From the NCBI GenBank assembly GCA_023664865.1, contig JAMPEU010000019.1, positions 1-52,125 of the forward strand: a stretch of DNA of 52,125 bases. The letters are read 5' to 3'. Shown in pieces: positions 1-52,125 of this stretch (its first letter is position 1; each line of letters begins with the position of its first letter). Below the pieces are notes generated by a model, which worked only from the letters and a program-made list of their open reading frames with translations, had not been told where the DNA came from and did not search any database. The DNA comes from Butyrivibrio sp. Lineage in GTDB: Bacteria > Bacillota > Clostridia > Lachnospirales > Lachnospiraceae. The position numbers and the translations under genes are program-made.

Positions 1-1
1 T

Positions 2-1003
2 TTTCCTTCCATGCCGCATATGCTTACCGGCAAGGAAGTAGTTATGTCGCAGCCGGTTAATGACTGGTTTACGTATATCTGGGAAGATGAAGAAACCAAT
101 TCCTTTTATGATGAACTCAAAAAAGAAAATTTTAAATTTAATATATATACATTTGATACCAGTGTTCTTTGTGGATTTAATGATATAAAAATACTTGATG
201 GCAAAATTTCCAATGTAACAAATAAAGCACAAGAGATAGATATATTTTATAAGCTTTTATTTAAGACAATGACTAAAATGTCGAGCTACCGTATGTTCCC
301 AGAGTTATTAAAACCGTATTTTTATACTAATATGAACGAATATGAAAGCGTTGTTGAGGTAAAAGCAAACAGAATAAATCATCTTAATTATGACTTTTAT
401 CAGGGGTTATTGGAAAATGGACTGAAAAAAGATAAATCATCTAACTATGTTATATTTCAGCACCTGATGGGAACGCATGAATATACTACAGATGAAAATG
501 GAAATTATAAAGAGAACTCCACTTTAGAAGAAACTGCCAAAGGCTGCATGGTAATTGTTGAAGAATATCTTAATAAATTAAAGGAAGTTGGAGTATATGA
601 TGATGCAACGATAATCATTACATCTGATCACGGAAGTCGTAAAGAACCTCAGGTTATTTTTTACCTTAAAGAGCCGGGAGAAACTCATGACGTATCGCCC
701 ATAACCAATGCGCCTATCTCGTTTAGGGAGTTTATGCCTACCATTGCGAAGGCGGCAGGGCTTGATAATTCTGCATATGGACAGACTATATATGATTTTT
801 CTCAGGATGAACTTAGGGAGAGGACTATATGGATTAGAGAGTATGATAACGATTATCCTACACTCCCATACTATACGGGTGAAAAAGACGGTAATGCAAA
901 TGTATATTATGGCCATACTTATACCGGAGACATTGGAGATTTATTAAGGATAATAGATGAACAGCCTAGTGTGATTGAACCTATGGTAGATTCTTTTTTT
1001 TAA
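2..1003 (+). CDS. Membrane-anchored sulfatase/LtaS-like phosphotransferase, copy 1 (5' end outside window)
   Basis: The reading frame is open from the first bases, and FPSMPHMLTG at the edge aligns with FPSLPHMLTG in the middle of the two following paralogues. The membrane half and the first metal-binding Asp therefore lie upstream, and the ATG at 11 is internal. What remains is the C-terminal alkaline-phosphatase-superfamily domain, with the QHLMGTH segment and a SDHG metal site late in the protein (TSDHGSRKEP). Family members are extracytoplasmic metal-dependent hydrolases or phosphotransferases such as LtaS and EptA. The substrate is unknown; the neighbours suggest a surface polymer. It ends 28 bp before the ATG of copy 2, so the two are probably co-transcribed. 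Confidence is high for the family and low for the reaction. Confidence 0.85.
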   Translation, partial: FPSMPHMLTGKEVVMSQPVNDWFTYIWEDEETNSFYDELKKENFKFNIYTFDTSVLCGFNDIKILDGKISNVTNKAQEIDIFYKLLFKTMTKMSSYRMFPELLKPYFYTNMNEYESVVEVKANRINHLNYDFYQGLLENGLKKDKSSNYVIFQHLMGTHEYTTDENGNYKENSTLEETAKGCMVIVEEYLNKLKEVGVYDDATIIITSDHGSRKEPQVIFYLKEPGETHDVSPITNAPISFREFMPTIAKAAGLDNSAYGQTIYDFSQDELRERTIWIREYDNDYPTLPYYTGEKDGNANVYYGHTYTGDIGDLLRIIDEQPSVIEPMVDSFF

Positions 1004-1031
1004 ATTGATGGGAAAGGAGCATAATTGTAAA

Positions 1032-2738
1032 ATGTCGAAGAAACTCCCCAAAATAGGAATTACGTTTTTAGTTTGTTTTCTGCTTACTTTTATGTTGTTT
1101 ATTTTCGGACCGTCAGAAATATTTTTTGCAAATGTTACAGGATTTAAGTTTGTATATGGAGATTTCGGAGGATACATGGCTGTTTTGGCATTAGCTGCGG
1201 CTGTAATTCTGACGGCGGTAATTGCCTTCCTTCCTGATAAAATATATGGAGTATTACTTTCGATTGTATTCGGAATATCCCTCGCAGGATACATACAGGT
1301 TATGTTTCTTAATAAAAATCTGGATTTGCTTGGCGTGAATCCGGAAGGGTATAAAGCACAGTCGGGAGCTGTCTTTAATCTCATTATCTGGCTTGTGATA
1401 ATCGCTGCCGTAATAGTGTTTTCCTTTGTTAAATTTGATATCTGGAAAAAGTTTGTAACAGGGCTTTCAGCATTTTTATTGTGCATACAGCTTGTGGCGT
1501 TGATTTCACTTTTGGTTTCGGCAGGTGAAGAGGCATATCATTATCCGGAGGGGAAATGGCATTTGTCAGGTGAAGAGCAGTATACTGTATCCGCCGACAA
1601 AAATGTAATTATCCTGGTATTGGATTATTTCAGCAACCAGTATCTTGCCCCGCTTGAGCAAGCCTATCCGAATGCAACGGATTTTCTGCATGACTTTACG
1701 TATTATAATAATGCGGATTGCACTTATTTTGGAACTTTTCCATCTCTTCCGCATATGCTTACCGGCAAGGAAGTAGTTATGTCACAACCGGTCAATGATT
1801 GGTGTATGGATATCTGGGAAGACGAAGAAACCTATTCATTTTATAATGAACTGAAAAAGGAAAATTTCAAATTTAACGTATATACGCCGGATACTAATAT
1901 CCTCTGCGGCCTTAATGATGTGAAGATACTGGATGGCAGAATTTCCAATGTGGCAAATGAAGCGCAGGAAATAGACGTATTCTATAAGCTTTTATTTAAG
2001 ACAATGGCTAAGATGTCGAGCTACCGTATGTTTCCTGAGTTACTGAAACCATATTTTTACGCCAATATAGATGAATACGAGGATATTGTTGCAGTAAAGG
2101 ATAATAAGATAAACCATAATAATTATGACTTCTACCAGGGGCTTATGGAAAATGGATTGAAAACGGATAAATCCTCTAATTATGTTATACTTCAGCATCT
2201 GATGGGAACGCATCTTTATACCACAGACGAGAATGGCAATTATAAAGAGGATTCCACGCTGGAAGAGACGGCTAAGGGCTGCATGGTAATTGTGGAAGAT
2301 TATCTGAACCGGTTAAAAGAACTTGGAGTATATGATGACGCTACAATTATTGTAACCGCAGATCATGGCGGTCCGTATGATTCTCAAGTAATTTTTTATA
2401 TAAAAGAACCAAATGAAACGCATGATGTATCGCCGATAACCAATGCGCCCATCTCATTTAGAGAATTTATGCCGACTATTGCGAAAGCGGCAGGACTTGA
2501 CGTTTCCGCTTACGGACAGACTATATATGATTTTTCTCAAGACGAGCTTAGGGAGCGGACTGTATGGCTTAGAATGTATGATGAAAATTATCCTGCTGTC
2601 CAATGCTATACTGGTGAAAAGGACGGCAGTTCAAATGTTTATTATGGCTATACTTACACAGGAGACATTGAAGATTTGCTAAAAATGGCGGATGAACAGC
2701 CAAGCGTAATTGAACCTATAGCAGATTCTTACTTTTAA
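1032..2738 (+). CDS. Membrane-anchored sulfatase/LtaS-like phosphotransferase, copy 2
   Basis: 568 aa counted from ATG 1032, chosen because AAAGGAG lies about 12 bp upstream and the protein then aligns end to end with copy 3. About five hydrophobic segments occupy residues 8-34, 47-67, 71-93, 112-134 and 140-163, followed by an extracytoplasmic catalytic domain from about residue 188. Visible elements are the metal-binding Asp in ILVLDYF (about 198), a GTFPSLPHMLTG block whose Thr (about 235) sits where the phospho-accepting Thr/Ser nucleophile lies in this superfamily, QHLMGTH (388-394) and TADHGG (about 442-447). The architecture recalls LtaS/EptA-type phosphotransferases more than soluble sulfatases. 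It is followed by copy 3 after 26 bp. An unusual feature is the near-perfect conservation among the three copies of the membrane half and of the nucleophile block, while the middle region diverges. Confidence 0.88.
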   Translation: MSKKLPKIGITFLVCFLLTFMLFIFGPSEIFFANVTGFKFVYGDFGGYMAVLALAAAVILTAVIAFLPDKIYGVLLSIVFGISLAGYIQVMFLNKNLDLLGVNPEGYKAQSGAVFNLIIWLVIIAAVIVFSFVKFDIWKKFVTGLSAFLLCIQLVALISLLVSAGEEAYHYPEGKWHLSGEEQYTVSADKNVIILVLDYFSNQYLAPLEQAYPNATDFLHDFTYYNNADCTYFGTFPSLPHMLTGKEVVMSQPVNDWCMDIWEDEETYSFYNELKKENFKFNVYTPDTNILCGLNDVKILDGRISNVANEAQEIDVFYKLLFKTMAKMSSYRMFPELLKPYFYANIDEYEDIVAVKDNKINHNNYDFYQGLMENGLKTDKSSNYVILQHLMGTHLYTTDENGNYKEDSTLEETAKGCMVIVEDYLNRLKELGVYDDATIIVTADHGGPYDSQVIFYIKEPNETHDVSPITNAPISFREFMPTIAKAAGLDVSAYGQTIYDFSQDELRERTVWLRMYDENYPAVQCYTGEKDGSSNVYYGYTYTGDIEDLLKMADEQPSVIEPIADSYF

Positions 2739-2764
2739 TAGATAAAAAGGAGCATTACCATAAG

Positions 2765-4474
2765 ATGACTAACAAGCTCTCCAAAATAGGAATTACATTT
2801 TTAGTTTGTTTTCTATTTGCATTTATGCTGTGTATTTTTGGACCGTCGGAGATATTTTTTGCAAATGTCACAGGATTTAAGTTTGTATATGGGGATTTCG
2901 GCGGATATATGGCGCTCTTGGCACTAGCGGCGGCTGTAATTCTGACGGCGGTAATTGCTTTCTTGCCTGATAAAATACATGGAGTATTGCTTTCGGTCGT
3001 ATTCGGCATATCTCTGGCAGGGTACATACAGGTTATGTTTCTCAATAAAAATCTGGATTTGCTTGGAGTAACTCAGGAGCGATATAAAATACGCTCGGGG
3101 GGGGCAATTTTAAATATAATTATCTGGCTTGTAATAATAACTGCTGCAGTGACGCTGTTTTTCATTAAATCAGATATCTGGGAAAAGCTGGTGTCAGGTC
3201 TCTCGGCGTTTTTGCTGTGCATACAGCTTGTGGCATTGGTGTTTCTCTTGATTTCGGCGGACAAAAGCGCTTATAAACGTCCTGAGTATATTTGGCATCT
3301 TTCAGGAGAAGACCAGTACACGGTATCTGCCAATAAAAACGTGATTGTACTGATTTTGGATTATTTCAGTAATCAATATCTTGCCCCGTGCTATGAGGAA
3401 TATCCGGACGCCACAGATTTTCTGCATGATTTTACATATTATAGCAACATGGACTGCACCTACTTTGGCACTTTTCCCTCTCTGCCGCATATGCTTACAG
3501 GACAGGAAGTAGTTATGTCGCAGCCTGTGGACGATTGGTGCATGGATATCTGGAAAAGTGAAGAAACAACTGCTTTTTATGGCAGACTTGCCGAAAATAA
3601 TTTTAAATTTAACGTATATACTCCGGAAATTAATATACTCTGCGGTTTAAATGACGCTAAGATGCTTGACGGTATGATTTCAAATATTACGGACGATGCT
3701 CAGGATATAGCTGTAGACCATAAGCTTTTATTTAAGACAATAATTAAGATGTCGGCTTACCGAATGTTCCCGGAGATATTAAAAACCTATTTCTATGCCG
3801 ACGTAGACGAATATGAAGATATTGTCTATACAGATGTAAATAGAATTAATTATAAAAACAGTGATTTTTATCATGGACTTATTGATAATGGATTACATGC
3901 GGACGAAAACGCCAACTATGTTATATTTCAACATTTAATGGGACCGCATTACCTTACCACAGACGCAAACGGCGAATATAAGGAATACGCGTCTTTAGCG
4001 GAGACTGTGAAAGGCTGTATGGTTATAGTGGAAGAGTATCTGAACCGGCTAAAGGAACTTGGGGTATATGATGATGCGACTATTATAATTACGGCGGACC
4101 ATGGTGATGTAAATGACTCACAAGTTATTTTCTATATTAAAGAACCCGGGGAGACCCATGAAGTAAGTCCTGTTACCAACGCGCCGGCATCATTTAATGA
4201 ATTTATGCCGACTATTGCGAACGCGGCAGGGCTTGATTCTTCTAATTATGGACAAACTATATATGATTTTTCGCAAGATGAGCTTAGAGAGCGTACCGTA
4301 TGGGTAAGAAAGGACGATTCGGATTATCCACAGGTGCCGTGTTATACGGGGCTTAAGGATGGGGATTCCAACGTTTACTATGGCTATACCTATACAGGAG
4401 ATATTGATGATTTATTAAATCAAATTAGCGAAGGTCCAAACGTAATTATTCCTATGGCGGATTCCTTCTGGTAA
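2765..4474 (+). CDS. Membrane-anchored sulfatase/LtaS-like phosphotransferase, copy 3
   Basis: 569 aa; ATG 2765 follows AAAGGAG with the same leader layout as copy 2. It has five N-terminal hydrophobic segments, then the alkaline-phosphatase-superfamily domain with LILDYF, GTFPSLPHMLTG, QHLMGPH and TADHGD. Differences from copy 2 cluster between the nucleophile block and the DHG site (residues about 260-430), so the copies may differ in substrate or partner, or may simply be drifting after duplication. The predicted site of action is the outer face of the cytoplasmic membrane. After this gene comes an A+T-rich repeat tract rather than another short operonic gap. Confidence 0.87.
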   Translation: MTNKLSKIGITFLVCFLFAFMLCIFGPSEIFFANVTGFKFVYGDFGGYMALLALAAAVILTAVIAFLPDKIHGVLLSVVFGISLAGYIQVMFLNKNLDLLGVTQERYKIRSGGAILNIIIWLVIITAAVTLFFIKSDIWEKLVSGLSAFLLCIQLVALVFLLISADKSAYKRPEYIWHLSGEDQYTVSANKNVIVLILDYFSNQYLAPCYEEYPDATDFLHDFTYYSNMDCTYFGTFPSLPHMLTGQEVVMSQPVDDWCMDIWKSEETTAFYGRLAENNFKFNVYTPEINILCGLNDAKMLDGMISNITDDAQDIAVDHKLLFKTIIKMSAYRMFPEILKTYFYADVDEYEDIVYTDVNRINYKNSDFYHGLIDNGLHADENANYVIFQHLMGPHYLTTDANGEYKEYASLAETVKGCMVIVEEYLNRLKELGVYDDATIIITADHGDVNDSQVIFYIKEPGETHEVSPVTNAPASFNEFMPTIANAAGLDSSNYGQTIYDFSQDELRERTVWVRKDDSDYPQVPCYTGLKDGDSNVYYGYTYTGDIDDLLNQISEGPNVIIPMADSFW

Positions 4475-4486
4475 TATAGCGGTAGT

Positions 4487-4560
4487 TATTTATAAATACA
4501 AAGTATTTATAAAGTACAATATTTGTAAAGTAAAATATTTATAAATAGAAATATTTATAT
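4487..4560 (+). repeat. Five degenerate 16-17 bp A+T repeats
   Basis: Between copy 3 and the small membrane gene the motif TATTTATAAA or a one-to-two-base variant recurs at 4487, 4504, 4520, 4536 and 4552, spaced 17, 16, 16 and 16 bp. It is almost pure A/T. It may hold a promoter or UP-like element for the downstream genes or be simple-sequence slippage; no convincing -35/-10 pair stands out. Confidence 0.5.
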
Positions 4561-4595
4561 CATAAATAATTATTTTTTAAAAGGAGACTATTACA

Positions 4596-4856
4596 ATGAA
4601 AAAAACTGTATTACAAATCTTTAAATTTACTTACTTCTTTAGCTGCTTTTTTACACTATTTACTATTCATGCGCATGCCTACATTGATCCGTCTGCCGTT
4701 ACATACATTATTCAGGGCGTTGCCGGCGTGCTGATTGCGCTTGGAGCGGCGTTTACTATTTTCCGTCATAAGATTTTTGCACTTTTTAAAGGCAAAAAGA
4801 AAGAAACGGATACTGAGGAAAAGATTGAATTTAAGAAGACTGACGACGAAGATTAA
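4596..4856 (+). CDS. Small secreted or membrane-anchored protein with YIDPSAVTY motif
   Basis: 86 aa; ATG 4596 follows AAAAGGAG. The N-terminus is a typical signal peptide (KK, hydrophobic stretch, then HAHA-Y, with likely cleavage after about residue 28). A short conserved-looking YIDPSAVTYIIQ segment follows, then a Gly/Ala-rich transmembrane helix (about 40-58) and a charged Lys/Glu/Asp tail. The mature protein would be a one-TM protein with a cytoplasmic charged tail. No enzyme motif is present. It lies between the phosphotransferase copies and the YidC fusion, so it could be an accessory subunit of the same system. The function is not known to me. Confidence 0.75.
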   Translation: MKKTVLQIFKFTYFFSCFFTLFTIHAHAYIDPSAVTYIIQGVAGVLIALGAAFTIFRHKIFALFKGKKKETDTEEKIEFKKTDDED

Positions 4857-4920
4857 AATGTATTTGTGTCTGTAAAATGCAGGCGCAAAGCTGTATGATG
4901 TTGAAAGGCACGGAAATATT

Positions 4921-6795
4921 ATGGGAATGATTGTAAATGCCGTGGTGGACGCTCTTTTATGGATAATCAATATCTGTTATCTTGTCTGCCACAACTACTG
5001 GATTGCTATTTTGCTCTTTACATTTTTATCAAAGGTGATATTACTGCCATTGTCAGTCTGGGTGCAGAAGAATTCAATTAAGACCGTCCGCATGCAGCCG
5101 GAGATGAATCATATCAAAGCAGCTTATATGGGTAACAGTGAACTGATATCCGAGGAACAGTATAAGCTATTTAAAAAAGAGGGATATAATCCATTTGCAG
5201 ATTTGATTCCGCTGTTTGTACAGCTTGCACTGTTAATGGGCGTTGTGGAAGCGGTTAAACGCGGGACGACGCTTACGGCAGTGCCTATAAACGAAATGGG
5301 TGTTACTTTGCTTGTTCCTGCATTGGCGGCATTGTCGGCGTTTTTCATGTGTTTTGTGCAAAACAAGATTAATGTCCTGCAGTCGGAACAGGGAGCGCTT
5401 AACAGATACGGCACGATGATTTTTTCGGTAGCTTTATCGCTCTATCTGGGATTTTTCGTCTCAATAGGCGTAGGCGTATACTGGATATACAGTAATCTTT
5501 TATCTGTACTGCAGCTTGTGCTTTTAAATATCTGGATTAATCCTAAGAAGTATATCGATTATGAGGCGCTTGAGGAAAGCAAAGAAGAGCTGCGCAAGGC
5601 GAAACAGTTTATGGCGCCGAAGAAAAAAGAGGCGCGCAATAACCCGTATCGTAAGAAAGAGAAAGAAGATTATAAAAGATTTCTTGCAGCATCCGGGAAA
5701 AAGCTGGTATTTTATTCGGAAAAAAACGGTTTCTACAAATATTACAGAAATATTATAGAAGAAATAATACGCCGCACCAATATAACGGTCCATTATATTA
5801 CAAGCGATCCGCAGGATGAGGTTTTTGCTTTGGCGAATGAACAGTTTAAGCCATATTACATAGGGGAAAACAGATTAATTGTCCTGATGATGAAACTGGA
5901 AACTGCTATTATGGTAATGACGACTCCTGATTTGGAAAATTTTCAGCTTAAGCGTTCTTATGTGGATAAAGATATTGAGTATATTTATGTGCCTCATGAT
6001 GTAAACAGCGCCAATCTGACGTTCCACAAGGATGCGTTAGACCATTTTGACACTATTTTTGCATCAGGACCGAAAAATAAAGAAGAAATTATGGAGCGGG
6101 AAGAAAAATACAATCTGCCTAAAAAACACATTGTAGAATGGGGTTCAAGCGTTATTGACAATATGAAAGAGGCGTATGAGCAGCTTACCGCAGTAAAAGA
6201 AGATGGTCAAAAAACGATTTTAATCGCCCCTTCATGGCAGAAAGACAATATACTTGACTCATGTATCGAGCCGCTGCTTGATGGATTAAAGACATCAGGG
6301 CATCGGATTATTGTGCGTCCGCATCCGCAATATGTACGCCACTTTGAGGCAAGGATTGACGCGCTTGCCAAGCAGTATGAGGAAGACGGCATTGAGTTTC
6401 AAAAGGATTTTTCCTCAAACAGCACGGTATATACGGCAGATTTACTGGTTACAGACTGGTCGAGCATTGCGTATGAGTATGCTTTTTCCACGCTTAAGCC
6501 TGTGCTTTTTGTCGATACGCCCATGAAGATAGTAAATCCGGATTACGCTGAACTTTCATGCGTGCCGATAGATATTGAACTGAGAAATAAAGTCGGCATT
6601 TCCGTGGAAGAAGGCAAAATTGCAGAAACGGCGGGAATGGTTGAGCGGCTTTTAGGCGATAAACAGTTCTCAAAAGATTCGATGAGAAATATGCGGGATA
6701 ACTATATCTATAATGTCGGCAACAGCGGCAAAATCGGAGCCAAATATATTATAGACAGCTTGGTTAAGCGCGAATCAGATAAGAAAGGAAATTAG
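4921..6795 (+). CDS. Fusion: YidC/Oxa1 insertase domain + CDP-glycerol glycerophosphotransferase-like domain
   Basis: 624 aa in one uninterrupted frame. Residues 1-215 are YidC/Oxa1-like: about five hydrophobic segments, the TM1 motif SKVILLPLSVWVQ with Lys38 at the position of the conserved positively charged groove residue, and NPFADLIPLFVQLALLMG (90-107), which matches the NPLxGCLPxLLQ signature. A highly charged linker (about 216-255) leads into a TagB/TagF-type domain (about 258-615) with VPHD (357-360), IIVRPHPQ (463-470) and TDWSSIAYEYAF (511-522), equivalents of the His and S/T-rich nucleotide-binding motifs. TagF-type enzymes polymerise polyol phosphates from CDP-alcohols at the membrane. 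Here the YidC part could act as membrane anchor or as a true insertase. The gene ends 6 bp before the AEP transaminase start, which ties it to phosphonate synthesis. The domains are clear; the combined role is inference. Confidence 0.88.
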   Translation: MGMIVNAVVDALLWIINICYLVCHNYWIAILLFTFLSKVILLPLSVWVQKNSIKTVRMQPEMNHIKAAYMGNSELISEEQYKLFKKEGYNPFADLIPLFVQLALLMGVVEAVKRGTTLTAVPINEMGVTLLVPALAALSAFFMCFVQNKINVLQSEQGALNRYGTMIFSVALSLYLGFFVSIGVGVYWIYSNLLSVLQLVLLNIWINPKKYIDYEALEESKEELRKAKQFMAPKKKEARNNPYRKKEKEDYKRFLAASGKKLVFYSEKNGFYKYYRNIIEEIIRRTNITVHYITSDPQDEVFALANEQFKPYYIGENRLIVLMMKLETAIMVMTTPDLENFQLKRSYVDKDIEYIYVPHDVNSANLTFHKDALDHFDTIFASGPKNKEEIMEREEKYNLPKKHIVEWGSSVIDNMKEAYEQLTAVKEDGQKTILIAPSWQKDNILDSCIEPLLDGLKTSGHRIIVRPHPQYVRHFEARIDALAKQYEEDGIEFQKDFSSNSTVYTADLLVTDWSSIAYEYAFSTLKPVLFVDTPMKIVNPDYAELSCVPIDIELRNKVGISVEEGKIAETAGMVERLLGDKQFSKDSMRNMRDNYIYNVGNSGKIGAKYIIDSLVKRESDKKGN

Positions 6796-6801
6796 ATTCA
6801 T

Positions 6802-7923
6802 ATGGTAAAAAGAAATGTATTACTAAATCCGGGACCGGCAACAACTACGGACACAGTCAAGATGGCGCAGGTAGTACCGGATATATGTCCAAGGGAAAAA
6901 GAATTTGTGAAAATTATGCAGGAGCTTGAAGAGGGGCTTTTGAAAATCGTGCATGCCAATCCTGATGAATATACGGCGGTATTATTCTGCGGTTCGGGAA
7001 CTATCAGCATGGATATCTGTTTAAATTCCCTGCTGCCTGCGGATAAAAAGATACTGATTATCGATAACGGCGCATACAGCCGCAGGGCAGTGGAAATCTG
7101 CGAATATTACGGTCTGCCGCATATTGACCTGCAGATGCCGCTTAACGCACAGCCTGACTTAGATAAAGTGGAGTCAGTTCTAAAGGAGAACAGCGATATA
7201 GCATTAGTATATATAACGCACCACGAAACGGGTACGGGGCTGCTTAACCCCATACGCAAAATAGGCGCGCTTGCGCATAAATATAATGCGGTTTTTGTGA
7301 CGGATACCACATCTTCTTATGCCATGATACCTATTGACATAGCGAAAGATGAAATAGATTTCTGCATGGCGTCTGCGCAAAAAGGCATTATGGGAATGAC
7401 AGGACTGTCATTTGTTATCGGCAAAAAGAAGGAAATTGAAGCTTCTGCGTCATATCCCAAACGCTCTTATTATTGTAATCTTTATATGCAGTATGACTAT
7501 TTTAAGAAACATGGCGAGATGCACTTTACACCCCCGGTTCAGGTAATCTATGCTGCAGTTCAGGCATTAAAGGAATATTTTGCAGAAGGAGAAACGGCAA
7601 AGTGGGAGAGGCATACGCGCGTCTTTAATGCAATCTGCTCCGGTCTTAGGGAACTTGGTTTTCAGATATATATGCCGGAGAAAATCGCTTCCGGTTTAGT
7701 GGCTGCGGCGTTGTATCCTAATGATGAAAACTGGGATTTTACGAAAATTCACGATTATTGTTACGAGCGCGGCTTCACAATATATCCCGGCAAAGTTGAA
7801 AATACCGGAATGTTCAGGCTGTGTGCGCTGGGCGCGATAGACGAGGCGGATATACATGATTTCTTTAAGGTGTTTAGAGAGGCGCTTGAGGTAAATAATG
7901 TGGCAATACCTGTGAAAATGTGA
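6802..7923 (+). CDS. 2-aminoethylphosphonate aminotransferase (PhnW/AepZ-like)
   Basis: 373 aa, PLP-dependent class-V fold. Visible elements: LLNPGPA near the N-terminus, a FCGSGT phosphate-binding loop (62-67), the Asp that pairs with the PLP ring nitrogen in VTDTTSS (168), and the Schiff-base Lys in SAQKG (194). The family interconverts 2-AEP plus pyruvate with phosphonoacetaldehyde plus alanine. Beside PEP mutase and phosphonopyruvate decarboxylase the likely direction is AEP synthesis. The start is 6 bp after the YidC fusion and AAGGAA lies about 12 bp upstream. A related alanine-glyoxylate-type aminotransferase is the alternative, but context favours AEP. Confidence 0.85.
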   Translation: MVKRNVLLNPGPATTTDTVKMAQVVPDICPREKEFVKIMQELEEGLLKIVHANPDEYTAVLFCGSGTISMDICLNSLLPADKKILIIDNGAYSRRAVEICEYYGLPHIDLQMPLNAQPDLDKVESVLKENSDIALVYITHHETGTGLLNPIRKIGALAHKYNAVFVTDTTSSYAMIPIDIAKDEIDFCMASAQKGIMGMTGLSFVIGKKKEIEASASYPKRSYYCNLYMQYDYFKKHGEMHFTPPVQVIYAAVQALKEYFAEGETAKWERHTRVFNAICSGLRELGFQIYMPEKIASGLVAAALYPNDENWDFTKIHDYCYERGFTIYPGKVENTGMFRLCALGAIDEADIHDFFKVFREALEVNNVAIPVKM

Positions 7924-7936
7924 TAGCTGAATGTGA

Positions 7937-8079
7937 CATGAACTCATATGATTCCACTTGAGGTCCTTGGAAAACGCCGGTACTTAGTGAAAAAGCTGTT
8001 TTTTAGCTTTTGAACTTAGTACCGCTGCGTTTTTCCACGGAGCGGGAGCGTACCTCAAGAGGAAGCATATGAGTTTATG
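7937..8079. repeat. Family A hairpin repeat, copy A1
   Basis: Outer arms CATGAACTCATATG and CATATGAGTTTATG, continued by TTCCaCTTGAGGT / ACCTCAAGaGGA, enclose the family core: GGTACTtAGT...ACTtAGTACC around an AAAAGCT/AGCTTTT stem, then an ACGGAGCGGGAGCGT segment. The whole 143 bp can fold as one long hairpin. It sits in the 204-bp gap between the AEP transaminase and the PEP mutase gene and is inverted relative to A2-A4 in plus-strand coordinates. Confidence 0.75.
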
Positions 8080-8127
8080 CCGCCCAAAGTTGTCAGTGAT
8101 AATAATTTATATACTAGGAGGATTATT

Positions 8128-9423
8128 GTGAAGAGAGTTTATACATGTTTTTGTACGGATGTGATTCATGAAGGGCATATTAATATCTTAAATAATGCGA
8201 AAAAATACGGTGAAGTTATTGTCGGCATACTGGCGGACGAGGCAATGGTGCGTTTCAACCGTTTTCCCACTGTGCCAATAGAGCAGAGGATTAAGATGGT
8301 AGAAGATACCGGGCTGGCGGCTAGGGTAATTGTGCAGAAGGAAATAATGTATGACGGTATTTTTGCTGAAATAAAACCTGACTATGTGGTCCATGGAGAC
8401 AACTGGAAGGAAGGACCGGAGAAAGTAATCCGTGACAACGTGCTTGATAATATTGCCCGCTATGGCGGGGAACTGGTGGAAATTCCCTATACCTACAATG
8501 AGGAAGTTAAGAAGATAGACGACCGCATAAAGGAGAAGCTTTCCATGCCGGAATTCAGGCGTAAACGCCTTCGCCAGCTTCTTAAGATGCGCCATATAGT
8601 TAAGGCGTTGGAGGTTCATTCCGGACTTACAGGATTGATTGCTGAAAAGACTGTGGTGGAAAGCAGCGGAGAATTGGATCAGTTTGACGCTATGTGGATT
8701 TCCAGCCTCTGTGATTCAACGGCAAAAGGGAAACCCGATATTGAGCTGGTGGACATGTCTTCGCGTATCCGTACCATAGACGATGTAATGGACGTGACGA
8801 CCAAGCCCATTATTCTTGACGGAGATACGGGCGGACTGGTAGAGCATTTTGTCTATAATGTGCGCACACTGGAAAGAATGGGAGTTTCGGCAGTTATCAT
8901 AGAAGATAAAACGGGACTAAAGAAAAATTCTCTTTTCGGTACGGAGGTAGAGCAGACTCAGGACAGCATCGAAAACTTTACCGCTAAAATCCGCGCAGGA
9001 AAACAGGCGCTTAGGACTGATGATTTTATGATTATTGCCCGCATTGAAAGCCTTATCTTGGAACGTGGAATGGAAGATGCACTGACAAGAGCTTTTGCCT
9101 ATGTTGACGCGGGGGCGGACGGCATCATGATTCATTCACGCCGTAAAGAGCCGACGGAGATACTTGAGTTTTGCAGCTTGTTCCGCAGTAAAAATAAGGA
9201 AACGCCTATAGTTGTAGTTCCCACTTCTTTTAACAGCATTACGGAAGAAGAACTTGCCGCTGCAGGCGTAAACATTGTGATTTATGCTAATCAGCTCACC
9301 AGAAGCGCATTTCCGGCAATGCAGGGAGCCGCAATAGATATTTTAAAACACCACAGGGCTTTGGAGATTGATTCCCGCTTAATGCCGTTTAAAGATATAA
9401 TAAGACTGATTGATGAGATTTAG
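8128..9423 (+). CDS. pepM: Phosphoenolpyruvate phosphomutase with N-terminal cytidylyltransferase-like domain
   Basis: 431 aa from GTG 8128, chosen because AGGAGG precedes it by 6 bp and the cytidylyltransferase fold begins there. Residues about 1-135 form an HxGH-type nucleotidyltransferase domain (CFCTDVIHEGHINIL, HEGH at 14-17; HGDNW at 89-93). Residues about 160-431 are PEP mutase of the isocitrate lyase/PEP mutase superfamily, with DGDTGG (231-236) and a perfect EDKxGxKxNS signature, EDKTGLKKNS, at 259-268 that marks true mutases. The enzyme rearranges PEP to phosphonopyruvate, the entry step of nearly all C-P bond synthesis. The following PntC-like gene starts 10 bp after its stop. The N-terminal domain may activate the phosphonate or a partner alcohol; its substrate is unknown. 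Confidence 0.92.
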   Translation: MKRVYTCFCTDVIHEGHINILNNAKKYGEVIVGILADEAMVRFNRFPTVPIEQRIKMVEDTGLAARVIVQKEIMYDGIFAEIKPDYVVHGDNWKEGPEKVIRDNVLDNIARYGGELVEIPYTYNEEVKKIDDRIKEKLSMPEFRRKRLRQLLKMRHIVKALEVHSGLTGLIAEKTVVESSGELDQFDAMWISSLCDSTAKGKPDIELVDMSSRIRTIDDVMDVTTKPIILDGDTGGLVEHFVYNVRTLERMGVSAVIIEDKTGLKKNSLFGTEVEQTQDSIENFTAKIRAGKQALRTDDFMIIARIESLILERGMEDALTRAFAYVDAGADGIMIHSRRKEPTEILEFCSLFRSKNKETPIVVVPTSFNSITEEELAAAGVNIVIYANQLTRSAFPAMQGAAIDILKHHRALEIDSRLMPFKDIIRLIDEI

Positions 9424-9433
9424 GAGGTCCAGT

Positions 9434-10126
9434 ATGCAGGAGATTGCAATACTAATGGCGGCAGGCCTTGGCACACGCATGAGGCCGATTACGGATACAA
9501 TGCCTAAGCCGCTTGTTGCAGTAAAGGGAAAACCGATGATAGAGACTGTAATAGAAGGACTTTTGACCAGACCGGTCGATGAGATATATGTGGTTACAGG
9601 TTATCTTGCAGAACAATTTGAGTATCTGCCTGCGCGGTATCCGCAGGTCAGGCTGATTCATAATCCCGACTACAATGTGAAGAATAATATCTCTTCCATT
9701 TATGCGGCAAAAGATGCGCTTGAGCGTGGTAACTGCTTTATATGCGAGTCGGATTTATATATTGCGGATTCGGCTATTTTTAAGAAAGAGTTGTCAAATT
9801 CCTGTTATTACGGGCGTATGCAGGCAGGATATTCCGACGACTGGGTATTTGACCTTGAAGACGGTCATATCGTAAGAATCGGCAAAGGCGGTACGGACGT
9901 ATACAACATGGTAGGGGTTTCCTATTTAAAGCATGCCGACGCCTTAATATTAAAAGAGGAAATTGAAAAAGCCTATATAGAGGAAGAAAACGGCAGTCTC
10001 TTCTGGGACGAAGTAATGAACAACAATTTGGATAAACTTTATCTAACCGTTGAGTCTGTAGCGGAAGGCCAGCTTATTGAAATTGATACTGTGGAAGAAT
10101 TGGAGAAAATCAATGAAAGCATTTAA
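9434..10126 (+). CDS. PntC-like nucleotidyltransferase, probable CTP:2-AEP cytidylyltransferase
   Basis: 230 aa; ATG 9434 lies 6 bp after AGGAGG, which overlaps the pepM stop. The N-terminus AILMAAGLGTRMRPITDTMPKPL is the G-x-G-T-R-(x)n-K-P nucleotide-binding signature of the LicC/GlmU-type NTP transferase fold, with the metal-binding ESDLYI further on. Family members of this size beside pepM and ppd are AEP cytidylyltransferases that form CMP-AEP. LicC-type choline-phosphate cytidylyltransferase is the main alternative, less likely without choline genes nearby. The 3' end overlaps the decarboxylase start by 14 bp, which implies translational coupling. Confidence 0.82.
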   Translation: MQEIAILMAAGLGTRMRPITDTMPKPLVAVKGKPMIETVIEGLLTRPVDEIYVVTGYLAEQFEYLPARYPQVRLIHNPDYNVKNNISSIYAAKDALERGNCFICESDLYIADSAIFKKELSNSCYYGRMQAGYSDDWVFDLEDGHIVRIGKGGTDVYNMVGVSYLKHADALILKEEIEKAYIEEENGSLFWDEVMNNNLDKLYLTVESVAEGQLIEIDTVEELEKINESI

Positions 10127-11231
10127 ATTGTTAGAGCAGATAGAAAATATGGGAATTGAAGTAATCACGGGCGTACCCGATTCCACTTTAAAACAATTTT
10201 GTGACGGATTACAGTTATATAACGGTAAATTCCGCCATTATGTGACGGCAAACGAAGGCGCTGCCGTAGGAATTGCCGTAGGCACATATCTTGCCTCAGG
10301 GAAACCTGCATGTATTTATATGCAGAATTCAGGCATCGGCAATGCCGTCAATCCGCTTGCTTCCCTTGCAAACAAAGATGTGTACGGTATTCCGATACTG
10401 TTTATAGTGGGCTGGCGTGGGGAACCCGGTGTAAAAGATGAACCGCAGCATGTATTTCAGGGAAAAATCACATGCAGACTGTTTGAGACTATGGATGTTC
10501 CCTATGCCGTTGTGGATTCTTCCACCACGGAAGATGAGATGCTTGCAATACTGCAGGAAGCAGAAAAAAACTTTAAGGAAAATAACCAATTTGCCATTAT
10601 TGTTAAAAAAGGCACGTTTGAGGCGGATAAAAAATTCACATGGGAAAACGGAAATACTCTTCTTAGAGAGCAGACGCTTGGCACAATCCTTAAGCTTGCG
10701 CCAAAAGACGCCTGTATTGTATCAACCACGGGTAAAATCTCGCGAGAGCTGTATGAGCAGAGCAACAAGCTTTTTGGCAATCATGATTCCATTTTTATGA
10801 CGGTAGGCGGCATGGGACATGCTTCCATGATAGCCTTCGGCATTGCAAAGCAAAGACCTGATAAGAGGGTAATATGTATAGACGGCGACGGAGCGGCTTT
10901 AATGCACATGGGCGCTCTTTCGTTTATTGCTTCACATGCTCCTAAGAATTATGTCCATATAGTGATTAACAATCAGGCGCACGAATCCGTAGGCGCAATG
11001 CCCACAGACTGCCCTGATACGAATTTTGCAGCTTTGGCGCAGACGGCAGGCTATGTATATACGGAGAGAATTACGGATATGGAAGGGCTGTTGGGGATAA
11101 AAGAAGGGCTTGCAGCTAAGAAAGGCCCCGTATTCTATGAAATTATGGTGTCTCTGGCATCCCGCGCCGATTTGTCACGCCCCGCAGAAACCGCCAGGGA
11201 AAACCGCGATGTATTTATGAAATCGCTGTAA
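10113..11231 (+). CDS. Phosphonopyruvate decarboxylase
   Basis: 372 aa, thiamine-diphosphate enzyme. The start at ATG 10113 is supported by GGAG 8 bp upstream, inside the end of the previous gene. The N-terminal pyrimidine-binding half contains the catalytic-type Glu in ANEGAAVG (about 48). The C-terminal half has the TPP/Mg motif GDGAALMHMG (258-267) closed by INN (285-287), and NNQAHESVG matches the active-site segment of Ppd. It converts phosphonopyruvate to phosphonoacetaldehyde, pulling the unfavourable PepM reaction forward, and the product feeds the transaminase at 6802-7923. It is the last gene of the locus; the next feature is a terminator hairpin shared with the opposite-strand ncRNA. 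Confidence 0.92.
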   Translation: MKAFKLLEQIENMGIEVITGVPDSTLKQFCDGLQLYNGKFRHYVTANEGAAVGIAVGTYLASGKPACIYMQNSGIGNAVNPLASLANKDVYGIPILFIVGWRGEPGVKDEPQHVFQGKITCRLFETMDVPYAVVDSSTTEDEMLAILQEAEKNFKENNQFAIIVKKGTFEADKKFTWENGNTLLREQTLGTILKLAPKDACIVSTTGKISRELYEQSNKLFGNHDSIFMTVGGMGHASMIAFGIAKQRPDKRVICIDGDGAALMHMGALSFIASHAPKNYVHIVINNQAHESVGAMPTDCPDTNFAALAQTAGYVYTERITDMEGLLGIKEGLAAKKGPVFYEIMVSLASRADLSRPAETARENRDVFMKSL

Positions 11232-11283
11232 TCTTTGATTGACAACGGAGTTGTAAAAGGAGTGTAGGGAGGAATATTTCATA

Positions 11284-11420
11284 GTAAAAAGCATCTACAT
11301 AAGCAGATGCTTTAATTACTATAAAATCGGGTTTACCATACAGATGATCTGTATCCTCCACTTCAGCCTAAAGCAACGGATATATTAACGCTACGGTTAA
11401 ATCCTTGTGTGTAATCCCTT
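11284..11420 (-). ncRNA. Probable free-standing structured ncRNA downstream of DUF3800 gene
   Basis: Read on the minus strand, about 135 nt begin at GGGATTAC (11411-11418), which can pair in 7 of 8 positions with GTAAACCC (11329-11336) to close a junction. Inside are a hairpin GGATTTAAC / GTTAATATATCC (11378-11404) and ATACAGA-tca-TCTGTAT (11338-11354). The transcript ends with AAAGCATCT...AGATGCTTTTT (11286-11312), a classic intrinsic terminator. The predicted transcription start of an upstream sigma-A promoter falls on the first paired G. There is no ORF of note. Conserved RNAs next to DUF3800 genes are described (DUF3800 RNA motifs); membership of such a family is inference from position, not a match I could test. 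Confidence 0.65.
11286..11317 (-). terminator. Intrinsic terminator of the ncRNA
   Basis: On the minus strand, a 9-bp stem AAAGCATCT/AGATGCTTT with loop GCTTATGT-type sequence is followed by a run of five T. On the plus strand the tail is CTTTAATT, so it may also weakly terminate the phosphonate operon that ends at 11231. Confidence 0.75.
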
Positions 11421-11426
11421 ATATTT

Positions 11427-11455
11427 ATACTATATTCATTTATTAAATATGTCAA
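11427..11455 (-). promoter_or_regulatory. Sigma-A promoter of the ncRNA
   Basis: On the minus strand, TTGACA (11450-11455, perfect -35), a 17-bp spacer and TAGTAT (11427-11432) stand 9 bases before the first G of the closing stem. It lies entirely in the gap after the DUF3800 stop, so the RNA need not be part of that mRNA. Confidence 0.7.
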
Positions 11456-11460
11456 TATTT

Positions 11461-12230
11461 TTATAGAATTTTTTTATTTCCAAATATATCTTTGCGATTT
11501 ATTCCGCCATCATACAACCGCATCTGAATATTTTTATGTGTTTTCTTGAACTTTGGAGTCATTCCAGCATGTTTACGCGCTAAGTCATTATGTATAAAAT
11601 CGGCAATTTGCAATCCGGTGATATTATCTTTTTTACTTTTAAATTCTAAACCGGAAATACTTTTTTGAATTACACTAGAAGGATAGAATATAGTGCCTGA
11701 ATAATAAATTTGATTATATTTTTTAGAATTGATTCATTTTGTTTATCTTGCAATTTTTCATAACAAATAGAACCTATTGAATTATTTCTGATTAAGAAAT
11801 GACAGAAATTTTCTATAACTAATTGCATGCATATTGTAAATTTATTATTAGCTATGTTGCCGTCATAATAATTTTCAACATTATCAACGCACAAAGATGC
11901 TCCAATGGTAGTAATATTCTTATCTGATAAAATATAAGCCATTTCTTTATATGCACGTGTATAATTTGCTTCTATACAAAACATTTTATTATATTTTTCA
12001 ATTTCAGAAAAATGTTTCTGGTGAGCTTCGTATATTTCTAACTCATGAAGAATATGTTTACTATAATCCGTATCTTTTTGCCAAATGCGCTTTTTGCTAT
12101 TATTAAGTCTATTTGTCAAATCGTTATCATGATAAGAACGTTCAACAATAATACCGCCTATGCAAAAGTATTTTTTCCCACTACTATTTTTTGTTTCACT
12201 TTCATCCAAATATAAGGTATATTCACCCAT
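11461..12230 (-). pseudogene. DUF3800 family protein, frameshifted
   Basis: Translation from ATG 12230 (AGGAG 7 bp upstream) gives the DUF3800 start YTLYLDESE. This frame ends at 11670 with an unrelated tail. From about 11700 another frame continues with GTIFYPSSVIQK, GLEFKSK, NITGLQIADFIHNDLARKH and a Tyr-Asp-Gly-Gly tail, stopping at 11461; GLQIADF is the typical C-terminal DUF3800 motif. The frames switch near an A6 run (T6 at 11719-11724 on the plus strand), consistent with a 1-nt indel, a sequencing error, or slippage. The intact protein would be about 256 aa. DUF3800 proteins are of unknown function, with a proposed RNase-H-like fold and frequent links to structured RNAs. Confidence 0.8.
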
Positions 12231-12358
12231 CAAATGCTCCTATTCTATAATTATGTATATGTCATTTTTCACTATTATACGACAAGATAATGCAAAAAGC
12301 TATCGTAATTTAGGTTTATTATGAAAATAATTTATATAAAAATAATTCCCTCCACATA

Positions 12359-12387
12359 TTGACAAATCCGTAAATAAAGTATAAAAT
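12359..12387 (+). promoter_or_regulatory. Promoter of the rplU operon
   Basis: TTGACA (12359-12364), 17-bp spacer, TAAAAT (12382-12387; overlapping TATAAA). Near-consensus sigma-A, as expected for a ribosomal protein operon. Confidence 0.75.
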
Positions 12388-12393
12388 ATCAGA

Positions 12394-12506
12394 GTATGCC
12401 GCACAGCGAGGTATAAGTATGCCCTGAAATATGCGTAATATATTGTTACTGCATCAGGACGTCACCACAGCCGGCGAGTAAGGTGGACTTAGATCCATGA
12501 AGGAGG
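12394..12506 (+). promoter_or_regulatory. Structured 5' leader of rplU (probable L21 leader)
   Basis: The untranslated leader folds locally. CCTG...ATGC-GTAA-loop-TTAC-tGCAT-CAGG is a nested hairpin at about 12422-12460, and GTCACC (about 12461-12466) can pair with GGTGGAC (about 12482-12488) enclosing GCCGGCGAG. Position directly before rplU fits the known Firmicute L21 autoregulatory leader. I recognise the location and folding, not a consensus match. Confidence 0.55.
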
Positions 12507-12512
12507 TGCCAT

Positions 12513-12818
12513 ATGTACGCAATTATTGCAACAGGCGGAAAACAGTACAAGGTTTCTGAAGGCGATATAATCAGGGTAGAGAAACTTGATGCCGAAGTAG
12601 GAGCTGTTGTTACATTTGACCAGGTAGTAGCCGTCAGTGATAAAGAGCTGAAAGTTGCAGGCGATGTTGCAGGAGCAACCGTATCCGGAACAGTAATGGA
12701 GCAGGGACGCGGCAAGAAAATCATCGTCTACAAATATAAGAGAAAAACAGGCTATCACAAGAAACAAGGCCATAGGCAAGCATACACTCAGGTAAAAATC
12801 GACAAGATTAATGCTTAA
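12513..12818 (+). CDS. rplU: 50S ribosomal protein L21
   Basis: 101 aa, the usual length. It starts [18 protein letters not shown] and ends in the L21 signature [16 protein letters not shown], which contacts 23S rRNA. AAGGAGG lies 7-8 bp before ATG 12513. It is first in the conserved rplU-prp-rpmA set. Confidence 0.98.
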
Positions 12819-12827
12819 AGGTGTAAA

Positions 12828-13157
12828 ATGACAACTGTAACATTTCATAAAACTAAGTCAGGGGAATATAAGGGCTTTACATGTAAAGGACATGCCGGAT
12901 TCGACGATTACGGCAAAGATATCGTGTGTGCATCTGTTTCCGTACTGGTAATCAATACGATTAATTCACTGGAAGAAATCGTACACGAGCAGATAGATGT
13001 GGATTCCAACGAAACAGACGGCGTCATTACATGCAGCTTTAAGGCTCCTTTGAAAGAAACGTCAAAGGCGCTTATAGAGTCTCTGGTACTTGGAATTACC
13101 CAGATTGAAAAACAATATGGGGAAAAATATTGCAGGCTTAAATTCACGGAAAGTTGA
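12828..13157 (+). CDS. prp: Ribosomal-processing cysteine protease Prp
   Basis: 109 aa, encoded between L21 and L27 as in most Firmicutes. The catalytic His is in [19 protein letters not shown] and the catalytic Cys 12 residues later in the same block. Prp removes the N-terminal extension of L27; the matching extension is present in the next gene. The stop overlaps the longest possible upstream extension of rpmA but not its true start. Confidence 0.94.
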
Positions 13158-13186
13158 CATCCCAAGAGAAAGGAGCGGCTATTGTT

Positions 13187-13474
13187 ATGTTAAATATGAA
13201 CCTTCAATTTTTTGCACATAAGAAGGGTGTCGGTTCTACCAAGAACGGCAGGGATTCCGAATCCAAGAGATTAGGTGCAAAAAGAGCTGACGGACAATTC
13301 GTAAAAGCAGGAAATATCTTATACAGACAGCGCGGAACCAAGATTCATCCCGGCGTAAACGTAGGGAGAGGCGGAGATGATACATTATTCGCAAAGGTTG
13401 ACGGCGTGCTTAGATTTGAAAGAAAAGGAAGATATAAAAAACAAGCTTCCGTATATCCTGTAGAGAAAGATTGA
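13187..13474 (+). CDS. rpmA: 50S ribosomal protein L27 with Prp-cleavable extension
   Basis: 95 aa from ATG 13187, preceded by AAAGGAG. The N-terminus reads [33 protein letters not shown] is the Prp cleavage motif, so mature L27 should begin AHKKG, leaving the free N-terminal arm near the peptidyl-transferase centre. The rest is canonical ([28 protein letters not shown]). It is followed by a strong terminator. Confidence 0.97.
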
Positions 13475-13508
13475 GAGAATACGTTTCTTTCAGTGCGCGA
13501 ATGAATCG

Positions 13509-13542
13509 GGCTTCAAACATATTTATTGTTTGAAGCCTTTTT
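13509..13542 (+). terminator. Intrinsic terminator after rpmA
   Basis: Perfect 10-bp stem GGCTTCAAAC / GTTTGAAGCC with a 9-nt loop, followed by five T. It separates the ribosomal proteins from obg. Confidence 0.9.
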
Positions 13543-13566
13543 ACACTATAGGAGAGTGCATTTATT

Positions 13567-14862
13567 ATGTTTGCGGACAGAGCGAAGATATTTGTTAAAA
13601 GCGGCAAGGGCGGCGACGGACATGTTTCCTTCCGCAGGGAAAAATATGTGGCAAACGGCGGACCTGACGGCGGCGACGGCGGCGACGGCGGCAGCGTCTA
13701 CTTTGTCGTAGATGAAGGCTTAAACACTTTGACGGATTTCCGTCATATTAGAAAATACAGCGCAGGCAACGGCGAAGAAGGCGGGAAACGCAACTGCGCC
13801 GGTAAAAGCGGGGAAGATATTTTTATTAAAGTTCCGGCAGGCACCGTTATTAAAGAGGCGGTAAGCGGCAAAGTCATTACTGATATGTCCGGTGAAAATA
13901 CGAAAGTAATGGTATTAAAAGGCGGAAAAGGCGGCAACGGCAACCAGCACTATGCAACAAGCACCATGCAGGCGCCTAAATATGCGCAGCCAGGACAGCC
14001 CTCGATGGAATTAGAGCTGATACTTGAGCTTAAAGTGATTGCCGACGTCGGCCTGGTGGGCTTTCCTAATGTAGGAAAATCGACTTTTTTAGCCAAGGTA
14101 ACGAATGCCAGACCTAAGATAGCCAACTATCATTTTACTACCTTAAATCCTAATCTGGGCGTAGTTGACCTAGAGGATGCCAAAGGCTTTGTGATTGCGG
14201 ATATTCCGGGGCTTATTGAGGGAGCGTCGCAGGGAATCGGGCTTGGATATGAGTTTCTTAGGCATATTGAGCGTACAAAGGTAATCGTCCATATAGTGGA
14301 CGCAGCCTCTACTGAAGGCAGGGAGCCTATTGAGGATATTTACGCAATCAATAAAGAACTTAAGGCATATAATGCGGAAATCGCCGCAAGACCACAGATA
14401 ATCGCCGCCAATAAGATTGACGTAATGGCTATGAATCCGGATAAAGATGATATAATAGGACGTATCAAAAAGGAATTTGAGCCAAAAGGAATCCCGGTTT
14501 ATCCGATTTCGGCAGTCAGCGGACAGGGTATCAGGGAATTGCTTTATGCCGTGCAGAATATGCTGGATGGGCTTGATGATAAGCCTGTAGTATTTGAACA
14601 GGAATATGTGCCGGAAGAGCATTTGAGCGTTCCAAACGAGCCATATACCGTGGAATATGACGAATCGAATAATGAATATGTAGTAGAAGGTCCGAGAATT
14701 GAGAAGATGCTTTCATATACGAACCTGGAATCTGAAAAAGGGTTTCGTTTCTTCCAGAATTTCTTAAAAGAAAATGGTATTTTAAAGGAACTGGAGAAAC
14801 TCGGGATAGAAGAGGGCGATACCGTCAGAATGTACGGGCTTTCGTTTGATTACTATAAATAG
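13567..14862 (+). CDS. obgE: Obg family GTPase
   Basis: 431 aa, full length for the clostridial form. Residues 1-160 are the Gly-rich Obg fold (GGDGGDGG repeats, GKGGNGNQHYATS). The G domain carries GFPNVGKST (about 165-173), the switch FTTLNPNLG, DIPGLIEGAS and NKID. The last about 70 residues form the C-terminal OCT domain typical of Gram-positives. Obg binds GTP and ppGpp and acts in 50S assembly and stress control. ATG 13567 is preceded by AGGAGAG. Confidence 0.97.
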   Translation: MFADRAKIFVKSGKGGDGHVSFRREKYVANGGPDGGDGGDGGSVYFVVDEGLNTLTDFRHIRKYSAGNGEEGGKRNCAGKSGEDIFIKVPAGTVIKEAVSGKVITDMSGENTKVMVLKGGKGGNGNQHYATSTMQAPKYAQPGQPSMELELILELKVIADVGLVGFPNVGKSTFLAKVTNARPKIANYHFTTLNPNLGVVDLEDAKGFVIADIPGLIEGASQGIGLGYEFLRHIERTKVIVHIVDAASTEGREPIEDIYAINKELKAYNAEIAARPQIIAANKIDVMAMNPDKDDIIGRIKKEFEPKGIPVYPISAVSGQGIRELLYAVQNMLDGLDDKPVVFEQEYVPEEHLSVPNEPYTVEYDESNNEYVVEGPRIEKMLSYTNLESEKGFRFFQNFLKENGILKELEKLGIEEGDTVRMYGLSFDYYK

Positions 14863-14928
14863 TTTATGCAGGCATCGTGGAGTCTTTTGCACATAAACTT
14901 ACAGCTTGAGCGAGAAGGGAGCAGCATT

Positions 14929-15219
14929 ATGACAAGCAAGCAGAGAGCATATTTAAAAAGTCTGGCTGGCAATCTGAATCCAATTTTTCAGATAGGGAAA
15001 TCGAGCCTTACGCCGGAATCCACAGACGCAATAAATGAGGCTTTTAACAATAGGGAGCTAATTAAAATTGCGGTTTTAAAGAACTGCGCCGATGATCCGA
15101 ATGAGATTGCGGATATGGTGGCGGCGAGAACACACTCGCAGGTAGTTCAGGTGATTGGGAAGAAAATTATATTATATAAGCCGGATAGGAAAAATCCCAA
15201 GATAATACTGCCGGTATAG
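14929..15219 (+). CDS. yhbY: YhbY-type RNA-binding protein (CRM domain)
   Basis: 96 aa from ATG 14929 with AGAAGGGAG upstream; earlier in-frame codons lack a ribosome-binding site. It starts MTSKQRAYLKSLAGNLNPIFQIGKSSLT and contains the CRM/YhbY fold with the GxxG-like segment. Known members associate with pre-50S particles, which fits the obg neighbourhood. Confidence 0.92.
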   Translation: MTSKQRAYLKSLAGNLNPIFQIGKSSLTPESTDAINEAFNNRELIKIAVLKNCADDPNEIADMVAARTHSQVVQVIGKKIILYKPDRKNPKIILPV

Positions 15220-15249
15220 GACAGCCAGAAAGGAGCCGTGTAATAAAGG

Positions 15250-15858
15250 GTGAAGAAAACAGGAATAATGGGCGGTACTTTTAATCCTATTCATATCGGA
15301 CATCTTATTATTGCTGAAAGGGCAAGAGAGCAGTTTAACCTCGACAAGGTGCTTTTCATCCCCTGCGGAATACCGCATCTTAAGGAAGATAACAACATAT
15401 TGTCAAAAGATGCGCGCACTAAGCTGACCGGACTTGCAATTATGGATAATCCATTTTTCGAACTTTCCACAATAGAAGTGGATAAAGACGGCATAACCTA
15501 TACTTATAAGACTTTAGCGCAGTTAAAAACCGCCAATGCCGATATGGAATATTATTTCATCATGGGAGCTGACAGCCTATGGACGATAGAAAACTGGAAA
15601 GAGCCTGAAAAGGTATTTGCAAACTGTCATATCCTGGCAGCGGTAAGAAATGGGCGCTCTTTAAAAGAAATGGAAACGCAGGCGGCTTATCTTAAGGAAA
15701 AATACGGGGCGGATATTTCTTTACTTAATTACAGCGGTATAGAAATCTCGTCAACCATGATAAGAAATATGCTTGCGTCGGGAGAGTCTGTGCGCTACCT
15801 TGTGCCTGAACAGGTATATAATTATATTATACAGCACAGATTATTTTTGTCTAATTAA
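15250..15858 (+). CDS. nadD: Nicotinate-nucleotide adenylyltransferase
   Basis: 202 aa from GTG 15250. GIMGGTFNPIHIGHLIIAE carries the GxFxPxHxGH nucleotidyltransferase motif; YFIMGADSL and ISSTMIRN (the ISSTxIR signature) follow. It adenylates nicotinate mononucleotide in NAD synthesis. An AAAGGAG lies about 15 bp upstream of the GTG, rather far, but the family alignment starts here. Confidence 0.95.
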   Translation: MKKTGIMGGTFNPIHIGHLIIAERAREQFNLDKVLFIPCGIPHLKEDNNILSKDARTKLTGLAIMDNPFFELSTIEVDKDGITYTYKTLAQLKTANADMEYYFIMGADSLWTIENWKEPEKVFANCHILAAVRNGRSLKEMETQAAYLKEKYGADISLLNYSGIEISSTMIRNMLASGESVRYLVPEQVYNYIIQHRLFLSN

Positions 15859-15935
15859 ACAGAATTTTACAGCTTATTATATAATTTATTATTACAGCTT
15901 ATTGTTATCGCATATAAGAAAGGCATGATGCGTGT

Positions 15936-16517
15936 ATGAAAACACAGGATTTGCAGAAAATAAGAAAGGCGATGGAAAAAGAGCTTAGCCCCAAGCGGTA
16001 TGAGCATACATTGAGCGTGGCGTATACGGCGTCTTCACTCGCCATGGTGCATGGTGAAGATACCGAGTTGGCAATAATTGCCGGAATGTTGCATGACTGC
16101 GCCAAATGCCTTCCCGGACACAAATTGATTGATATTTGTGAAAAAAACAAGATACATATTTCAGAGGCGGAAAAAGATAACCCGATGGCGCTTCTTCATG
16201 CCGGAGTTGGCAGTTTTCTGGCACACGATAAATACGGCGTTGACAATGAGGATATTTTAAACGCCATCAGATATCATACCACGGGACGTCCGGGTATGAG
16301 CAGATTGGAGAAAATAATATATATAGCGGATTATATTGAACCAGGCAGGAAACATGCCGCTAATCTGCCGCAGATACGCCGCATGGCGTTTCAGGATTTG
16401 GATATGACTATGGTTAAGATTCTGGAAGACACCCTTGCCTATCTGTCGTCTGCGGATGGAAAAGTTGATACTATGACAGCAGAGGCATATAATTATTATA
16501 AAATGCTGCAAAAATAA
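15936..16517 (+). CDS. yqeK: HD-domain hydrolase YqeK (symmetrical Ap4A hydrolase type)
   Basis: 193 aa. HD motif in IIAGMLHDCAKCLPGHK, a second metal His in LLHAGVGSFLA, and RYHTTGRPGMSRLEKIIYIADYIEPGR, characteristic of YqeK. Family members cleave diadenosine tetraphosphate to ADP. nadD-yqeK-rsfS is a conserved order in Firmicutes. Confidence 0.93.
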   Translation: MKTQDLQKIRKAMEKELSPKRYEHTLSVAYTASSLAMVHGEDTELAIIAGMLHDCAKCLPGHKLIDICEKNKIHISEAEKDNPMALLHAGVGSFLAHDKYGVDNEDILNAIRYHTTGRPGMSRLEKIIYIADYIEPGRKHAANLPQIRRMAFQDLDMTMVKILEDTLAYLSSADGKVDTMTAEAYNYYKMLQK

Positions 16518-16577
16518 GATATAATAAAAATAAGGCACAACTAAAATATACCATGATAATAGAAAGGATAAAAATAT

Positions 16578-16928
16578 ATGGATTCTAAAGAAATGGCAAA
16601 ACTTGCAATTACGGCATTAGAGGATAAAAAAGCGGAAGATGTCAAAATTATTGATATAAGCAATATTTCCACTATTGCGGATTATTTTATCATCGCCAGC
16701 GGCACTAATAAGAGCCAGATTCAGACCATGACCGATAATGTCGCCGAGACGTTGGGAAGGGCAGGGCGGCCTCATAAACACATTGAAGGCTACCAGAATG
16801 CGAACTGGATACTTATGGATTTTCAGGATATAATTGTCCATATTTTTGACAGAGAAAACCGTTTGTTCTATGATTTGGAGCGCATCTGGCGTGACGGCGT
16901 GGAGGTAAGCTTAGACAGCTTAAAATAA
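16578..16928 (+). CDS. rsfS: Ribosomal silencing factor RsfS
   Basis: 116 aa, standard length. KIIDISNISTIADYFIIASGTNKSQI and DFQDIIVHIFDRENRLFYDLERIW are RsfS (DUF143) signatures. It binds L14 and blocks subunit joining in starvation. Last gene of the operon, followed by a bidirectional terminator. Confidence 0.96.
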   Translation: MDSKEMAKLAITALEDKKAEDVKIIDISNISTIADYFIIASGTNKSQIQTMTDNVAETLGRAGRPHKHIEGYQNANWILMDFQDIIVHIFDRENRLFYDLERIWRDGVEVSLDSLK

Positions 16929-16993
16929 GGACATTCACCCCGCAGAAAAATGTCCAGTTGTGAAGGCCATAATTTAATTTATATGAAATAAAC

Positions 16994-17046
16994 AAAAAGT
17001 TCTAAGGCAGCGTTATAATAAAACAGATACCGCCTTAGAACTTTTT
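16994..17046. terminator. Bidirectional terminator between rsfS and the DUF378 gene
   Basis: AAAAAGTTCTAAGGC (16994-17008) and its exact complement (17032-17046) give a 15-bp stem with A5 and T5 ends, usable in both directions by the convergent genes. Confidence 0.88.
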
Positions 17047-17056
17047 CATATTCTTA

Positions 17057-17275
17057 TTATTGTGACTCTTTGGAAGTTCCGCCCGCATACATATAGAATG
17101 TGATTATATACAGGCCGGCAACGCCAACCAAAGCGTAAACAATTCTGGAAAGCCAAGACATATTACCGAATATAAATGCTACAAGGTCAAAACTGAAGAA
17201 ACCAATCAATCCCCAGTTAATTGCACCGATGATGGCAATAGTCAGGGCAAGACAGTCCAATGCCTTATTATTCAT
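17057..17275 (-). CDS. DUF378 family small membrane protein
   Basis: 72 aa with two hydrophobic helices: LDCLALTIAIIGAINWGLIGFF, containing the INWGLIG signature of DUF378, and IVYALVGVAGLYIITFYMY. AAAGGGGAATGA precedes the ATG. Bacillus YuzA is a relative of unknown function. Confidence 0.9.
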   Translation of the reverse strand: MNNKALDCLALTIAIIGAINWGLIGFFSFDLVAFIFGNMSWLSRIVYALVGVAGLYIITFYMYAGGTSKESQ

Positions 17276-17397
17276 GATTCATTCCCCTTTCCATAAGAAA
17301 TCATAAAATCTGATGATCCTTTAAAAACATAGCCACTCCTAAGTTTCAATCATCATGTATTATTATTCCATGTAGGAAAGAGTGTATACTGGAAAAA

Positions 17398-18024
17398 TTA
17401 GTGGTATAAACGGAATACGCCGAACACTTTTCCTAAAATCTGGAAATTTTCCATATTTTCTACGATAATCGGCTCCATATAATCATTTTCAGGCTGTAAG
17501 CGGATATGCCCATTTTCTTTATAAAAAGTCTTTACTGTAGCGGAATCATCAATGAGCGCCACCACGGTATCGCCGTTATTCGCGGTAGAACAGCTGTTGA
17601 CAAATATCTGGTCGCCGCTGTATATGCCTGCGTTGATCATCGAATCGCCTTTTACCTTAAGGATAAATGATTCTCCGCTGGGAACTACGTCCGCCGGAAC
17701 AGGGAAGTAGCTTTCCACGTTTTCTTCCGCAAGGATAGGCTCGCCTGCGGCAACACGCCCGACAACCGGAAGGGAAACCATCTCGGTGCGCACCATCTGG
17801 AAATTATCGTCACATATCTCAATGGCGCGCGGTTTGGTAGGATCTCGTCTTATATATCCGTTCTTCTCCAATGTCTCAAGGTGAGAATGGACAGAAGAGG
17901 TGGATTTGAGTGAAACCGCCTCGCAAATCTCACGCACAGCGGGCGGATAGCCTTTTTTCAAAATTTCATCTTTAATATAATCAAGAATCTCCTGTTGCTT
18001 CTTTGTAATTTTACCGTATCCCAT
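17398..18024 (-). CDS. lexA: LexA repressor
   Basis: 208 aa. N-terminal winged helix ([14 protein letters not shown]...[10 protein letters not shown]), the AG self-cleavage site in GRVAAGEPI, the catalytic Ser in KGDSMINAG and the catalytic Lys in [17 protein letters not shown] lies 6 bp from ATG 18024. It is divergent from a YneA-like gene whose promoter carries LexA-box-like sites, as expected for the SOS regulator. A family B hairpin lies in its probable 5' leader. Confidence 0.97.
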
Positions 18025-18067
18025 AAAACCCTCCTTTATTCATGTTTCATCAATTAATTGCTATTAC

Positions 18068-18152
18068 GAGTTTAGGCAAAATGAATAAAAACAGAGCTCC
18101 ATGCCTGAAAAGCGGTAAGTCGCTCTTTATTTTATTCATTTAGCCTAAACTC
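18068..18152. repeat. Family B hairpin repeat, copy B1
   Basis: 85 bp: arms GAGTTTAGGCaaAATGAATAAAA and TTTTATTCATTtaGCCTAAACTC around the family core, which reads CATGCCTGAAAAGCGGTAAG on the plus strand. It lies between lexA and its divergent neighbour, probably inside the lexA leader. Confidence 0.8.
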
Positions 18153-18216
18153 TGGTTATTTGCAATTATTTGTATTTATTATAACACATGAATAAAGAAA
18201 AAGCAAACATATATTC

Positions 18217-18305
18217 AGAAAATTTGTTCGATTTTTGTGTTGACAACCGAAAATTTGTTCGATATAATTGAAGCATAAAGAACAGGTGTTCGCAACATTT
18301 GTTCG
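18217..18305 (+). promoter_or_regulatory. Four LexA-box-like operators
   Basis: AGAAAATTTGTTCG (18217-18230), CGAAAATTTGTTCG (18248-18261), AGAACAGGTGTTCG (18279-18292) and GCAACATTTGTTCG (18292-18305). The third matches the Gram-positive box GAAC-N4-GTTC exactly; the others keep the GTTCG half. Starts are spaced 31, 31 and 13 bp. They cover the region upstream of, within and downstream of the yneA-like promoter. Confidence 0.75.
18240..18268 (+). promoter_or_regulatory. Consensus promoter of the yneA-like gene
   Basis: Perfect TTGACA (18240-18245), 17-bp spacer, perfect TATAAT (18263-18268). The spacer contains a LexA-box-like site, and the best box lies just downstream, over the start site. 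A strong promoter that is tightly repressed fits SOS control. Confidence 0.85.
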
Positions 18306-18360
18306 TATTGTAGAATATGAATATGCTTGTAAATCTTAAATGATTATGGAGGGTATGATT

Positions 18361-18726
18361 ATGAGCGATAAGAGAAGCGAAAGAAGAATAAGGAATAATA
18401 AAATAAGAAGGCAAAGAGAGATGCGCAAGAATATTATTTTAACGATTATGACGATATGCTTAGTAATAACATTTTCATTGAGCTTAAGCAGTTTCTTATC
18501 CAATGCAAAAGAAGACAGCGGGAAGACCTGTTATAAATGTTACAAAAGTATTACAATAGCGAACGACGATACTTTATGGTCCATTGCTCAAGAATATATG
18601 GACGATGAACATTATGATTCTGTCAACGATTATATTAAGGAAGTAAAGAAAATAAATGTGTTAAGCACCAATGACATTACATATGGAGCGCATCTGATTG
18701 TGCCTTATTATGCTTATGGGGATTAG
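18361..18726 (+). CDS. YneA-like SOS cell-division suppressor (TM + LysM)
   Basis: 121 aa from ATG 18361, preceded by GGAGGG. A basic cytoplasmic N-terminus (about 1-22) and a transmembrane helix (about 23-43) are followed by a LysM-type domain (IANDDTLWSIAQEYMDD...INVLSTNDITYGAHLIVPYY). Bacillus YneA has the same layout, is encoded divergently from lexA and stops division during SOS. The identification rests on context, architecture and the operators. Confidence 0.85.
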   Translation: MSDKRSERRIRNNKIRRQREMRKNIILTIMTICLVITFSLSLSSFLSNAKEDSGKTCYKCYKSITIANDDTLWSIAQEYMDDEHYDSVNDYIKEVKKINVLSTNDITYGAHLIVPYYAYGD

Positions 18727-18916
18727 GATGGTCATTTTCTCTATTTCAAGGAATAATATGAAGAGCTTTAAGTATAAGCAAATAATATAGACATAACTTA
18801 AAAAGAGTGGTTCTGAATTGATTTCGTACTATGCGCAAAACTCTTGTTTAACGAATAGTTGCTTGCGTTGCGGCTGGTTTTACACAATGGGTTGAAAAGC
18901 CCGAATTTGCTGGCTT

Positions 18917-19147
18917 TCATGATTTCTCCCGGTAATCCTCGGAACTGTTATATTTTGTCACATACCTGTTATAACCGTCTATTTTTTCGATTTTAGGCTG
19001 AGTATTTATAAGTTTACCATATGAATCATGAAAATCGCGGATTGAATCGATATTTTTAGTCTTATCTTTGTTTTTCTTAATTTTGATAAAACTATAGACA
19101 TATACAATTATAATAAATACGCCCATCAACACAAATACTTTAATCAT
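18917..19147 (-). CDS. Hypothetical small membrane protein
   Basis: 76 aa. One N-terminal hydrophobic helix (VFVLMGVFIIIVYVYSFI), then a charged, Lys/Asp-rich soluble tail. AAAGGAAT lies upstream of ATG 19147. I recognise no family. The 190 bp between it and the yneA-like gene holds nothing I can identify. Confidence 0.6.
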   Translation of the reverse strand: MIKVFVLMGVFIIIVYVYSFIKIKKNKDKTKNIDSIRDFHDSYGKLINTQPKIEKIDGYNRYVTKYNSSEDYREKS

Positions 19148-19253
19148 ATTATTATCTCAAATTCCTTTTCTATATTATTATACCAGACTTAAGCTAAGTT
19201 TCGTTTTTATTTATGTTAGTTGAACTCGCAAAGAAATTTAAATAATATTAGGC

Positions 19254-19700
19254 TTAAATTTCCTCAGAATCCAGCATAACGGTAAAAGGACCGTCGTTAA
19301 TGAGCGAAACCTTCATGTCGGCTCCAAACTTGCCATGCTGGACATTGGGGACGGTTTCTTTACACTTAGCTATTATATACTCATACAAATCATTTGCCAA
19401 ATCGGGACTTCCGGCGTTCGTAAATGAAGGACGGTTGCCGTGGCGGCAGTCTGCATACAGGGTGAACTGTGAAACTATTAGCAGTTCTCCTTGTACCGCT
19501 GATAAATTTAAATTAACCTTCCCGGCATCGTCTTTAAAAATTCGTAAATTTAGCATCTTTTTAAGCATTTTGTCGGCTGTTTCGTAAGTATCATCCATGC
19601 TTACCCCGACGAAAACGAGAAAACCTTCGTTAATTTCCCCCACAGTCTTTGAAGCGACCGTCACCTTTGCTTCCTTAACCCGCTGTATCAAGAATTTCAT
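19254..19700 (-). CDS. dtd: D-aminoacyl-tRNA deacylase
   Basis: 148 aa. The active-site motifs SQFTLYADCRHGNRPSF and a GP-containing SLINDGPFTVMLDS are present. It hydrolyses D-amino acids and Gly from mischarged tRNAs. Its ATG overlaps the stop of the upstream AI-2E transporter gene by 4 bp, so the two are co-transcribed. Confidence 0.96.
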   Translation of the reverse strand: MKFLIQRVKEAKVTVASKTVGEINEGFLVFVGVSMDDTYETADKMLKKMLNLRIFKDDAGKVNLNLSAVQGELLIVSQFTLYADCRHGNRPSFTNAGSPDLANDLYEYIIAKCKETVPNVQHGKFGADMKVSLINDGPFTVMLDSEEI

Positions 19701-21004
19701 TGTTTATCGTCTACTTCCTTCTTAGGTTTCTTAGCAGTTCTGCTTTTTCTTTTCTTCTTCTCAGGCATGTATTCGTCAAAAGTATTATCTTCCGCAATTG
19801 AACCCACCATTAAATATGGTTCTGTGCTTGTGGGAAGCTCTTTTTTGGCAAGCTGCTTATTAATAACGGACTTAATTGCGGCATAAAGCACTGCAAATAT
19901 AGGTACGCCTACAATCATGCCTAAAATTCCGAATATTCCGCCGAAAACGGTAATCGCAAAGATTACCCAGAAACTTGACAAGCCTGTGGAATCGCCTAAA
20001 ATCTTCGGCCCGATTATATTGCCGTCAACCTGTTGTATAATCAGTATCATGATGATGAAATACAGGCATTGGAGCGGATTTACCATCAAAATAAGCAACG
20101 CACACGGAACTGCTCCGAGCCACGGACCGAAAAACGGAATAACATTGGTTACGCCGATAACGACGCTGACTAAAATTGAATACGGCGTCCCTATAATGGT
20201 CGTACAGATAAAGCATATCACTCCAATAATGGCGGAATCGATAATCTTACCTACGATAAAACCGCTGAATGTTGAGTGTACGAATCTGACATTTGCTATA
20301 ATCTGGTTAGCCGACGCTTTCTCAAACAAGGCGTAAATAGCCTTTTTTGCCTGCCCTGCAAACAACTCTTTATTTCCCATTATATAAATTGAAACTATAA
20401 AGCCGATAATAAAGTTCCATGTCGCCTTAAAAAGCCCTACTACACTTGACGAGAGCACCTTAAGTATATCGTTCAGCCTGGGAAGTATGCTGGTATTCAG
20501 AAAATCATTCAGCATGGTTGAATATTGGTTCAAAAGCTGCATGACTGTGCTTTCCAATTCAGGATTATTCTCTAAGAGTCCGGTAACCCAATCGGTTAAG
20601 TTCTTTATATATGTAGGGAACTGTGAATAAATGTTCTGAATACTCGTAATAAGCTCCGGAATAATCATTCCCAGGAACTCATAAGCAACTATCAATACGA
20701 CGACAATAGTGAGGATAATTGAGAATGAGCGCATCCTCCTTTTGCTTTTTTCATTAATTTCAACTTTTCCCCTGATATAAATCGGCTTGAGCAGCTTATT
20801 CTCTATCGTATTTAGAATCGGAGTCATCAGGTAGGCAAGAATCAGCCCGTCTATGATTGGCATGGAGATGCTTATAACATTATTGACGGCGCTTGACAGG
20901 TTCTCCCTATGGAAAAGGATATAATAAAACAAAATCCCCAAACTTATGGCAAATCCGCCGGTCAGCCCCCAGTATATGTATTTTTTGTTAAAACGAAACT
21001 TCAT
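19697..21004 (-). CDS. AI-2E family transporter (UPF0118)
   Basis: 435 aa polytopic membrane protein. Hydrophobic pairs at the N-terminus (residues about 10-65), a long amphipathic extracytoplasmic segment, and a C-terminal cluster with GxxPxxGPWLGAVP and QQVDGNIIGPKILGDSTGLSSFWVIFA, the family signature. Homologues export AI-2 or act as Na+/H+ antiporters; substrate unknown here. The tail is Lys-rich (KKKRKSRTAKKPKK). A structured element lies just upstream. Confidence 0.92.
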   Translation of the reverse strand: MKFRFNKKYIYWGLTGGFAISLGILFYYILFHRENLSSAVNNVISISMPIIDGLILAYLMTPILNTIENKLLKPIYIRGKVEINEKSKRRMRSFSIILTIVVVLIVAYEFLGMIIPELITSIQNIYSQFPTYIKNLTDWVTGLLENNPELESTVMQLLNQYSTMLNDFLNTSILPRLNDILKVLSSSVVGLFKATWNFIIGFIVSIYIMGNKELFAGQAKKAIYALFEKASANQIIANVRFVHSTFSGFIVGKIIDSAIIGVICFICTTIIGTPYSILVSVVIGVTNVIPFFGPWLGAVPCALLILMVNPLQCLYFIIMILIIQQVDGNIIGPKILGDSTGLSSFWVIFAITVFGGIFGILGMIVGVPIFAVLYAAIKSVINKQLAKKELPTSTEPYLMVGSIAEDNTFDEYMPEKKKRKSRTAKKPKKEVDDKQ

Positions 21005-21040
21005 TTAAAATAACAACCTCGCTTTCTGCTGCTGATTAGA

Positions 21041-21152
21041 CTCGCAAATTCGCGCTTTCAGCGCTCTATGTCCGATTTCATCGGACATTTGCTCGTTAAT
21101 AATCGCAGAAAAACAAATGCCGCTTCGCGTCGCTTGTTTTTCTTTGCGATTA
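21041..21152 (-). promoter_or_regulatory. Structured element upstream of the AI-2E transporter
   Basis: Two adjacent structures. The minus-strand 5' one is a long hairpin TAATCGCAaAGAAAAACAA / TTGTTTTTCTGCGATTA (21100-21152). The second is a three-way fold: GAGCAAAT...ATTTGCGAG closing GTCCGAT-gaa-ATCGGAC and GCGCTgaaaGCGC (21041-21095). A TATAAT-like box (ATATAATATAG) ends just before the first hairpin on the minus strand, so the element could form the 5' end of the transporter mRNA. It could also be a third repeat family with a single copy here. Confidence 0.5.
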
Positions 21153-21314
21153 CTATATTATATCACCTTTTTATAGAGAATGTATTATATAAATATAAAT
21201 TTTTGAAAAAATTCAATATTCCTGTTATAATAGGTTCAGCCAATAATTTACTTTAGTTGCTTCTGCGACTATAATATAATAGGAAATAAGATTTGCTTGC
21301 GGAAGGGTTGGATT

Positions 21315-22052
21315 ATGAAATTACAGCAGGTGTTGAGCCTTGTAAGAAAAGCGGTTGACGATTATAATATGATTGAAGAAAATGATAAAATCGCCGTCGG
21401 CATATCAGGCGGCAAGGACAGTCTGACGCTGTTATATGCCTTACATGGGCTCAAACGCTTCTACCCCAAACGCTTTGAACTTTATGCCGTAACTGTGGAT
21501 TTGGGCTTTGACAATCGGAATCTTGATGAAATCTCGAAGTTATGCGCAGAACTGGAAATCCCGTATCATATTGTAAAGACCGATATTGGAAAAATAATAT
21601 TTGAAGACAGGAAAGAAAGCAATCCATGTTCACTCTGTGCCAAGATGCGTAAAGGCGCGTTAAACGATGCGATTAAAAAACTAGGCTGCAATAAGGTTGC
21701 CTACGCCCATCATAAAGATGATGTGGTCGATACAATGATGATGTCTTTGATTTACGAAGGACGTTTTCACACCTTCCGCCCCGTCACCTACTTAGACCGT
21801 ATGCAGCTTACGGTAATCAGACCACTCATATATATGAAAGAAGTCGATGTCATAGGCTTCGTAAATAAATACGAAGTACCCGTTGTTAAAAGCCCCTGCC
21901 CTGCCGACGGGCATACCAAGCGTGAATATGCCAAAACGCTTATACAGGGCATAAACCTTGAGGCACCGGGCGTTAGGGAGCGAATGTTTACCGCAATACA
22001 AAACGGCATGGACGAATGGAAAGGATTATCAGAAAATGGACAGCAAGAATAA
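21315..22052 (+). CDS. TtcA-family tRNA 2-thiocytidine biosynthesis protein
   Basis: 245 aa from ATG 21315, with GGAAGGG 7 bp upstream; an in-frame TTG at 21297 lacks a site. PP-loop ATPase motif GISGGKDSLTLLYAL, the CxxC pair in NPCSLCAKMRKG and a later single Cys in KSPCPADGHTKRE that together would ligand an Fe-S cluster. TtcA thiolates C32 of tRNAs; close paralogues with unassigned substrates exist. It overlaps the recombinase gene start by 17 bp. Confidence 0.88.
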   Translation: MKLQQVLSLVRKAVDDYNMIEENDKIAVGISGGKDSLTLLYALHGLKRFYPKRFELYAVTVDLGFDNRNLDEISKLCAELEIPYHIVKTDIGKIIFEDRKESNPCSLCAKMRKGALNDAIKKLGCNKVAYAHHKDDVVDTMMMSLIYEGRFHTFRPVTYLDRMQLTVIRPLIYMKEVDVIGFVNKYEVPVVKSPCPADGHTKREYAKTLIQGINLEAPGVRERMFTAIQNGMDEWKGLSENGQQE

Positions 22053-23103
22053 TAACAATTACCACGACCAGGAAAATATACATAATATCGAGAAAATGCG
22101 CGCCGTTCTCGACACTCTCCCATCTTTTTGCAGACAGTATTTCAGAGGGATAACGGAATATACGTCCGCGCGGACAAGGCTTGCCTATGCTTACGATATC
22201 AGAACTTTCTTTGAATATCTCCACGATAAAAACTCATATTGCAAGAAAATGGAAATTACCGACTTCCCCATGTCCATTTTAGATATGGTTGCAAGGGAAG
22301 ACATTGAAGAATATCTTGAATATTTATCATATTATACAAAAGACGATAAGATATATACTAATGATGAGCGTGGTAAAAAGCGCAAACTGGCGGCTCTTAG
22401 GAGTTTCTACCAGTATTTTTATCAAGCAGAGTTAATCGAAAAAAACCCTGCCGTGCTAGTACCTCTGCCTAAATTGCATGACAAAGAGATTATCAGGCTG
22501 GACGCTGACGAAGTAGCTGAACTGCTGGATATGGTTGAAGATGGTTCTAACTTAAGCAAGTCCCAGAAACGCTGCCACCAGATAACCAAAACAAGAGACG
22601 TCGCGCTCCTCACTCTTCTTCTGGGTACTGGAATCCGTGTGTCCGAATGCGTGGGTCTGGATATAGAAGATGTGGATTTTAAAAATGATGGCATCAAAAT
22701 ACGCCGTAAGGGCGGCTATGAGGCGGTTGTATATTTTGGCGAAGAAGTTGAAGAAGCGCTGTTGGATTATCTTGAACAGAGACACCATATTATTGCACAA
22801 AGCGGTCATGAGCATGCGCTTTTCCTATCCATGCAGAACCGTCGTATCAGCGTGCGTGCAGTTGAAAATATGGTAAAAAAATACTCTTCCGCCGTTACAA
22901 GCTTAAAGAAAATCACGCCGCATAAGCTGCGCAGTACCTACGGCACTTCATTATACCGTGAAACAGGCGATATATATCTGGTCGCTGACGTCTTAGGGCA
23001 TAAAGACGTTAATACTACGAAAAGGCATTATGCGGCGCTTGAAGACGAACGAAGACGCTCGGCTGCTGATAAAGTCAGGCTCAGGGAGAAAAGGAAAGAT
23101 TGA
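22036..23103 (+). CDS. Tyrosine recombinase (XerC/XerD-like)
   Basis: 355 aa from ATG 22036, inside the end of the TtcA-like gene, with GAAAAGGAT upstream. N-terminal SAM-like DNA-binding domain (about 40-150), then the catalytic domain: Arg in LGTGIRVSECVGLD, Lys in the beta-hairpin near IKIRRKGG, HKLR box in ITPHKLRSTYG, LGH, and the nucleophile Tyr in TTKRHYAALED. All five catalytic residues are present. A Xer/CodV-type resolvase is likely; no att sites or phage genes lie nearby. Slightly longer than usual XerC (about 300 aa) through its N-terminus. Confidence 0.9.
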   Translation: MDSKNNNNYHDQENIHNIEKMRAVLDTLPSFCRQYFRGITEYTSARTRLAYAYDIRTFFEYLHDKNSYCKKMEITDFPMSILDMVAREDIEEYLEYLSYYTKDDKIYTNDERGKKRKLAALRSFYQYFYQAELIEKNPAVLVPLPKLHDKEIIRLDADEVAELLDMVEDGSNLSKSQKRCHQITKTRDVALLTLLLGTGIRVSECVGLDIEDVDFKNDGIKIRRKGGYEAVVYFGEEVEEALLDYLEQRHHIIAQSGHEHALFLSMQNRRISVRAVENMVKKYSSAVTSLKKITPHKLRSTYGTSLYRETGDIYLVADVLGHKDVNTTKRHYAALEDERRRSAADKVRLREKRKD

Positions 23104-23123
23104 AAATTATAAAACTGTTATAT

Positions 23124-23214
23124 GCTGTCACGAATTGAAACAAAATGAACAACAATAGGACTCCATGCCTGAAAAGCGGTAAGTCACCCTGTTGTTGTTC
23201 ATCTTGTCTCTATA
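23124..23214. repeat. Family B hairpin repeat, copy B2
   Basis: The most divergent copy: arms GAAACAAAATGAACAACAA / TTGTTGTTCATCTTGTCTC around CTCCATGCCTGAAAAGCGG. The flank CTGTCACGAATTG keeps, in reverse, the YTCGTGACAG seen after B3. It lies between convergent genes, where it could serve as a terminator-like structure. Confidence 0.75.
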
Positions 23215-23309
23215 TTGCTTAATTTCATAAAGTATACCTCTTCCTTTGCAACTTCCGAAAAATGAGTTTCATAATTGCATGAAAACTTATTTCATCAAGG
23301 AACAGAACT

Positions 23310-23945
23310 TTACTTCTGTCCCCTGGCCTCAAAATCTTCAATATACTGCACCAGCAACTTAACGGTTCCGTCTTCGCCCAGAATACTGCTGTTAATCGAA
23401 AGGTCATAGCTGTCTGAACGTCCCCATTTCTTGGAAGAATAATAGTTATAATAACTCTGGCGCTGCTTATCCTTCTTAATCATCATATCCCGCGCCTTCT
23501 GCTCGGTATTTACATCTGGGTACTTATTCATAATAAATTTAATTTTACTCTGTTCGTCGGCATGAATGAAAACATGCAGGCAGTTTTTATATTCATTCAA
23601 AGCATAGTCTGCACACCTTCCTACAATGACGCAGGGACCTTCTGAGGCGATTTTTTTAATAGTGTCAAACTGTGCCAGAAATATCTTATGCCCTATCGGC
23701 ATATCCACAAAAGCCGCCGAATTATATCCGAATGAATAAGTGTCCATAACCAAATTATATAAAAATGAGCTTGTAGGTCTTTCATCATGAGTGTTAAGCA
23801 TTTCTTCACAAAATCCGCTCTCTTTTGCGGCTCTTGTCAATAATTCCTTATCGTAATACTTGATTCCGAAATGTGCCGCCAGTTTTTCGCCTATTTCCCT
23901 GCCGCCTGAACCGAACTGTCTGCCTATAGTTATAATCGTATTCAT
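23310..23945 (-). CDS. Cytidylate-kinase-like family protein
   Basis: 211 aa. P-loop ITIGRQFGSGGREIGEKLA at the N-terminus, IKYYDKELLTRAA, and a lid-like KARDMMIKKDKQRQSYYNYYS segment. This is the common 'cytidylate kinase-like' family of Clostridia, related to Cmk but distinct from the housekeeping enzyme. Substrate not established. AAAGGAAAGG precedes ATG 23945. Confidence 0.88.
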   Translation of the reverse strand: MNTIITIGRQFGSGGREIGEKLAAHFGIKYYDKELLTRAAKESGFCEEMLNTHDERPTSSFLYNLVMDTYSFGYNSAAFVDMPIGHKIFLAQFDTIKKIASEGPCVIVGRCADYALNEYKNCLHVFIHADEQSKIKFIMNKYPDVNTEQKARDMMIKKDKQRQSYYNYYSSKKWGRSDSYDLSINSSILGEDGTVKLLVQYIEDFEARGQK

Positions 23946-24058
23946 ATACTCTTCACCCTTTCCTTAATCCGCCGTTATATCAGCCCTGCCATATAACAAG
24001 CGGTTTCTTATATATTTATTATATAGAAATTGGTTGAAAATAGCAATTATTTTAATAT

Positions 24059-24094
24059 AAAAAGAGACTATGCCATTACACATAGTCCCTTTTA
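24059..24094 (-). terminator. Intrinsic terminator after cstA
   Basis: On the minus strand AAAAGGGACTATG / CATAGTCTCTTTT forms a 13-bp stem with one mismatch, followed by T residues, about 30 bp past the cstA stop. Confidence 0.82.
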
Positions 24095-24124
24095 AACATT
24101 CTTATCTTATAAATTTATCAGCCT

Positions 24125-25786
24125 TTATGCCGCTTTCTTCTCTTTGCCCCATAATACCTTGCCGCCGTCAATAAGAAGGATAATAGCAAGTATTACGATA
24201 GGAACGATGATAACGTTCTGCAGTACGTTTGTAAATGTTGCAGTACCGTCGAGTCCCCCCCCAAGTAAAGCAGCCATGTTGTTCTTAAATGAAAGCACCA
24301 GTGAAACCAGTGTCGCACATGACATAAAGATAATCGGGATATACAGCATCTTGTTGTTTCTGCCGATTTTCTTTAAATAAGTACCGATGGCAAGGAACGC
24401 CGGAACCGCTACAAGTTGGTTACAAGCACCGAACAACGGCCATACCTTTGCATATCCTGCAAGGCAGAGTGCAAAACCGCATAACGCCGTAATAACGGTA
24501 GCCACATACATATTCTCAAGTTTTAACTTCTTGCCTACGCTTGTTCCTGCAAACAATTCCTGGAACATGAAACGTCCAAGCCTTGTAGCCGTATCAAGAG
24601 AGGTCAGGCAGAAACAGGATACCGCCAAGGCGATAATCGTATAAGTTGCGGAAACCGCGCCTTCTGAAAATCCGAGTGTTGCAAAGAATCCGGAAACCGC
24701 CGTAGCGAATACAACTGTCGGAGAAGCATAGCCTGCTGCAGCAAACTGTCCGTCTGTTGTTAATGTTGCAACAGCAATCAGGGAGATAACCGCAAGCACG
24801 CACTCGATTAACATGGAGCCGTAACCTACCAATAACGCATCTTTTTCATTATCAAGCTGCTTTGATGTAGTACCGGAGCCAATCAGTGAATGGAAACCGG
24901 AAATCGCACCGCAGGCAATGGTAATGAAAAGTGTCGGGAACAAATAGTTATTTCCTACTTTGAAATTAACAAACGCCGGAATCTGGATAGCCGGATGCGC
25001 ACCGAAAATACCGATTACAGCGGCAATCATCATAAAGTAAAGTAAGAAAGAGCTTAAATAATCCCTGGGCTGTAACAGAATCCATACAGGCGTTACGGAT
25101 GCAATCATGATGTATACAAATACGAATGCAATCCAGAAAGTCTTAGGAAGTTCAATCGGGAAAGCAAGACCGATTGCAACGCAGGCTGCCAACAGGACGA
25201 CGCCTACAACAGATGCAACAACCATCGGAGCATTCTTTCTATATACTGCAAAACCGAAACCGATTGCCAGTACGATAAAAAGCATGGATGCTGTTGCAAC
25301 AGAGCCGTTCGCTGCACTTCCCGTAAAGGAATTTGCTACGATATCTGCAAATGCTGCGATAACGAGCAAAAGAACCAGCCATGCAAATACGGTAAAGAGA
25401 ACTCTGCTCTTACGTCCGATATTTTCTTCAATAACTTCGCCAAGAGACTTGCCTTCATGACGGATAGATACGAAAATGGAACCGAAATCCTGAACGGCGC
25501 CAAAGAAAATACCACCGACTACAATCCATAAGAAACATGGAATCCAACCGAAAAATGCTGCCTGAATAGGACCGTTGATAGGACCTGCACCGGCGATTGA
25601 TGAAAAGTGGTGTCCCATAAGAACAGGCGTCTTTGCAGGACAATAATCCACACCGTCTTCAAATTCATGAGCCGGTGTTTTGCGAGTGGGGTCAATTCCC
25701 CATGTCTTAGCTAAGTATCTGCCGTATGTAAGATAAGCTACTACGAAGATAACAATAGCCAGCAAAATTAATACTACTGAATTCAC
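24125..25786 (-). CDS. cstA: Carbon starvation protein CstA (peptide/pyruvate transporter family)
   Basis: 553 aa with about 16 hydrophobic segments; starts at GTG 25786 with TAGGAGGG upstream. Hallmarks: NxxDPxRKTPAHEFEDGVDYCPA, LMGHHFSSIAGAGPINGPIQAA and SGFHSLIGSGTTSKQLDNEKDALLVGYGSML. Family members import pyruvate or peptides. The short length matches the clostridial form lacking the extended C-terminus of E. coli CstA. Confidence 0.95.
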   Translation of the reverse strand: MNSVVLILLAIVIFVVAYLTYGRYLAKTWGIDPTRKTPAHEFEDGVDYCPAKTPVLMGHHFSSIAGAGPINGPIQAAFFGWIPCFLWIVVGGIFFGAVQDFGSIFVSIRHEGKSLGEVIEENIGRKSRVLFTVFAWLVLLLVIAAFADIVANSFTGSAANGSVATASMLFIVLAIGFGFAVYRKNAPMVVASVVGVVLLAACVAIGLAFPIELPKTFWIAFVFVYIMIASVTPVWILLQPRDYLSSFLLYFMMIAAVIGIFGAHPAIQIPAFVNFKVGNNYLFPTLFITIACGAISGFHSLIGSGTTSKQLDNEKDALLVGYGSMLIECVLAVISLIAVATLTTDGQFAAAGYASPTVVFATAVSGFFATLGFSEGAVSATYTIIALAVSCFCLTSLDTATRLGRFMFQELFAGTSVGKKLKLENMYVATVITALCGFALCLAGYAKVWPLFGACNQLVAVPAFLAIGTYLKKIGRNNKMLYIPIIFMSCATLVSLVLSFKNNMAALLGGGLDGTATFTNVLQNVIIVPIVILAIILLIDGGKVLWGKEKKAA

Positions 25787-25880
25787 ACTAAATCCCTCCT
25801 ATAAATTTGTTAAAATGGTTAAAAAATTTTGGAACTTCTTATATTTAAATAGATTGCTCTATTATATAAGCGCATTAGCC

Positions 25881-26462
25881 TTATCCTGTTTTACCCTGTT
25901 CAGACATTAATTGCTTATATCCCGGCTTGCCTTTCTTTACATCGGCAAACGTGTCTTTATAGACTTTCCTAGACGAGCGGGCTGCAAAATTGCTGTATAC
26001 GCACTCATCTTCCATCGAGGCGCAGACTATATGTGCCTGTGAAAAGCCGCGCATTCCGAATTTGTATCCTTTTTCAAACTTAAACTTCTTTACTTTCTTC
26101 TGTAGAGGTTTAGAAACAGGCTGCTCGGATAAAAATGCAATCGTAAGATAACTGTACATATGGTTTGGTTCAGGAGCCTCCTCTCCTTTTCTTACCAGAA
26201 CCGGCTCCATATAATCTTTTACAAGCGCATATGCCTCGCTAAGCAGCTCCTGCGTAAGCTCTTTAGCCTCTATAAAAATTATATGTTCATAGCTGTCGGA
26301 AGACCACATATTAGCCTCCCTGATCAGCACATACTTCTCAATATGTGAAAAAAAGTATCCATACGCAGGATACTCTTTTCCATTAATGACATATGGCTGA
26401 TAAATATCGAACGTACCGGAGTACTTTGCCAGCAGTCTATCTAAATAATCGACCGTATTCAT
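25881..26462 (-). CDS. Hypothetical protein, 193 aa
   Basis: Soluble protein without signal peptide or obvious catalytic motif. N-terminus MNTVDYLDRLLAKYSGTFDI; aromatic-rich first half; basic C-terminal half (KKVKKFKFEKGYKFG). GGAGGAATA lies 7 bp before ATG 26462. I do not recognise the family with confidence. Stand-alone between cstA and the DUF3990/XRE pair. Confidence 0.75.
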   Translation of the reverse strand: MNTVDYLDRLLAKYSGTFDIYQPYVINGKEYPAYGYFFSHIEKYVLIREANMWSSDSYEHIIFIEAKELTQELLSEAYALVKDYMEPVLVRKGEEAPEPNHMYSYLTIAFLSEQPVSKPLQKKVKKFKFEKGYKFGMRGFSQAHIVCASMEDECVYSNFAARSSRKVYKDTFADVKKGKPGYKQLMSEQGKTG

Positions 26463-26582
26463 GCAATATTCCTCCGCATTGTTTATATATTTTTATGGTT
26501 ATAAAACAAACTTATTATTAATTTACCACACATATGTATAAAATACAATCATAATTTAATAGAAATTTAAGAATTTGAAAAT

Positions 26583-27221
26583 TCATTTTTCAATCAAATC
26601 TTCCATTGTGCAGCCTAATGCCTTGGCAAGCCTGTATATTGTATCCATGCTTGCCTTATTAATGTTTTTATTTCGCTGTTCATACATTTGGATAGAACGA
26701 AGGCTGACGCCGGAATGCTTTGATAATTCCGCCTGGGTAAACCCATAAGCGGTACGCATATGTTTTAAATTAGTATCATAAAAATATTTTTTCATCTGCA
26801 AATCCATAATATCAACAAACTTTGTAATGTCCGTTTCGTGGAGGGTATAGTACATTTTCTGCAAATCCTCAAATGATACTGCTTTAAAAATATCACTATA
26901 CTTTCTGTCAGAATACCATTGATAATAGGCAACTGCCCAGCCAATCCAATACTCTGTTGAACGATTGAATTGCTCCCGTGGCTCGGTTTTAAATTCCTGC
27001 CCCTTTGTTTCTGCCAGAATATCCATAACGATTTCAATACCGCTTTTCCCCACAAGATATGCAGGCTCACCATTTTCCATCCGCTTGCTTACAGAACTTG
27101 CAATAAACAATTTCACAAAAATATCGCCAGAGATATCGCATACATCCACTGCGTAATCAAAGGCGTCGCCAAGTACCGATTGTACTTTACTCAGATACAT
27201 TTCTTGGTATGCGTGAGTCAT
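26583..27221 (-). CDS. XRE-family regulator, putative antitoxin of the DUF3990 pair
   Basis: 212 aa. The C-terminal about 65 residues are a Cro/C1 HTH (KHMRTAYGFTQAELSKHSGVSLRSIQMYEQ...ALGCTMEDLIEK). The N-terminal about 140 residues are a helical domain that may bind the toxin. The ATG lies inside the tail of the DUF3990 gene (35-bp overlap) after GGGGGG. DNA-binding regulator plus ADP-ribosyltransferase-like partner with an operator in the shared promoter is typical of autoregulated type II modules. Confidence 0.82.
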   Translation of the reverse strand: MTHAYQEMYLSKVQSVLGDAFDYAVDVCDISGDIFVKLFIASSVSKRMENGEPAYLVGKSGIEIVMDILAETKGQEFKTEPREQFNRSTEYWIGWAVAYYQWYSDRKYSDIFKAVSFEDLQKMYYTLHETDITKFVDIMDLQMKKYFYDTNLKHMRTAYGFTQAELSKHSGVSLRSIQMYEQRNKNINKASMDTIYRLAKALGCTMEDLIEK

Positions 27222-27879
27222 TATTTTTAATGCCCCCTCTCATAATATCCTGAATATACAATCCGTCGCTTTCTTCTTCAAGCATATCCGTATAAAGCCG
27301 GTTTGCCTCATCGTTCCTGGCTTTGCGAAGAACATAATATCTGTCCTTTTCCGCTACATCAAAGCCTTCATATTTCAACTTAGAAAAAGCAAATTTTGAT
27401 TTTATAACGATTTGTTCACCCAATTTTCCAAGATACATAGCCCTTGCAAGCTGCTCTACGGAAATACCGTTATTAATGAAGGACTCTGCATAATCAAAAT
27501 AGGAATCGTCCGCACGATAACCCGTAATCAGGTCAAAAGCATTTACATTGACGCTGAAGTTATCTATTAAATACTGCCTTGCCCGCCTTGCAACAGGAGT
27601 TTTTATAGCAAATAAGCGATGTTGAACCAAAACAGCTATCCAGTTAAGGATTGTATAATCAGGACTATTCAAATTTAAGATGTTTAAGTGTTCTGTATCC
27701 AGCGTATAACAGTTGGAAAACCCATCGCGCAATGAAGATACTGCCCATTCTTTGGCAAGGTCTTCACTTTCAGTACAGTAAAATCCAATGCCAAAGTCAT
27801 TATTCTCTTTACCCTCGCCCCAAATTGGCTGCTCCACAATCCTTTCTGAACCATGATATATAGTAACCAGCTTACCCAT
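27187..27879 (-). CDS. DUF3990 protein, putative ADP-ribosyltransferase-like toxin
   Basis: 230 aa from ATG 27879, chosen because GGAG sits 9 bp upstream; an earlier ATG at 27894 overlaps that site. The N-terminus LVTIYHGSERIVEQP...NNDFGIGFYCTES carries the YHGS and DFGxGFYxT motifs of DUF3990, which resemble the NAD-binding core of ADP-ribosyltransferases. First gene of a two-gene operon with an XRE regulator. Toxicity and target are inferred from family and context. Confidence 0.82.
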   Translation of the reverse strand: MGKLVTIYHGSERIVEQPIWGEGKENNDFGIGFYCTESEDLAKEWAVSSLRDGFSNCYTLDTEHLNILNLNSPDYTILNWIAVLVQHRLFAIKTPVARRARQYLIDNFSVNVNAFDLITGYRADDSYFDYAESFINNGISVEQLARAMYLGKLGEQIVIKSKFAFSKLKYEGFDVAEKDRYYVLRKARNDEANRLYTDMLEEESDGLYIQDIMRGGIKNNDSRIPRNVSE

Positions 27880-27908
27880 TTTTTCAATCTCCATTCGCTT
27901 TTGTTAAT

Positions 27909-27937
27909 ATAGTATCACTATAGTGATATAAAGTCAA
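27909..27937 (-). promoter_or_regulatory. Promoter with embedded palindromic operator of the DUF3990/XRE operon
   Basis: On the minus strand TTGACT (27932-27937), 17-bp spacer, TACTAT (27909-27914). The spacer is almost filled by the perfect 16-bp palindrome TATCACTATAGTGATA (27913-27928), ideally placed for an XRE dimer to block RNA polymerase. Confidence 0.78.
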
Positions 27938-27960
27938 TGGTTCGATTTATCCCCTGGTTT

Positions 27961-28881
27961 TTACCCCTGCTCCAGCGCCGCAAGTATCTTCTCAAAATAC
28001 TCCGGCAGCGGCGCGGACACTTCTATGTATTCCCCGCTTACAGGCTGAATAAAGCCGATTGTCATGGCATGGAGCGTCTGTCCCTGCGTATGGAAGCGCG
28101 ACTTACGATTGCCGCCGTATACCTCATCGCCAAGGAGCGGATGCCCGATTGACGCCATATGTACGCGTATCTGGTGCGTGCGCCCTGTCTCTAACTGACA
28201 CTCTATGTAGGTGTATTCTTTATATGCTCTCAATACTTTGTAATGAGTTACGGCTCTCTTTCCATGCTGTTCATTAACCGCCATTTTCTTGCGTTCTTTA
28301 TCATCCCTGCCTATGGGGGCGTCAATACAGCCTTCCTCTTCCGCTATCCTGCCATGTACGATGGCGCGGTACTTTCGCGTAATAGAATGTTCTTTTAACT
28401 GCGCGGCTATGGAATTATGCGCATGGTCGTTCTTACAGATGATGATTGAGCCTGTGGTATTCTTGTCTATCCTGTGGACTATGCCGGGGCGCATTACGCC
28501 GTTTATGCCCGAAAGCCTGTCCTTGCAGTGGTACATCACAGCATTCACAAGCGTGCCGCTATAATGTCCCGGAGCAGGATGAACTACCATGCCTTTTGGT
28601 TTATCAACGACAAGAATATCATCGTCTTCATATAATATTGTTATAGGGATATTTTCTTCAAGAATGGAAGGCTTAAACGCCTCCGGAATCTGAAAACGGA
28701 TTTCATCATCGGTCTTTATGCGGTAACTTGCTTTCTGCGGCTGCTCGTTGACGAATACCAGATTATCTTTAATTAATTTCTGAATATATGAACGCGATAT
28801 ATCCTGCAATGCGCTGCTTATCCACTTATCAAGCCGTTCATCTGCATCTTCCAAAGAAACACGGTAACTAAACTCTTCCAT
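27961..28881 (-). CDS. RluA-family pseudouridine synthase (RluD-like)
   Basis: 306 aa from ATG 28881 with GAGGG 8 bp upstream. N-terminal S4 RNA-binding domain (DERLDKWISSALQDISRSYIQKLI) and the catalytic Asp in MRPGIVHRIDKNTTGSIIICKN. ETGRTHQIRVHMASIGHPLLGDEVYGG completes the signature. Predicted to modify 23S rRNA uridines. Commonly follows lspA in Firmicutes, as here with a family B hairpin between. Confidence 0.94.
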   Translation of the reverse strand: MEEFSYRVSLEDADERLDKWISSALQDISRSYIQKLIKDNLVFVNEQPQKASYRIKTDDEIRFQIPEAFKPSILEENIPITILYEDDDILVVDKPKGMVVHPAPGHYSGTLVNAVMYHCKDRLSGINGVMRPGIVHRIDKNTTGSIIICKNDHAHNSIAAQLKEHSITRKYRAIVHGRIAEEEGCIDAPIGRDDKERKKMAVNEQHGKRAVTHYKVLRAYKEYTYIECQLETGRTHQIRVHMASIGHPLLGDEVYGGNRKSRFHTQGQTLHAMTIGFIQPVSGEYIEVSAPLPEYFEKILAALEQG

Positions 28882-28917
28882 ATACAATTCCCTCGTAAAT
28901 TACTTTTTCAATAACCA

Positions 28918-29002
28918 GAGTTTCGACGACATGAACAAAACAAGGAGCGACTTACCGCTTTTCAGGCATGGAGCTCCGTTTTTGTTCATGTCGTCGAAAC
29001 TC
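28918..29002. repeat. Family B hairpin repeat, copy B3
   Basis: 85 bp: arms GAGTTTCGACGACATGAAC / GTTCATGTCGTCGAAACTC are perfectly complementary around the core CTTACCGCTTTTCAGGCATG. It lies between lspA and the pseudouridine synthase gene. The outer arm (TTTCGACGAC) differs from other copies, but both sides changed together. Confidence 0.85.
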
Positions 29003-29011
29003 GTGACAGAA

Positions 29012-29560
29012 TCAATTAATTTCCCTATATTTCTTCTGTTTTAAGCTTATAAACTCCAAATCGCTCTCTTTATAGTAGAATAAAAGCGACAGCACCAGTA
29101 TCGCCGTAGAAAATGTCACATACACGTCCGCCAGATTGAAGATAGGGAAATTAATAAGCACAATATAAATAAAGTCCACCACATAGTTAAACCGTATACG
29201 GTCAACCATATTGCCGATTGCGCCCGCAGCAATCAGTGAAAGCAATATGTGCATACGCGTATATTTTTTATTGTTCGGCGTCTTATACAGGATATATGCT
29301 ATAGCGCCAAGGACTATGACCTCGACAAATATAAAAAACACCCGCTGGTTTTGCAACATTCCAAAAGCCGCCCCATGGTTCTCCAGATAATTAAGTTCAA
29401 GGATGCCGTTAATAATAGGAAACGCCGGCTTATCCTTGAGCCTGATAACGGCAAGGTATTTACTGAACTGGTCAATGAAAATCAGCGCGGCAATCAGTAA
29501 TATATCAATTATAAGCATACGTATTTTACGCACGTTCACTTTTTTTCTGGCTTTACTCAT
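29012..29560 (-). CDS. lspA: Lipoprotein signal peptidase II
   Basis: 182 aa, four hydrophobic segments. Catalytic Asp pair: GNMVDRIRFNYVVDFI (first Asp) and FNLADVYVTFS (second Asp); NHGAAFGM is the family NxGAAF motif. It cleaves prolipoproteins such as the DacF-like one encoded at 34117-35118. GGGGG precedes ATG 29560. Confidence 0.97.
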   Translation of the reverse strand: MSKARKKVNVRKIRMLIIDILLIAALIFIDQFSKYLAVIRLKDKPAFPIINGILELNYLENHGAAFGMLQNQRVFFIFVEVIVLGAIAYILYKTPNNKKYTRMHILLSLIAAGAIGNMVDRIRFNYVVDFIYIVLINFPIFNLADVYVTFSTAILVLSLLFYYKESDLEFISLKQKKYREIN

Positions 29561-29587
29561 AATTAAGCCCCCATTTTACACTTTTCT

Positions 29588-30697
29588 TTACTCTTTTGCG
29601 TCTTCTTCGGTATAGAGTATTTCATTTATGGCATTTAGGATTTCCTCATCTGTAACGTTCATATCTATAACGGCTTTACCGACTTTCTTAAGCAGGATAA
29701 AGCGAATCTGTCCTGCCGCCATTTTTTTATCTGATTTAGTCAGGTCAAGAATTTCCTGCGGATTAATATCCTGAATACTGATAGGAAGGTTAAATGGCAC
29801 ATACATGTCCCTGATTTCGTAGTATTCTTCCATCGACAGCCAGTTATGCTTCCAGGAAATAAATGCCGCGGCAACGGCACCGAGCGCAATACACTCGCCA
29901 TGAAGCATTTTAAAGTTTGTTGCTTTTTCTATTGCATGTCCTATCGTATGCCCGAAATTCAGCAATGCGCGCTCGCCCTGCTCTTTTGGATCTTTTTCCA
30001 CCACAAGTTTCTTGATAGCGCAGCTTTGCATTACCATTTCTTCCAATACGTTCAAATCCCTGTCATGTATCTCATACATATTTTCAAGCAGCCATTCGTA
30101 GAAAGAAGAATTTTTTATCAGACCATATTTCATAATCTCAGCAAAGCCTGAATAATACTGCCTGTCGTCCAGTGTTTTTAATGTGCTAACATTCATATAG
30201 ACAAGTTTAGGCATGTAAAATGCGCCTACCATGTTCTTATAGCCGTCAAAATCCACGCCTGTCTTGCCGCCGATGCTGCTGTCAGCCTGTGATAAAAGCG
30301 TGGTCGGTATCTGTACAAAGTCAACCCCGCGCAGATATGTCGCGGCAGCATAACCGGTCATGTCGCCCACTACTCCGCCGCCCAAGGCGATGAGCAGGTC
30401 TTTTCTGTCAAATTTTTCTTCAATCAACGTCCTATAGATATCTTTAACATTATCCAAGGTCTTATTTTCTTCCCCGGCAGGAATACTGTGTAAAATCACT
30501 TTTTTACAGTTCCCGTCAAGAATGTTCTTTATCTCTTCGCCATATAAAGCCGCCGTGTTAGTGTCCGCGATAATTGCCGCCCTGCGCCCTTCAATCCCTA
30601 AATCTTTAAGCTCTTCCAGCAGCCCGCCGAAATCCTGCGCAAAAACAATATCATAGCAGGGTTTTTTATCATAATTTACAGTCATTCTGTCCGCCAT
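29588..30697 (-). CDS. aroB: 3-dehydroquinate synthase
   Basis: 369 aa from ATG 30697 with AAAGGAAG upstream; the longer frame would run through the sepF terminator. NAD-binding GGGVVGDMTGYAAATYLRG, QADSSIGGKTGVDF and zinc-ligand HGECIALG with NFGHTIGHAIE. Second step of the shikimate pathway. It follows sepF after a strong terminator, so it probably has its own promoter. Confidence 0.96.
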   Translation of the reverse strand: MADRMTVNYDKKPCYDIVFAQDFGGLLEELKDLGIEGRRAAIIADTNTAALYGEEIKNILDGNCKKVILHSIPAGEENKTLDNVKDIYRTLIEEKFDRKDLLIALGGGVVGDMTGYAAATYLRGVDFVQIPTTLLSQADSSIGGKTGVDFDGYKNMVGAFYMPKLVYMNVSTLKTLDDRQYYSGFAEIMKYGLIKNSSFYEWLLENMYEIHDRDLNVLEEMVMQSCAIKKLVVEKDPKEQGERALLNFGHTIGHAIEKATNFKMLHGECIALGAVAAAFISWKHNWLSMEEYYEIRDMYVPFNLPISIQDINPQEILDLTKSDKKMAAGQIRFILLKKVGKAVIDMNVTDEEILNAINEILYTEEDAKE

Positions 30698-30727
30698 AGT
30701 TTTTTCTTCCTTTAATGTATTTTCTAT

Positions 30728-30756
30728 AAAAAAAGCGCCGCCAGACGACGGCACTT
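30728..30756 (-). terminator. Intrinsic terminator after sepF
   Basis: On the minus strand AAGTGCCGTC / GGCGGCGCTT forms a 10-bp G+C-rich stem (two G-T pairs) with a short loop, followed by seven T. Confidence 0.85.
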
Positions 30757-30763
30757 GCATAAG

Positions 30764-31261
30764 CTAAATCCCCCGGTTAATAGGAACGTCGAAAGAAGAA
30801 CCTGCCAGAATATCCTGAAAATCACCGGAAATATCAACGCTCGCAGGCGTGATTATAAATATGTACTGTGATATTTTCTGCAGGTTTCCGCTGATGGCGA
30901 AACATGAACCGGAAGTAAAATCAATTATCCTCTGCGCAATCTCTACGTCCAGACCTTCCAAATTCAGCACCACAGTGCGGTTCGCCAACAGAGTCTCGGT
31001 AATCTCCCGCGCATCTTCTACCGTAGTAGGCTTAATAACACATACTTCCATACCTGAACCCATCATTTTCTTAGTCTGCCTCATAGGCGTTACTTTAGGC
31101 ATTGTTTTCTTTACGGATTTCTCATCGTCGAGAGCATCATCTCTTGCCGGAGAAGGTTTCTTTACCGGTTCCGGCTCATCATAGTAATCATCATCGTAGA
31201 AATCGTCGTCGTCTTCGTCGTTTAATTTCATTGCATTTAAAAATTTATCCATAACGCTCAT
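30764..31261 (-). CDS. sepF: Cell division protein SepF
   Basis: 165 aa. N-terminal membrane-targeting amphipathic helix (MSVMDKFLNAMKLN), acidic low-complexity linker (DDDDFYDDDYYDEPEP) and the SepF core (VVLNLEGLDVEIAQRIIDFTSGSCFAI...IITPASVDISG). It tethers FtsZ to the membrane. yggS-sepF pairing is usual in Firmicutes. Confidence 0.95.
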   Translation of the reverse strand: MSVMDKFLNAMKLNDEDDDDFYDDDYYDEPEPVKKPSPARDDALDDEKSVKKTMPKVTPMRQTKKMMGSGMEVCVIKPTTVEDAREITETLLANRTVVLNLEGLDVEIAQRIIDFTSGSCFAISGNLQKISQYIFIITPASVDISGDFQDILAGSSFDVPINRGI

Positions 31262-31293
31262 ATCAATACTGCCCCTTTCTATACCTGTATCTA

Positions 31294-31989
31294 TTATGTG
31301 TTCGCATACAGGCGTTCTCCGAATATGGCTGTTCCTATTCTTATATAAGTAGCTCCCTCTGCAATGGCGGTTTCAAAATCACCGGTCATTCCCATAGAAA
31401 GTTCTTCCATATAAACATTATCAATGTTTTTGTGAATTATGTCAACATATATTTGTCTCAATTTTTCAAAATATTGTTTATTTTCTTCTGATTTTTCTAC
31501 ATATGGTGCTATTGTCATGAGTCCTTTTATCAAAATTCCCGGAAGTTTGGCAATTTCTTCCACCAAATTATATATCTCGCTGCATGTAGTTCCGAACTTG
31601 GTTTCTTCTTCAGCCACGTTGACTTCAACCAGTATGGAGACCGTAACGCCTTTTTTAACAGCCTCTTTACTTATCTCTTCAGCCAGTTTGAGCGAATCCA
31701 CGCTATGGATAAGATATACTTTATCTACAATATACTTTACCTTATTGCGCTGCAAATGCCCAATCATGTGCCAGCGTATGTCTTTAGGCATCTGTTCCCA
31801 TTTATCCACAAGTTCCTGCACTTTGTTCTCGCCAAAATCCCTGCAGCCGCACTCATAAGCCTCTTTAAGCATTTCTATGGGTTTCGTCTTGCTGACTGCA
31901 ATCAGCTTGACGTCCTTTGAGTCTCTGCCGCAGTCCGCACAAGCCTTTTGAATCCGACTCTTCACTTCTTCTATATTTTCTTTAATCAT
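31294..31989 (-). CDS. YggS-family PLP homeostasis protein
   Basis: 231 aa. PLP lysine in LIAVSKTKP, GENKVQELVDKW and IRWHMIGHLQRNK are the family signatures; the C-terminus has LSMGMTGDFETAIAEGATYIRIGTAIFG. It buffers free PLP and has no known catalytic turnover. Upstream of sepF as in the ylm cluster. Confidence 0.95.
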   Translation of the reverse strand: MIKENIEEVKSRIQKACADCGRDSKDVKLIAVSKTKPIEMLKEAYECGCRDFGENKVQELVDKWEQMPKDIRWHMIGHLQRNKVKYIVDKVYLIHSVDSLKLAEEISKEAVKKGVTVSILVEVNVAEEETKFGTTCSEIYNLVEEIAKLPGILIKGLMTIAPYVEKSEENKQYFEKLRQIYVDIIHKNIDNVYMEELSMGMTGDFETAIAEGATYIRIGTAIFGERLYANT

Positions 31990-32017
31990 AAAATAATCGA
32001 CCTCTTTTCCACAGTCA

Positions 32018-32102
32018 GAGCTTAGTTGAAATGAACAAAATAAGGAGCGACTTACCGCTTTTCAGGCATGGAGCTCCGTTTTTGTTCATTTCAACTAAGC
32101 TC
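32018..32102. repeat. Family B hairpin repeat, copy B4
   Basis: 85 bp: arms GAGCTTAGTTGAAATGAAC / GTTCATTTCAACTAAGCTC fully complementary; the core CTTACCGCTTTTCAGGCATG is identical to B3 and B5. It lies between the HlyD-like gene and yggS. Confidence 0.85.
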
Positions 32103-32119
32103 GTGCCAGAACATATTTA

Positions 32120-33511
32120 TTATTCATATATAAGATCATTATCCCCTATAGCAGACGCATCAAGCGCGATATAATCATATTCATTCAGTCCGTATGTAGT
32201 ATTGGACTTCACTATGGAATATTCGTCATTCTGATACAGGACTATAATCTGTTTAAAATCCGCATATCCTTTATTTATATTATAGACGCCCTCAAGTGAG
32301 CCAATCCTGCTTATCGCGTATTTTTCATCTGAATCCGGCTTGATGATGTAATTGCCGCTTCGCAAGGTAGTATCGTCAAGATAGTATTCTTCTTCTGTTT
32401 CTTCATAGATGGTCGTTTCCACGAATTTCGTCGTCATGACGCCTTCCTCAACGGTTTCTAATAAGACTCCATAAGAGCTGCTGTTGCTGCCCTGCGTCAC
32501 ATAATCCTTGGGAACGATGAAGAATTCCTTCTTAACAATGGCTGAATTGGGAATCTTAAGCCCTTTTTCATTCTCCAACAGAAGTTCTATATCAATGAAC
32601 CGTTCCGTACAAAACGTTATCATGGAGTTAGTGAAGGTCAATGACACAAAAGTATCTCCCTCTGCATTGGTAAATGCCTCAACCTTGCCCCAAGACGTAT
32701 ACTGGTTCTTAAGGAATCGGACTTCGACGTATTCTTTCTCAACCAGGCGGTTCGCAAGCTCTTTCTCCACCGGGATAATTATCGACCAGTCTTCATTGGT
32801 GGACAGCTTATATACCGGATCTCCGGCTGCTACCAGTTCGTTGCTGAGCAGATGGTTCTTAACGTAATTCTCCTGATTGAAATACTCCATATTCATATCC
32901 TGCAGCGTCAAATCCTCATAACCGTCCGTAGAATACACAATTATGCCACTTTGGTTGGCGTAGTAGCGTCCTATTAACGTCGTATTGGAAGAGCCGTTCA
33001 GCTCATTGACATTTTCAAGTATGTTATAATTGGCAAGCTTGATGACCGTTCCCTGAAGGTTGTATTTGAAATTATAAATTTCCGAGAAATTGGTACGGTC
33101 AAATCCGTTGGCAAAAGACTCTATTTCAGTCTTTATCTCTGCAAGCTCCTTATCGGTAAGCGAATTTTCCCCGGTTTCACTTGTTTTAATATAATCAGAA
33201 AGCCTTCCCGTCTCGTCGATGGTGTAGACCAGATTGCCTACCGCTATGCGCTCGCCTTCTCTGGCATAATAATTGGTATAGCCGGCGCTGGTGCTGGTAA
33301 TGATGTTCTCGTCCCTAAGCGCGATTCCCTTATATATATTATCCGAAGACAGCGCGCCCTCCCGCACCTCATAGCCGACGATATGTTCAGTTGAAAAATA
33401 CATGAAAATACAGATAATAACATAAATGAAAATAACGGCAAAAATAATCATGCCGATATTAAAATTAATCGGTCGTCTGTATTTCCTTATATTACCTTGC
33501 GACCTTGCCAA
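32120..33511 (-). CDS. HlyD-like membrane-anchored protein of the sepF region
   Basis: 463 aa if started at TTG 33511, where AAGGGAG lies 8 bp upstream; ATGs at 33529 and 33532 lack a ribosome-binding site but are possible. Short basic N-terminus, one transmembrane helix (FNIGMIIFAVIFIYVIICIFM), then a lipoyl/barrel-sandwich-like extracytoplasmic region beginning VREGALSSDNIYKGIALRDENIITS. It resembles HlyD-type adaptors, but no transporter gene is adjacent. Position beside yggS/sepF suggests an envelope role during growth or division. Function uncertain. Confidence 0.8.
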   Translation of the reverse strand: MARSQGNIRKYRRPINFNIGMIIFAVIFIYVIICIFMYFSTEHIVGYEVREGALSSDNIYKGIALRDENIITSTSAGYTNYYAREGERIAVGNLVYTIDETGRLSDYIKTSETGENSLTDKELAEIKTEIESFANGFDRTNFSEIYNFKYNLQGTVIKLANYNILENVNELNGSSNTTLIGRYYANQSGIIVYSTDGYEDLTLQDMNMEYFNQENYVKNHLLSNELVAAGDPVYKLSTNEDWSIIIPVEKELANRLVEKEYVEVRFLKNQYTSWGKVEAFTNAEGDTFVSLTFTNSMITFCTERFIDIELLLENEKGLKIPNSAIVKKEFFIVPKDYVTQGSNSSSYGVLLETVEEGVMTTKFVETTIYEETEEEYYLDDTTLRSGNYIIKPDSDEKYAISRIGSLEGVYNINKGYADFKQIIVLYQNDEYSIVKSNTTYGLNEYDYIALDASAIGDNDLIYE

Positions 33512-33554
33512 AATGCAGTCTCCCTTCATCATACGCCCAATATGCGTATATGAT

Positions 33555-33579
33555 AAAACCCCGGAAACTCCGAGGTCTT
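33555..33579 (-). terminator. Intrinsic terminator before the HlyD-like gene
   Basis: On the minus strand AAGACCTCGGAgttTCCGGGGTTTT gives a compact 11-bp stem (two wobble or mismatch positions) followed by TTTT; it ends the transcript from the P-loop protein gene. Confidence 0.75.
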
Positions 33580-33597
33580 ATGATTATGTAATGCTGC

Positions 33598-34017
33598 TTA
33601 GAGTGAAACAATCACTTTTGATTTTAAACTTTCGGGCAACTCATGCTCGTCCAGTGAAACGCTTAAAACAAAATCTACACTGAAATTCTCACTGATTGCA
33701 TCTAACTTTTCAATCGTCTTCTCAATATCGTCCGTACCCATACATGCAATTTTCAAGAAACTGTCAAAATACATCTGCTGTAAGTCATGGTCCTGAGAAA
33801 TGATGCCGCAGATAAATCCCAGAAATTCGTCTCTATTGCTAACCATATAATCGCCGACGTTAATCAGCCTGATTTTATTATTCAGCTCAAACATATGCTT
33901 GGTGCTTTTGTCGAGGTAAACGATATTGCCCGCAATATCTTTTACTTCCGCATTGACTTTATCTAATAACTGTTTTGTCTTGCCTTTTCCTGCTCTGCCT
34001 ACTATTAATTGAACCAT
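33598..34017 (-). CDS. Small P-loop protein
   Basis: 139 aa from ATG 34017, chosen for AGGAGGG 7 bp upstream. Walker A GRAGKGKT begins at residue about 7; no clear Walker B follows, and it is too short to be a complete known ATPase. It resembles the N-terminal P-loop of AddB-like proteins and is often labelled PilT-like, which I would not trust. Role unknown. Confidence 0.75.
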   Translation of the reverse strand: MVQLIVGRAGKGKTKQLLDKVNAEVKDIAGNIVYLDKSTKHMFELNNKIRLINVGDYMVSNRDEFLGFICGIISQDHDLQQMYFDSFLKIACMGTDDIEKTIEKLDAISENFSVDFVLSVSLDEHELPESLKSKVIVSL

Positions 34018-34116
34018 TGTAAACCCTCCTAAAGTAAAATAAAAATGCAAAACCCTTTTAATATAAATATTATACTTTAAATTATATAAAAAAACAACTA
34101 AAATATCTGTTTCTGT

Positions 34117-35118
34117 TTATTGATTTATGGAATTCAGAAGTTCCGACATCTTATCATACAGATTCTCTGTAGAATCTGAATTCATAATTACGGATATATA
34201 CGGGTTGCCGCTGCTGTTGCGGGAAAGGAGTATCAAACAGTGTCCCGCAGCCTTAGTCGTTCCCGTCTTGCCGCCTATAACCGTAATATTCTCCGGCATC
34301 TGTATATCTCCGCGTACATACCCATTTGTGCTTTGCTTATCAAATGCCATCTGTGTGCCGTCAGCCTTCATATATGTAGTCGTATACGAAGGCATCTGGA
34401 TTATCTCATTGAACAAATCATACTTAACCGCCTCGGCAAAAATCAGATATAAATCATAGGCGGTAACATAATGGCCTTCTTCGGTAAGCCCGTTAGGATT
34501 TAAAAAATTGCAATTTGTGGCTCCAAGCGCCTGCGCCTCTTTATTCATAAGTTCCGTAAAGCCTTCCACCGTGCCGCCTACGCCCTCGGCAATCAATATC
34601 GCCACATCATTAGCGGAATATATTAAAAGAATGTGCAGCGCCTGATCCAAGGTCATCGAATCCCCCGGCTTTATCCCGCAAAGCACTGCTCCCGATTCGG
34701 TAACGATAACATTTTCGGAAGCTTTGAGTACGTCGTCGGGAGAACCGTATTTTAACGCCACTAACGCCGTCATTATCTTAGTCAGGCTTGCCGGATGAAT
34801 CTGCGTATTGGCGTTCTTAGCATACAGCGTCTCGTGGTTAGCCAAGTCAAACAATGCCGCCGCCCCAACCTCGTCAATCGTCACGCCGGGCTTGGAAACG
34901 TCGCCGTCCACCACGCATAAATCGGCGGCAAACGGAGTCACGGTATATTGCTGCTGTTCACCCTGCACCAGTTGAAAGCTGCTGACAGGATAACTGCTGT
35001 CATACGGCATCTCAAAGCTGCCTGAACCGCAGCCCGTTAAGACTAACGCCGCCGCAAGTATGCAGCCGGCTGTCAGTTTTTTATGGATATTCTTTTTATT
35101 TGAGTCTGCTTTATTCAT
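34117..35118 (-). CDS. D-alanyl-D-alanine carboxypeptidase, lipoprotein (DacF-like)
   Basis: 333 aa from ATG 35118; an alternative ATG at 35142 overlaps mgsA, and neither has a strong ribosome-binding site. Lipobox VLTGC gives a lipid-anchored extracytoplasmic enzyme. Serine PBP motifs: SxxK in HPASLTKIMTAL, SxN in IYSANDVAI and KTG in IGGKTGTTKAAGH. Class C low-mass PBP that trims peptidoglycan stem peptides. It lacks the usual C-terminal amphipathic anchor, consistent with lipid anchoring. Confidence 0.9.
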   Translation of the reverse strand: MNKADSNKKNIHKKLTAGCILAAALVLTGCGSGSFEMPYDSSYPVSSFQLVQGEQQQYTVTPFAADLCVVDGDVSKPGVTIDEVGAAALFDLANHETLYAKNANTQIHPASLTKIMTALVALKYGSPDDVLKASENVIVTESGAVLCGIKPGDSMTLDQALHILLIYSANDVAILIAEGVGGTVEGFTELMNKEAQALGATNCNFLNPNGLTEEGHYVTAYDLYLIFAEAVKYDLFNEIIQMPSYTTTYMKADGTQMAFDKQSTNGYVRGDIQMPENITVIGGKTGTTKAAGHCLILLSRNSSGNPYISVIMNSDSTENLYDKMSELLNSINQ

Positions 35119-35125
35119 ACTTATC

Positions 35126-35521
35126 TTATTTGTACATTTCACGCCACTCTAAATCTCCTCTGTCAAGTGATTTAATCAACAGTTCCGCAGATGCAAGGTT
35201 GGTCGCCGCCGGAATATTGTGGACGTCGCAAAGACGAAGGACGTTGCTTATATCCGGTTCGTGCGATTTAGGCGTAAGCGGATCGCGTAAGAATATAACA
35301 AGGTCGATTTGATTATGCTCAATCTGCGCCCCTATCTGCTGTTCGCCGCCCAAATGCCCCGCTAAATATTTATGAACGGATAAATTCGTGACTTCCTCGA
35401 TCAACCTTCCGGTCGTGCCTGTCGCATACAATTCATTTTTGCTTAAAATCCCCCGATAAGCAATGCAGAAATTCTGCATAAGTTTTTTCTTTGCATCATG
35501 TGCAATCAACGCAATATTCAT
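35126..35521 (-). CDS. mgsA: Methylglyoxal synthase
   Basis: 131 aa from ATG 35521 (GAGGGG 7 bp upstream; ATG 35527 is an alternative). [17 protein letters not shown] and [10 protein letters not shown] are the MgsA signatures, with catalytic Asp in [11 protein letters not shown]. It converts dihydroxyacetone phosphate to methylglyoxal. Often found between rodA and dacF-like genes in Clostridia. Confidence 0.95.
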
Positions 35522-35538
35522 AGTCATACCCCTCTGCC

Positions 35539-36642
35539 TTATTTTTTGCACTGTAATCTCACATTAAGCACAAAGCCTATTCCAATATATGAACTGACTA
35601 AAGATGTAAGCCCCGCGCTGACAAACGGCAGCGGAATTCCGGTATTGGGCATAGCCCCCGTAGCAACCCCAATATTCATTATCCCCTGAAAGCCTATCAG
35701 CGCGGCAGTGCCTGCCGCTATAATAGTCCCTGCTAAATCTTTTGCCCTCCTAGCTATCATAATACATTCTATTGAGATTAAAATCAATATCACAATTACA
35801 CTGCAGCCCCCAATAAACCCAAATTCTTCGCCGATTACCGCAAAAATAAAGTCATTTTCACGGGCAGAGATAAAATTACTGTTCTTCATAGAGCTGAACT
35901 CGTTGCTCTTATAGCCTTTGCCATAGAGCTGCCCGGAGCCTATAGCCATCTCGGAGTTAAGCTGCTGGTACGCCTCCGTAGTGGCGTATTCTTCAGGATA
36001 CAGCCATGAAAGTATCCTGTTCTGCATATATCCTTTTATTAAATCCTGATCCGGCTGTAAAATAAGCGTAAATAGAATGGCAAAAGTCGGAATCGCAATC
36101 GCGAGGGCCGTAATAACATATTTCCAGTGCAGCCCGCCTACAAACATCATGACGCAGAACACGATTGCCACCAGAATGCTTGTTGACATATCCGGCTGCT
36201 TATAAATAAGATATAACGGAATGGCAAATAAAGCAAGGCAGATGATAACAAACCGCAGCGAACCCATCTGTTCCTTGTGCCGCATGATTAGCTGTGCAAA
36301 AAACAGTATCAGCAGAATCTTGGCGGTTTCGGACGGCTGAAAGCGGACTCCGAATATATCAAGCCATCTTTGCGCGCCGCCCGCAGAATCGCCCATTTCT
36401 TTAACAAGTATAAGCAAGACTAAGTTTAAAGCATATAATATCCAGTAAAAACGAAGTATGACGGAATAATCGAAAAGGGAAAGCACTATCATAAGGAAAA
36501 AGCCTAATACAAACCCGGCAATCTGCTTTGACTGTAATTCTTCTTTCGCGCTTCCGATTGCCATTATGCCAATAACCGTAAGCGCCACTACAAGAATAAT
36601 CAGCTTAAAATCATAATCCCTTATATGATAATGTTTTATCAT
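35539..36642 (-). CDS. rodA: SEDS peptidoglycan polymerase RodA
   Basis: 367 aa, about ten transmembrane segments. SEDS motifs: [45 protein letters not shown] and [12 protein letters not shown]. It forms the elongasome synthase with PBP2, encoded further upstream on the same strand. AGGAGAAGG precedes ATG 36642. Confidence 0.95.
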
Positions 36643-36736
36643 GTCCTTCTCCTATCTGTATTCCCTAAAATATTTTAAAGTTTTCCATAACCAGGGTTTA
36701 GGTAATCAGTAAAATATCTTGAAACTGCAATACCCA

Positions 36737-36821
36737 GAGCTTAGGAGAAATGAACAAAATAAGGAGCGACTTACCGCTTTTCAGGCATGGAGCTCCGTTT
36801 TTGTTCATTTCCCCTAAGCTC
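36737..36821. repeat. Family B hairpin repeat, copy B5
   Basis: 85 bp: arms GAGCTTAGGagAAATGAAC / GTTCATTTccCCTAAGCTC, complementary except for two positions; core identical to B3/B4. It lies between minE and rodA, splitting the elongation and Min genes. Confidence 0.85.
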
Positions 36822-36847
36822 GTCCCAGCACATACATAATACCTGAT

Positions 36848-37120
36848 TCAATCCTTAAAACTATTCAAATCCAATATCGGAATATTCGCATACAGCGCAG
36901 GATGCTTCATGTTTCTGCCCCTGCCGCCTGTTTTGGTGATTTGGATTTCCATGCTTTTAGCGTCTATTTTCATGTACTTTGATATTACCTTGGCGATATC
37001 GTTCTTTATCATTTCCATCATTTCCGGCGAGCAGTTCACCCTGTCGGAAATCAACAGTATCTTGAGCCTGTCTTTGGCTATTTCTCTGGAGCTTTTTCTT
37101 TTTAAAATATTCTTAAACAA
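36848..37120 (-). CDS. minE: Cell division topological specificity factor MinE
   Basis: 90 aa. N-terminal amphipathic/MinD-binding segment (FKNILKRKSSREIAKDRLKILLISDR) and a C-terminal dimerisation domain (NDIAKVISKYMKIDAKSMEIQI). It displaces MinC and stimulates MinD ATPase. minC-minD-minE order intact. Confidence 0.93.
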   Translation of the reverse strand: MFKNILKRKSSREIAKDRLKILLISDRVNCSPEMMEMIKNDIAKVISKYMKIDAKSMEIQITKTGGRGRNMKHPALYANIPILDLNSFKD

Positions 37121-37132
37121 TCCGCTTACCCC

Positions 37133-37924
37133 CTAACTCCGATGAAAAATGCCCGTTACTCTTGTCCAGAAGGATATGCCTTTCTCAAAATCGAGAAAAG
37201 GCGTGTCCTTTCCGCTCACCCTGTCGCAGATATTCTTGTATGCCTGTCCGGCAAGAGTGCTGCTTCCGACGAGCGGTTCGCCCTGATTGGTTGCAATTAC
37301 TACATTTTCATCATCCGGAACCAGACCGATAAGCGGAATTGAGAGAATGTCAACCACATCGGCTGACGACATCATATCGCCTCTTTTTATCATGTCATAG
37401 CGGATTCTGTTTATTATTAAATCAATCTTCTGTATTTCATTGGCTTCCAAAAGTCCGATTATGCGGTCGGCGTCCCTTATGGCGGAGACTTCCGGCGTAG
37501 TAACGACAAGCGCCCTGTCCGCCCCGGCTATCGCATTCTGGAATCCCTGTTCGATGCCTGCGGGACAGTCCAGAATAATATAGTCGAACTGGTCTTTTAA
37601 ATGGTTTATCATTTTTACCATCTGTGCGGGATTTACCGCGGTTTTATCCCTTGTCTGCGCAGAAGGCAGAAGAAACAGCGTCGGATAACGCTTATCTCTG
37701 ACTAAGGCCTGCTTGATGCGGCAGTTGCCTTCCACTACGTCTACCAGATTGTATACGATTCTGCTTTCGAGTCCCATGACTACGTCAAGATTACGCAATC
37801 CGATATCCGTGTCGATTAGAATTACTTTTTTACCCATGGCTGCCAGACCTGTACCAACATTTGCGGAAGTAGTGGTCTTACCTACCCCGCCTTTACCTGA
37901 TGTGACGACAATTACTTCACTCAT
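37133..37924 (-). CDS. minD: Septum site-determining ATPase MinD
   Basis: 263 aa from ATG 37924 with GGGAGGG upstream. Deviant Walker A GKGGVGKTTTSAN, DTDIGLRNLD, DYIILDCPAGIE, and a C-terminal amphipathic membrane-targeting helix (about the last 12 residues). It recruits MinC and MinE to the membrane. Confidence 0.97.
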   Translation of the reverse strand: MSEVIVVTSGKGGVGKTTTSANVGTGLAAMGKKVILIDTDIGLRNLDVVMGLESRIVYNLVDVVEGNCRIKQALVRDKRYPTLFLLPSAQTRDKTAVNPAQMVKMINHLKDQFDYIILDCPAGIEQGFQNAIAGADRALVVTTPEVSAIRDADRIIGLLEANEIQKIDLIINRIRYDMIKRGDMMSSADVVDILSIPLIGLVPDDENVVIATNQGEPLVGSSTLAGQAYKNICDRVSGKDTPFLDFEKGISFWTRVTGIFHRS

Positions 37925-37980
37925 GCTTAAAACCCTCCCGGATGAATCGTTATCGTCCGCCAAACGCCATGCCTTTTAGC

Positions 37981-38661
37981 CTAAATTGGCAGGCTGTTCA
38001 GTAATTCTTTGGTAATGGCTTCCATAATCACATGACCGTCATTTACATAAGCAATCTTAGGCTGAACCTTAGGCCTGATTGACCATCTGCTCTGTTTCTC
38101 TGAAGTTTTATATTTGAATTCACCTATTTTTAATTTCTCCGGTGACATTTCAAGCGCTACGACAAAATGACCGTCGAGTCCGTTTCCGCCGGCATAAGCA
38201 TGTCCGTATAATCCCCCCAGAATTATAATATCCTTCTTGGATATAATGCTGGCTCCGGGATAGACATCGCCCAGAACGATAATGCTGTTTTCCGTCTCAA
38301 GCGTCTCCCCGTCTTTTAGGGTTCCTTTATAGAACTGTCCGGCATTTTCCATCTCCTGCTTATGAAAATCAAGCTGCTGAATGGCATGGATATATTTTTT
38401 GTTAGTCTCATCATCCTTGCCTACTACGCATACGATATTCAAAGACGAATTAGACAAAATGGTTTCTACAATTTGACATTCTTCATCATTAGTCAGTTTC
38501 CTGCCTTCAAATGAGACTCCCATCCTTGCATCTTTAAAGAAATTAGCAGATTCTTTAAATTTCAAGGCAACTTCATTAAGCAGGCTGTCAAATTCAATAT
38601 TCTCATCGAGATAAATTGACAGTCCATTGGGGAAACTCTTAATTAAAACCGGACTCTTCAT
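37981..38661 (-). CDS. minC: Septum site-determining protein MinC
   Basis: 226 aa. N-terminal FtsZ-inhibiting domain (about 1-95) and C-terminal beta-helix with IIVLGDVYPGASIISKKDIIILGGLYGHAYAG, the MinC core motif. Followed 57 bp later by minD. Confidence 0.94.
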   Translation of the reverse strand: MKSPVLIKSFPNGLSIYLDENIEFDSLLNEVALKFKESANFFKDARMGVSFEGRKLTNDEECQIVETILSNSSLNIVCVVGKDDETNKKYIHAIQQLDFHKQEMENAGQFYKGTLKDGETLETENSIIVLGDVYPGASIISKKDIIILGGLYGHAYAGGNGLDGHFVVALEMSPEKLKIGEFKYKTSEKQSRWSIRPKVQPKIAYVNDGHVIMEAITKELLNSLPI

Positions 38662-38714
38662 AGCACATCACCTATCCTTTTATCTTTATAAATCACAAGC
38701 CGTATTGAAAGCTT

Positions 38715-41597
38715 TTAATCTGCGTTGATGGAACCGCCTTCAAGCGTACCGGCAGTACCTGTGATAATTTCATCTTCATCGGCAAGTTTATAATAATATC
38801 TGTATACTTCCTTTGCGACCTGGGCGGCGTAATCCGAAGTATAGCCGTTAGCAATACGCACTACCACGCTTATCTCCGGATTCTCATAGGGGGCGTAGCT
38901 TACAAATAAGGCATGGTTCGGCCTGGAGTTGCTTTCCTGCGCGGTACCCGTCTTGCCGGCAACGCTCACGCCGAAATTAGCGTAATAATTTTTACTCTCT
39001 ATTACCCTGCGCATGCCAAGATGTATGGCGTCCCAATACGAAGAGTCCATGTCTATGGTGTTGCGGACTTGTGCCTGATTGTCCACGACTATATCTCCGT
39101 TATGGTCGGCAATCTTATCTATCAATGTTAAATTATAGCATGTTCCGCTGTTTGCGACAGTTGTAACATATCGCGCAAGCCCCGTAGTGGTAAAAGCGTT
39201 ACGCCCCTGCCCGATTGCGGAACGAACGGCGTCCGTATCGGATATTATCGGGGAATATTCATCAATTTCCACGCCTGAAGGCTCCGAAAGCCCGTACATA
39301 TCCGCATATTTTTCCAGTTTCTTAAGGCCTACGTCGCTGTTATAGGAATCTCCCACGATGCCAAGCCTGTATCCCAGCTCATAGAAGAAATAGTTGCAGG
39401 AATGTTCTATGCCGCCGATTACGTTAAGCGAACCGTGCGCGCCGCCATTTGCAGCAATCCAGCATCTTGGCTCGGGACGGATTTTATCAAAAGTCCCCAC
39501 GCATGTTATGGTGTCCCTGAGTCCTATGGTATTTTCCATAAGCCCGGCGGTAGAAGAAACCATCTTAAACGTGGAACCCGGCGCGGTACGCTGCTGTGTC
39601 GCATAGTTTAAGAGCGGGCTGGCAAGGTCGCTTTGCAGTTTCGCAAAATAAGCCGCATCTACGCCGTTAGCCATTTTATTATTATCATAACTCGGATAAG
39701 ACACAAGCGCCAGCACGTCTCCATTATTTACGTCCGTAATTACAATCGAGCCGGAATACGGATCCAGCGCAAGCTGTGCAGGCGTAATATCCAGATTTTT
39801 AATTCTGTTCATCATAAAGTTATAAGGAGAAAGCGAGCCGTTCTCAAATTTTGCAAGTTCCTCATCTTCCACGGTCACAAGCTCCTGTTCCAGAAGAATC
39901 GAACATATCTGGCGGCCGCTCACCTTATCGTCGTTTATCATATAGCGGTATATCTTTTTCTCAAACTCCGCATCAGTTTCCAAGTTCTCAAAGATATAGC
40001 TTATAATCTTATTATAAATCTCCTGCGAATCTGAATACTGTTCCGTAATATCCAATTTGGAAACATCTACCCAGTTCTTGGATATAGTATAGTTTATATA
40101 CTCGTTTAGACTTATTGTCTCCTCGTTTGTCCATGCAAGATAAGTTGCATCTTTCCTGTCCACCTCGCTTGACGGAACGATCTTATCATCATAAAGCATG
40201 GACATTATGAAACTCTCATACACCTGAAATTCCTTAGTGAGCTGGTTGTATGGAGTGCATGTCTGCATAAGCTCTTCCCTAAGCTCATCGAATATCTGCA
40301 TCTTTCTTTCCAAATATGCCGCATATACCGCTTTTTCGCTCTCTCCGGCGTATTTGGAAGTAAAATGCCCCGTGTCTATAATGCCATTTTCTATACAGGC
40401 AAAATAAACGTCATAAATCGGGATAACGATGCCGCTGCTGCCCGAATTTTCAGCCGGAACATATTCCTTAATATTCTCGATTTTCGCTGCAAGAATACTT
40501 GCAATATTCTCTTCCAGAATTTTATACATCGCCTTTTGAAGCTCGGAATCTATAGTAAGATAAATGTCATTTCCCGCGACCGCTTCCACCCTGTTGCTGA
40601 CTTCTATTACCTTGCCGAGGTTGTCCACATACACTGTTTCGGAACCTTTAGATCCCTGCAGCATCAGCTCCATAGAGGACTCTATGCCTGATTTGCCGAC
40701 AATATCATTAGGATCATAACTTGGATTTTCTTCCTGAAGAACCTTTAACTCGTCGCTTGAAACCTTCCCCGTATATCCTATAATCTGCGAGAAATAAATG
40801 CTGTCGTTGTATTTGCGGATAGTGTCCTCCGCTATGGATACGCCGTCCAATATGTCCGCATTTTCCATGACGACGGCAACGGTCTGCGGGGAAACATTCT
40901 TCGCTACCGTAGTAGCGATATACTTCTGAAAACGGTTTGCATTAAGGGCGTATCGAATTGTAAGGATTTTTAATACCTCTTCCTTAGTATAGCCATAGCC
41001 GGGTATAAACTCATCATCGCCGGACTCTTCGTCATATCCGCCGATACCGTATTGGCTTGTCCCGCACAAGTAATCCATCACCTCATCCGGAGTGGCAGTC
41101 TTCTCTTCTTCCTTAAGGTCGTCAATAAGAGCCTTGCCGTAGATATCCGCAAGGAAACGCAACAGCTGAGTTCCTTCAACGTTAAAACGGTATCTGTTGC
41201 CGCTATCCAGACTAATATTAAAGTCATTAATAATGCTGTCGCCGTTTCTTTCAATCATCTGAATAAGCTGGTGAATGGTGCTGTTTAATTTGTCATTCTT
41301 GCCGCGCCCCGACTCATATACATCTTCAATCGTCACGGAATAAGCAAGCTCGTTATATGCAAGCAGCACTCCGTTTCTGTCCCATATGTTGCCGCGTGTG
41401 GACGCCACCGTCTTTTCCTTAGTAATCTTCAGCTGAAAATTATTATAATATTCTTCGCCATGAACGATCTGCAGCTGGAATATCGTATATATAAGATAGC
41501 CGCCCATGCCTATGATAAGCAAAAAAAGGATGAGCAGTCTGGAAGCTACCATCGTGAATATATTTTCTTTCAGATGTTCCCATAGTTCCTTAAACAA
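38715..41597 (-). CDS. mrdA: Penicillin-binding protein 2 (elongasome transpeptidase), extended form
   Basis: 960 aa if started at TTG 41597, which follows AGGAGAG; an upstream TTG at 41630 is possible. One N-terminal transmembrane helix (VASRLLILFLLIIGMGGYLIYTIF), pedestal domain, then the transpeptidase: SxxK in APGSTFKM (about 672-675), SCN (about 731) and KTG in AGKTGTAQE (about 880). Usual PBP2 is about 600-700 aa. The excess is a roughly 250-residue Glu/Tyr-rich insertion between the pedestal and the transpeptidase (about residues 370-610). It overlaps mreD by 8 bp, so translation is probably coupled. Confidence 0.93.
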   Translation of the reverse strand: MFKELWEHLKENIFTMVASRLLILFLLIIGMGGYLIYTIFQLQIVHGEEYYNNFQLKITKEKTVASTRGNIWDRNGVLLAYNELAYSVTIEDVYESGRGKNDKLNSTIHQLIQMIERNGDSIINDFNISLDSGNRYRFNVEGTQLLRFLADIYGKALIDDLKEEEKTATPDEVMDYLCGTSQYGIGGYDEESGDDEFIPGYGYTKEEVLKILTIRYALNANRFQKYIATTVAKNVSPQTVAVVMENADILDGVSIAEDTIRKYNDSIYFSQIIGYTGKVSSDELKVLQEENPSYDPNDIVGKSGIESSMELMLQGSKGSETVYVDNLGKVIEVSNRVEAVAGNDIYLTIDSELQKAMYKILEENIASILAAKIENIKEYVPAENSGSSGIVIPIYDVYFACIENGIIDTGHFTSKYAGESEKAVYAAYLERKMQIFDELREELMQTCTPYNQLTKEFQVYESFIMSMLYDDKIVPSSEVDRKDATYLAWTNEETISLNEYINYTISKNWVDVSKLDITEQYSDSQEIYNKIISYIFENLETDAEFEKKIYRYMINDDKVSGRQICSILLEQELVTVEDEELAKFENGSLSPYNFMMNRIKNLDITPAQLALDPYSGSIVITDVNNGDVLALVSYPSYDNNKMANGVDAAYFAKLQSDLASPLLNYATQQRTAPGSTFKMVSSTAGLMENTIGLRDTITCVGTFDKIRPEPRCWIAANGGAHGSLNVIGGIEHSCNYFFYELGYRLGIVGDSYNSDVGLKKLEKYADMYGLSEPSGVEIDEYSPIISDTDAVRSAIGQGRNAFTTTGLARYVTTVANSGTCYNLTLIDKIADHNGDIVVDNQAQVRNTIDMDSSYWDAIHLGMRRVIESKNYYANFGVSVAGKTGTAQESNSRPNHALFVSYAPYENPEISVVVRIANGYTSDYAAQVAKEVYRYYYKLADEDEIITGTAGTLEGGSINAD

Positions 41598-42108
41598 ATT
41601 TCTTTTCTCTCCTCTTCTCCCTCTTCTCAAGCATACTGTTTATCCCTAGGATTATGGGATATAAAAACAGCGTTACTACAACCGTATAAACAATCTCCGG
41701 TGCAATGATATGTACCAGATAATAAATAAAGTCAAATCTGCCGCGCAGTAAAAACAGAGTCGTATAGCAGACGCCGCCATATAATAAATCGCTGCATATA
41801 ATCAGGATAATGGGCAGTTTAATGTCTTCCGGATAAAAGATGGTGCAGAATTTACCGTTAGCATAACCGATGTACATATATATCATGGCATAGAAACCTA
41901 TAACGGAACCGAAGAATATATCGACAAGCAGACCGCTGAAAAAGCCGATGAGCAGCCCAGCCTTCTCCCCGCGCATAAAACCGAAAGACGCCGTCAGCAC
42001 AATCATGAGGTTAGGCACAATCCCGCCGAAAGCCAGTGCATGAAATACGGTACACTGAGTTAAAAAACACACAAATATTAACAAAGCGGTTATAAAGGCA
42101 CGTAACAT
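41590..42108 (-). CDS. mreD: Rod shape-determining protein MreD
   Basis: 172 aa, five to six hydrophobic segments, basic C-terminus (EKREKRREKK). Gene order mreB-mreC-mreD-pbp2 supports the weakly conserved sequence; the GLLIGFFSGLLVDIFFG motif is typical. Confidence 0.93.
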   Translation of the reverse strand: MLRAFITALLIFVCFLTQCTVFHALAFGGIVPNLMIVLTASFGFMRGEKAGLLIGFFSGLLVDIFFGSVIGFYAMIYMYIGYANGKFCTIFYPEDIKLPIILIICSDLLYGGVCYTTLFLLRGRFDFIYYLVHIIAPEIVYTVVVTLFLYPIILGINSMLEKREKRREKKFV

Positions 42109-42123
42109 CTATAATCTCCATTC

Positions 42124-43002
42124 TTATTCGGACTGCATTTCAGGAAGTTTCTTCACTTCAAGAATAACAAGCACCTCTTCAAGATGTTCAAAGTCCACTG
42201 CCGGCGTAATATATCCTGATTTGGTAAGGTTATTGGCATCCCTGTTTATGGCGCTGATATATCCTATAAGTATGCCGGGAAGGTATTTATCGCTGATATT
42301 TGAGGTAACTATCTTGTCGCCTTCCACTACGACGTCCGCGCTGTCTACAAGCTGCTCGAAGGCAATAACGCCCGAGGCATAAAGCTTTAAATCGCCGGAA
42401 ACAATCATATTGTCAGAGCTTGACAAAACCATGGCGCTGACATTGGAGTCGTCGGCTATGATGGCTTTGACCTTCGCCCAGTTAGGACCGGTATCTATGA
42501 TGCGCCCCACGAGCCCGCTCCCCGCCATCACGTTCATATCCACGGCAAGCCCGTCGTCTTCGCCCTTATTTATTACAAAGGAATAAAACCAGTTGCCCGA
42601 ATCCCTTGTAATGATTCTGGCGCCGATTTTCTCATACTCGTCATATTGTGAATCAAGCTGATATAACTCCCTTAAATTCGTAAGCTCATAGCGGTCCTGT
42701 TGTAATCCGGTATTTTCTATGGTCAGCTCGTCTATCTGCTGTCGTAAACTCTCGTTCTCTGCAAGCAAGTCCCGCATCTGTCCAAGTTCCTCGGAACGGC
42801 TCCTTAAGAAACTTCCTGCAGAGCTTATGCCTTCCGCAAAAGGTACAATCACATATCCCGCCGCCACATTGAGCGGACCGCTGAATATATTGGTATTAAA
42901 AGTGAGCAGAACCATGCCGGTACATAAAATTGTTAAAATAAAAAGGAGATATTTACCCGGAAGAGTAAATTTTTCCCCTTTCTTTTTTATGATTGGACTC
43001 AT
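42124..43002 (-). CDS. mreC: Rod shape-determining protein MreC
   Basis: 292 aa. Cytoplasmic basic start, one transmembrane helix (about 16-36), a coiled coil (LGQMRDLLAENESLRQQIDELTIENTGLQ) and the beta-barrel domain (INKGEDDGLAVDMNVMAGSGLVGRI). The ATG overlaps the mreB-like stop. Confidence 0.95.
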   Translation of the reverse strand: MSPIIKKKGEKFTLPGKYLLFILTILCTGMVLLTFNTNIFSGPLNVAAGYVIVPFAEGISSAGSFLRSRSEELGQMRDLLAENESLRQQIDELTIENTGLQQDRYELTNLRELYQLDSQYDEYEKIGARIITRDSGNWFYSFVINKGEDDGLAVDMNVMAGSGLVGRIIDTGPNWAKVKAIIADDSNVSAMVLSSSDNMIVSGDLKLYASGVIAFEQLVDSADVVVEGDKIVTSNISDKYLPGILIGYISAINRDANNLTKSGYITPAVDFEHLEEVLVILEVKKLPEMQSE

Positions 43003-44009
43003 TTACTCATTCCTTCTATTGCATAAGCTACTGATTTATAATTACCGTCGTTGATAATCTTGGAAAGCCCCAAAGCGACGCTTTCCATCGGATGTTCGGA
43101 AATATTGACCTTAAGTCCTGTTCCCTTGCTCATAAGCTGCGCAAGCTTGCTTACCTGAGAGGCTCCGCCTGTAAGATATACGCCGTGCCTGTATATGTCG
43201 GCGGCAAGTTCGGGCGGCGTGCGCTCCAGAATAACTTTAATATTATCTATAATGGTATTAAAATGTTCTATCATGCACTCTTCTATCAACGATACCGGAA
43301 TCTCGCGCTCCACGGGAAGCCCGGTAACTATATCGCGCCCGTATACGACCGCGCCGCTCTTAGACGCCTGCAGCTCCGCTAAGGCAATCTTGACGTTTTC
43401 TGCGGTCTTTCCGCCTATCACAAGGCTGAATTCACGCCTGACTGCGCCTTTTATCGACTCGTCAAATTTTCTTCCGCCCACTTTGATAAGCTTGCTCAAA
43501 ACTATGCCACCAAGCGATAAAATCGATATCTCCGTGGTATCGAAACCGACGTTTACCACAAGGATGCCCTGGGAATTTTTTACATCAATTCCAAGCCCTA
43601 AGCCGTCAGCCACGGCTTTATCCACGACCATGACCTTCTTGGCTTTGACGTTGGATTCCTTGATGAGGTCCTTAAAGGCACGTTTCTCAACTTCCGTCAC
43701 GTCCCACGGCACTGCGATATAATAATCGGCAGGGCGGATGCTCCCTTTCATCAAATCCGCCATAAAATACTTAATCAGGTTCTCCATGTTCTGTATATCT
43801 GCAATGACTCCATTGGTCAACGGATATGTTATATGGATATTGTTCGGCGTCTTCTCATACATTTCAAACGCCGAATTGCCATATGCGAAAACATCCCTTT
43901 TGTTTTCAATGGCTATCATATTCTTCTCTACCAAAACACTGTCGTCGCTGCGGCTGTAAATTTTGATGTTGCTTGTTCCTAAATCAATTCCAAATGCGTT
44001 ATTCGCCAA
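42999..44009 (-). CDS. mreB: MreB/Mbl actin homologue
   Basis: 336 aa, TTG start at 44009 with AAGGGGGC 9 bp upstream. Actin-fold phosphate loops: GIDLGTSNIKIY at the N-terminus, VNVGFDTTEISIL and YLTGGASQVSKLAQ near the C-terminus. It organises the elongasome encoded downstream. Divergent from canonical MreB in loop sequences, so it may be one of several paralogues. Confidence 0.92.
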   Translation of the reverse strand: MANNAFGIDLGTSNIKIYSRSDDSVLVEKNMIAIENKRDVFAYGNSAFEMYEKTPNNIHITYPLTNGVIADIQNMENLIKYFMADLMKGSIRPADYYIAVPWDVTEVEKRAFKDLIKESNVKAKKVMVVDKAVADGLGLGIDVKNSQGILVVNVGFDTTEISILSLGGIVLSKLIKVGGRKFDESIKGAVRREFSLVIGGKTAENVKIALAELQASKSGAVVYGRDIVTGLPVEREIPVSLIEECMIEHFNTIIDNIKVILERTPPELAADIYRHGVYLTGGASQVSKLAQLMSKGTGLKVNISEHPMESVALGLSKIINDGNYKSVAYAIEGMSK

Positions 44010-44030
44010 GGTAAACTGCCCCCTTTTATG

Positions 44031-44735
44031 CTAAATTAGTTTGCTTTCCTTAAAGCTGAAATAATTGTTGTCACCTATAATGATATGGTCTAAGAGCGTA
44101 ACGTCAATGGTTTCCCCTATATCCGCAATCTTTTTCGTTATCTCGATGTCATTGCTGCTAGGAACCGGATTGCCGCCCGGATGGTTATGCAGCAGCATGA
44201 TATGCGACGCATGCGAACGGAATGCGCTTATATACACTTCTCTCGGTGATAAAAGGGAAGCGTTGGAAGTCCCCGTGGAAATCACTTCCTCTTCCAGCAA
44301 ATGCAGCCCTGAATCCAGCAAAAGCAGCAGGATATGCTCTACTTTCTCATGCCTGAGCCGTTCCATATAATAGTCGGCGACAGAATAAGGCTCCGTGAAT
44401 GTAAGGGATTTCTTAGCTTTAGTCTGCGACATCCTCGTACATATCTCCGCAAGCGCTTTAAGCTTGATGGCCTTAACTTTCCCTATGCCTTTAACTCCCA
44501 TCAGTTCAGACAGCGGGATATGGTATAGTCCGAGCAGCCCGTTGCCGTATGCGGCGGATACTTTAAGAATTTCCTCGCCCAGCTTACACGCGCTCATCTT
44601 GGAAGTGCCGGTTCTTAGGATAATCGCAAGCAATTCCGAATCCGTCAGTGCTTCCGCCCCATGGGAAATGAATTTCTCATATGGAAGGTTCTGCTTAATG
44701 CCATTATCATTGTTCTCATATTTTACCAGTTTCAT
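44031..44735 (-). CDS. radC: RadC family JAB/MPN protein
   Basis: 234 aa. N-terminal helix-hairpin-helix (GVKGIGKVKAIKLKALAE) and JAMM metal motif LLHNHPGGNPVPSSNDIEITK. RadC-mreB adjacency is conserved in Firmicutes. Not essential for repair in tested species; biochemical role uncertain. Confidence 0.95.
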   Translation of the reverse strand: MKLVKYENNDNGIKQNLPYEKFISHGAEALTDSELLAIILRTGTSKMSACKLGEEILKVSAAYGNGLLGLYHIPLSELMGVKGIGKVKAIKLKALAEICTRMSQTKAKKSLTFTEPYSVADYYMERLRHEKVEHILLLLLDSGLHLLEEEVISTGTSNASLLSPREVYISAFRSHASHIMLLHNHPGGNPVPSSNDIEITKKIADIGETIDVTLLDHIIIGDNNYFSFKESKLI

Positions 44736-44782
44736 TCAGTCTCTTTCCCGACAGCAGCTCTCTCCTTCTGCATGGGAAAACC

Positions 44783-45019
44783 CTAAATCATGCGATAAAT
44801 TATAATCGCCAGAATAACTCCTATAATGCTGGCAACCGTTATCTTGATTGAGAGTCCGAAGGTAATGCACAATATGCCTAAGTCTAAAACAATCGGGGAT
44901 GACAAGCCGAATGTCTGTCCGTAATTCAGCCATGCGACAGGCAGGATATTGCCGATAAAACCGCCTATTACGATGCCTGCCAATATTAATAAAAAGCACG
45001 CCCAGTTGTTTTTACTCAT
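44783..45019 (-). CDS. DUF4321 small membrane protein
   Basis: 78 aa from ATG 45019, with GGGAGGTAAC upstream; a longer frame to 45100 lacks a site. Two hydrophobic helices (WACFLLILAGIVIGGFIGNIL and IKITVASIIGVILAIIIY). Small DUF4321 proteins are commonly encoded before radC/mreB in Clostridia. Function unknown. Confidence 0.82.
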   Translation of the reverse strand: MSKNNWACFLLILAGIVIGGFIGNILPVAWLNYGQTFGLSSPIVLDLGILCITFGLSIKITVASIIGVILAIIIYRMI

Positions 45020-45117
45020 AGTTACCTCCCATAAACATACACTGTTTATTTTATCACAATCTTTTTTTGATGTATACAAAATTTGGAAAAAAACTTTCAT
45101 GTTGTAACAGTGCCATG

Positions 45118-45303
45118 TTACTGTTCACAGTCATATATGGCATGAACACATATATTTCCATAAGTGGCACGCTCCCGCTCCGTGAAAAATCGCAACGGTA
45201 CTAAGTTCAAAAGCTAAAAAACAGCTTTTTCACTAAGTACCGGCGTTTTTCAAGGACCACTTACGGAAATATATGTGTTCATGCCCCAAGACTGTGAATA
45301 ATA
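45118..45303. repeat. Family A hairpin repeat, copy A2
   Basis: Outermost TTACTGTTCACAGTC / GACTGTGAATAATAA, then GGCATGAACACATATATTTCC / GGAAATATATGTGTTCATGCC, then the conserved core with GGTACTAAGTTCAAAAGCT and AGCTTTTTCACTAAGTACC. The 386-bp gap between the DUF4321 gene and the exporter permease contains little else; the remaining about 100 bp (45304-45405) shows nothing recognisable. Confidence 0.8.
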
Positions 45304-45405
45304 ATGCTCCTAAGAATGGAAGGCTGAACCGTTACAATTCTACACAGGTGGTAGTAACATATGTGTCCCTGCCTCTTGCAAATTGAATAAAATAAATGTA
45401 ATTTT

Positions 45406-46200
45406 TTACATGCGTGCTTCCATCAGGTTGCTTGAAGAGTATCTTCTCAGTCCCCTATAAAACACAAAGGCGGCTATCGCTGAGAGTAAAACTGCGTATC
45501 CAAGTACAATAAGCAGGCTTTTTATATTGAAATCCAGTATTGTATGCACGGGCAGATATATCGACATGCCTACCGGGATAAGCAGATACATCATGAATCT
45601 GACCGCGCCCTTAAAGATGCCATCCGGATAGGTGGAAAAGCTGATAAATATATTAATCATATTGTTGCCGAAAATTTCCGCCCTGATAAACCAGAAGGAC
45701 AGGCTTCCCATCAGCAGCGCAAACGCCGTTACTATCACTGCTCCCGTTATGGTGAAAACGCAAAACAGCACGAACTTAAGCGGGCTGAATGAAAATATGC
45801 ACACAACTACGATTCCATAGAGCAAATCCCCGATTGCCGAAGTATTGCTCGATGATGTTATGACGCTCAAAAGCACATTTTTAGGCTGTACCAGATAGGT
45901 GTCCAGCTTGCCGTTTATTATAAGGGATGGCAGCGCAAACGCTCTGGCAAATAGGATTCGCGCAAGCCCGTAACTGCTTGAGGCAAGCCCCCACAAAAGC
46001 ATGACGTCGTTAAGCGTATAGCCGCCGATATCTTCCTTTATCCTAAACAAAATGCCCCATTGTATTATGAACGTGGCGTTATTAATCATCATAAAGCAGA
46101 TATTTGTTAAAAACGTAACCTTATTTATCATTTCACGCATTATATTATATTTGATTGAAAGCGCGCATACCTTTATCTGATTTTTAACCGCCGTTGACAT
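45406..46200 (-). CDS. ABC-2 type transporter permease, second subunit
   Basis: 264 aa, six hydrophobic segments, no extracellular loop domain; the DUF990/ABC-2-like pattern with NGKLDTYLVQPKNVLLSV after TM3. GGGGGC upstream, and its ATG overlaps the previous permease's end by 17 bp. It forms a heterodimeric exporter with the next two genes. Substrate unknown. Confidence 0.88.
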   Translation of the reverse strand: MSTAVKNQIKVCALSIKYNIMREMINKVTFLTNICFMMINNATFIIQWGILFRIKEDIGGYTLNDVMLLWGLASSSYGLARILFARAFALPSLIINGKLDTYLVQPKNVLLSVITSSSNTSAIGDLLYGIVVVCIFSFSPLKFVLFCVFTITGAVIVTAFALLMGSLSFWFIRAEIFGNNMINIFISFSTYPDGIFKGAVRFMMYLLIPVGMSIYLPVHTILDFNIKSLLIVLGYAVLLSAIAAFVFYRGLRRYSSSNLMEARM

Positions 46201-46975
46201 AGAGTTTCTTAGCCCCCTTTCCGTAAAGAAAAAACATAAACATAAAGCCTGCCGCCAGATATATTACCTGGGCTGAAGTTATCTCAAGAAATTTCTCCGG
46301 ACTAAAATCAACAAACAGCTTTGCCGGACCGTAACAAACTGTATAAATCGGCGTCAGTTTAAAAAACGGCTGCAAAAATGCGGGAAAAATTTCTATTGGA
46401 AATAATGTTCCTACTATCAAAAGAGTCTTATTGTATAACCACTGGAAAGGATTAGAGTCCTCTATCCAGAAGGAAATCAAGCTGATTGAGAGCTTAAAGA
46501 CCGCATTGATGGTAATTCCAAGCAGCAGGCTTATGCTGCCTGCGGCAAGTCCGACTATACTAAGCCCCGGAATCCTTCCCACCATAAAAACCCCCATTCC
46601 TACGCAGAACACAGCGTACATCGGCATTTTTATACTGCACTCACCCATATATTTTGACAAAATATATAAGGCGTAATGGTATGGCTTATTGACATGATAT
46701 GCTATATTGCCGCACCTTATATCTTCCGCCGCCTGCCATGTTATACTCGCTGAGCTGCCGCCGTGCCACATCATTTCGGTAATCATGACATACCAAATCA
46801 TCTGAACTTTGGTATATCCTGCTATCAGCCTGCCAGGATCGTCATATATGTAGTCCCAGAGCCTTATGAAAATAAAGATAAATATAAAATAACTGATAAA
46901 TCCCATGACAATATTTGCCGCATATTGCAGGTTTTCAATTAATACGGATTTGTAGATTACGAAATATTTTTTCAT
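46184..46975 (-). CDS. ABC-2 type transporter permease, first subunit
   Basis: 263 aa, six hydrophobic segments; DIRCGNIAYHVNKPYHYALYIL is the paralogous equivalent of the QP-loop segment in the partner. AGGAAAGG precedes ATG 46975. Separated from the ATPase gene by 309 bp that contain family A copy A3. Confidence 0.88.
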   Translation of the reverse strand: MKKYFVIYKSVLIENLQYAANIVMGFISYFIFIFIFIRLWDYIYDDPGRLIAGYTKVQMIWYVMITEMMWHGGSSASITWQAAEDIRCGNIAYHVNKPYHYALYILSKYMGECSIKMPMYAVFCVGMGVFMVGRIPGLSIVGLAAGSISLLLGITINAVFKLSISLISFWIEDSNPFQWLYNKTLLIVGTLFPIEIFPAFLQPFFKLTPIYTVCYGPAKLFVDFSPEKFLEITSAQVIYLAAGFMFMFFLYGKGAKKLYVNGG

Positions 46976-47071
46976 AATACGGTGCCTTTCCTTTCGTTTG
47001 AGTTCATAATGATTAAACTTTTACTTGCGGCTACGTTGTACAATACATACATATATACAACTCATGCCGTG

Positions 47072-47259
47072 GTTACTGTTCACATTCACGTATGGCATGA
47101 ACTCATATGTTTCCATGAGTAGCACGCTCTCGCTCCATGCAAAACGCAGCGGTACTAAGCTCAAAAGCCGCTTTGCGTCTTTTTCACTAAGAACCGGCGT
47201 TTTACAAGGACCACTCACGAAAACATATGAGTTCATGCCCCTAGGCTGTGAATAGTAAC
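47072..47259. repeat. Family A hairpin repeat, copy A3
   Basis: Outermost GTTACTgTTCACA / TGTGAAtAGTAAC, then GGCATGAACTCATATGTTT / AAACATATGAGTTCATGCC, then the core GGTACTAAGCTCAAAAGC ... TCACTAAGAACCGGCG. It is inserted between the ATPase gene and its permeases, which must still be expressed together. Confidence 0.8.
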
Positions 47260-47284
47260 ATGCCGTGAAATAATGAATTTTCAA

Positions 47285-48124
47285 TTATCTTGACTTATAA
47301 ATATGTGTAATGATATCTTCAAGTGGGATATCTGAAATATTGACGTCTTTCATATTATCTGCATCAATATTGTTACTCAGGTAATTGTGTTTAAGGTTCA
47401 GCATGGAATCGTCTAACACAATCTGTCCGTGGTTTACGATGATAATGCGTTTACATAACTTCTCGATATCTCCTACATCATGGCTGGTAAGGAAAATCGT
47501 GGTATTAAACTCTTTGTTCATTTGTTGTATTAGTTGCCTGATATTTTCCTTAACCACAGGGTCAAGACCTATCGTGGGTTCGTCTAAAAACAAAATTCTA
47601 GGTCTGTGTATAAGCGAAGCCGCGATTTCACAACGTATGCGCTGCCCTAATGAAAGATTACGCACGGGAGTATTTATAAATGAACCAAGCTCGAAGATGT
47701 CCGTAAACTCGTCAATCCGCGCGGCAGTCTCTTCATCAGAAAGATCATAAATCGCGCCAAAAAAACGGAAATTGTCATACGGCGTTAAATGAGTCCACAA
47801 CTGTTCTTTCTGCCCGAATACAGTCCCTATTTCGTAAGAAAGCTTTTTCCTTTGTTTCACGGGATTAATGCCGAGAACTTCAATATTTCCACTGTCAGGA
47901 TAAAGAATACCTGTCAGCATCTTAATGGTGGTGCTTTTTCCCGCTCCGTTTGGACCGATAAATGCGAGCATTTCGCCTTCATCAACGTCGAAGGACAGCT
48001 TATCGACCGCCCTTATTTCTTCAGTTTTAGGTTTCACTATCGCCCTGAGACTTCCTTTCATTCCCTTTTCTTTCTGCCTTACCAGAAAGGTTTTAGACAA
48101 ATCCTCTACCGTGATTGCCTTCAT
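47285..48124 (-). CDS. ABC transporter ATP-binding protein (ABC-2 exporter)
   Basis: 279 aa from ATG 48124, with GAGGAGGG 8 bp upstream. Walker A GPNGAGKSTT, signature LSLGQRIRCE, Walker B ILFLDEPTIGLD and switch LTSHDVGD. N-terminal TFLVRQKEKGMKGSL loop typical of the DUF990-associated exporters. First gene of the exporter operon, behind a leader peptide and attenuator-like hairpins. Confidence 0.93.
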   Translation of the reverse strand: MKAITVEDLSKTFLVRQKEKGMKGSLRAIVKPKTEEIRAVDKLSFDVDEGEMLAFIGPNGAGKSTTIKMLTGILYPDSGNIEVLGINPVKQRKKLSYEIGTVFGQKEQLWTHLTPYDNFRFFGAIYDLSDEETAARIDEFTDIFELGSFINTPVRNLSLGQRIRCEIAASLIHRPRILFLDEPTIGLDPVVKENIRQLIQQMNKEFNTTIFLTSHDVGDIEKLCKRIIIVNHGQIVLDDSMLNLKHNYLSNNIDADNMKDVNISDIPLEDIITHIYKSR

Positions 48125-48150
48125 AATAATCCCTCCTCGCATTTTTCTAT

Positions 48151-48202
48151 AAAAAAAGAACCGCTATGTTACATACACTTGTGTGCATATACCATGCGGT
48201 TC
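48151..48202 (-). terminator. Attenuator-type terminator before the ABC ATPase
   Basis: On the minus strand GAACCGC...GCGGTTC with a long imperfect internal stem (ATATGCACAC/GTGTATGT) and seven T. It lies 27 bp upstream of the ATPase ATG, so it can only make sense as a conditional terminator of this operon or as the end of the leader RNA. Confidence 0.78.
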
Positions 48203-48261
48203 AAATTATAGCCCTGATTACCGCATAGCCGAATAAGACTTACTTATCTTACGGCCATGCG
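48194..48261 (-). promoter_or_regulatory. Antiterminator / anti-antiterminator hairpins
   Basis: CGCATGGCCG (48252-48261) pairs with CGGCTATGCG (48222-48231) as a first hairpin. The 3' arm of that hairpin, ATGCGGT (48220-48226), can instead pair with ACCGCAT (48194-48200), which is the 5' arm of the terminator. The two pairings exclude each other, as in a classic attenuator. Confidence 0.65.
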
Positions 48262-48282
48262 TATTCCCGAAATCAATCGGAT

Positions 48283-48363
48283 TTAGGTAGTAACCGTAAT
48301 AGAAAGTCTTAGCTGGACCTGCATAATCATAATGGACTGCATATTATTTCTTCTATTACTCAT
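48283..48363 (-). CDS. Leader peptide of the ABC exporter attenuator
   Basis: 26-codon ORF, ATG 48361-48363, CGAGGGA 5-6 bp upstream. The sequence starts MSNRRNNMQS and ends LRLSITVTT. The stop lies about 22 nt before the first attenuator hairpin, so a ribosome held at the end of the leader would cover or crowd that hairpin's 5' side. No run of one amino acid is evident, which points to drug- or nascent-peptide-type stalling rather than amino-acid sensing. Too short for standard ORF callers; existence is inferred from start, site, position and structure. Confidence 0.55.
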   Translation of the reverse strand: MSNRRNNMQSIMIMQVQLRLSITVTT

Positions 48364-48407
48364 AATTTTCCCTCGTTAAAATTTGAAATTTCTATAAAAT
48401 TTCAGAT

Positions 48408-48436
48408 AGAATATCACAGTATTGACAATAAATCAA
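48408..48436 (-). promoter_or_regulatory. Promoter of the leader peptide / ABC exporter operon
   Basis: On the minus strand TTGATT (48431-48436), 17-bp spacer, TATTCT (48408-48413); four of six consensus bases at each box. About 45 bp upstream of the leader ATG. Confidence 0.55.
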
Positions 48437-48549
48437 GAGATTTTTGGAAATTAATCTAAATTATCAAGATAATTGAAATAAGTAATAATAGTTCAGGCTA
48501 TGTCGCCCAAAGACTGTGAATTGTTTATGCTATTTATATGTTAAGCTGC

Positions 48550-49587
48550 TCAGACGCAATATTCTTCCGCATACTTTCCGGCACTCTCCAACGCTATATC
48601 AAACTTCTCCGCACACTTTTGTACGATGGTTTCCTTGGATAGCCCTAATTCCTGGTATGTTTGAATTAGTATGCGTATACCCTTTTCCATGCCAGCCGCT
48701 ATACCCTCAGATTTTCCAGCCTCATATCCTTCAAGTCTCATATCCTCAAATGCTTTGCACATATCGTATCTCTCCTCTCCATTTTCTTCCGTTTTAAATT
48801 TATCTGGTATCTTTACATTCGCTACAACCTCAAGCATATCTCTTGTTTCGCTGTCTATATTGCTGTATGCTTCTTTGTTCTTTTCCATAACTTCTTTAAG
48901 TTTTTCCTTGTCCTTTGAATACCTGACCGCTTCAAACACCTGCCGCAGTCCTGTGCGGTATTCATTGAAAGTATCATGCTCTTGACAATCGTATAGGTTC
49001 AGTTTGTAGTTAGTTACATATTCCTTAAGTTCGTCGTCGATATCAAGAAGGTCATGCAGACACCTTGCTCCGTCCCACTTATGCTCGTCCCCGAAGTATA
49101 CTACAAGCGTAATAATGGGCGCAAACTTTTCATCTTTCTTTATTCCTGAAAGGTACTCGTTCTTATCCTTTAAATCGCCTTTCGCTGTATGTAACCGTTG
49201 TTTCTGTTTCCACTGCTTGCGGTATCCAACGCTCTCCGAAAGCATGTTTCTCAGCACCATCTGGTAATCAACGTAATTCTGGTTCTCTACCACAAGTATG
49301 TGGAGTTTCCTGCCTTTCCAGACGCGCGCCTTGTCCACGACCGTCCTGATGCTTTCGCTTTCGGGTTTTGGTCTTCTGCTTTTCCCCTTACGGCTCTCCC
49401 TGCCGCCTTTACCTTCCAGCCATGCAACGTCTTCAATAATTCCCGTGCTTACAATCTGCGAGTCTTCCGGCTCCAGCTCTTCCGGCTTTACAATCTGTGT
49501 TCCTTTGAATAATGCTCCGTTTATCTGGTCTGCAAACCTTGCGTTGTCGTCCAGATAATCAAACTGATAATCGTCTTTTCTCCCCAT
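48550..49587 (-). CDS. Rpn family recombination-promoting nuclease/putative transposase, R1
   Basis: 345 aa. N-terminal DYQFDYLDDNARFADQINGALFKG, basic KSRRPKPESESIRTVVDKARVW, then the PD-(D/E)XK-like segment around KLHILVVENQNYVDYQMVLRNML and FAPIITLVVYFGDEHKWDGARCLHDLL, typical of Rpn (YhgA-like) nucleases. The C-terminus carries a short Gly/Glu unit (KSEGIAAGMEKG) followed by a helical end. GGGAGGAC precedes the ATG. Rpn proteins stimulate RecA-independent recombination in E. coli and are implicated in phage defence. Confidence 0.88.
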   Translation of the reverse strand: MGRKDDYQFDYLDDNARFADQINGALFKGTQIVKPEELEPEDSQIVSTGIIEDVAWLEGKGGRESRKGKSRRPKPESESIRTVVDKARVWKGRKLHILVVENQNYVDYQMVLRNMLSESVGYRKQWKQKQRLHTAKGDLKDKNEYLSGIKKDEKFAPIITLVVYFGDEHKWDGARCLHDLLDIDDELKEYVTNYKLNLYDCQEHDTFNEYRTGLRQVFEAVRYSKDKEKLKEVMEKNKEAYSNIDSETRDMLEVVANVKIPDKFKTEENGEERYDMCKAFEDMRLEGYEAGKSEGIAAGMEKGIRILIQTYQELGLSKETIVQKCAEKFDIALESAGKYAEEYCV

Positions 49588-49761
49588 CAGTCGTCCTCCC
49601 TTATTTTATTGTCCATATAAGGGATTCAGATTCCATGACGTGAAAAAAGATTTTCCAGAAATTAAGACTCCCAGATATGTTTTATTAATCATAGCATAGT
49701 TGTTGTAATTTTGTAAAGAGGGATTTTGAATTTATTTGCTAAAATTAAAAGGTATATGGAG

Positions 49762-49931
49762 CGTCAGCGGCACATAGGCTAACTGAAAAGGCACACTCTC
49801 GTTCCGTGGAAAATCGCAGCGGTACTAAGTTCAAAAGCCGCTTTGCGCCTTTTTCACTAAAGGACAAGCCCACTTTCAGTGGGCTGCATTTTCCAAGGAC
49901 CTTTTTAGTTAGCCTATGTGCCACTGATGCC
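49762..49931. repeat. Family A hairpin repeat, copy A4 (divergent arms)
   Basis: Arms GGCACATAGGCTAACTgAAAAGG / CCTTTTTAGTTAGCCTATGTGCC are unrelated to those of A1-A3 yet still complementary. The core GGTACTAAGTTCAAAAGC and TTTTTCACTAA is retained, with an extra AGCCCACTttcAGTGGGCT hairpin in place of the GTACC end. It lies in the 450-bp gap between R1 and R2; the rest of that gap is the duplicated R upstream region. Confidence 0.72.
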
Positions 49932-50037
49932 GACAACTGTAAATAATAATGAAAAAATATAACCATAAAAAATAATTGAAATAGATAATGATTCAGGCTG
50001 TTTCTCGCAGTGTTCCTATTCTATTGTTTTAAACTGC

Positions 50038-51135
50038 TCAGACGCAATATTCTTCCGCATACTTTCCAGCACTCTCCAACGCTATATCAAATTTCTCCGC
50101 ACATTTTTGTATGATGGTTTCCTTGGATAAGCCTAATTCATGACAAGTCTGAATTAATATGCGTATGCCTTCAGTTCTTCCAGCCGCTATACCCTCAGAC
50201 CTTCCAACGGCTATACCCTCAGACCTTCCAACGGCTATACCCTCCGTTCGTCCATCTGCTATGCCAGCCTCATATCCCTCAAGCCTCATATCTTCAAATG
50301 CTTTGCACATATCGTATCTCTCCTCTCCATTTTCTTCCGTTTTAAATTTATCTGGTATCCTTACATTCGCTACTACTTCAAGCATATCCTTTGTTTCGCT
50401 GTCTATATTGCTATATGCTTCTTTGTTCTCTTCCATGACCTTTTTAAGCATCTCCTTGTCCTTTGAATACCTGACCGCCTCAAATACCTGTCTTAAACCA
50501 GTGCGGTACTCGTTGAAAGTATCATGCTCCTGACAATCGTATAGGTTCAGTTTGTAGTTCGTCACGTATTCTTTTAATTCATCGTCAATGTCCAACAAGT
50601 CATGCAGACACCTTGCACCATCCCACTTATGCTCGTCTCCGAAGTATACCACAAGCGTAATAATGGGCGCAAACTTTTCATCCTTCTTTATTCCTGACAA
50701 ATACTCGTCCTTGCTTTGTAAGTCCCCCGTTGCTGCATGCAATCGCTTTTTCTGCTTCCACTGCTTACGGTATCCAACGCTCTCTGAAAGCATATTTCGC
50801 AACACCATCTGGTAATCGACATAGTTCTGGTTCTCCACTACTAGTATATGGAGTTTTCTGCCTTTCCAGATGCGCGCCTTGTCCACTACCGTCCTGATGC
50901 TTTCGATTTCGGATTTTTGCCTTCTGCTTTTTCCTTTACGGCTCTTCCTGCCGCTTTTTCCTTCCTGCCTTACATCACCGTCAATACTTCCCGTACTTAC
51001 AATCTGCGAGTCTTCCGGCTCCAGCTCTTCCGGTTTTACAACCTGTGTTCCTTTGAATAATGCTCCGTTTATCTGGTCTGCAAACCTTGCGTTGTCGTCC
51101 AGATAATCAAACTGATAATCGTCTTTTCTCCCCAT
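50038..51135 (-). CDS. Rpn family nuclease/putative transposase, R2
   Basis: 365 aa, very close to R1 over the nuclease part. It differs by an expanded C-terminal repeat: IADGRT, then EGIAVGRS, EGIAVGRS and EGIAAGRT before EGIRILIQ. Same start context (GGGAGGAT) and upstream sequence (CCATATAAGGGATTCAGATT) as R1, so the whole gene unit was duplicated. Confidence 0.88.
   Translation of the reverse strand: MGRKDDYQFDYLDDNARFADQINGALFKGTQVVKPEELEPEDSQIVSTGSIDGDVRQEGKSGRKSRKGKSRRQKSEIESIRTVVDKARIWKGRKLHILVVENQNYVDYQMVLRNMLSESVGYRKQWKQKKRLHAATGDLQSKDEYLSGIKKDEKFAPIITLVVYFGDEHKWDGARCLHDLLDIDDELKEYVTNYKLNLYDCQEHDTFNEYRTGLRQVFEAVRYSKDKEMLKKVMEENKEAYSNIDSETKDMLEVVANVRIPDKFKTEENGEERYDMCKAFEDMRLEGYEAGIADGRTEGIAVGRSEGIAVGRSEGIAAGRTEGIRILIQTCHELGLSKETIIQKCAEKFDIALESAGKYAEEYCV
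50171..50268 (-). repeat. 24-bp tandem repeats inside R2
   Basis: Four near-identical 24-bp units coding EGIA(V/A)GR(S/T)-type octapeptides. They stay in frame, so copy-number change alters protein length without disruption. Confidence 0.8.
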
Positions 51136-51320
51136 CAGTTATCCTCCCTTATTTTATTTGCCATATAAGGGATTCAGATTCCATGACGTGAAAAAAGATT
51201 TTCCAGAATTTAAGACTCCCAGATATGTTTTATTAATCATAACATAGTTGATGCAATTTTGTAAAGAGGGATTTGCAAAAAATTATCAAGATAATTGAAA
51301 TAAGTAATAATAGTCAGGCT

Positions 51321-51350
51321 ATGGCGGTATATGGTGGTATATGGCGGTAT
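51321..51350 (+). repeat. Short GGCGGTATAT-type triple repeat
   Basis: Three imperfect copies of (T/A)GG(C/T)GGTATAT in the gap between R3 and R2. The 282-bp gap otherwise matches the corresponding flanks of R1. Confidence 0.5.
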
Positions 51351-51418
51351 GGGAACATATGATTTTCCATGTCGCCTAAAGACTGTGAAGTGTTTATGCT
51401 ATTTATATGTTAAACTAC

Positions 51419-51858
51419 TCAGACACAATATTCTTCTGCATACTTTCCGGCACTCTCCAACGCTATATCAAACTTTTCCGCACATTTTTGTACGATGGTT
51501 TCCTTGGATAACCCCAATTCATGACAAGTCTGAATTAATATGCGTATGCCTTCAGTTCTTCCAGCCTCTATACCCTCAGACCTTCCAACGGCTATACCCT
51601 CCGATTTTCCAGCCTCATATCCTTCAAGTCTCATATCCTCAAATGCTTTGCACATATCGTATCTCTCCTCTCCATTTTCTTCCGTTTTAAATTTATCTGG
51701 TATCTTTACATTCGCTACAACCTCAAGCATGTCCTTTGTTTCGCTGTCTATATTGCTATATGCTTCTTTGTTCTCTTCCATGACTTTCTCAAGCATCTCC
51801 TTGTCCTTTGAATACCTGCCTTAAACCGGTGCGGTATTCGTTGAAAGTATCATGCTCC
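51419..51858 (-). pseudogene. Decayed Rpn family gene, R3
   Basis: The C-terminal third is intact (MLEKVMEENKEAYSNID to the end, with two repeat units EGIAVGRS, EGIEAGRT). Upstream, 17 bp present in R2 between two AATACCTG copies is missing (single AATACCTG left at 51811-51818), which breaks the frame. Homology stops at about 51858, directly next to the 3' end of R4. The nuclease core and start codon are gone. Confidence 0.85.
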
Positions 51859-51873
51859 TTCTGGACTTACTAC

Positions 51874-52125
51874 TCATATGCAATATTCTTCTGCATACTT
51901 TCCGGCACTCTCCAACGCTATATCAAACTTTTCCGCGCACTTTTGTATGATGGTTTCCTTGGATAAGCCTAATTCATGACAAGTCTGAATTAATATGCGT
52001 ATGCCTTCAGTTCTTCCAACGGCTATACCCTCCGTTCGTCCAGCCGCTATACCCTCAGACCTTCCAACAGCTATACCCTCAGACCTTCCAACGGCTATAC
52101 CCTCCGATTTTCCAGCCTCATATCC
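51874..52125 (-). CDS. Rpn family protein, R4 (5' part outside window)
   Basis: C-terminal end only, open to the window edge. It has four octapeptide units (EGIAVGRS, EGIAVGRS, EGIAAGRT, EGIAVGRT) after GYEAGKS, then the shared helical end AEEYCI with TGA at 51874. The last residues differ slightly from R1-R3 (CI instead of CV). Confidence 0.82.
   Translation of the reverse strand, partial: GYEAGKSEGIAVGRSEGIAVGRSEGIAAGRTEGIAVGRTEGIRILIQTCHELGLSKETIIQKCAEKFDIALESAGKYAEEYCI
52009..52112 (-). repeat. 24-bp tandem repeats inside R4
   Basis: Four 24-bp units of the same family as in R2, in a different order of variants, consistent with slippage or unequal exchange within the array. Confidence 0.8.

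Follow-up and report, generated by a model that had tools for sequence, protein, structure and literature searches.

The YidC-GPT fusion and its neighbours

The window analysed here is a whole contig of 52,125 nucleotides (G000:C91). Its first 11 kb carry the following features:

11–1003, plus strand: SULF-type AP-superfamily protein, start missing at the contig edge (Sulfatase 22.9 bits, cut-off 25)
1005–2738, plus strand: SULFa, putative LtaS-like membrane enzyme with five predicted TM segments and an AP-superfamily domain
2765–4474, plus strand: SULFb, second complete SULF copy (structure predicted)
4596–4856, plus strand: YDP protein (IDPS), 86 aa, with an N-terminal hydrophobic stretch, Y-I-D-P, one TM helix and a basic tail
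4921–6795, plus strand: YidC-GPT fusion, open frame of 624 codons plus stop
4921–5625, plus strand: YidC/Oxa1 domain of the fusion (aa 1–235)
5626–6795, plus strand: linker and Glyphos_transf (GPT) domain of the fusion
6802–7923, plus strand: PhnW/AepZ 2-aminoethylphosphonate transaminase (TIGR03301, 461.7 bits, cut-off 360.8)
8077–9423, plus strand: Fom1-type cytidylyltransferase domain fused to PEP mutase (TIGR02320, 412.8 bits, cut-off 319.55)
9410–10126, plus strand: LicC/PntC-like cytidylyltransferase (LicC 1jyk, 2.9e-35; PntC 6pd1, 1.3e-10)
10077–11231, plus strand: phosphonopyruvate decarboxylase, Ppd (TIGR03297, 447.8 bits, cut-off 312.5)

A minus-strand ORF of 187 aa (11670–12233) separates this operon from ribosomal protein genes.

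The first-pass annotation had described a single continuous 624-codon frame joining a YidC to a Glyphos_transf domain, 6 bp from the 2-aminoethylphosphonate (AEP) genes. The frame (4921–6795) is indeed open through the linker, the motifs quoted there were found, and 6 bp separate the end of the fusion stop (6795) from the PhnW ATG (6802). Both domains scored above their Pfam cut-offs: 60KD_IMP with 98.1 bits (cut-off 35) over aa 26–203, and Glyphos_transf (PF04464) with 47.8 bits (cut-off 22.1) over aa 373–530, the latter match covering only positions 132–291 of the 367 in the profile.

The NCBIfam yidC_oxa1_cterm cut-off was narrowly missed by the fusion (81.5 against 84.3 bits), and we therefore regard its YidC domain as a diverged paralogue, not as a canonical YidC. 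Two features of the YidC/Oxa1 family, a basic TM1 residue and the YidC fold, are present. Lys38, nearly invariant among 55 homologues, aligns with a TM1 arginine of Bacillus halodurans YidC2 that we take to be the groove Arg72, and structure comparison with B. halodurans YidC gave 2.5 Å rmsd over 195 residues. TM prediction gave an N-terminal hydrophobic helix and five further segments; conserved polar positions in or near these helices include K38, Q101, Q147, N148 and N192. The fold, the basic TM1 residue and the five TM helices with an N-terminal helix are thus common to this domain and YidC/Oxa1 insertases, from which it differs as a non-housekeeping copy whose usual cytoplasmic tail is replaced by an enzyme. 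For the GPT domain the top fold match was TagF, tied with GT-B UDP-GlcNAc 2-epimerases; since LtaS is similarly tied with many sulfatases for SULF (see below), function is not given by fold alone.

A second YidC, of normal size, is encoded on contig C109 of the window genome, for which reason we rejected the view that the fusion is the housekeeping insertase. A plasmid search with the fusion as query gave no match at 1e-20.

Recurrence of the fusion

The fusion proved recurrent, a point that the first-pass annotation had suggested checking. It is present in 16 of 61 genomes, window genome counted, one of the 16 being split over two contig ends. A chance frame or an assembly join was rejected on account of this recurrence. 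Named isolates are among the carriers: Lachnospiraceae bacterium A4 (L079), with PepM genes beside the fusion, COE1 and G41.

A scan of named genomes confirmed at least 406 relatives, the 80 top scorers of which made up the set of named loci used throughout. The GPT frame also contains YidC sequence in all of these best 80 of at least 406, a figure biased towards fusions since the loci are top scorers. Full-length fusions account for 79 of the same 80. The exception, L129 (strain 526-35), has a fusion frame of 518 aa and a further YidC piece in the neighbouring frame, and this shortened copy may be broken. Internal stops are listed for two other matches: one TAA in G386, yet an 802-aa two-domain frame is open in L157, and one TGA in G032, although the frame at its locus L038 is intact at 622 aa.

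In an even draw of 391 Clostridia genomes, the GPT subfamily was found in 14, whose hits comprised 5 fused (frames of at least 634 codons) and 17 unfused (413–459 codons). A survey of 398 genomes of the phylum gave the subfamily at E 1e-15 or better in seven and the YidC-SULF form (see below) in three; one of the seven (G467) has the GPT subfamily without any other part nearby.

Specificity of the YidC-GPT association

As a control, we used 18 genomes picked as carriers of the system, with a proximity threshold of 5 kb. Of their 49 YidC-family domains, 18 have housekeeping size (one in each genome) and the other 31 belong to longer frames. None of the 18 housekeeping-size domains lies within 5 kb of a Glyphos_transf match, versus 29 of the 31 in longer frames, 12 of these sharing the frame; two of the 31 are away from Glyphos_transf, which counts against the association. 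The same genomes hold 56 Glyphos_transf matches. The 20 with E below 1e-28 all lie farther than 5 kb from any YidC domain, and of the 36 weaker ones 25 are near YidC (1.4e-16 to 9.5e-7), the other 11 counting against. The YidC-GPT association is specific.

The TagF-like label of the first-pass annotation is correct in part: the Glyphos_transf cut-off is passed, but by score the GPT domain falls outside the group of classical TagF-like proteins that these genomes also encode. Compared with TagF/TarL (PF04464), the fusion matches only part of the profile and has different nucleotide-activating neighbours.

SULF enzymes and the YDP protein

The tandem TM 'sulfatases' and the 86-aa protein were overlooked by the first-pass annotation as parts of the same proposed machine as the fusion. 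Three tandem SULF-type copies lie upstream of it (11–4474), the first truncated at the contig edge with its frame open to the window's first bases. All three remain just under the PF00884 cut-off of 25 (22.9, 20.1 and 24.2 bits, 20.1 being SULFa), a difference from LtaS and PptA; SULFa reaches the Phosphodiest cut-off exactly (23 bits). Relatives such as L045, L046, L114, L092 and L156 pass PF00884.

Five hydrophobic segments precede the AP domain. The SULFb model (pLDDT 90.7) shows an AP fold, which LtaS and many sulfatases match with similar Z, and the best solved sequence-profile match of SULF is LtaS (1.7e-9), followed by choline-sulfatase (1.8e-8). In an alignment of 34 rows, D199, D445 and H446 are invariant and T236, the probable nucleophile, nearly so (D/T/H/DH set). 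The signature of LtaS and the AP superfamily is present, with N-terminal TMs, the AP fold, a Thr at the presumed nucleophile position and the D/DH ligands. The five TM segments, the fold and the nearly invariant Thr are shared with LtaS and with PptA, which we take to be an AP-superfamily enzyme as well. SULF is a putative LtaS-like phosphotransferase. SULF was within 10 kb or fused in only 54 of the best 80 of at least 406 named loci, which counts against the mechanism proposed below.

The YDP protein (4596–4856) gave no family match over cut-off in Pfam or NCBIfam. Its relatives lie within 4 kb of the fusion in 74, and within 150 bp in 69, of the best 80 of at least 406 named loci. A signal-peptidase-like gene (Peptidase_S26, PF10502; e.g. 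L042:12846–13298) is found in 18 of these best 80, and in none of 17 loci of the other architecture (YDP-GPT plus YidC-SULF, see below). An A-x-A directly before Y-I-D-P suggests that the YDP protein may be the substrate of this signal-peptidase-like enzyme.

Re-wired architectures

YidC, GPT, YDP (the small Y-I-D-P TM protein) and SULF are four modules naturally re-fused as one set. We observed YidC-GPT with a separate SULF, YDP-GPT with YidC-SULF, triples in both orders, and YDP-SULF. The triples are SULF-YidC-GPT in a single frame (L114, 1192 aa; L123, 1180 aa, open at the contig end) and YidC-GPT-SULF (L092, 1241 aa), and YDP-SULF is a single frame of 756 aa (L156). L114 and L092 pass all three Pfam domain cut-offs. 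A YidC-SULF gene lies within 3 kb of 16 of 18 unfused YDP-GPT genes; L048, the latter half of a fusion that a contig end divides, is not counted among the unfused. In a tree of YidCs, each kind of extra YidC, and the housekeeping set, forms one side of a branch, a pattern that suits a common origin of the two extra kinds no better than separate ones.

The window genome itself carries a second locus on contig C163, where a GPT protein starting with a Y-I-D-P-G helix is followed by a YidC-SULF gene. This second system (L051, L189) is broken between contigs C163 and C70, the C70 piece matching the part of the YidC-SULF profile that is missing from C163.

The AP domain of SULF is presumably on the outside, as in LtaS; the predicted hydrophobic segments then allow a cytoplasmic GPT and an external SULF in every fusion order. 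The modules travel together and re-fuse in ways compatible with this topology, and the headgroup module described below is exchangeable.

In another family, the L186 (genome G810) and L190 (G750) loci have genes for GPT, a YSDP small protein and SULF-like proteins; L186 carries AEP genes, and the GPT of L190 is a fragment at a contig edge. Each of these genomes has one YidC, of housekeeping size. An extra YidC is thus not always needed, which counts against the mechanism. Either YidC was added in particular lineages, then, or another protein fills its role in L186 and L190. The order in L186 (3694–9692) is AEP genes, unfused GPT, a 66-aa YSDP protein, then two SULF-like genes. This arrangement is possibly a simpler form of the system.

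These loci also bear on a further explanation, close to the second suggestion of the first-pass annotation, in which the YidC domain would serve SULF and the YDP protein as their own insertase or chaperone and couple their insertion to the transferase. We consider it improbable: L186 and L190 have SULF-like genes and a YSDP protein but no extra YidC, and each of the 18 carrier genomes already has a housekeeping-size YidC. The kept YidC fold and the predicted membrane-protein partners encoded next door are what such an insertase would account for.

Headgroup genes and the likely donor

In the Lic and Pnt systems headgroup synthesis and a cytidylyltransferase occur together, and the same combination is found at 6802–11231 (PepM, Ppd, PhnW and the LicC/PntC-like gene). 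The N-terminal domain of the PEP mutase protein (8077–9423) matched 5x3d (3.3e-27), which we take to be the Fom1 cytidylyltransferase domain. Two distinct cytidylyltransferases, Fom1-like (8077–9423) and LicC/PntC-like (9410–10126), are present in one phosphonate operon, and either may activate AEP.

The first-pass annotation had asked whether the fusion always lies beside pepM. This was so in only 36 of the best 80 of at least 406 named loci. Choline kinase modules were found in 4 of the same loci, NTP-plus-decarboxylase-like modules in 11 and NTP only in 8; the 21 with no local module count against the mechanism proposed below. In 12 of the 21 module-less genomes that were checked, PEP mutase was elsewhere in 8 and absent from the assembly in 4. 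At the position of the AEP genes, L044 and L049 have a choline kinase, a LicC-like gene and a BCCT transporter, and in other relatives a threonine-phosphate-decarboxylase-like enzyme (6oux, 6.8e-42) carries a fused cytidylyltransferase-like domain.

A quick tree of 57 fusion rows, which has some long branches, that of L049 above all, requires nine or more changes among the three module types. Rows were PepM, choline-kinase or NTP-plus-decarboxylase loci with frames of at most 760 aa (L092, L114, L123 and L157 left out), thinned from 67 to 57 by removing near-identical rows, and any locus with PepM was labelled AEP. The headgroup module is exchangeable: by homology, AEP in the window, and phosphocholine or serine/threonine-phosphate-derived amines in relatives.

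Across the 391 Clostridia, PEP mutase is encoded in 11 of the 14 genomes with the GPT subfamily, whether in fused or unfused form, versus 21 of 377 others (Fisher 5.7e-11). Counting by genus, which removes relatedness only partly, gave 6 of 7 versus 15 of 215 (2.3e-6). This enrichment and the LicC/PntC-like neighbour support the suggestion of the first-pass annotation that a CMP-activated phosphonate is a likelier donor than CDP-glycerol; the GPT donor is probably not CDP-glycerol.

We accordingly hold it to be very improbable that the fusion is a TagF-type CDP-glycerol polymerase tethered by YidC and making a teichoic-acid-like polymer. The neighbours give, by homology, CMP-AEP, choline or ethanolamine-type donors, and the 20 high-scoring Glyphos_transf matches of the carrier genomes, from which the GPT scores apart, are other proteins, none near YidC. 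A polymerase would fit the Glyphos_transf score above the Pfam cut-off and the TagF fold match, tied as this is with GT-B epimerases.

No LicD (PF04991) match was found in the window genome (completeness 96.63). Of the 18 carrier genomes, however, 11 do have LicD, which counts against the mechanism proposed below. In L187 a LicD gene (4900–5688, 156.9 bits) directly precedes a YidC-SULF gene; LicD and the YidC-GPT-SULF system can therefore share a locus.

A proposed surface-decoration machine

We tentatively propose, as a reading with a real though not a better than even prospect, that the fusion forms the centre of a machine that spans the membrane and decorates the surface with a zwitterionic headgroup, here AEP. 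By homology, PepM, Ppd and PhnW would make AEP, which the LicC/PntC-like enzyme would convert into CMP-AEP. The cytoplasmic GPT would then move AEP from CMP-AEP onto a membrane acceptor, probably a lipid or a lipid-linked glycan. In the third and weakest step, the YidC domain and the YDP protein would provide a hydrophilic path for the headgroup lipid across the membrane; we tentatively favour such a passage over protein insertion or the polymer conduction raised in the first-pass annotation. Outside, the LtaS-like SULF would use this lipid to modify a surface polymer.

The scheme implies that a YidC-family protein was converted from protein insertion to moving a lipid-linked zwitterionic headgroup from an inside phosph(on)otransferase to an outside LtaS-like transferase, which we regard as possible but doubtful. 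Indirect support for the crossing step comes from the fusion of YidC now to the inside enzyme, now to the outside one. It also comes from parts of sugar systems that share the logic: 28 of the best 80 of at least 406 named fusion loci have relatives of GT2, GtrII or YfhO, some of the GT2 matches being without C-terminal TMs; in the other architecture (YDP-GPT plus YidC-SULF) such relatives were found in 1 of 17 loci, GT2 only. We know of no bacterial member of the Oxa1 superfamily for which moving lipids was described earlier as a physiological role. In vitro, Escherichia coli YidC and other Oxa1-family proteins are described in a preprint as scrambling lipids (PMC10491306), which lends the crossing step further indirect support.

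Decoration could instead take place at the cytoplasmic face in a LicD-like manner: GPT would load an undecaprenyl-linked glycan with AEP (or choline or ethanolamine phosphate), an ordinary flippase would export it, YidC would be a mere anchor or scaffold, and SULF would act separately in trimming or transfer. Such a route would suit the Lic-like modules of some relatives (choline kinase, LicC-like gene and BCCT in L044 and L049), the absence of a LicD match from the window genome, and L186, whose GPT protein has no predicted TM segment and whose genome has no extra YidC. It leaves unexplained why YidC is also fused to the presumably external SULF, and why polar YidC positions (K38, Q101, Q147, N148, N192) are conserved. 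We judge it possible but less likely than not.

Relation to known systems

The proposed machine resembles the Lic1 phosphocholine and Pnt phosphonyl-tailoring pathways, as outlined in PMC6697681, in its CMP-activated zwitterionic headgroup and LicC/PntC-like enzyme. There transfer is by LicD, whereas in the window genome, without a LicD match, the transfer would presumably fall to a GT-B-fold Glyphos_transf domain joined to YidC. In transmembrane glycosylation (CsbB, GtcA, YfhO), as summarized in PMC8035078, an inside enzyme loads a lipid, a membrane protein moves it and an outside enzyme uses it. The same logic of inside loading, movement and outside use is proposed here, with phosph(on)ate in place of sugar, a YidC-family protein in place of GtrA/Wzx and an AP-superfamily enzyme in place of GT-C. 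PptA, compared with SULF above, is reported to be a pilin phosphocholine transferase (PMC10434233).

A further parallel is CD0244 of Clostridium difficile, a TagF-like protein reported to be required for type A flagellin modification; the neighbouring nucleotidyltransferase CD0242 is proposed to make CDP-threonine as an activated intermediate (PMC10714395). CD0244 is like the GPT of the fusion in being TagF-like, in having a nucleotidyltransferase neighbour and in belonging to a pathway with a proposed nucleotide-activated donor other than CDP-glycerol; the passages of that report describing CD0244 mention no YidC domain.

The headgroup pathway and the families of all the enzyme parts are known already; the YDP protein gave no family match above cut-off. 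What appears to be new is the YidC fusion, the re-wired four-module set and the exchangeable headgroup module, none of which was found described in a literature search reaching few subscription journals.

The step by which phosphonates are transferred to bacterial surfaces is poorly known, and later phosphonate tailoring steps have been called enigmatic (PMC6697681). The finding gives a candidate transferase, its partners and cultured carriers. It also shows that, in gut Clostridia, a single chassis is combined with headgroup modules of the phosphonate, phosphocholine and ethanolamine type. Were the proposal true, it would describe a transmembrane phosphodiester/phosphonate decoration system with AEP, choline or serine/threonine-phosphate-derived amines as headgroups. 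The YidC step, if true, would be a natural and testable case for the reported lipid scrambling by insertases, and would give a bacterial member of the Oxa1 superfamily a physiological role in moving lipids.
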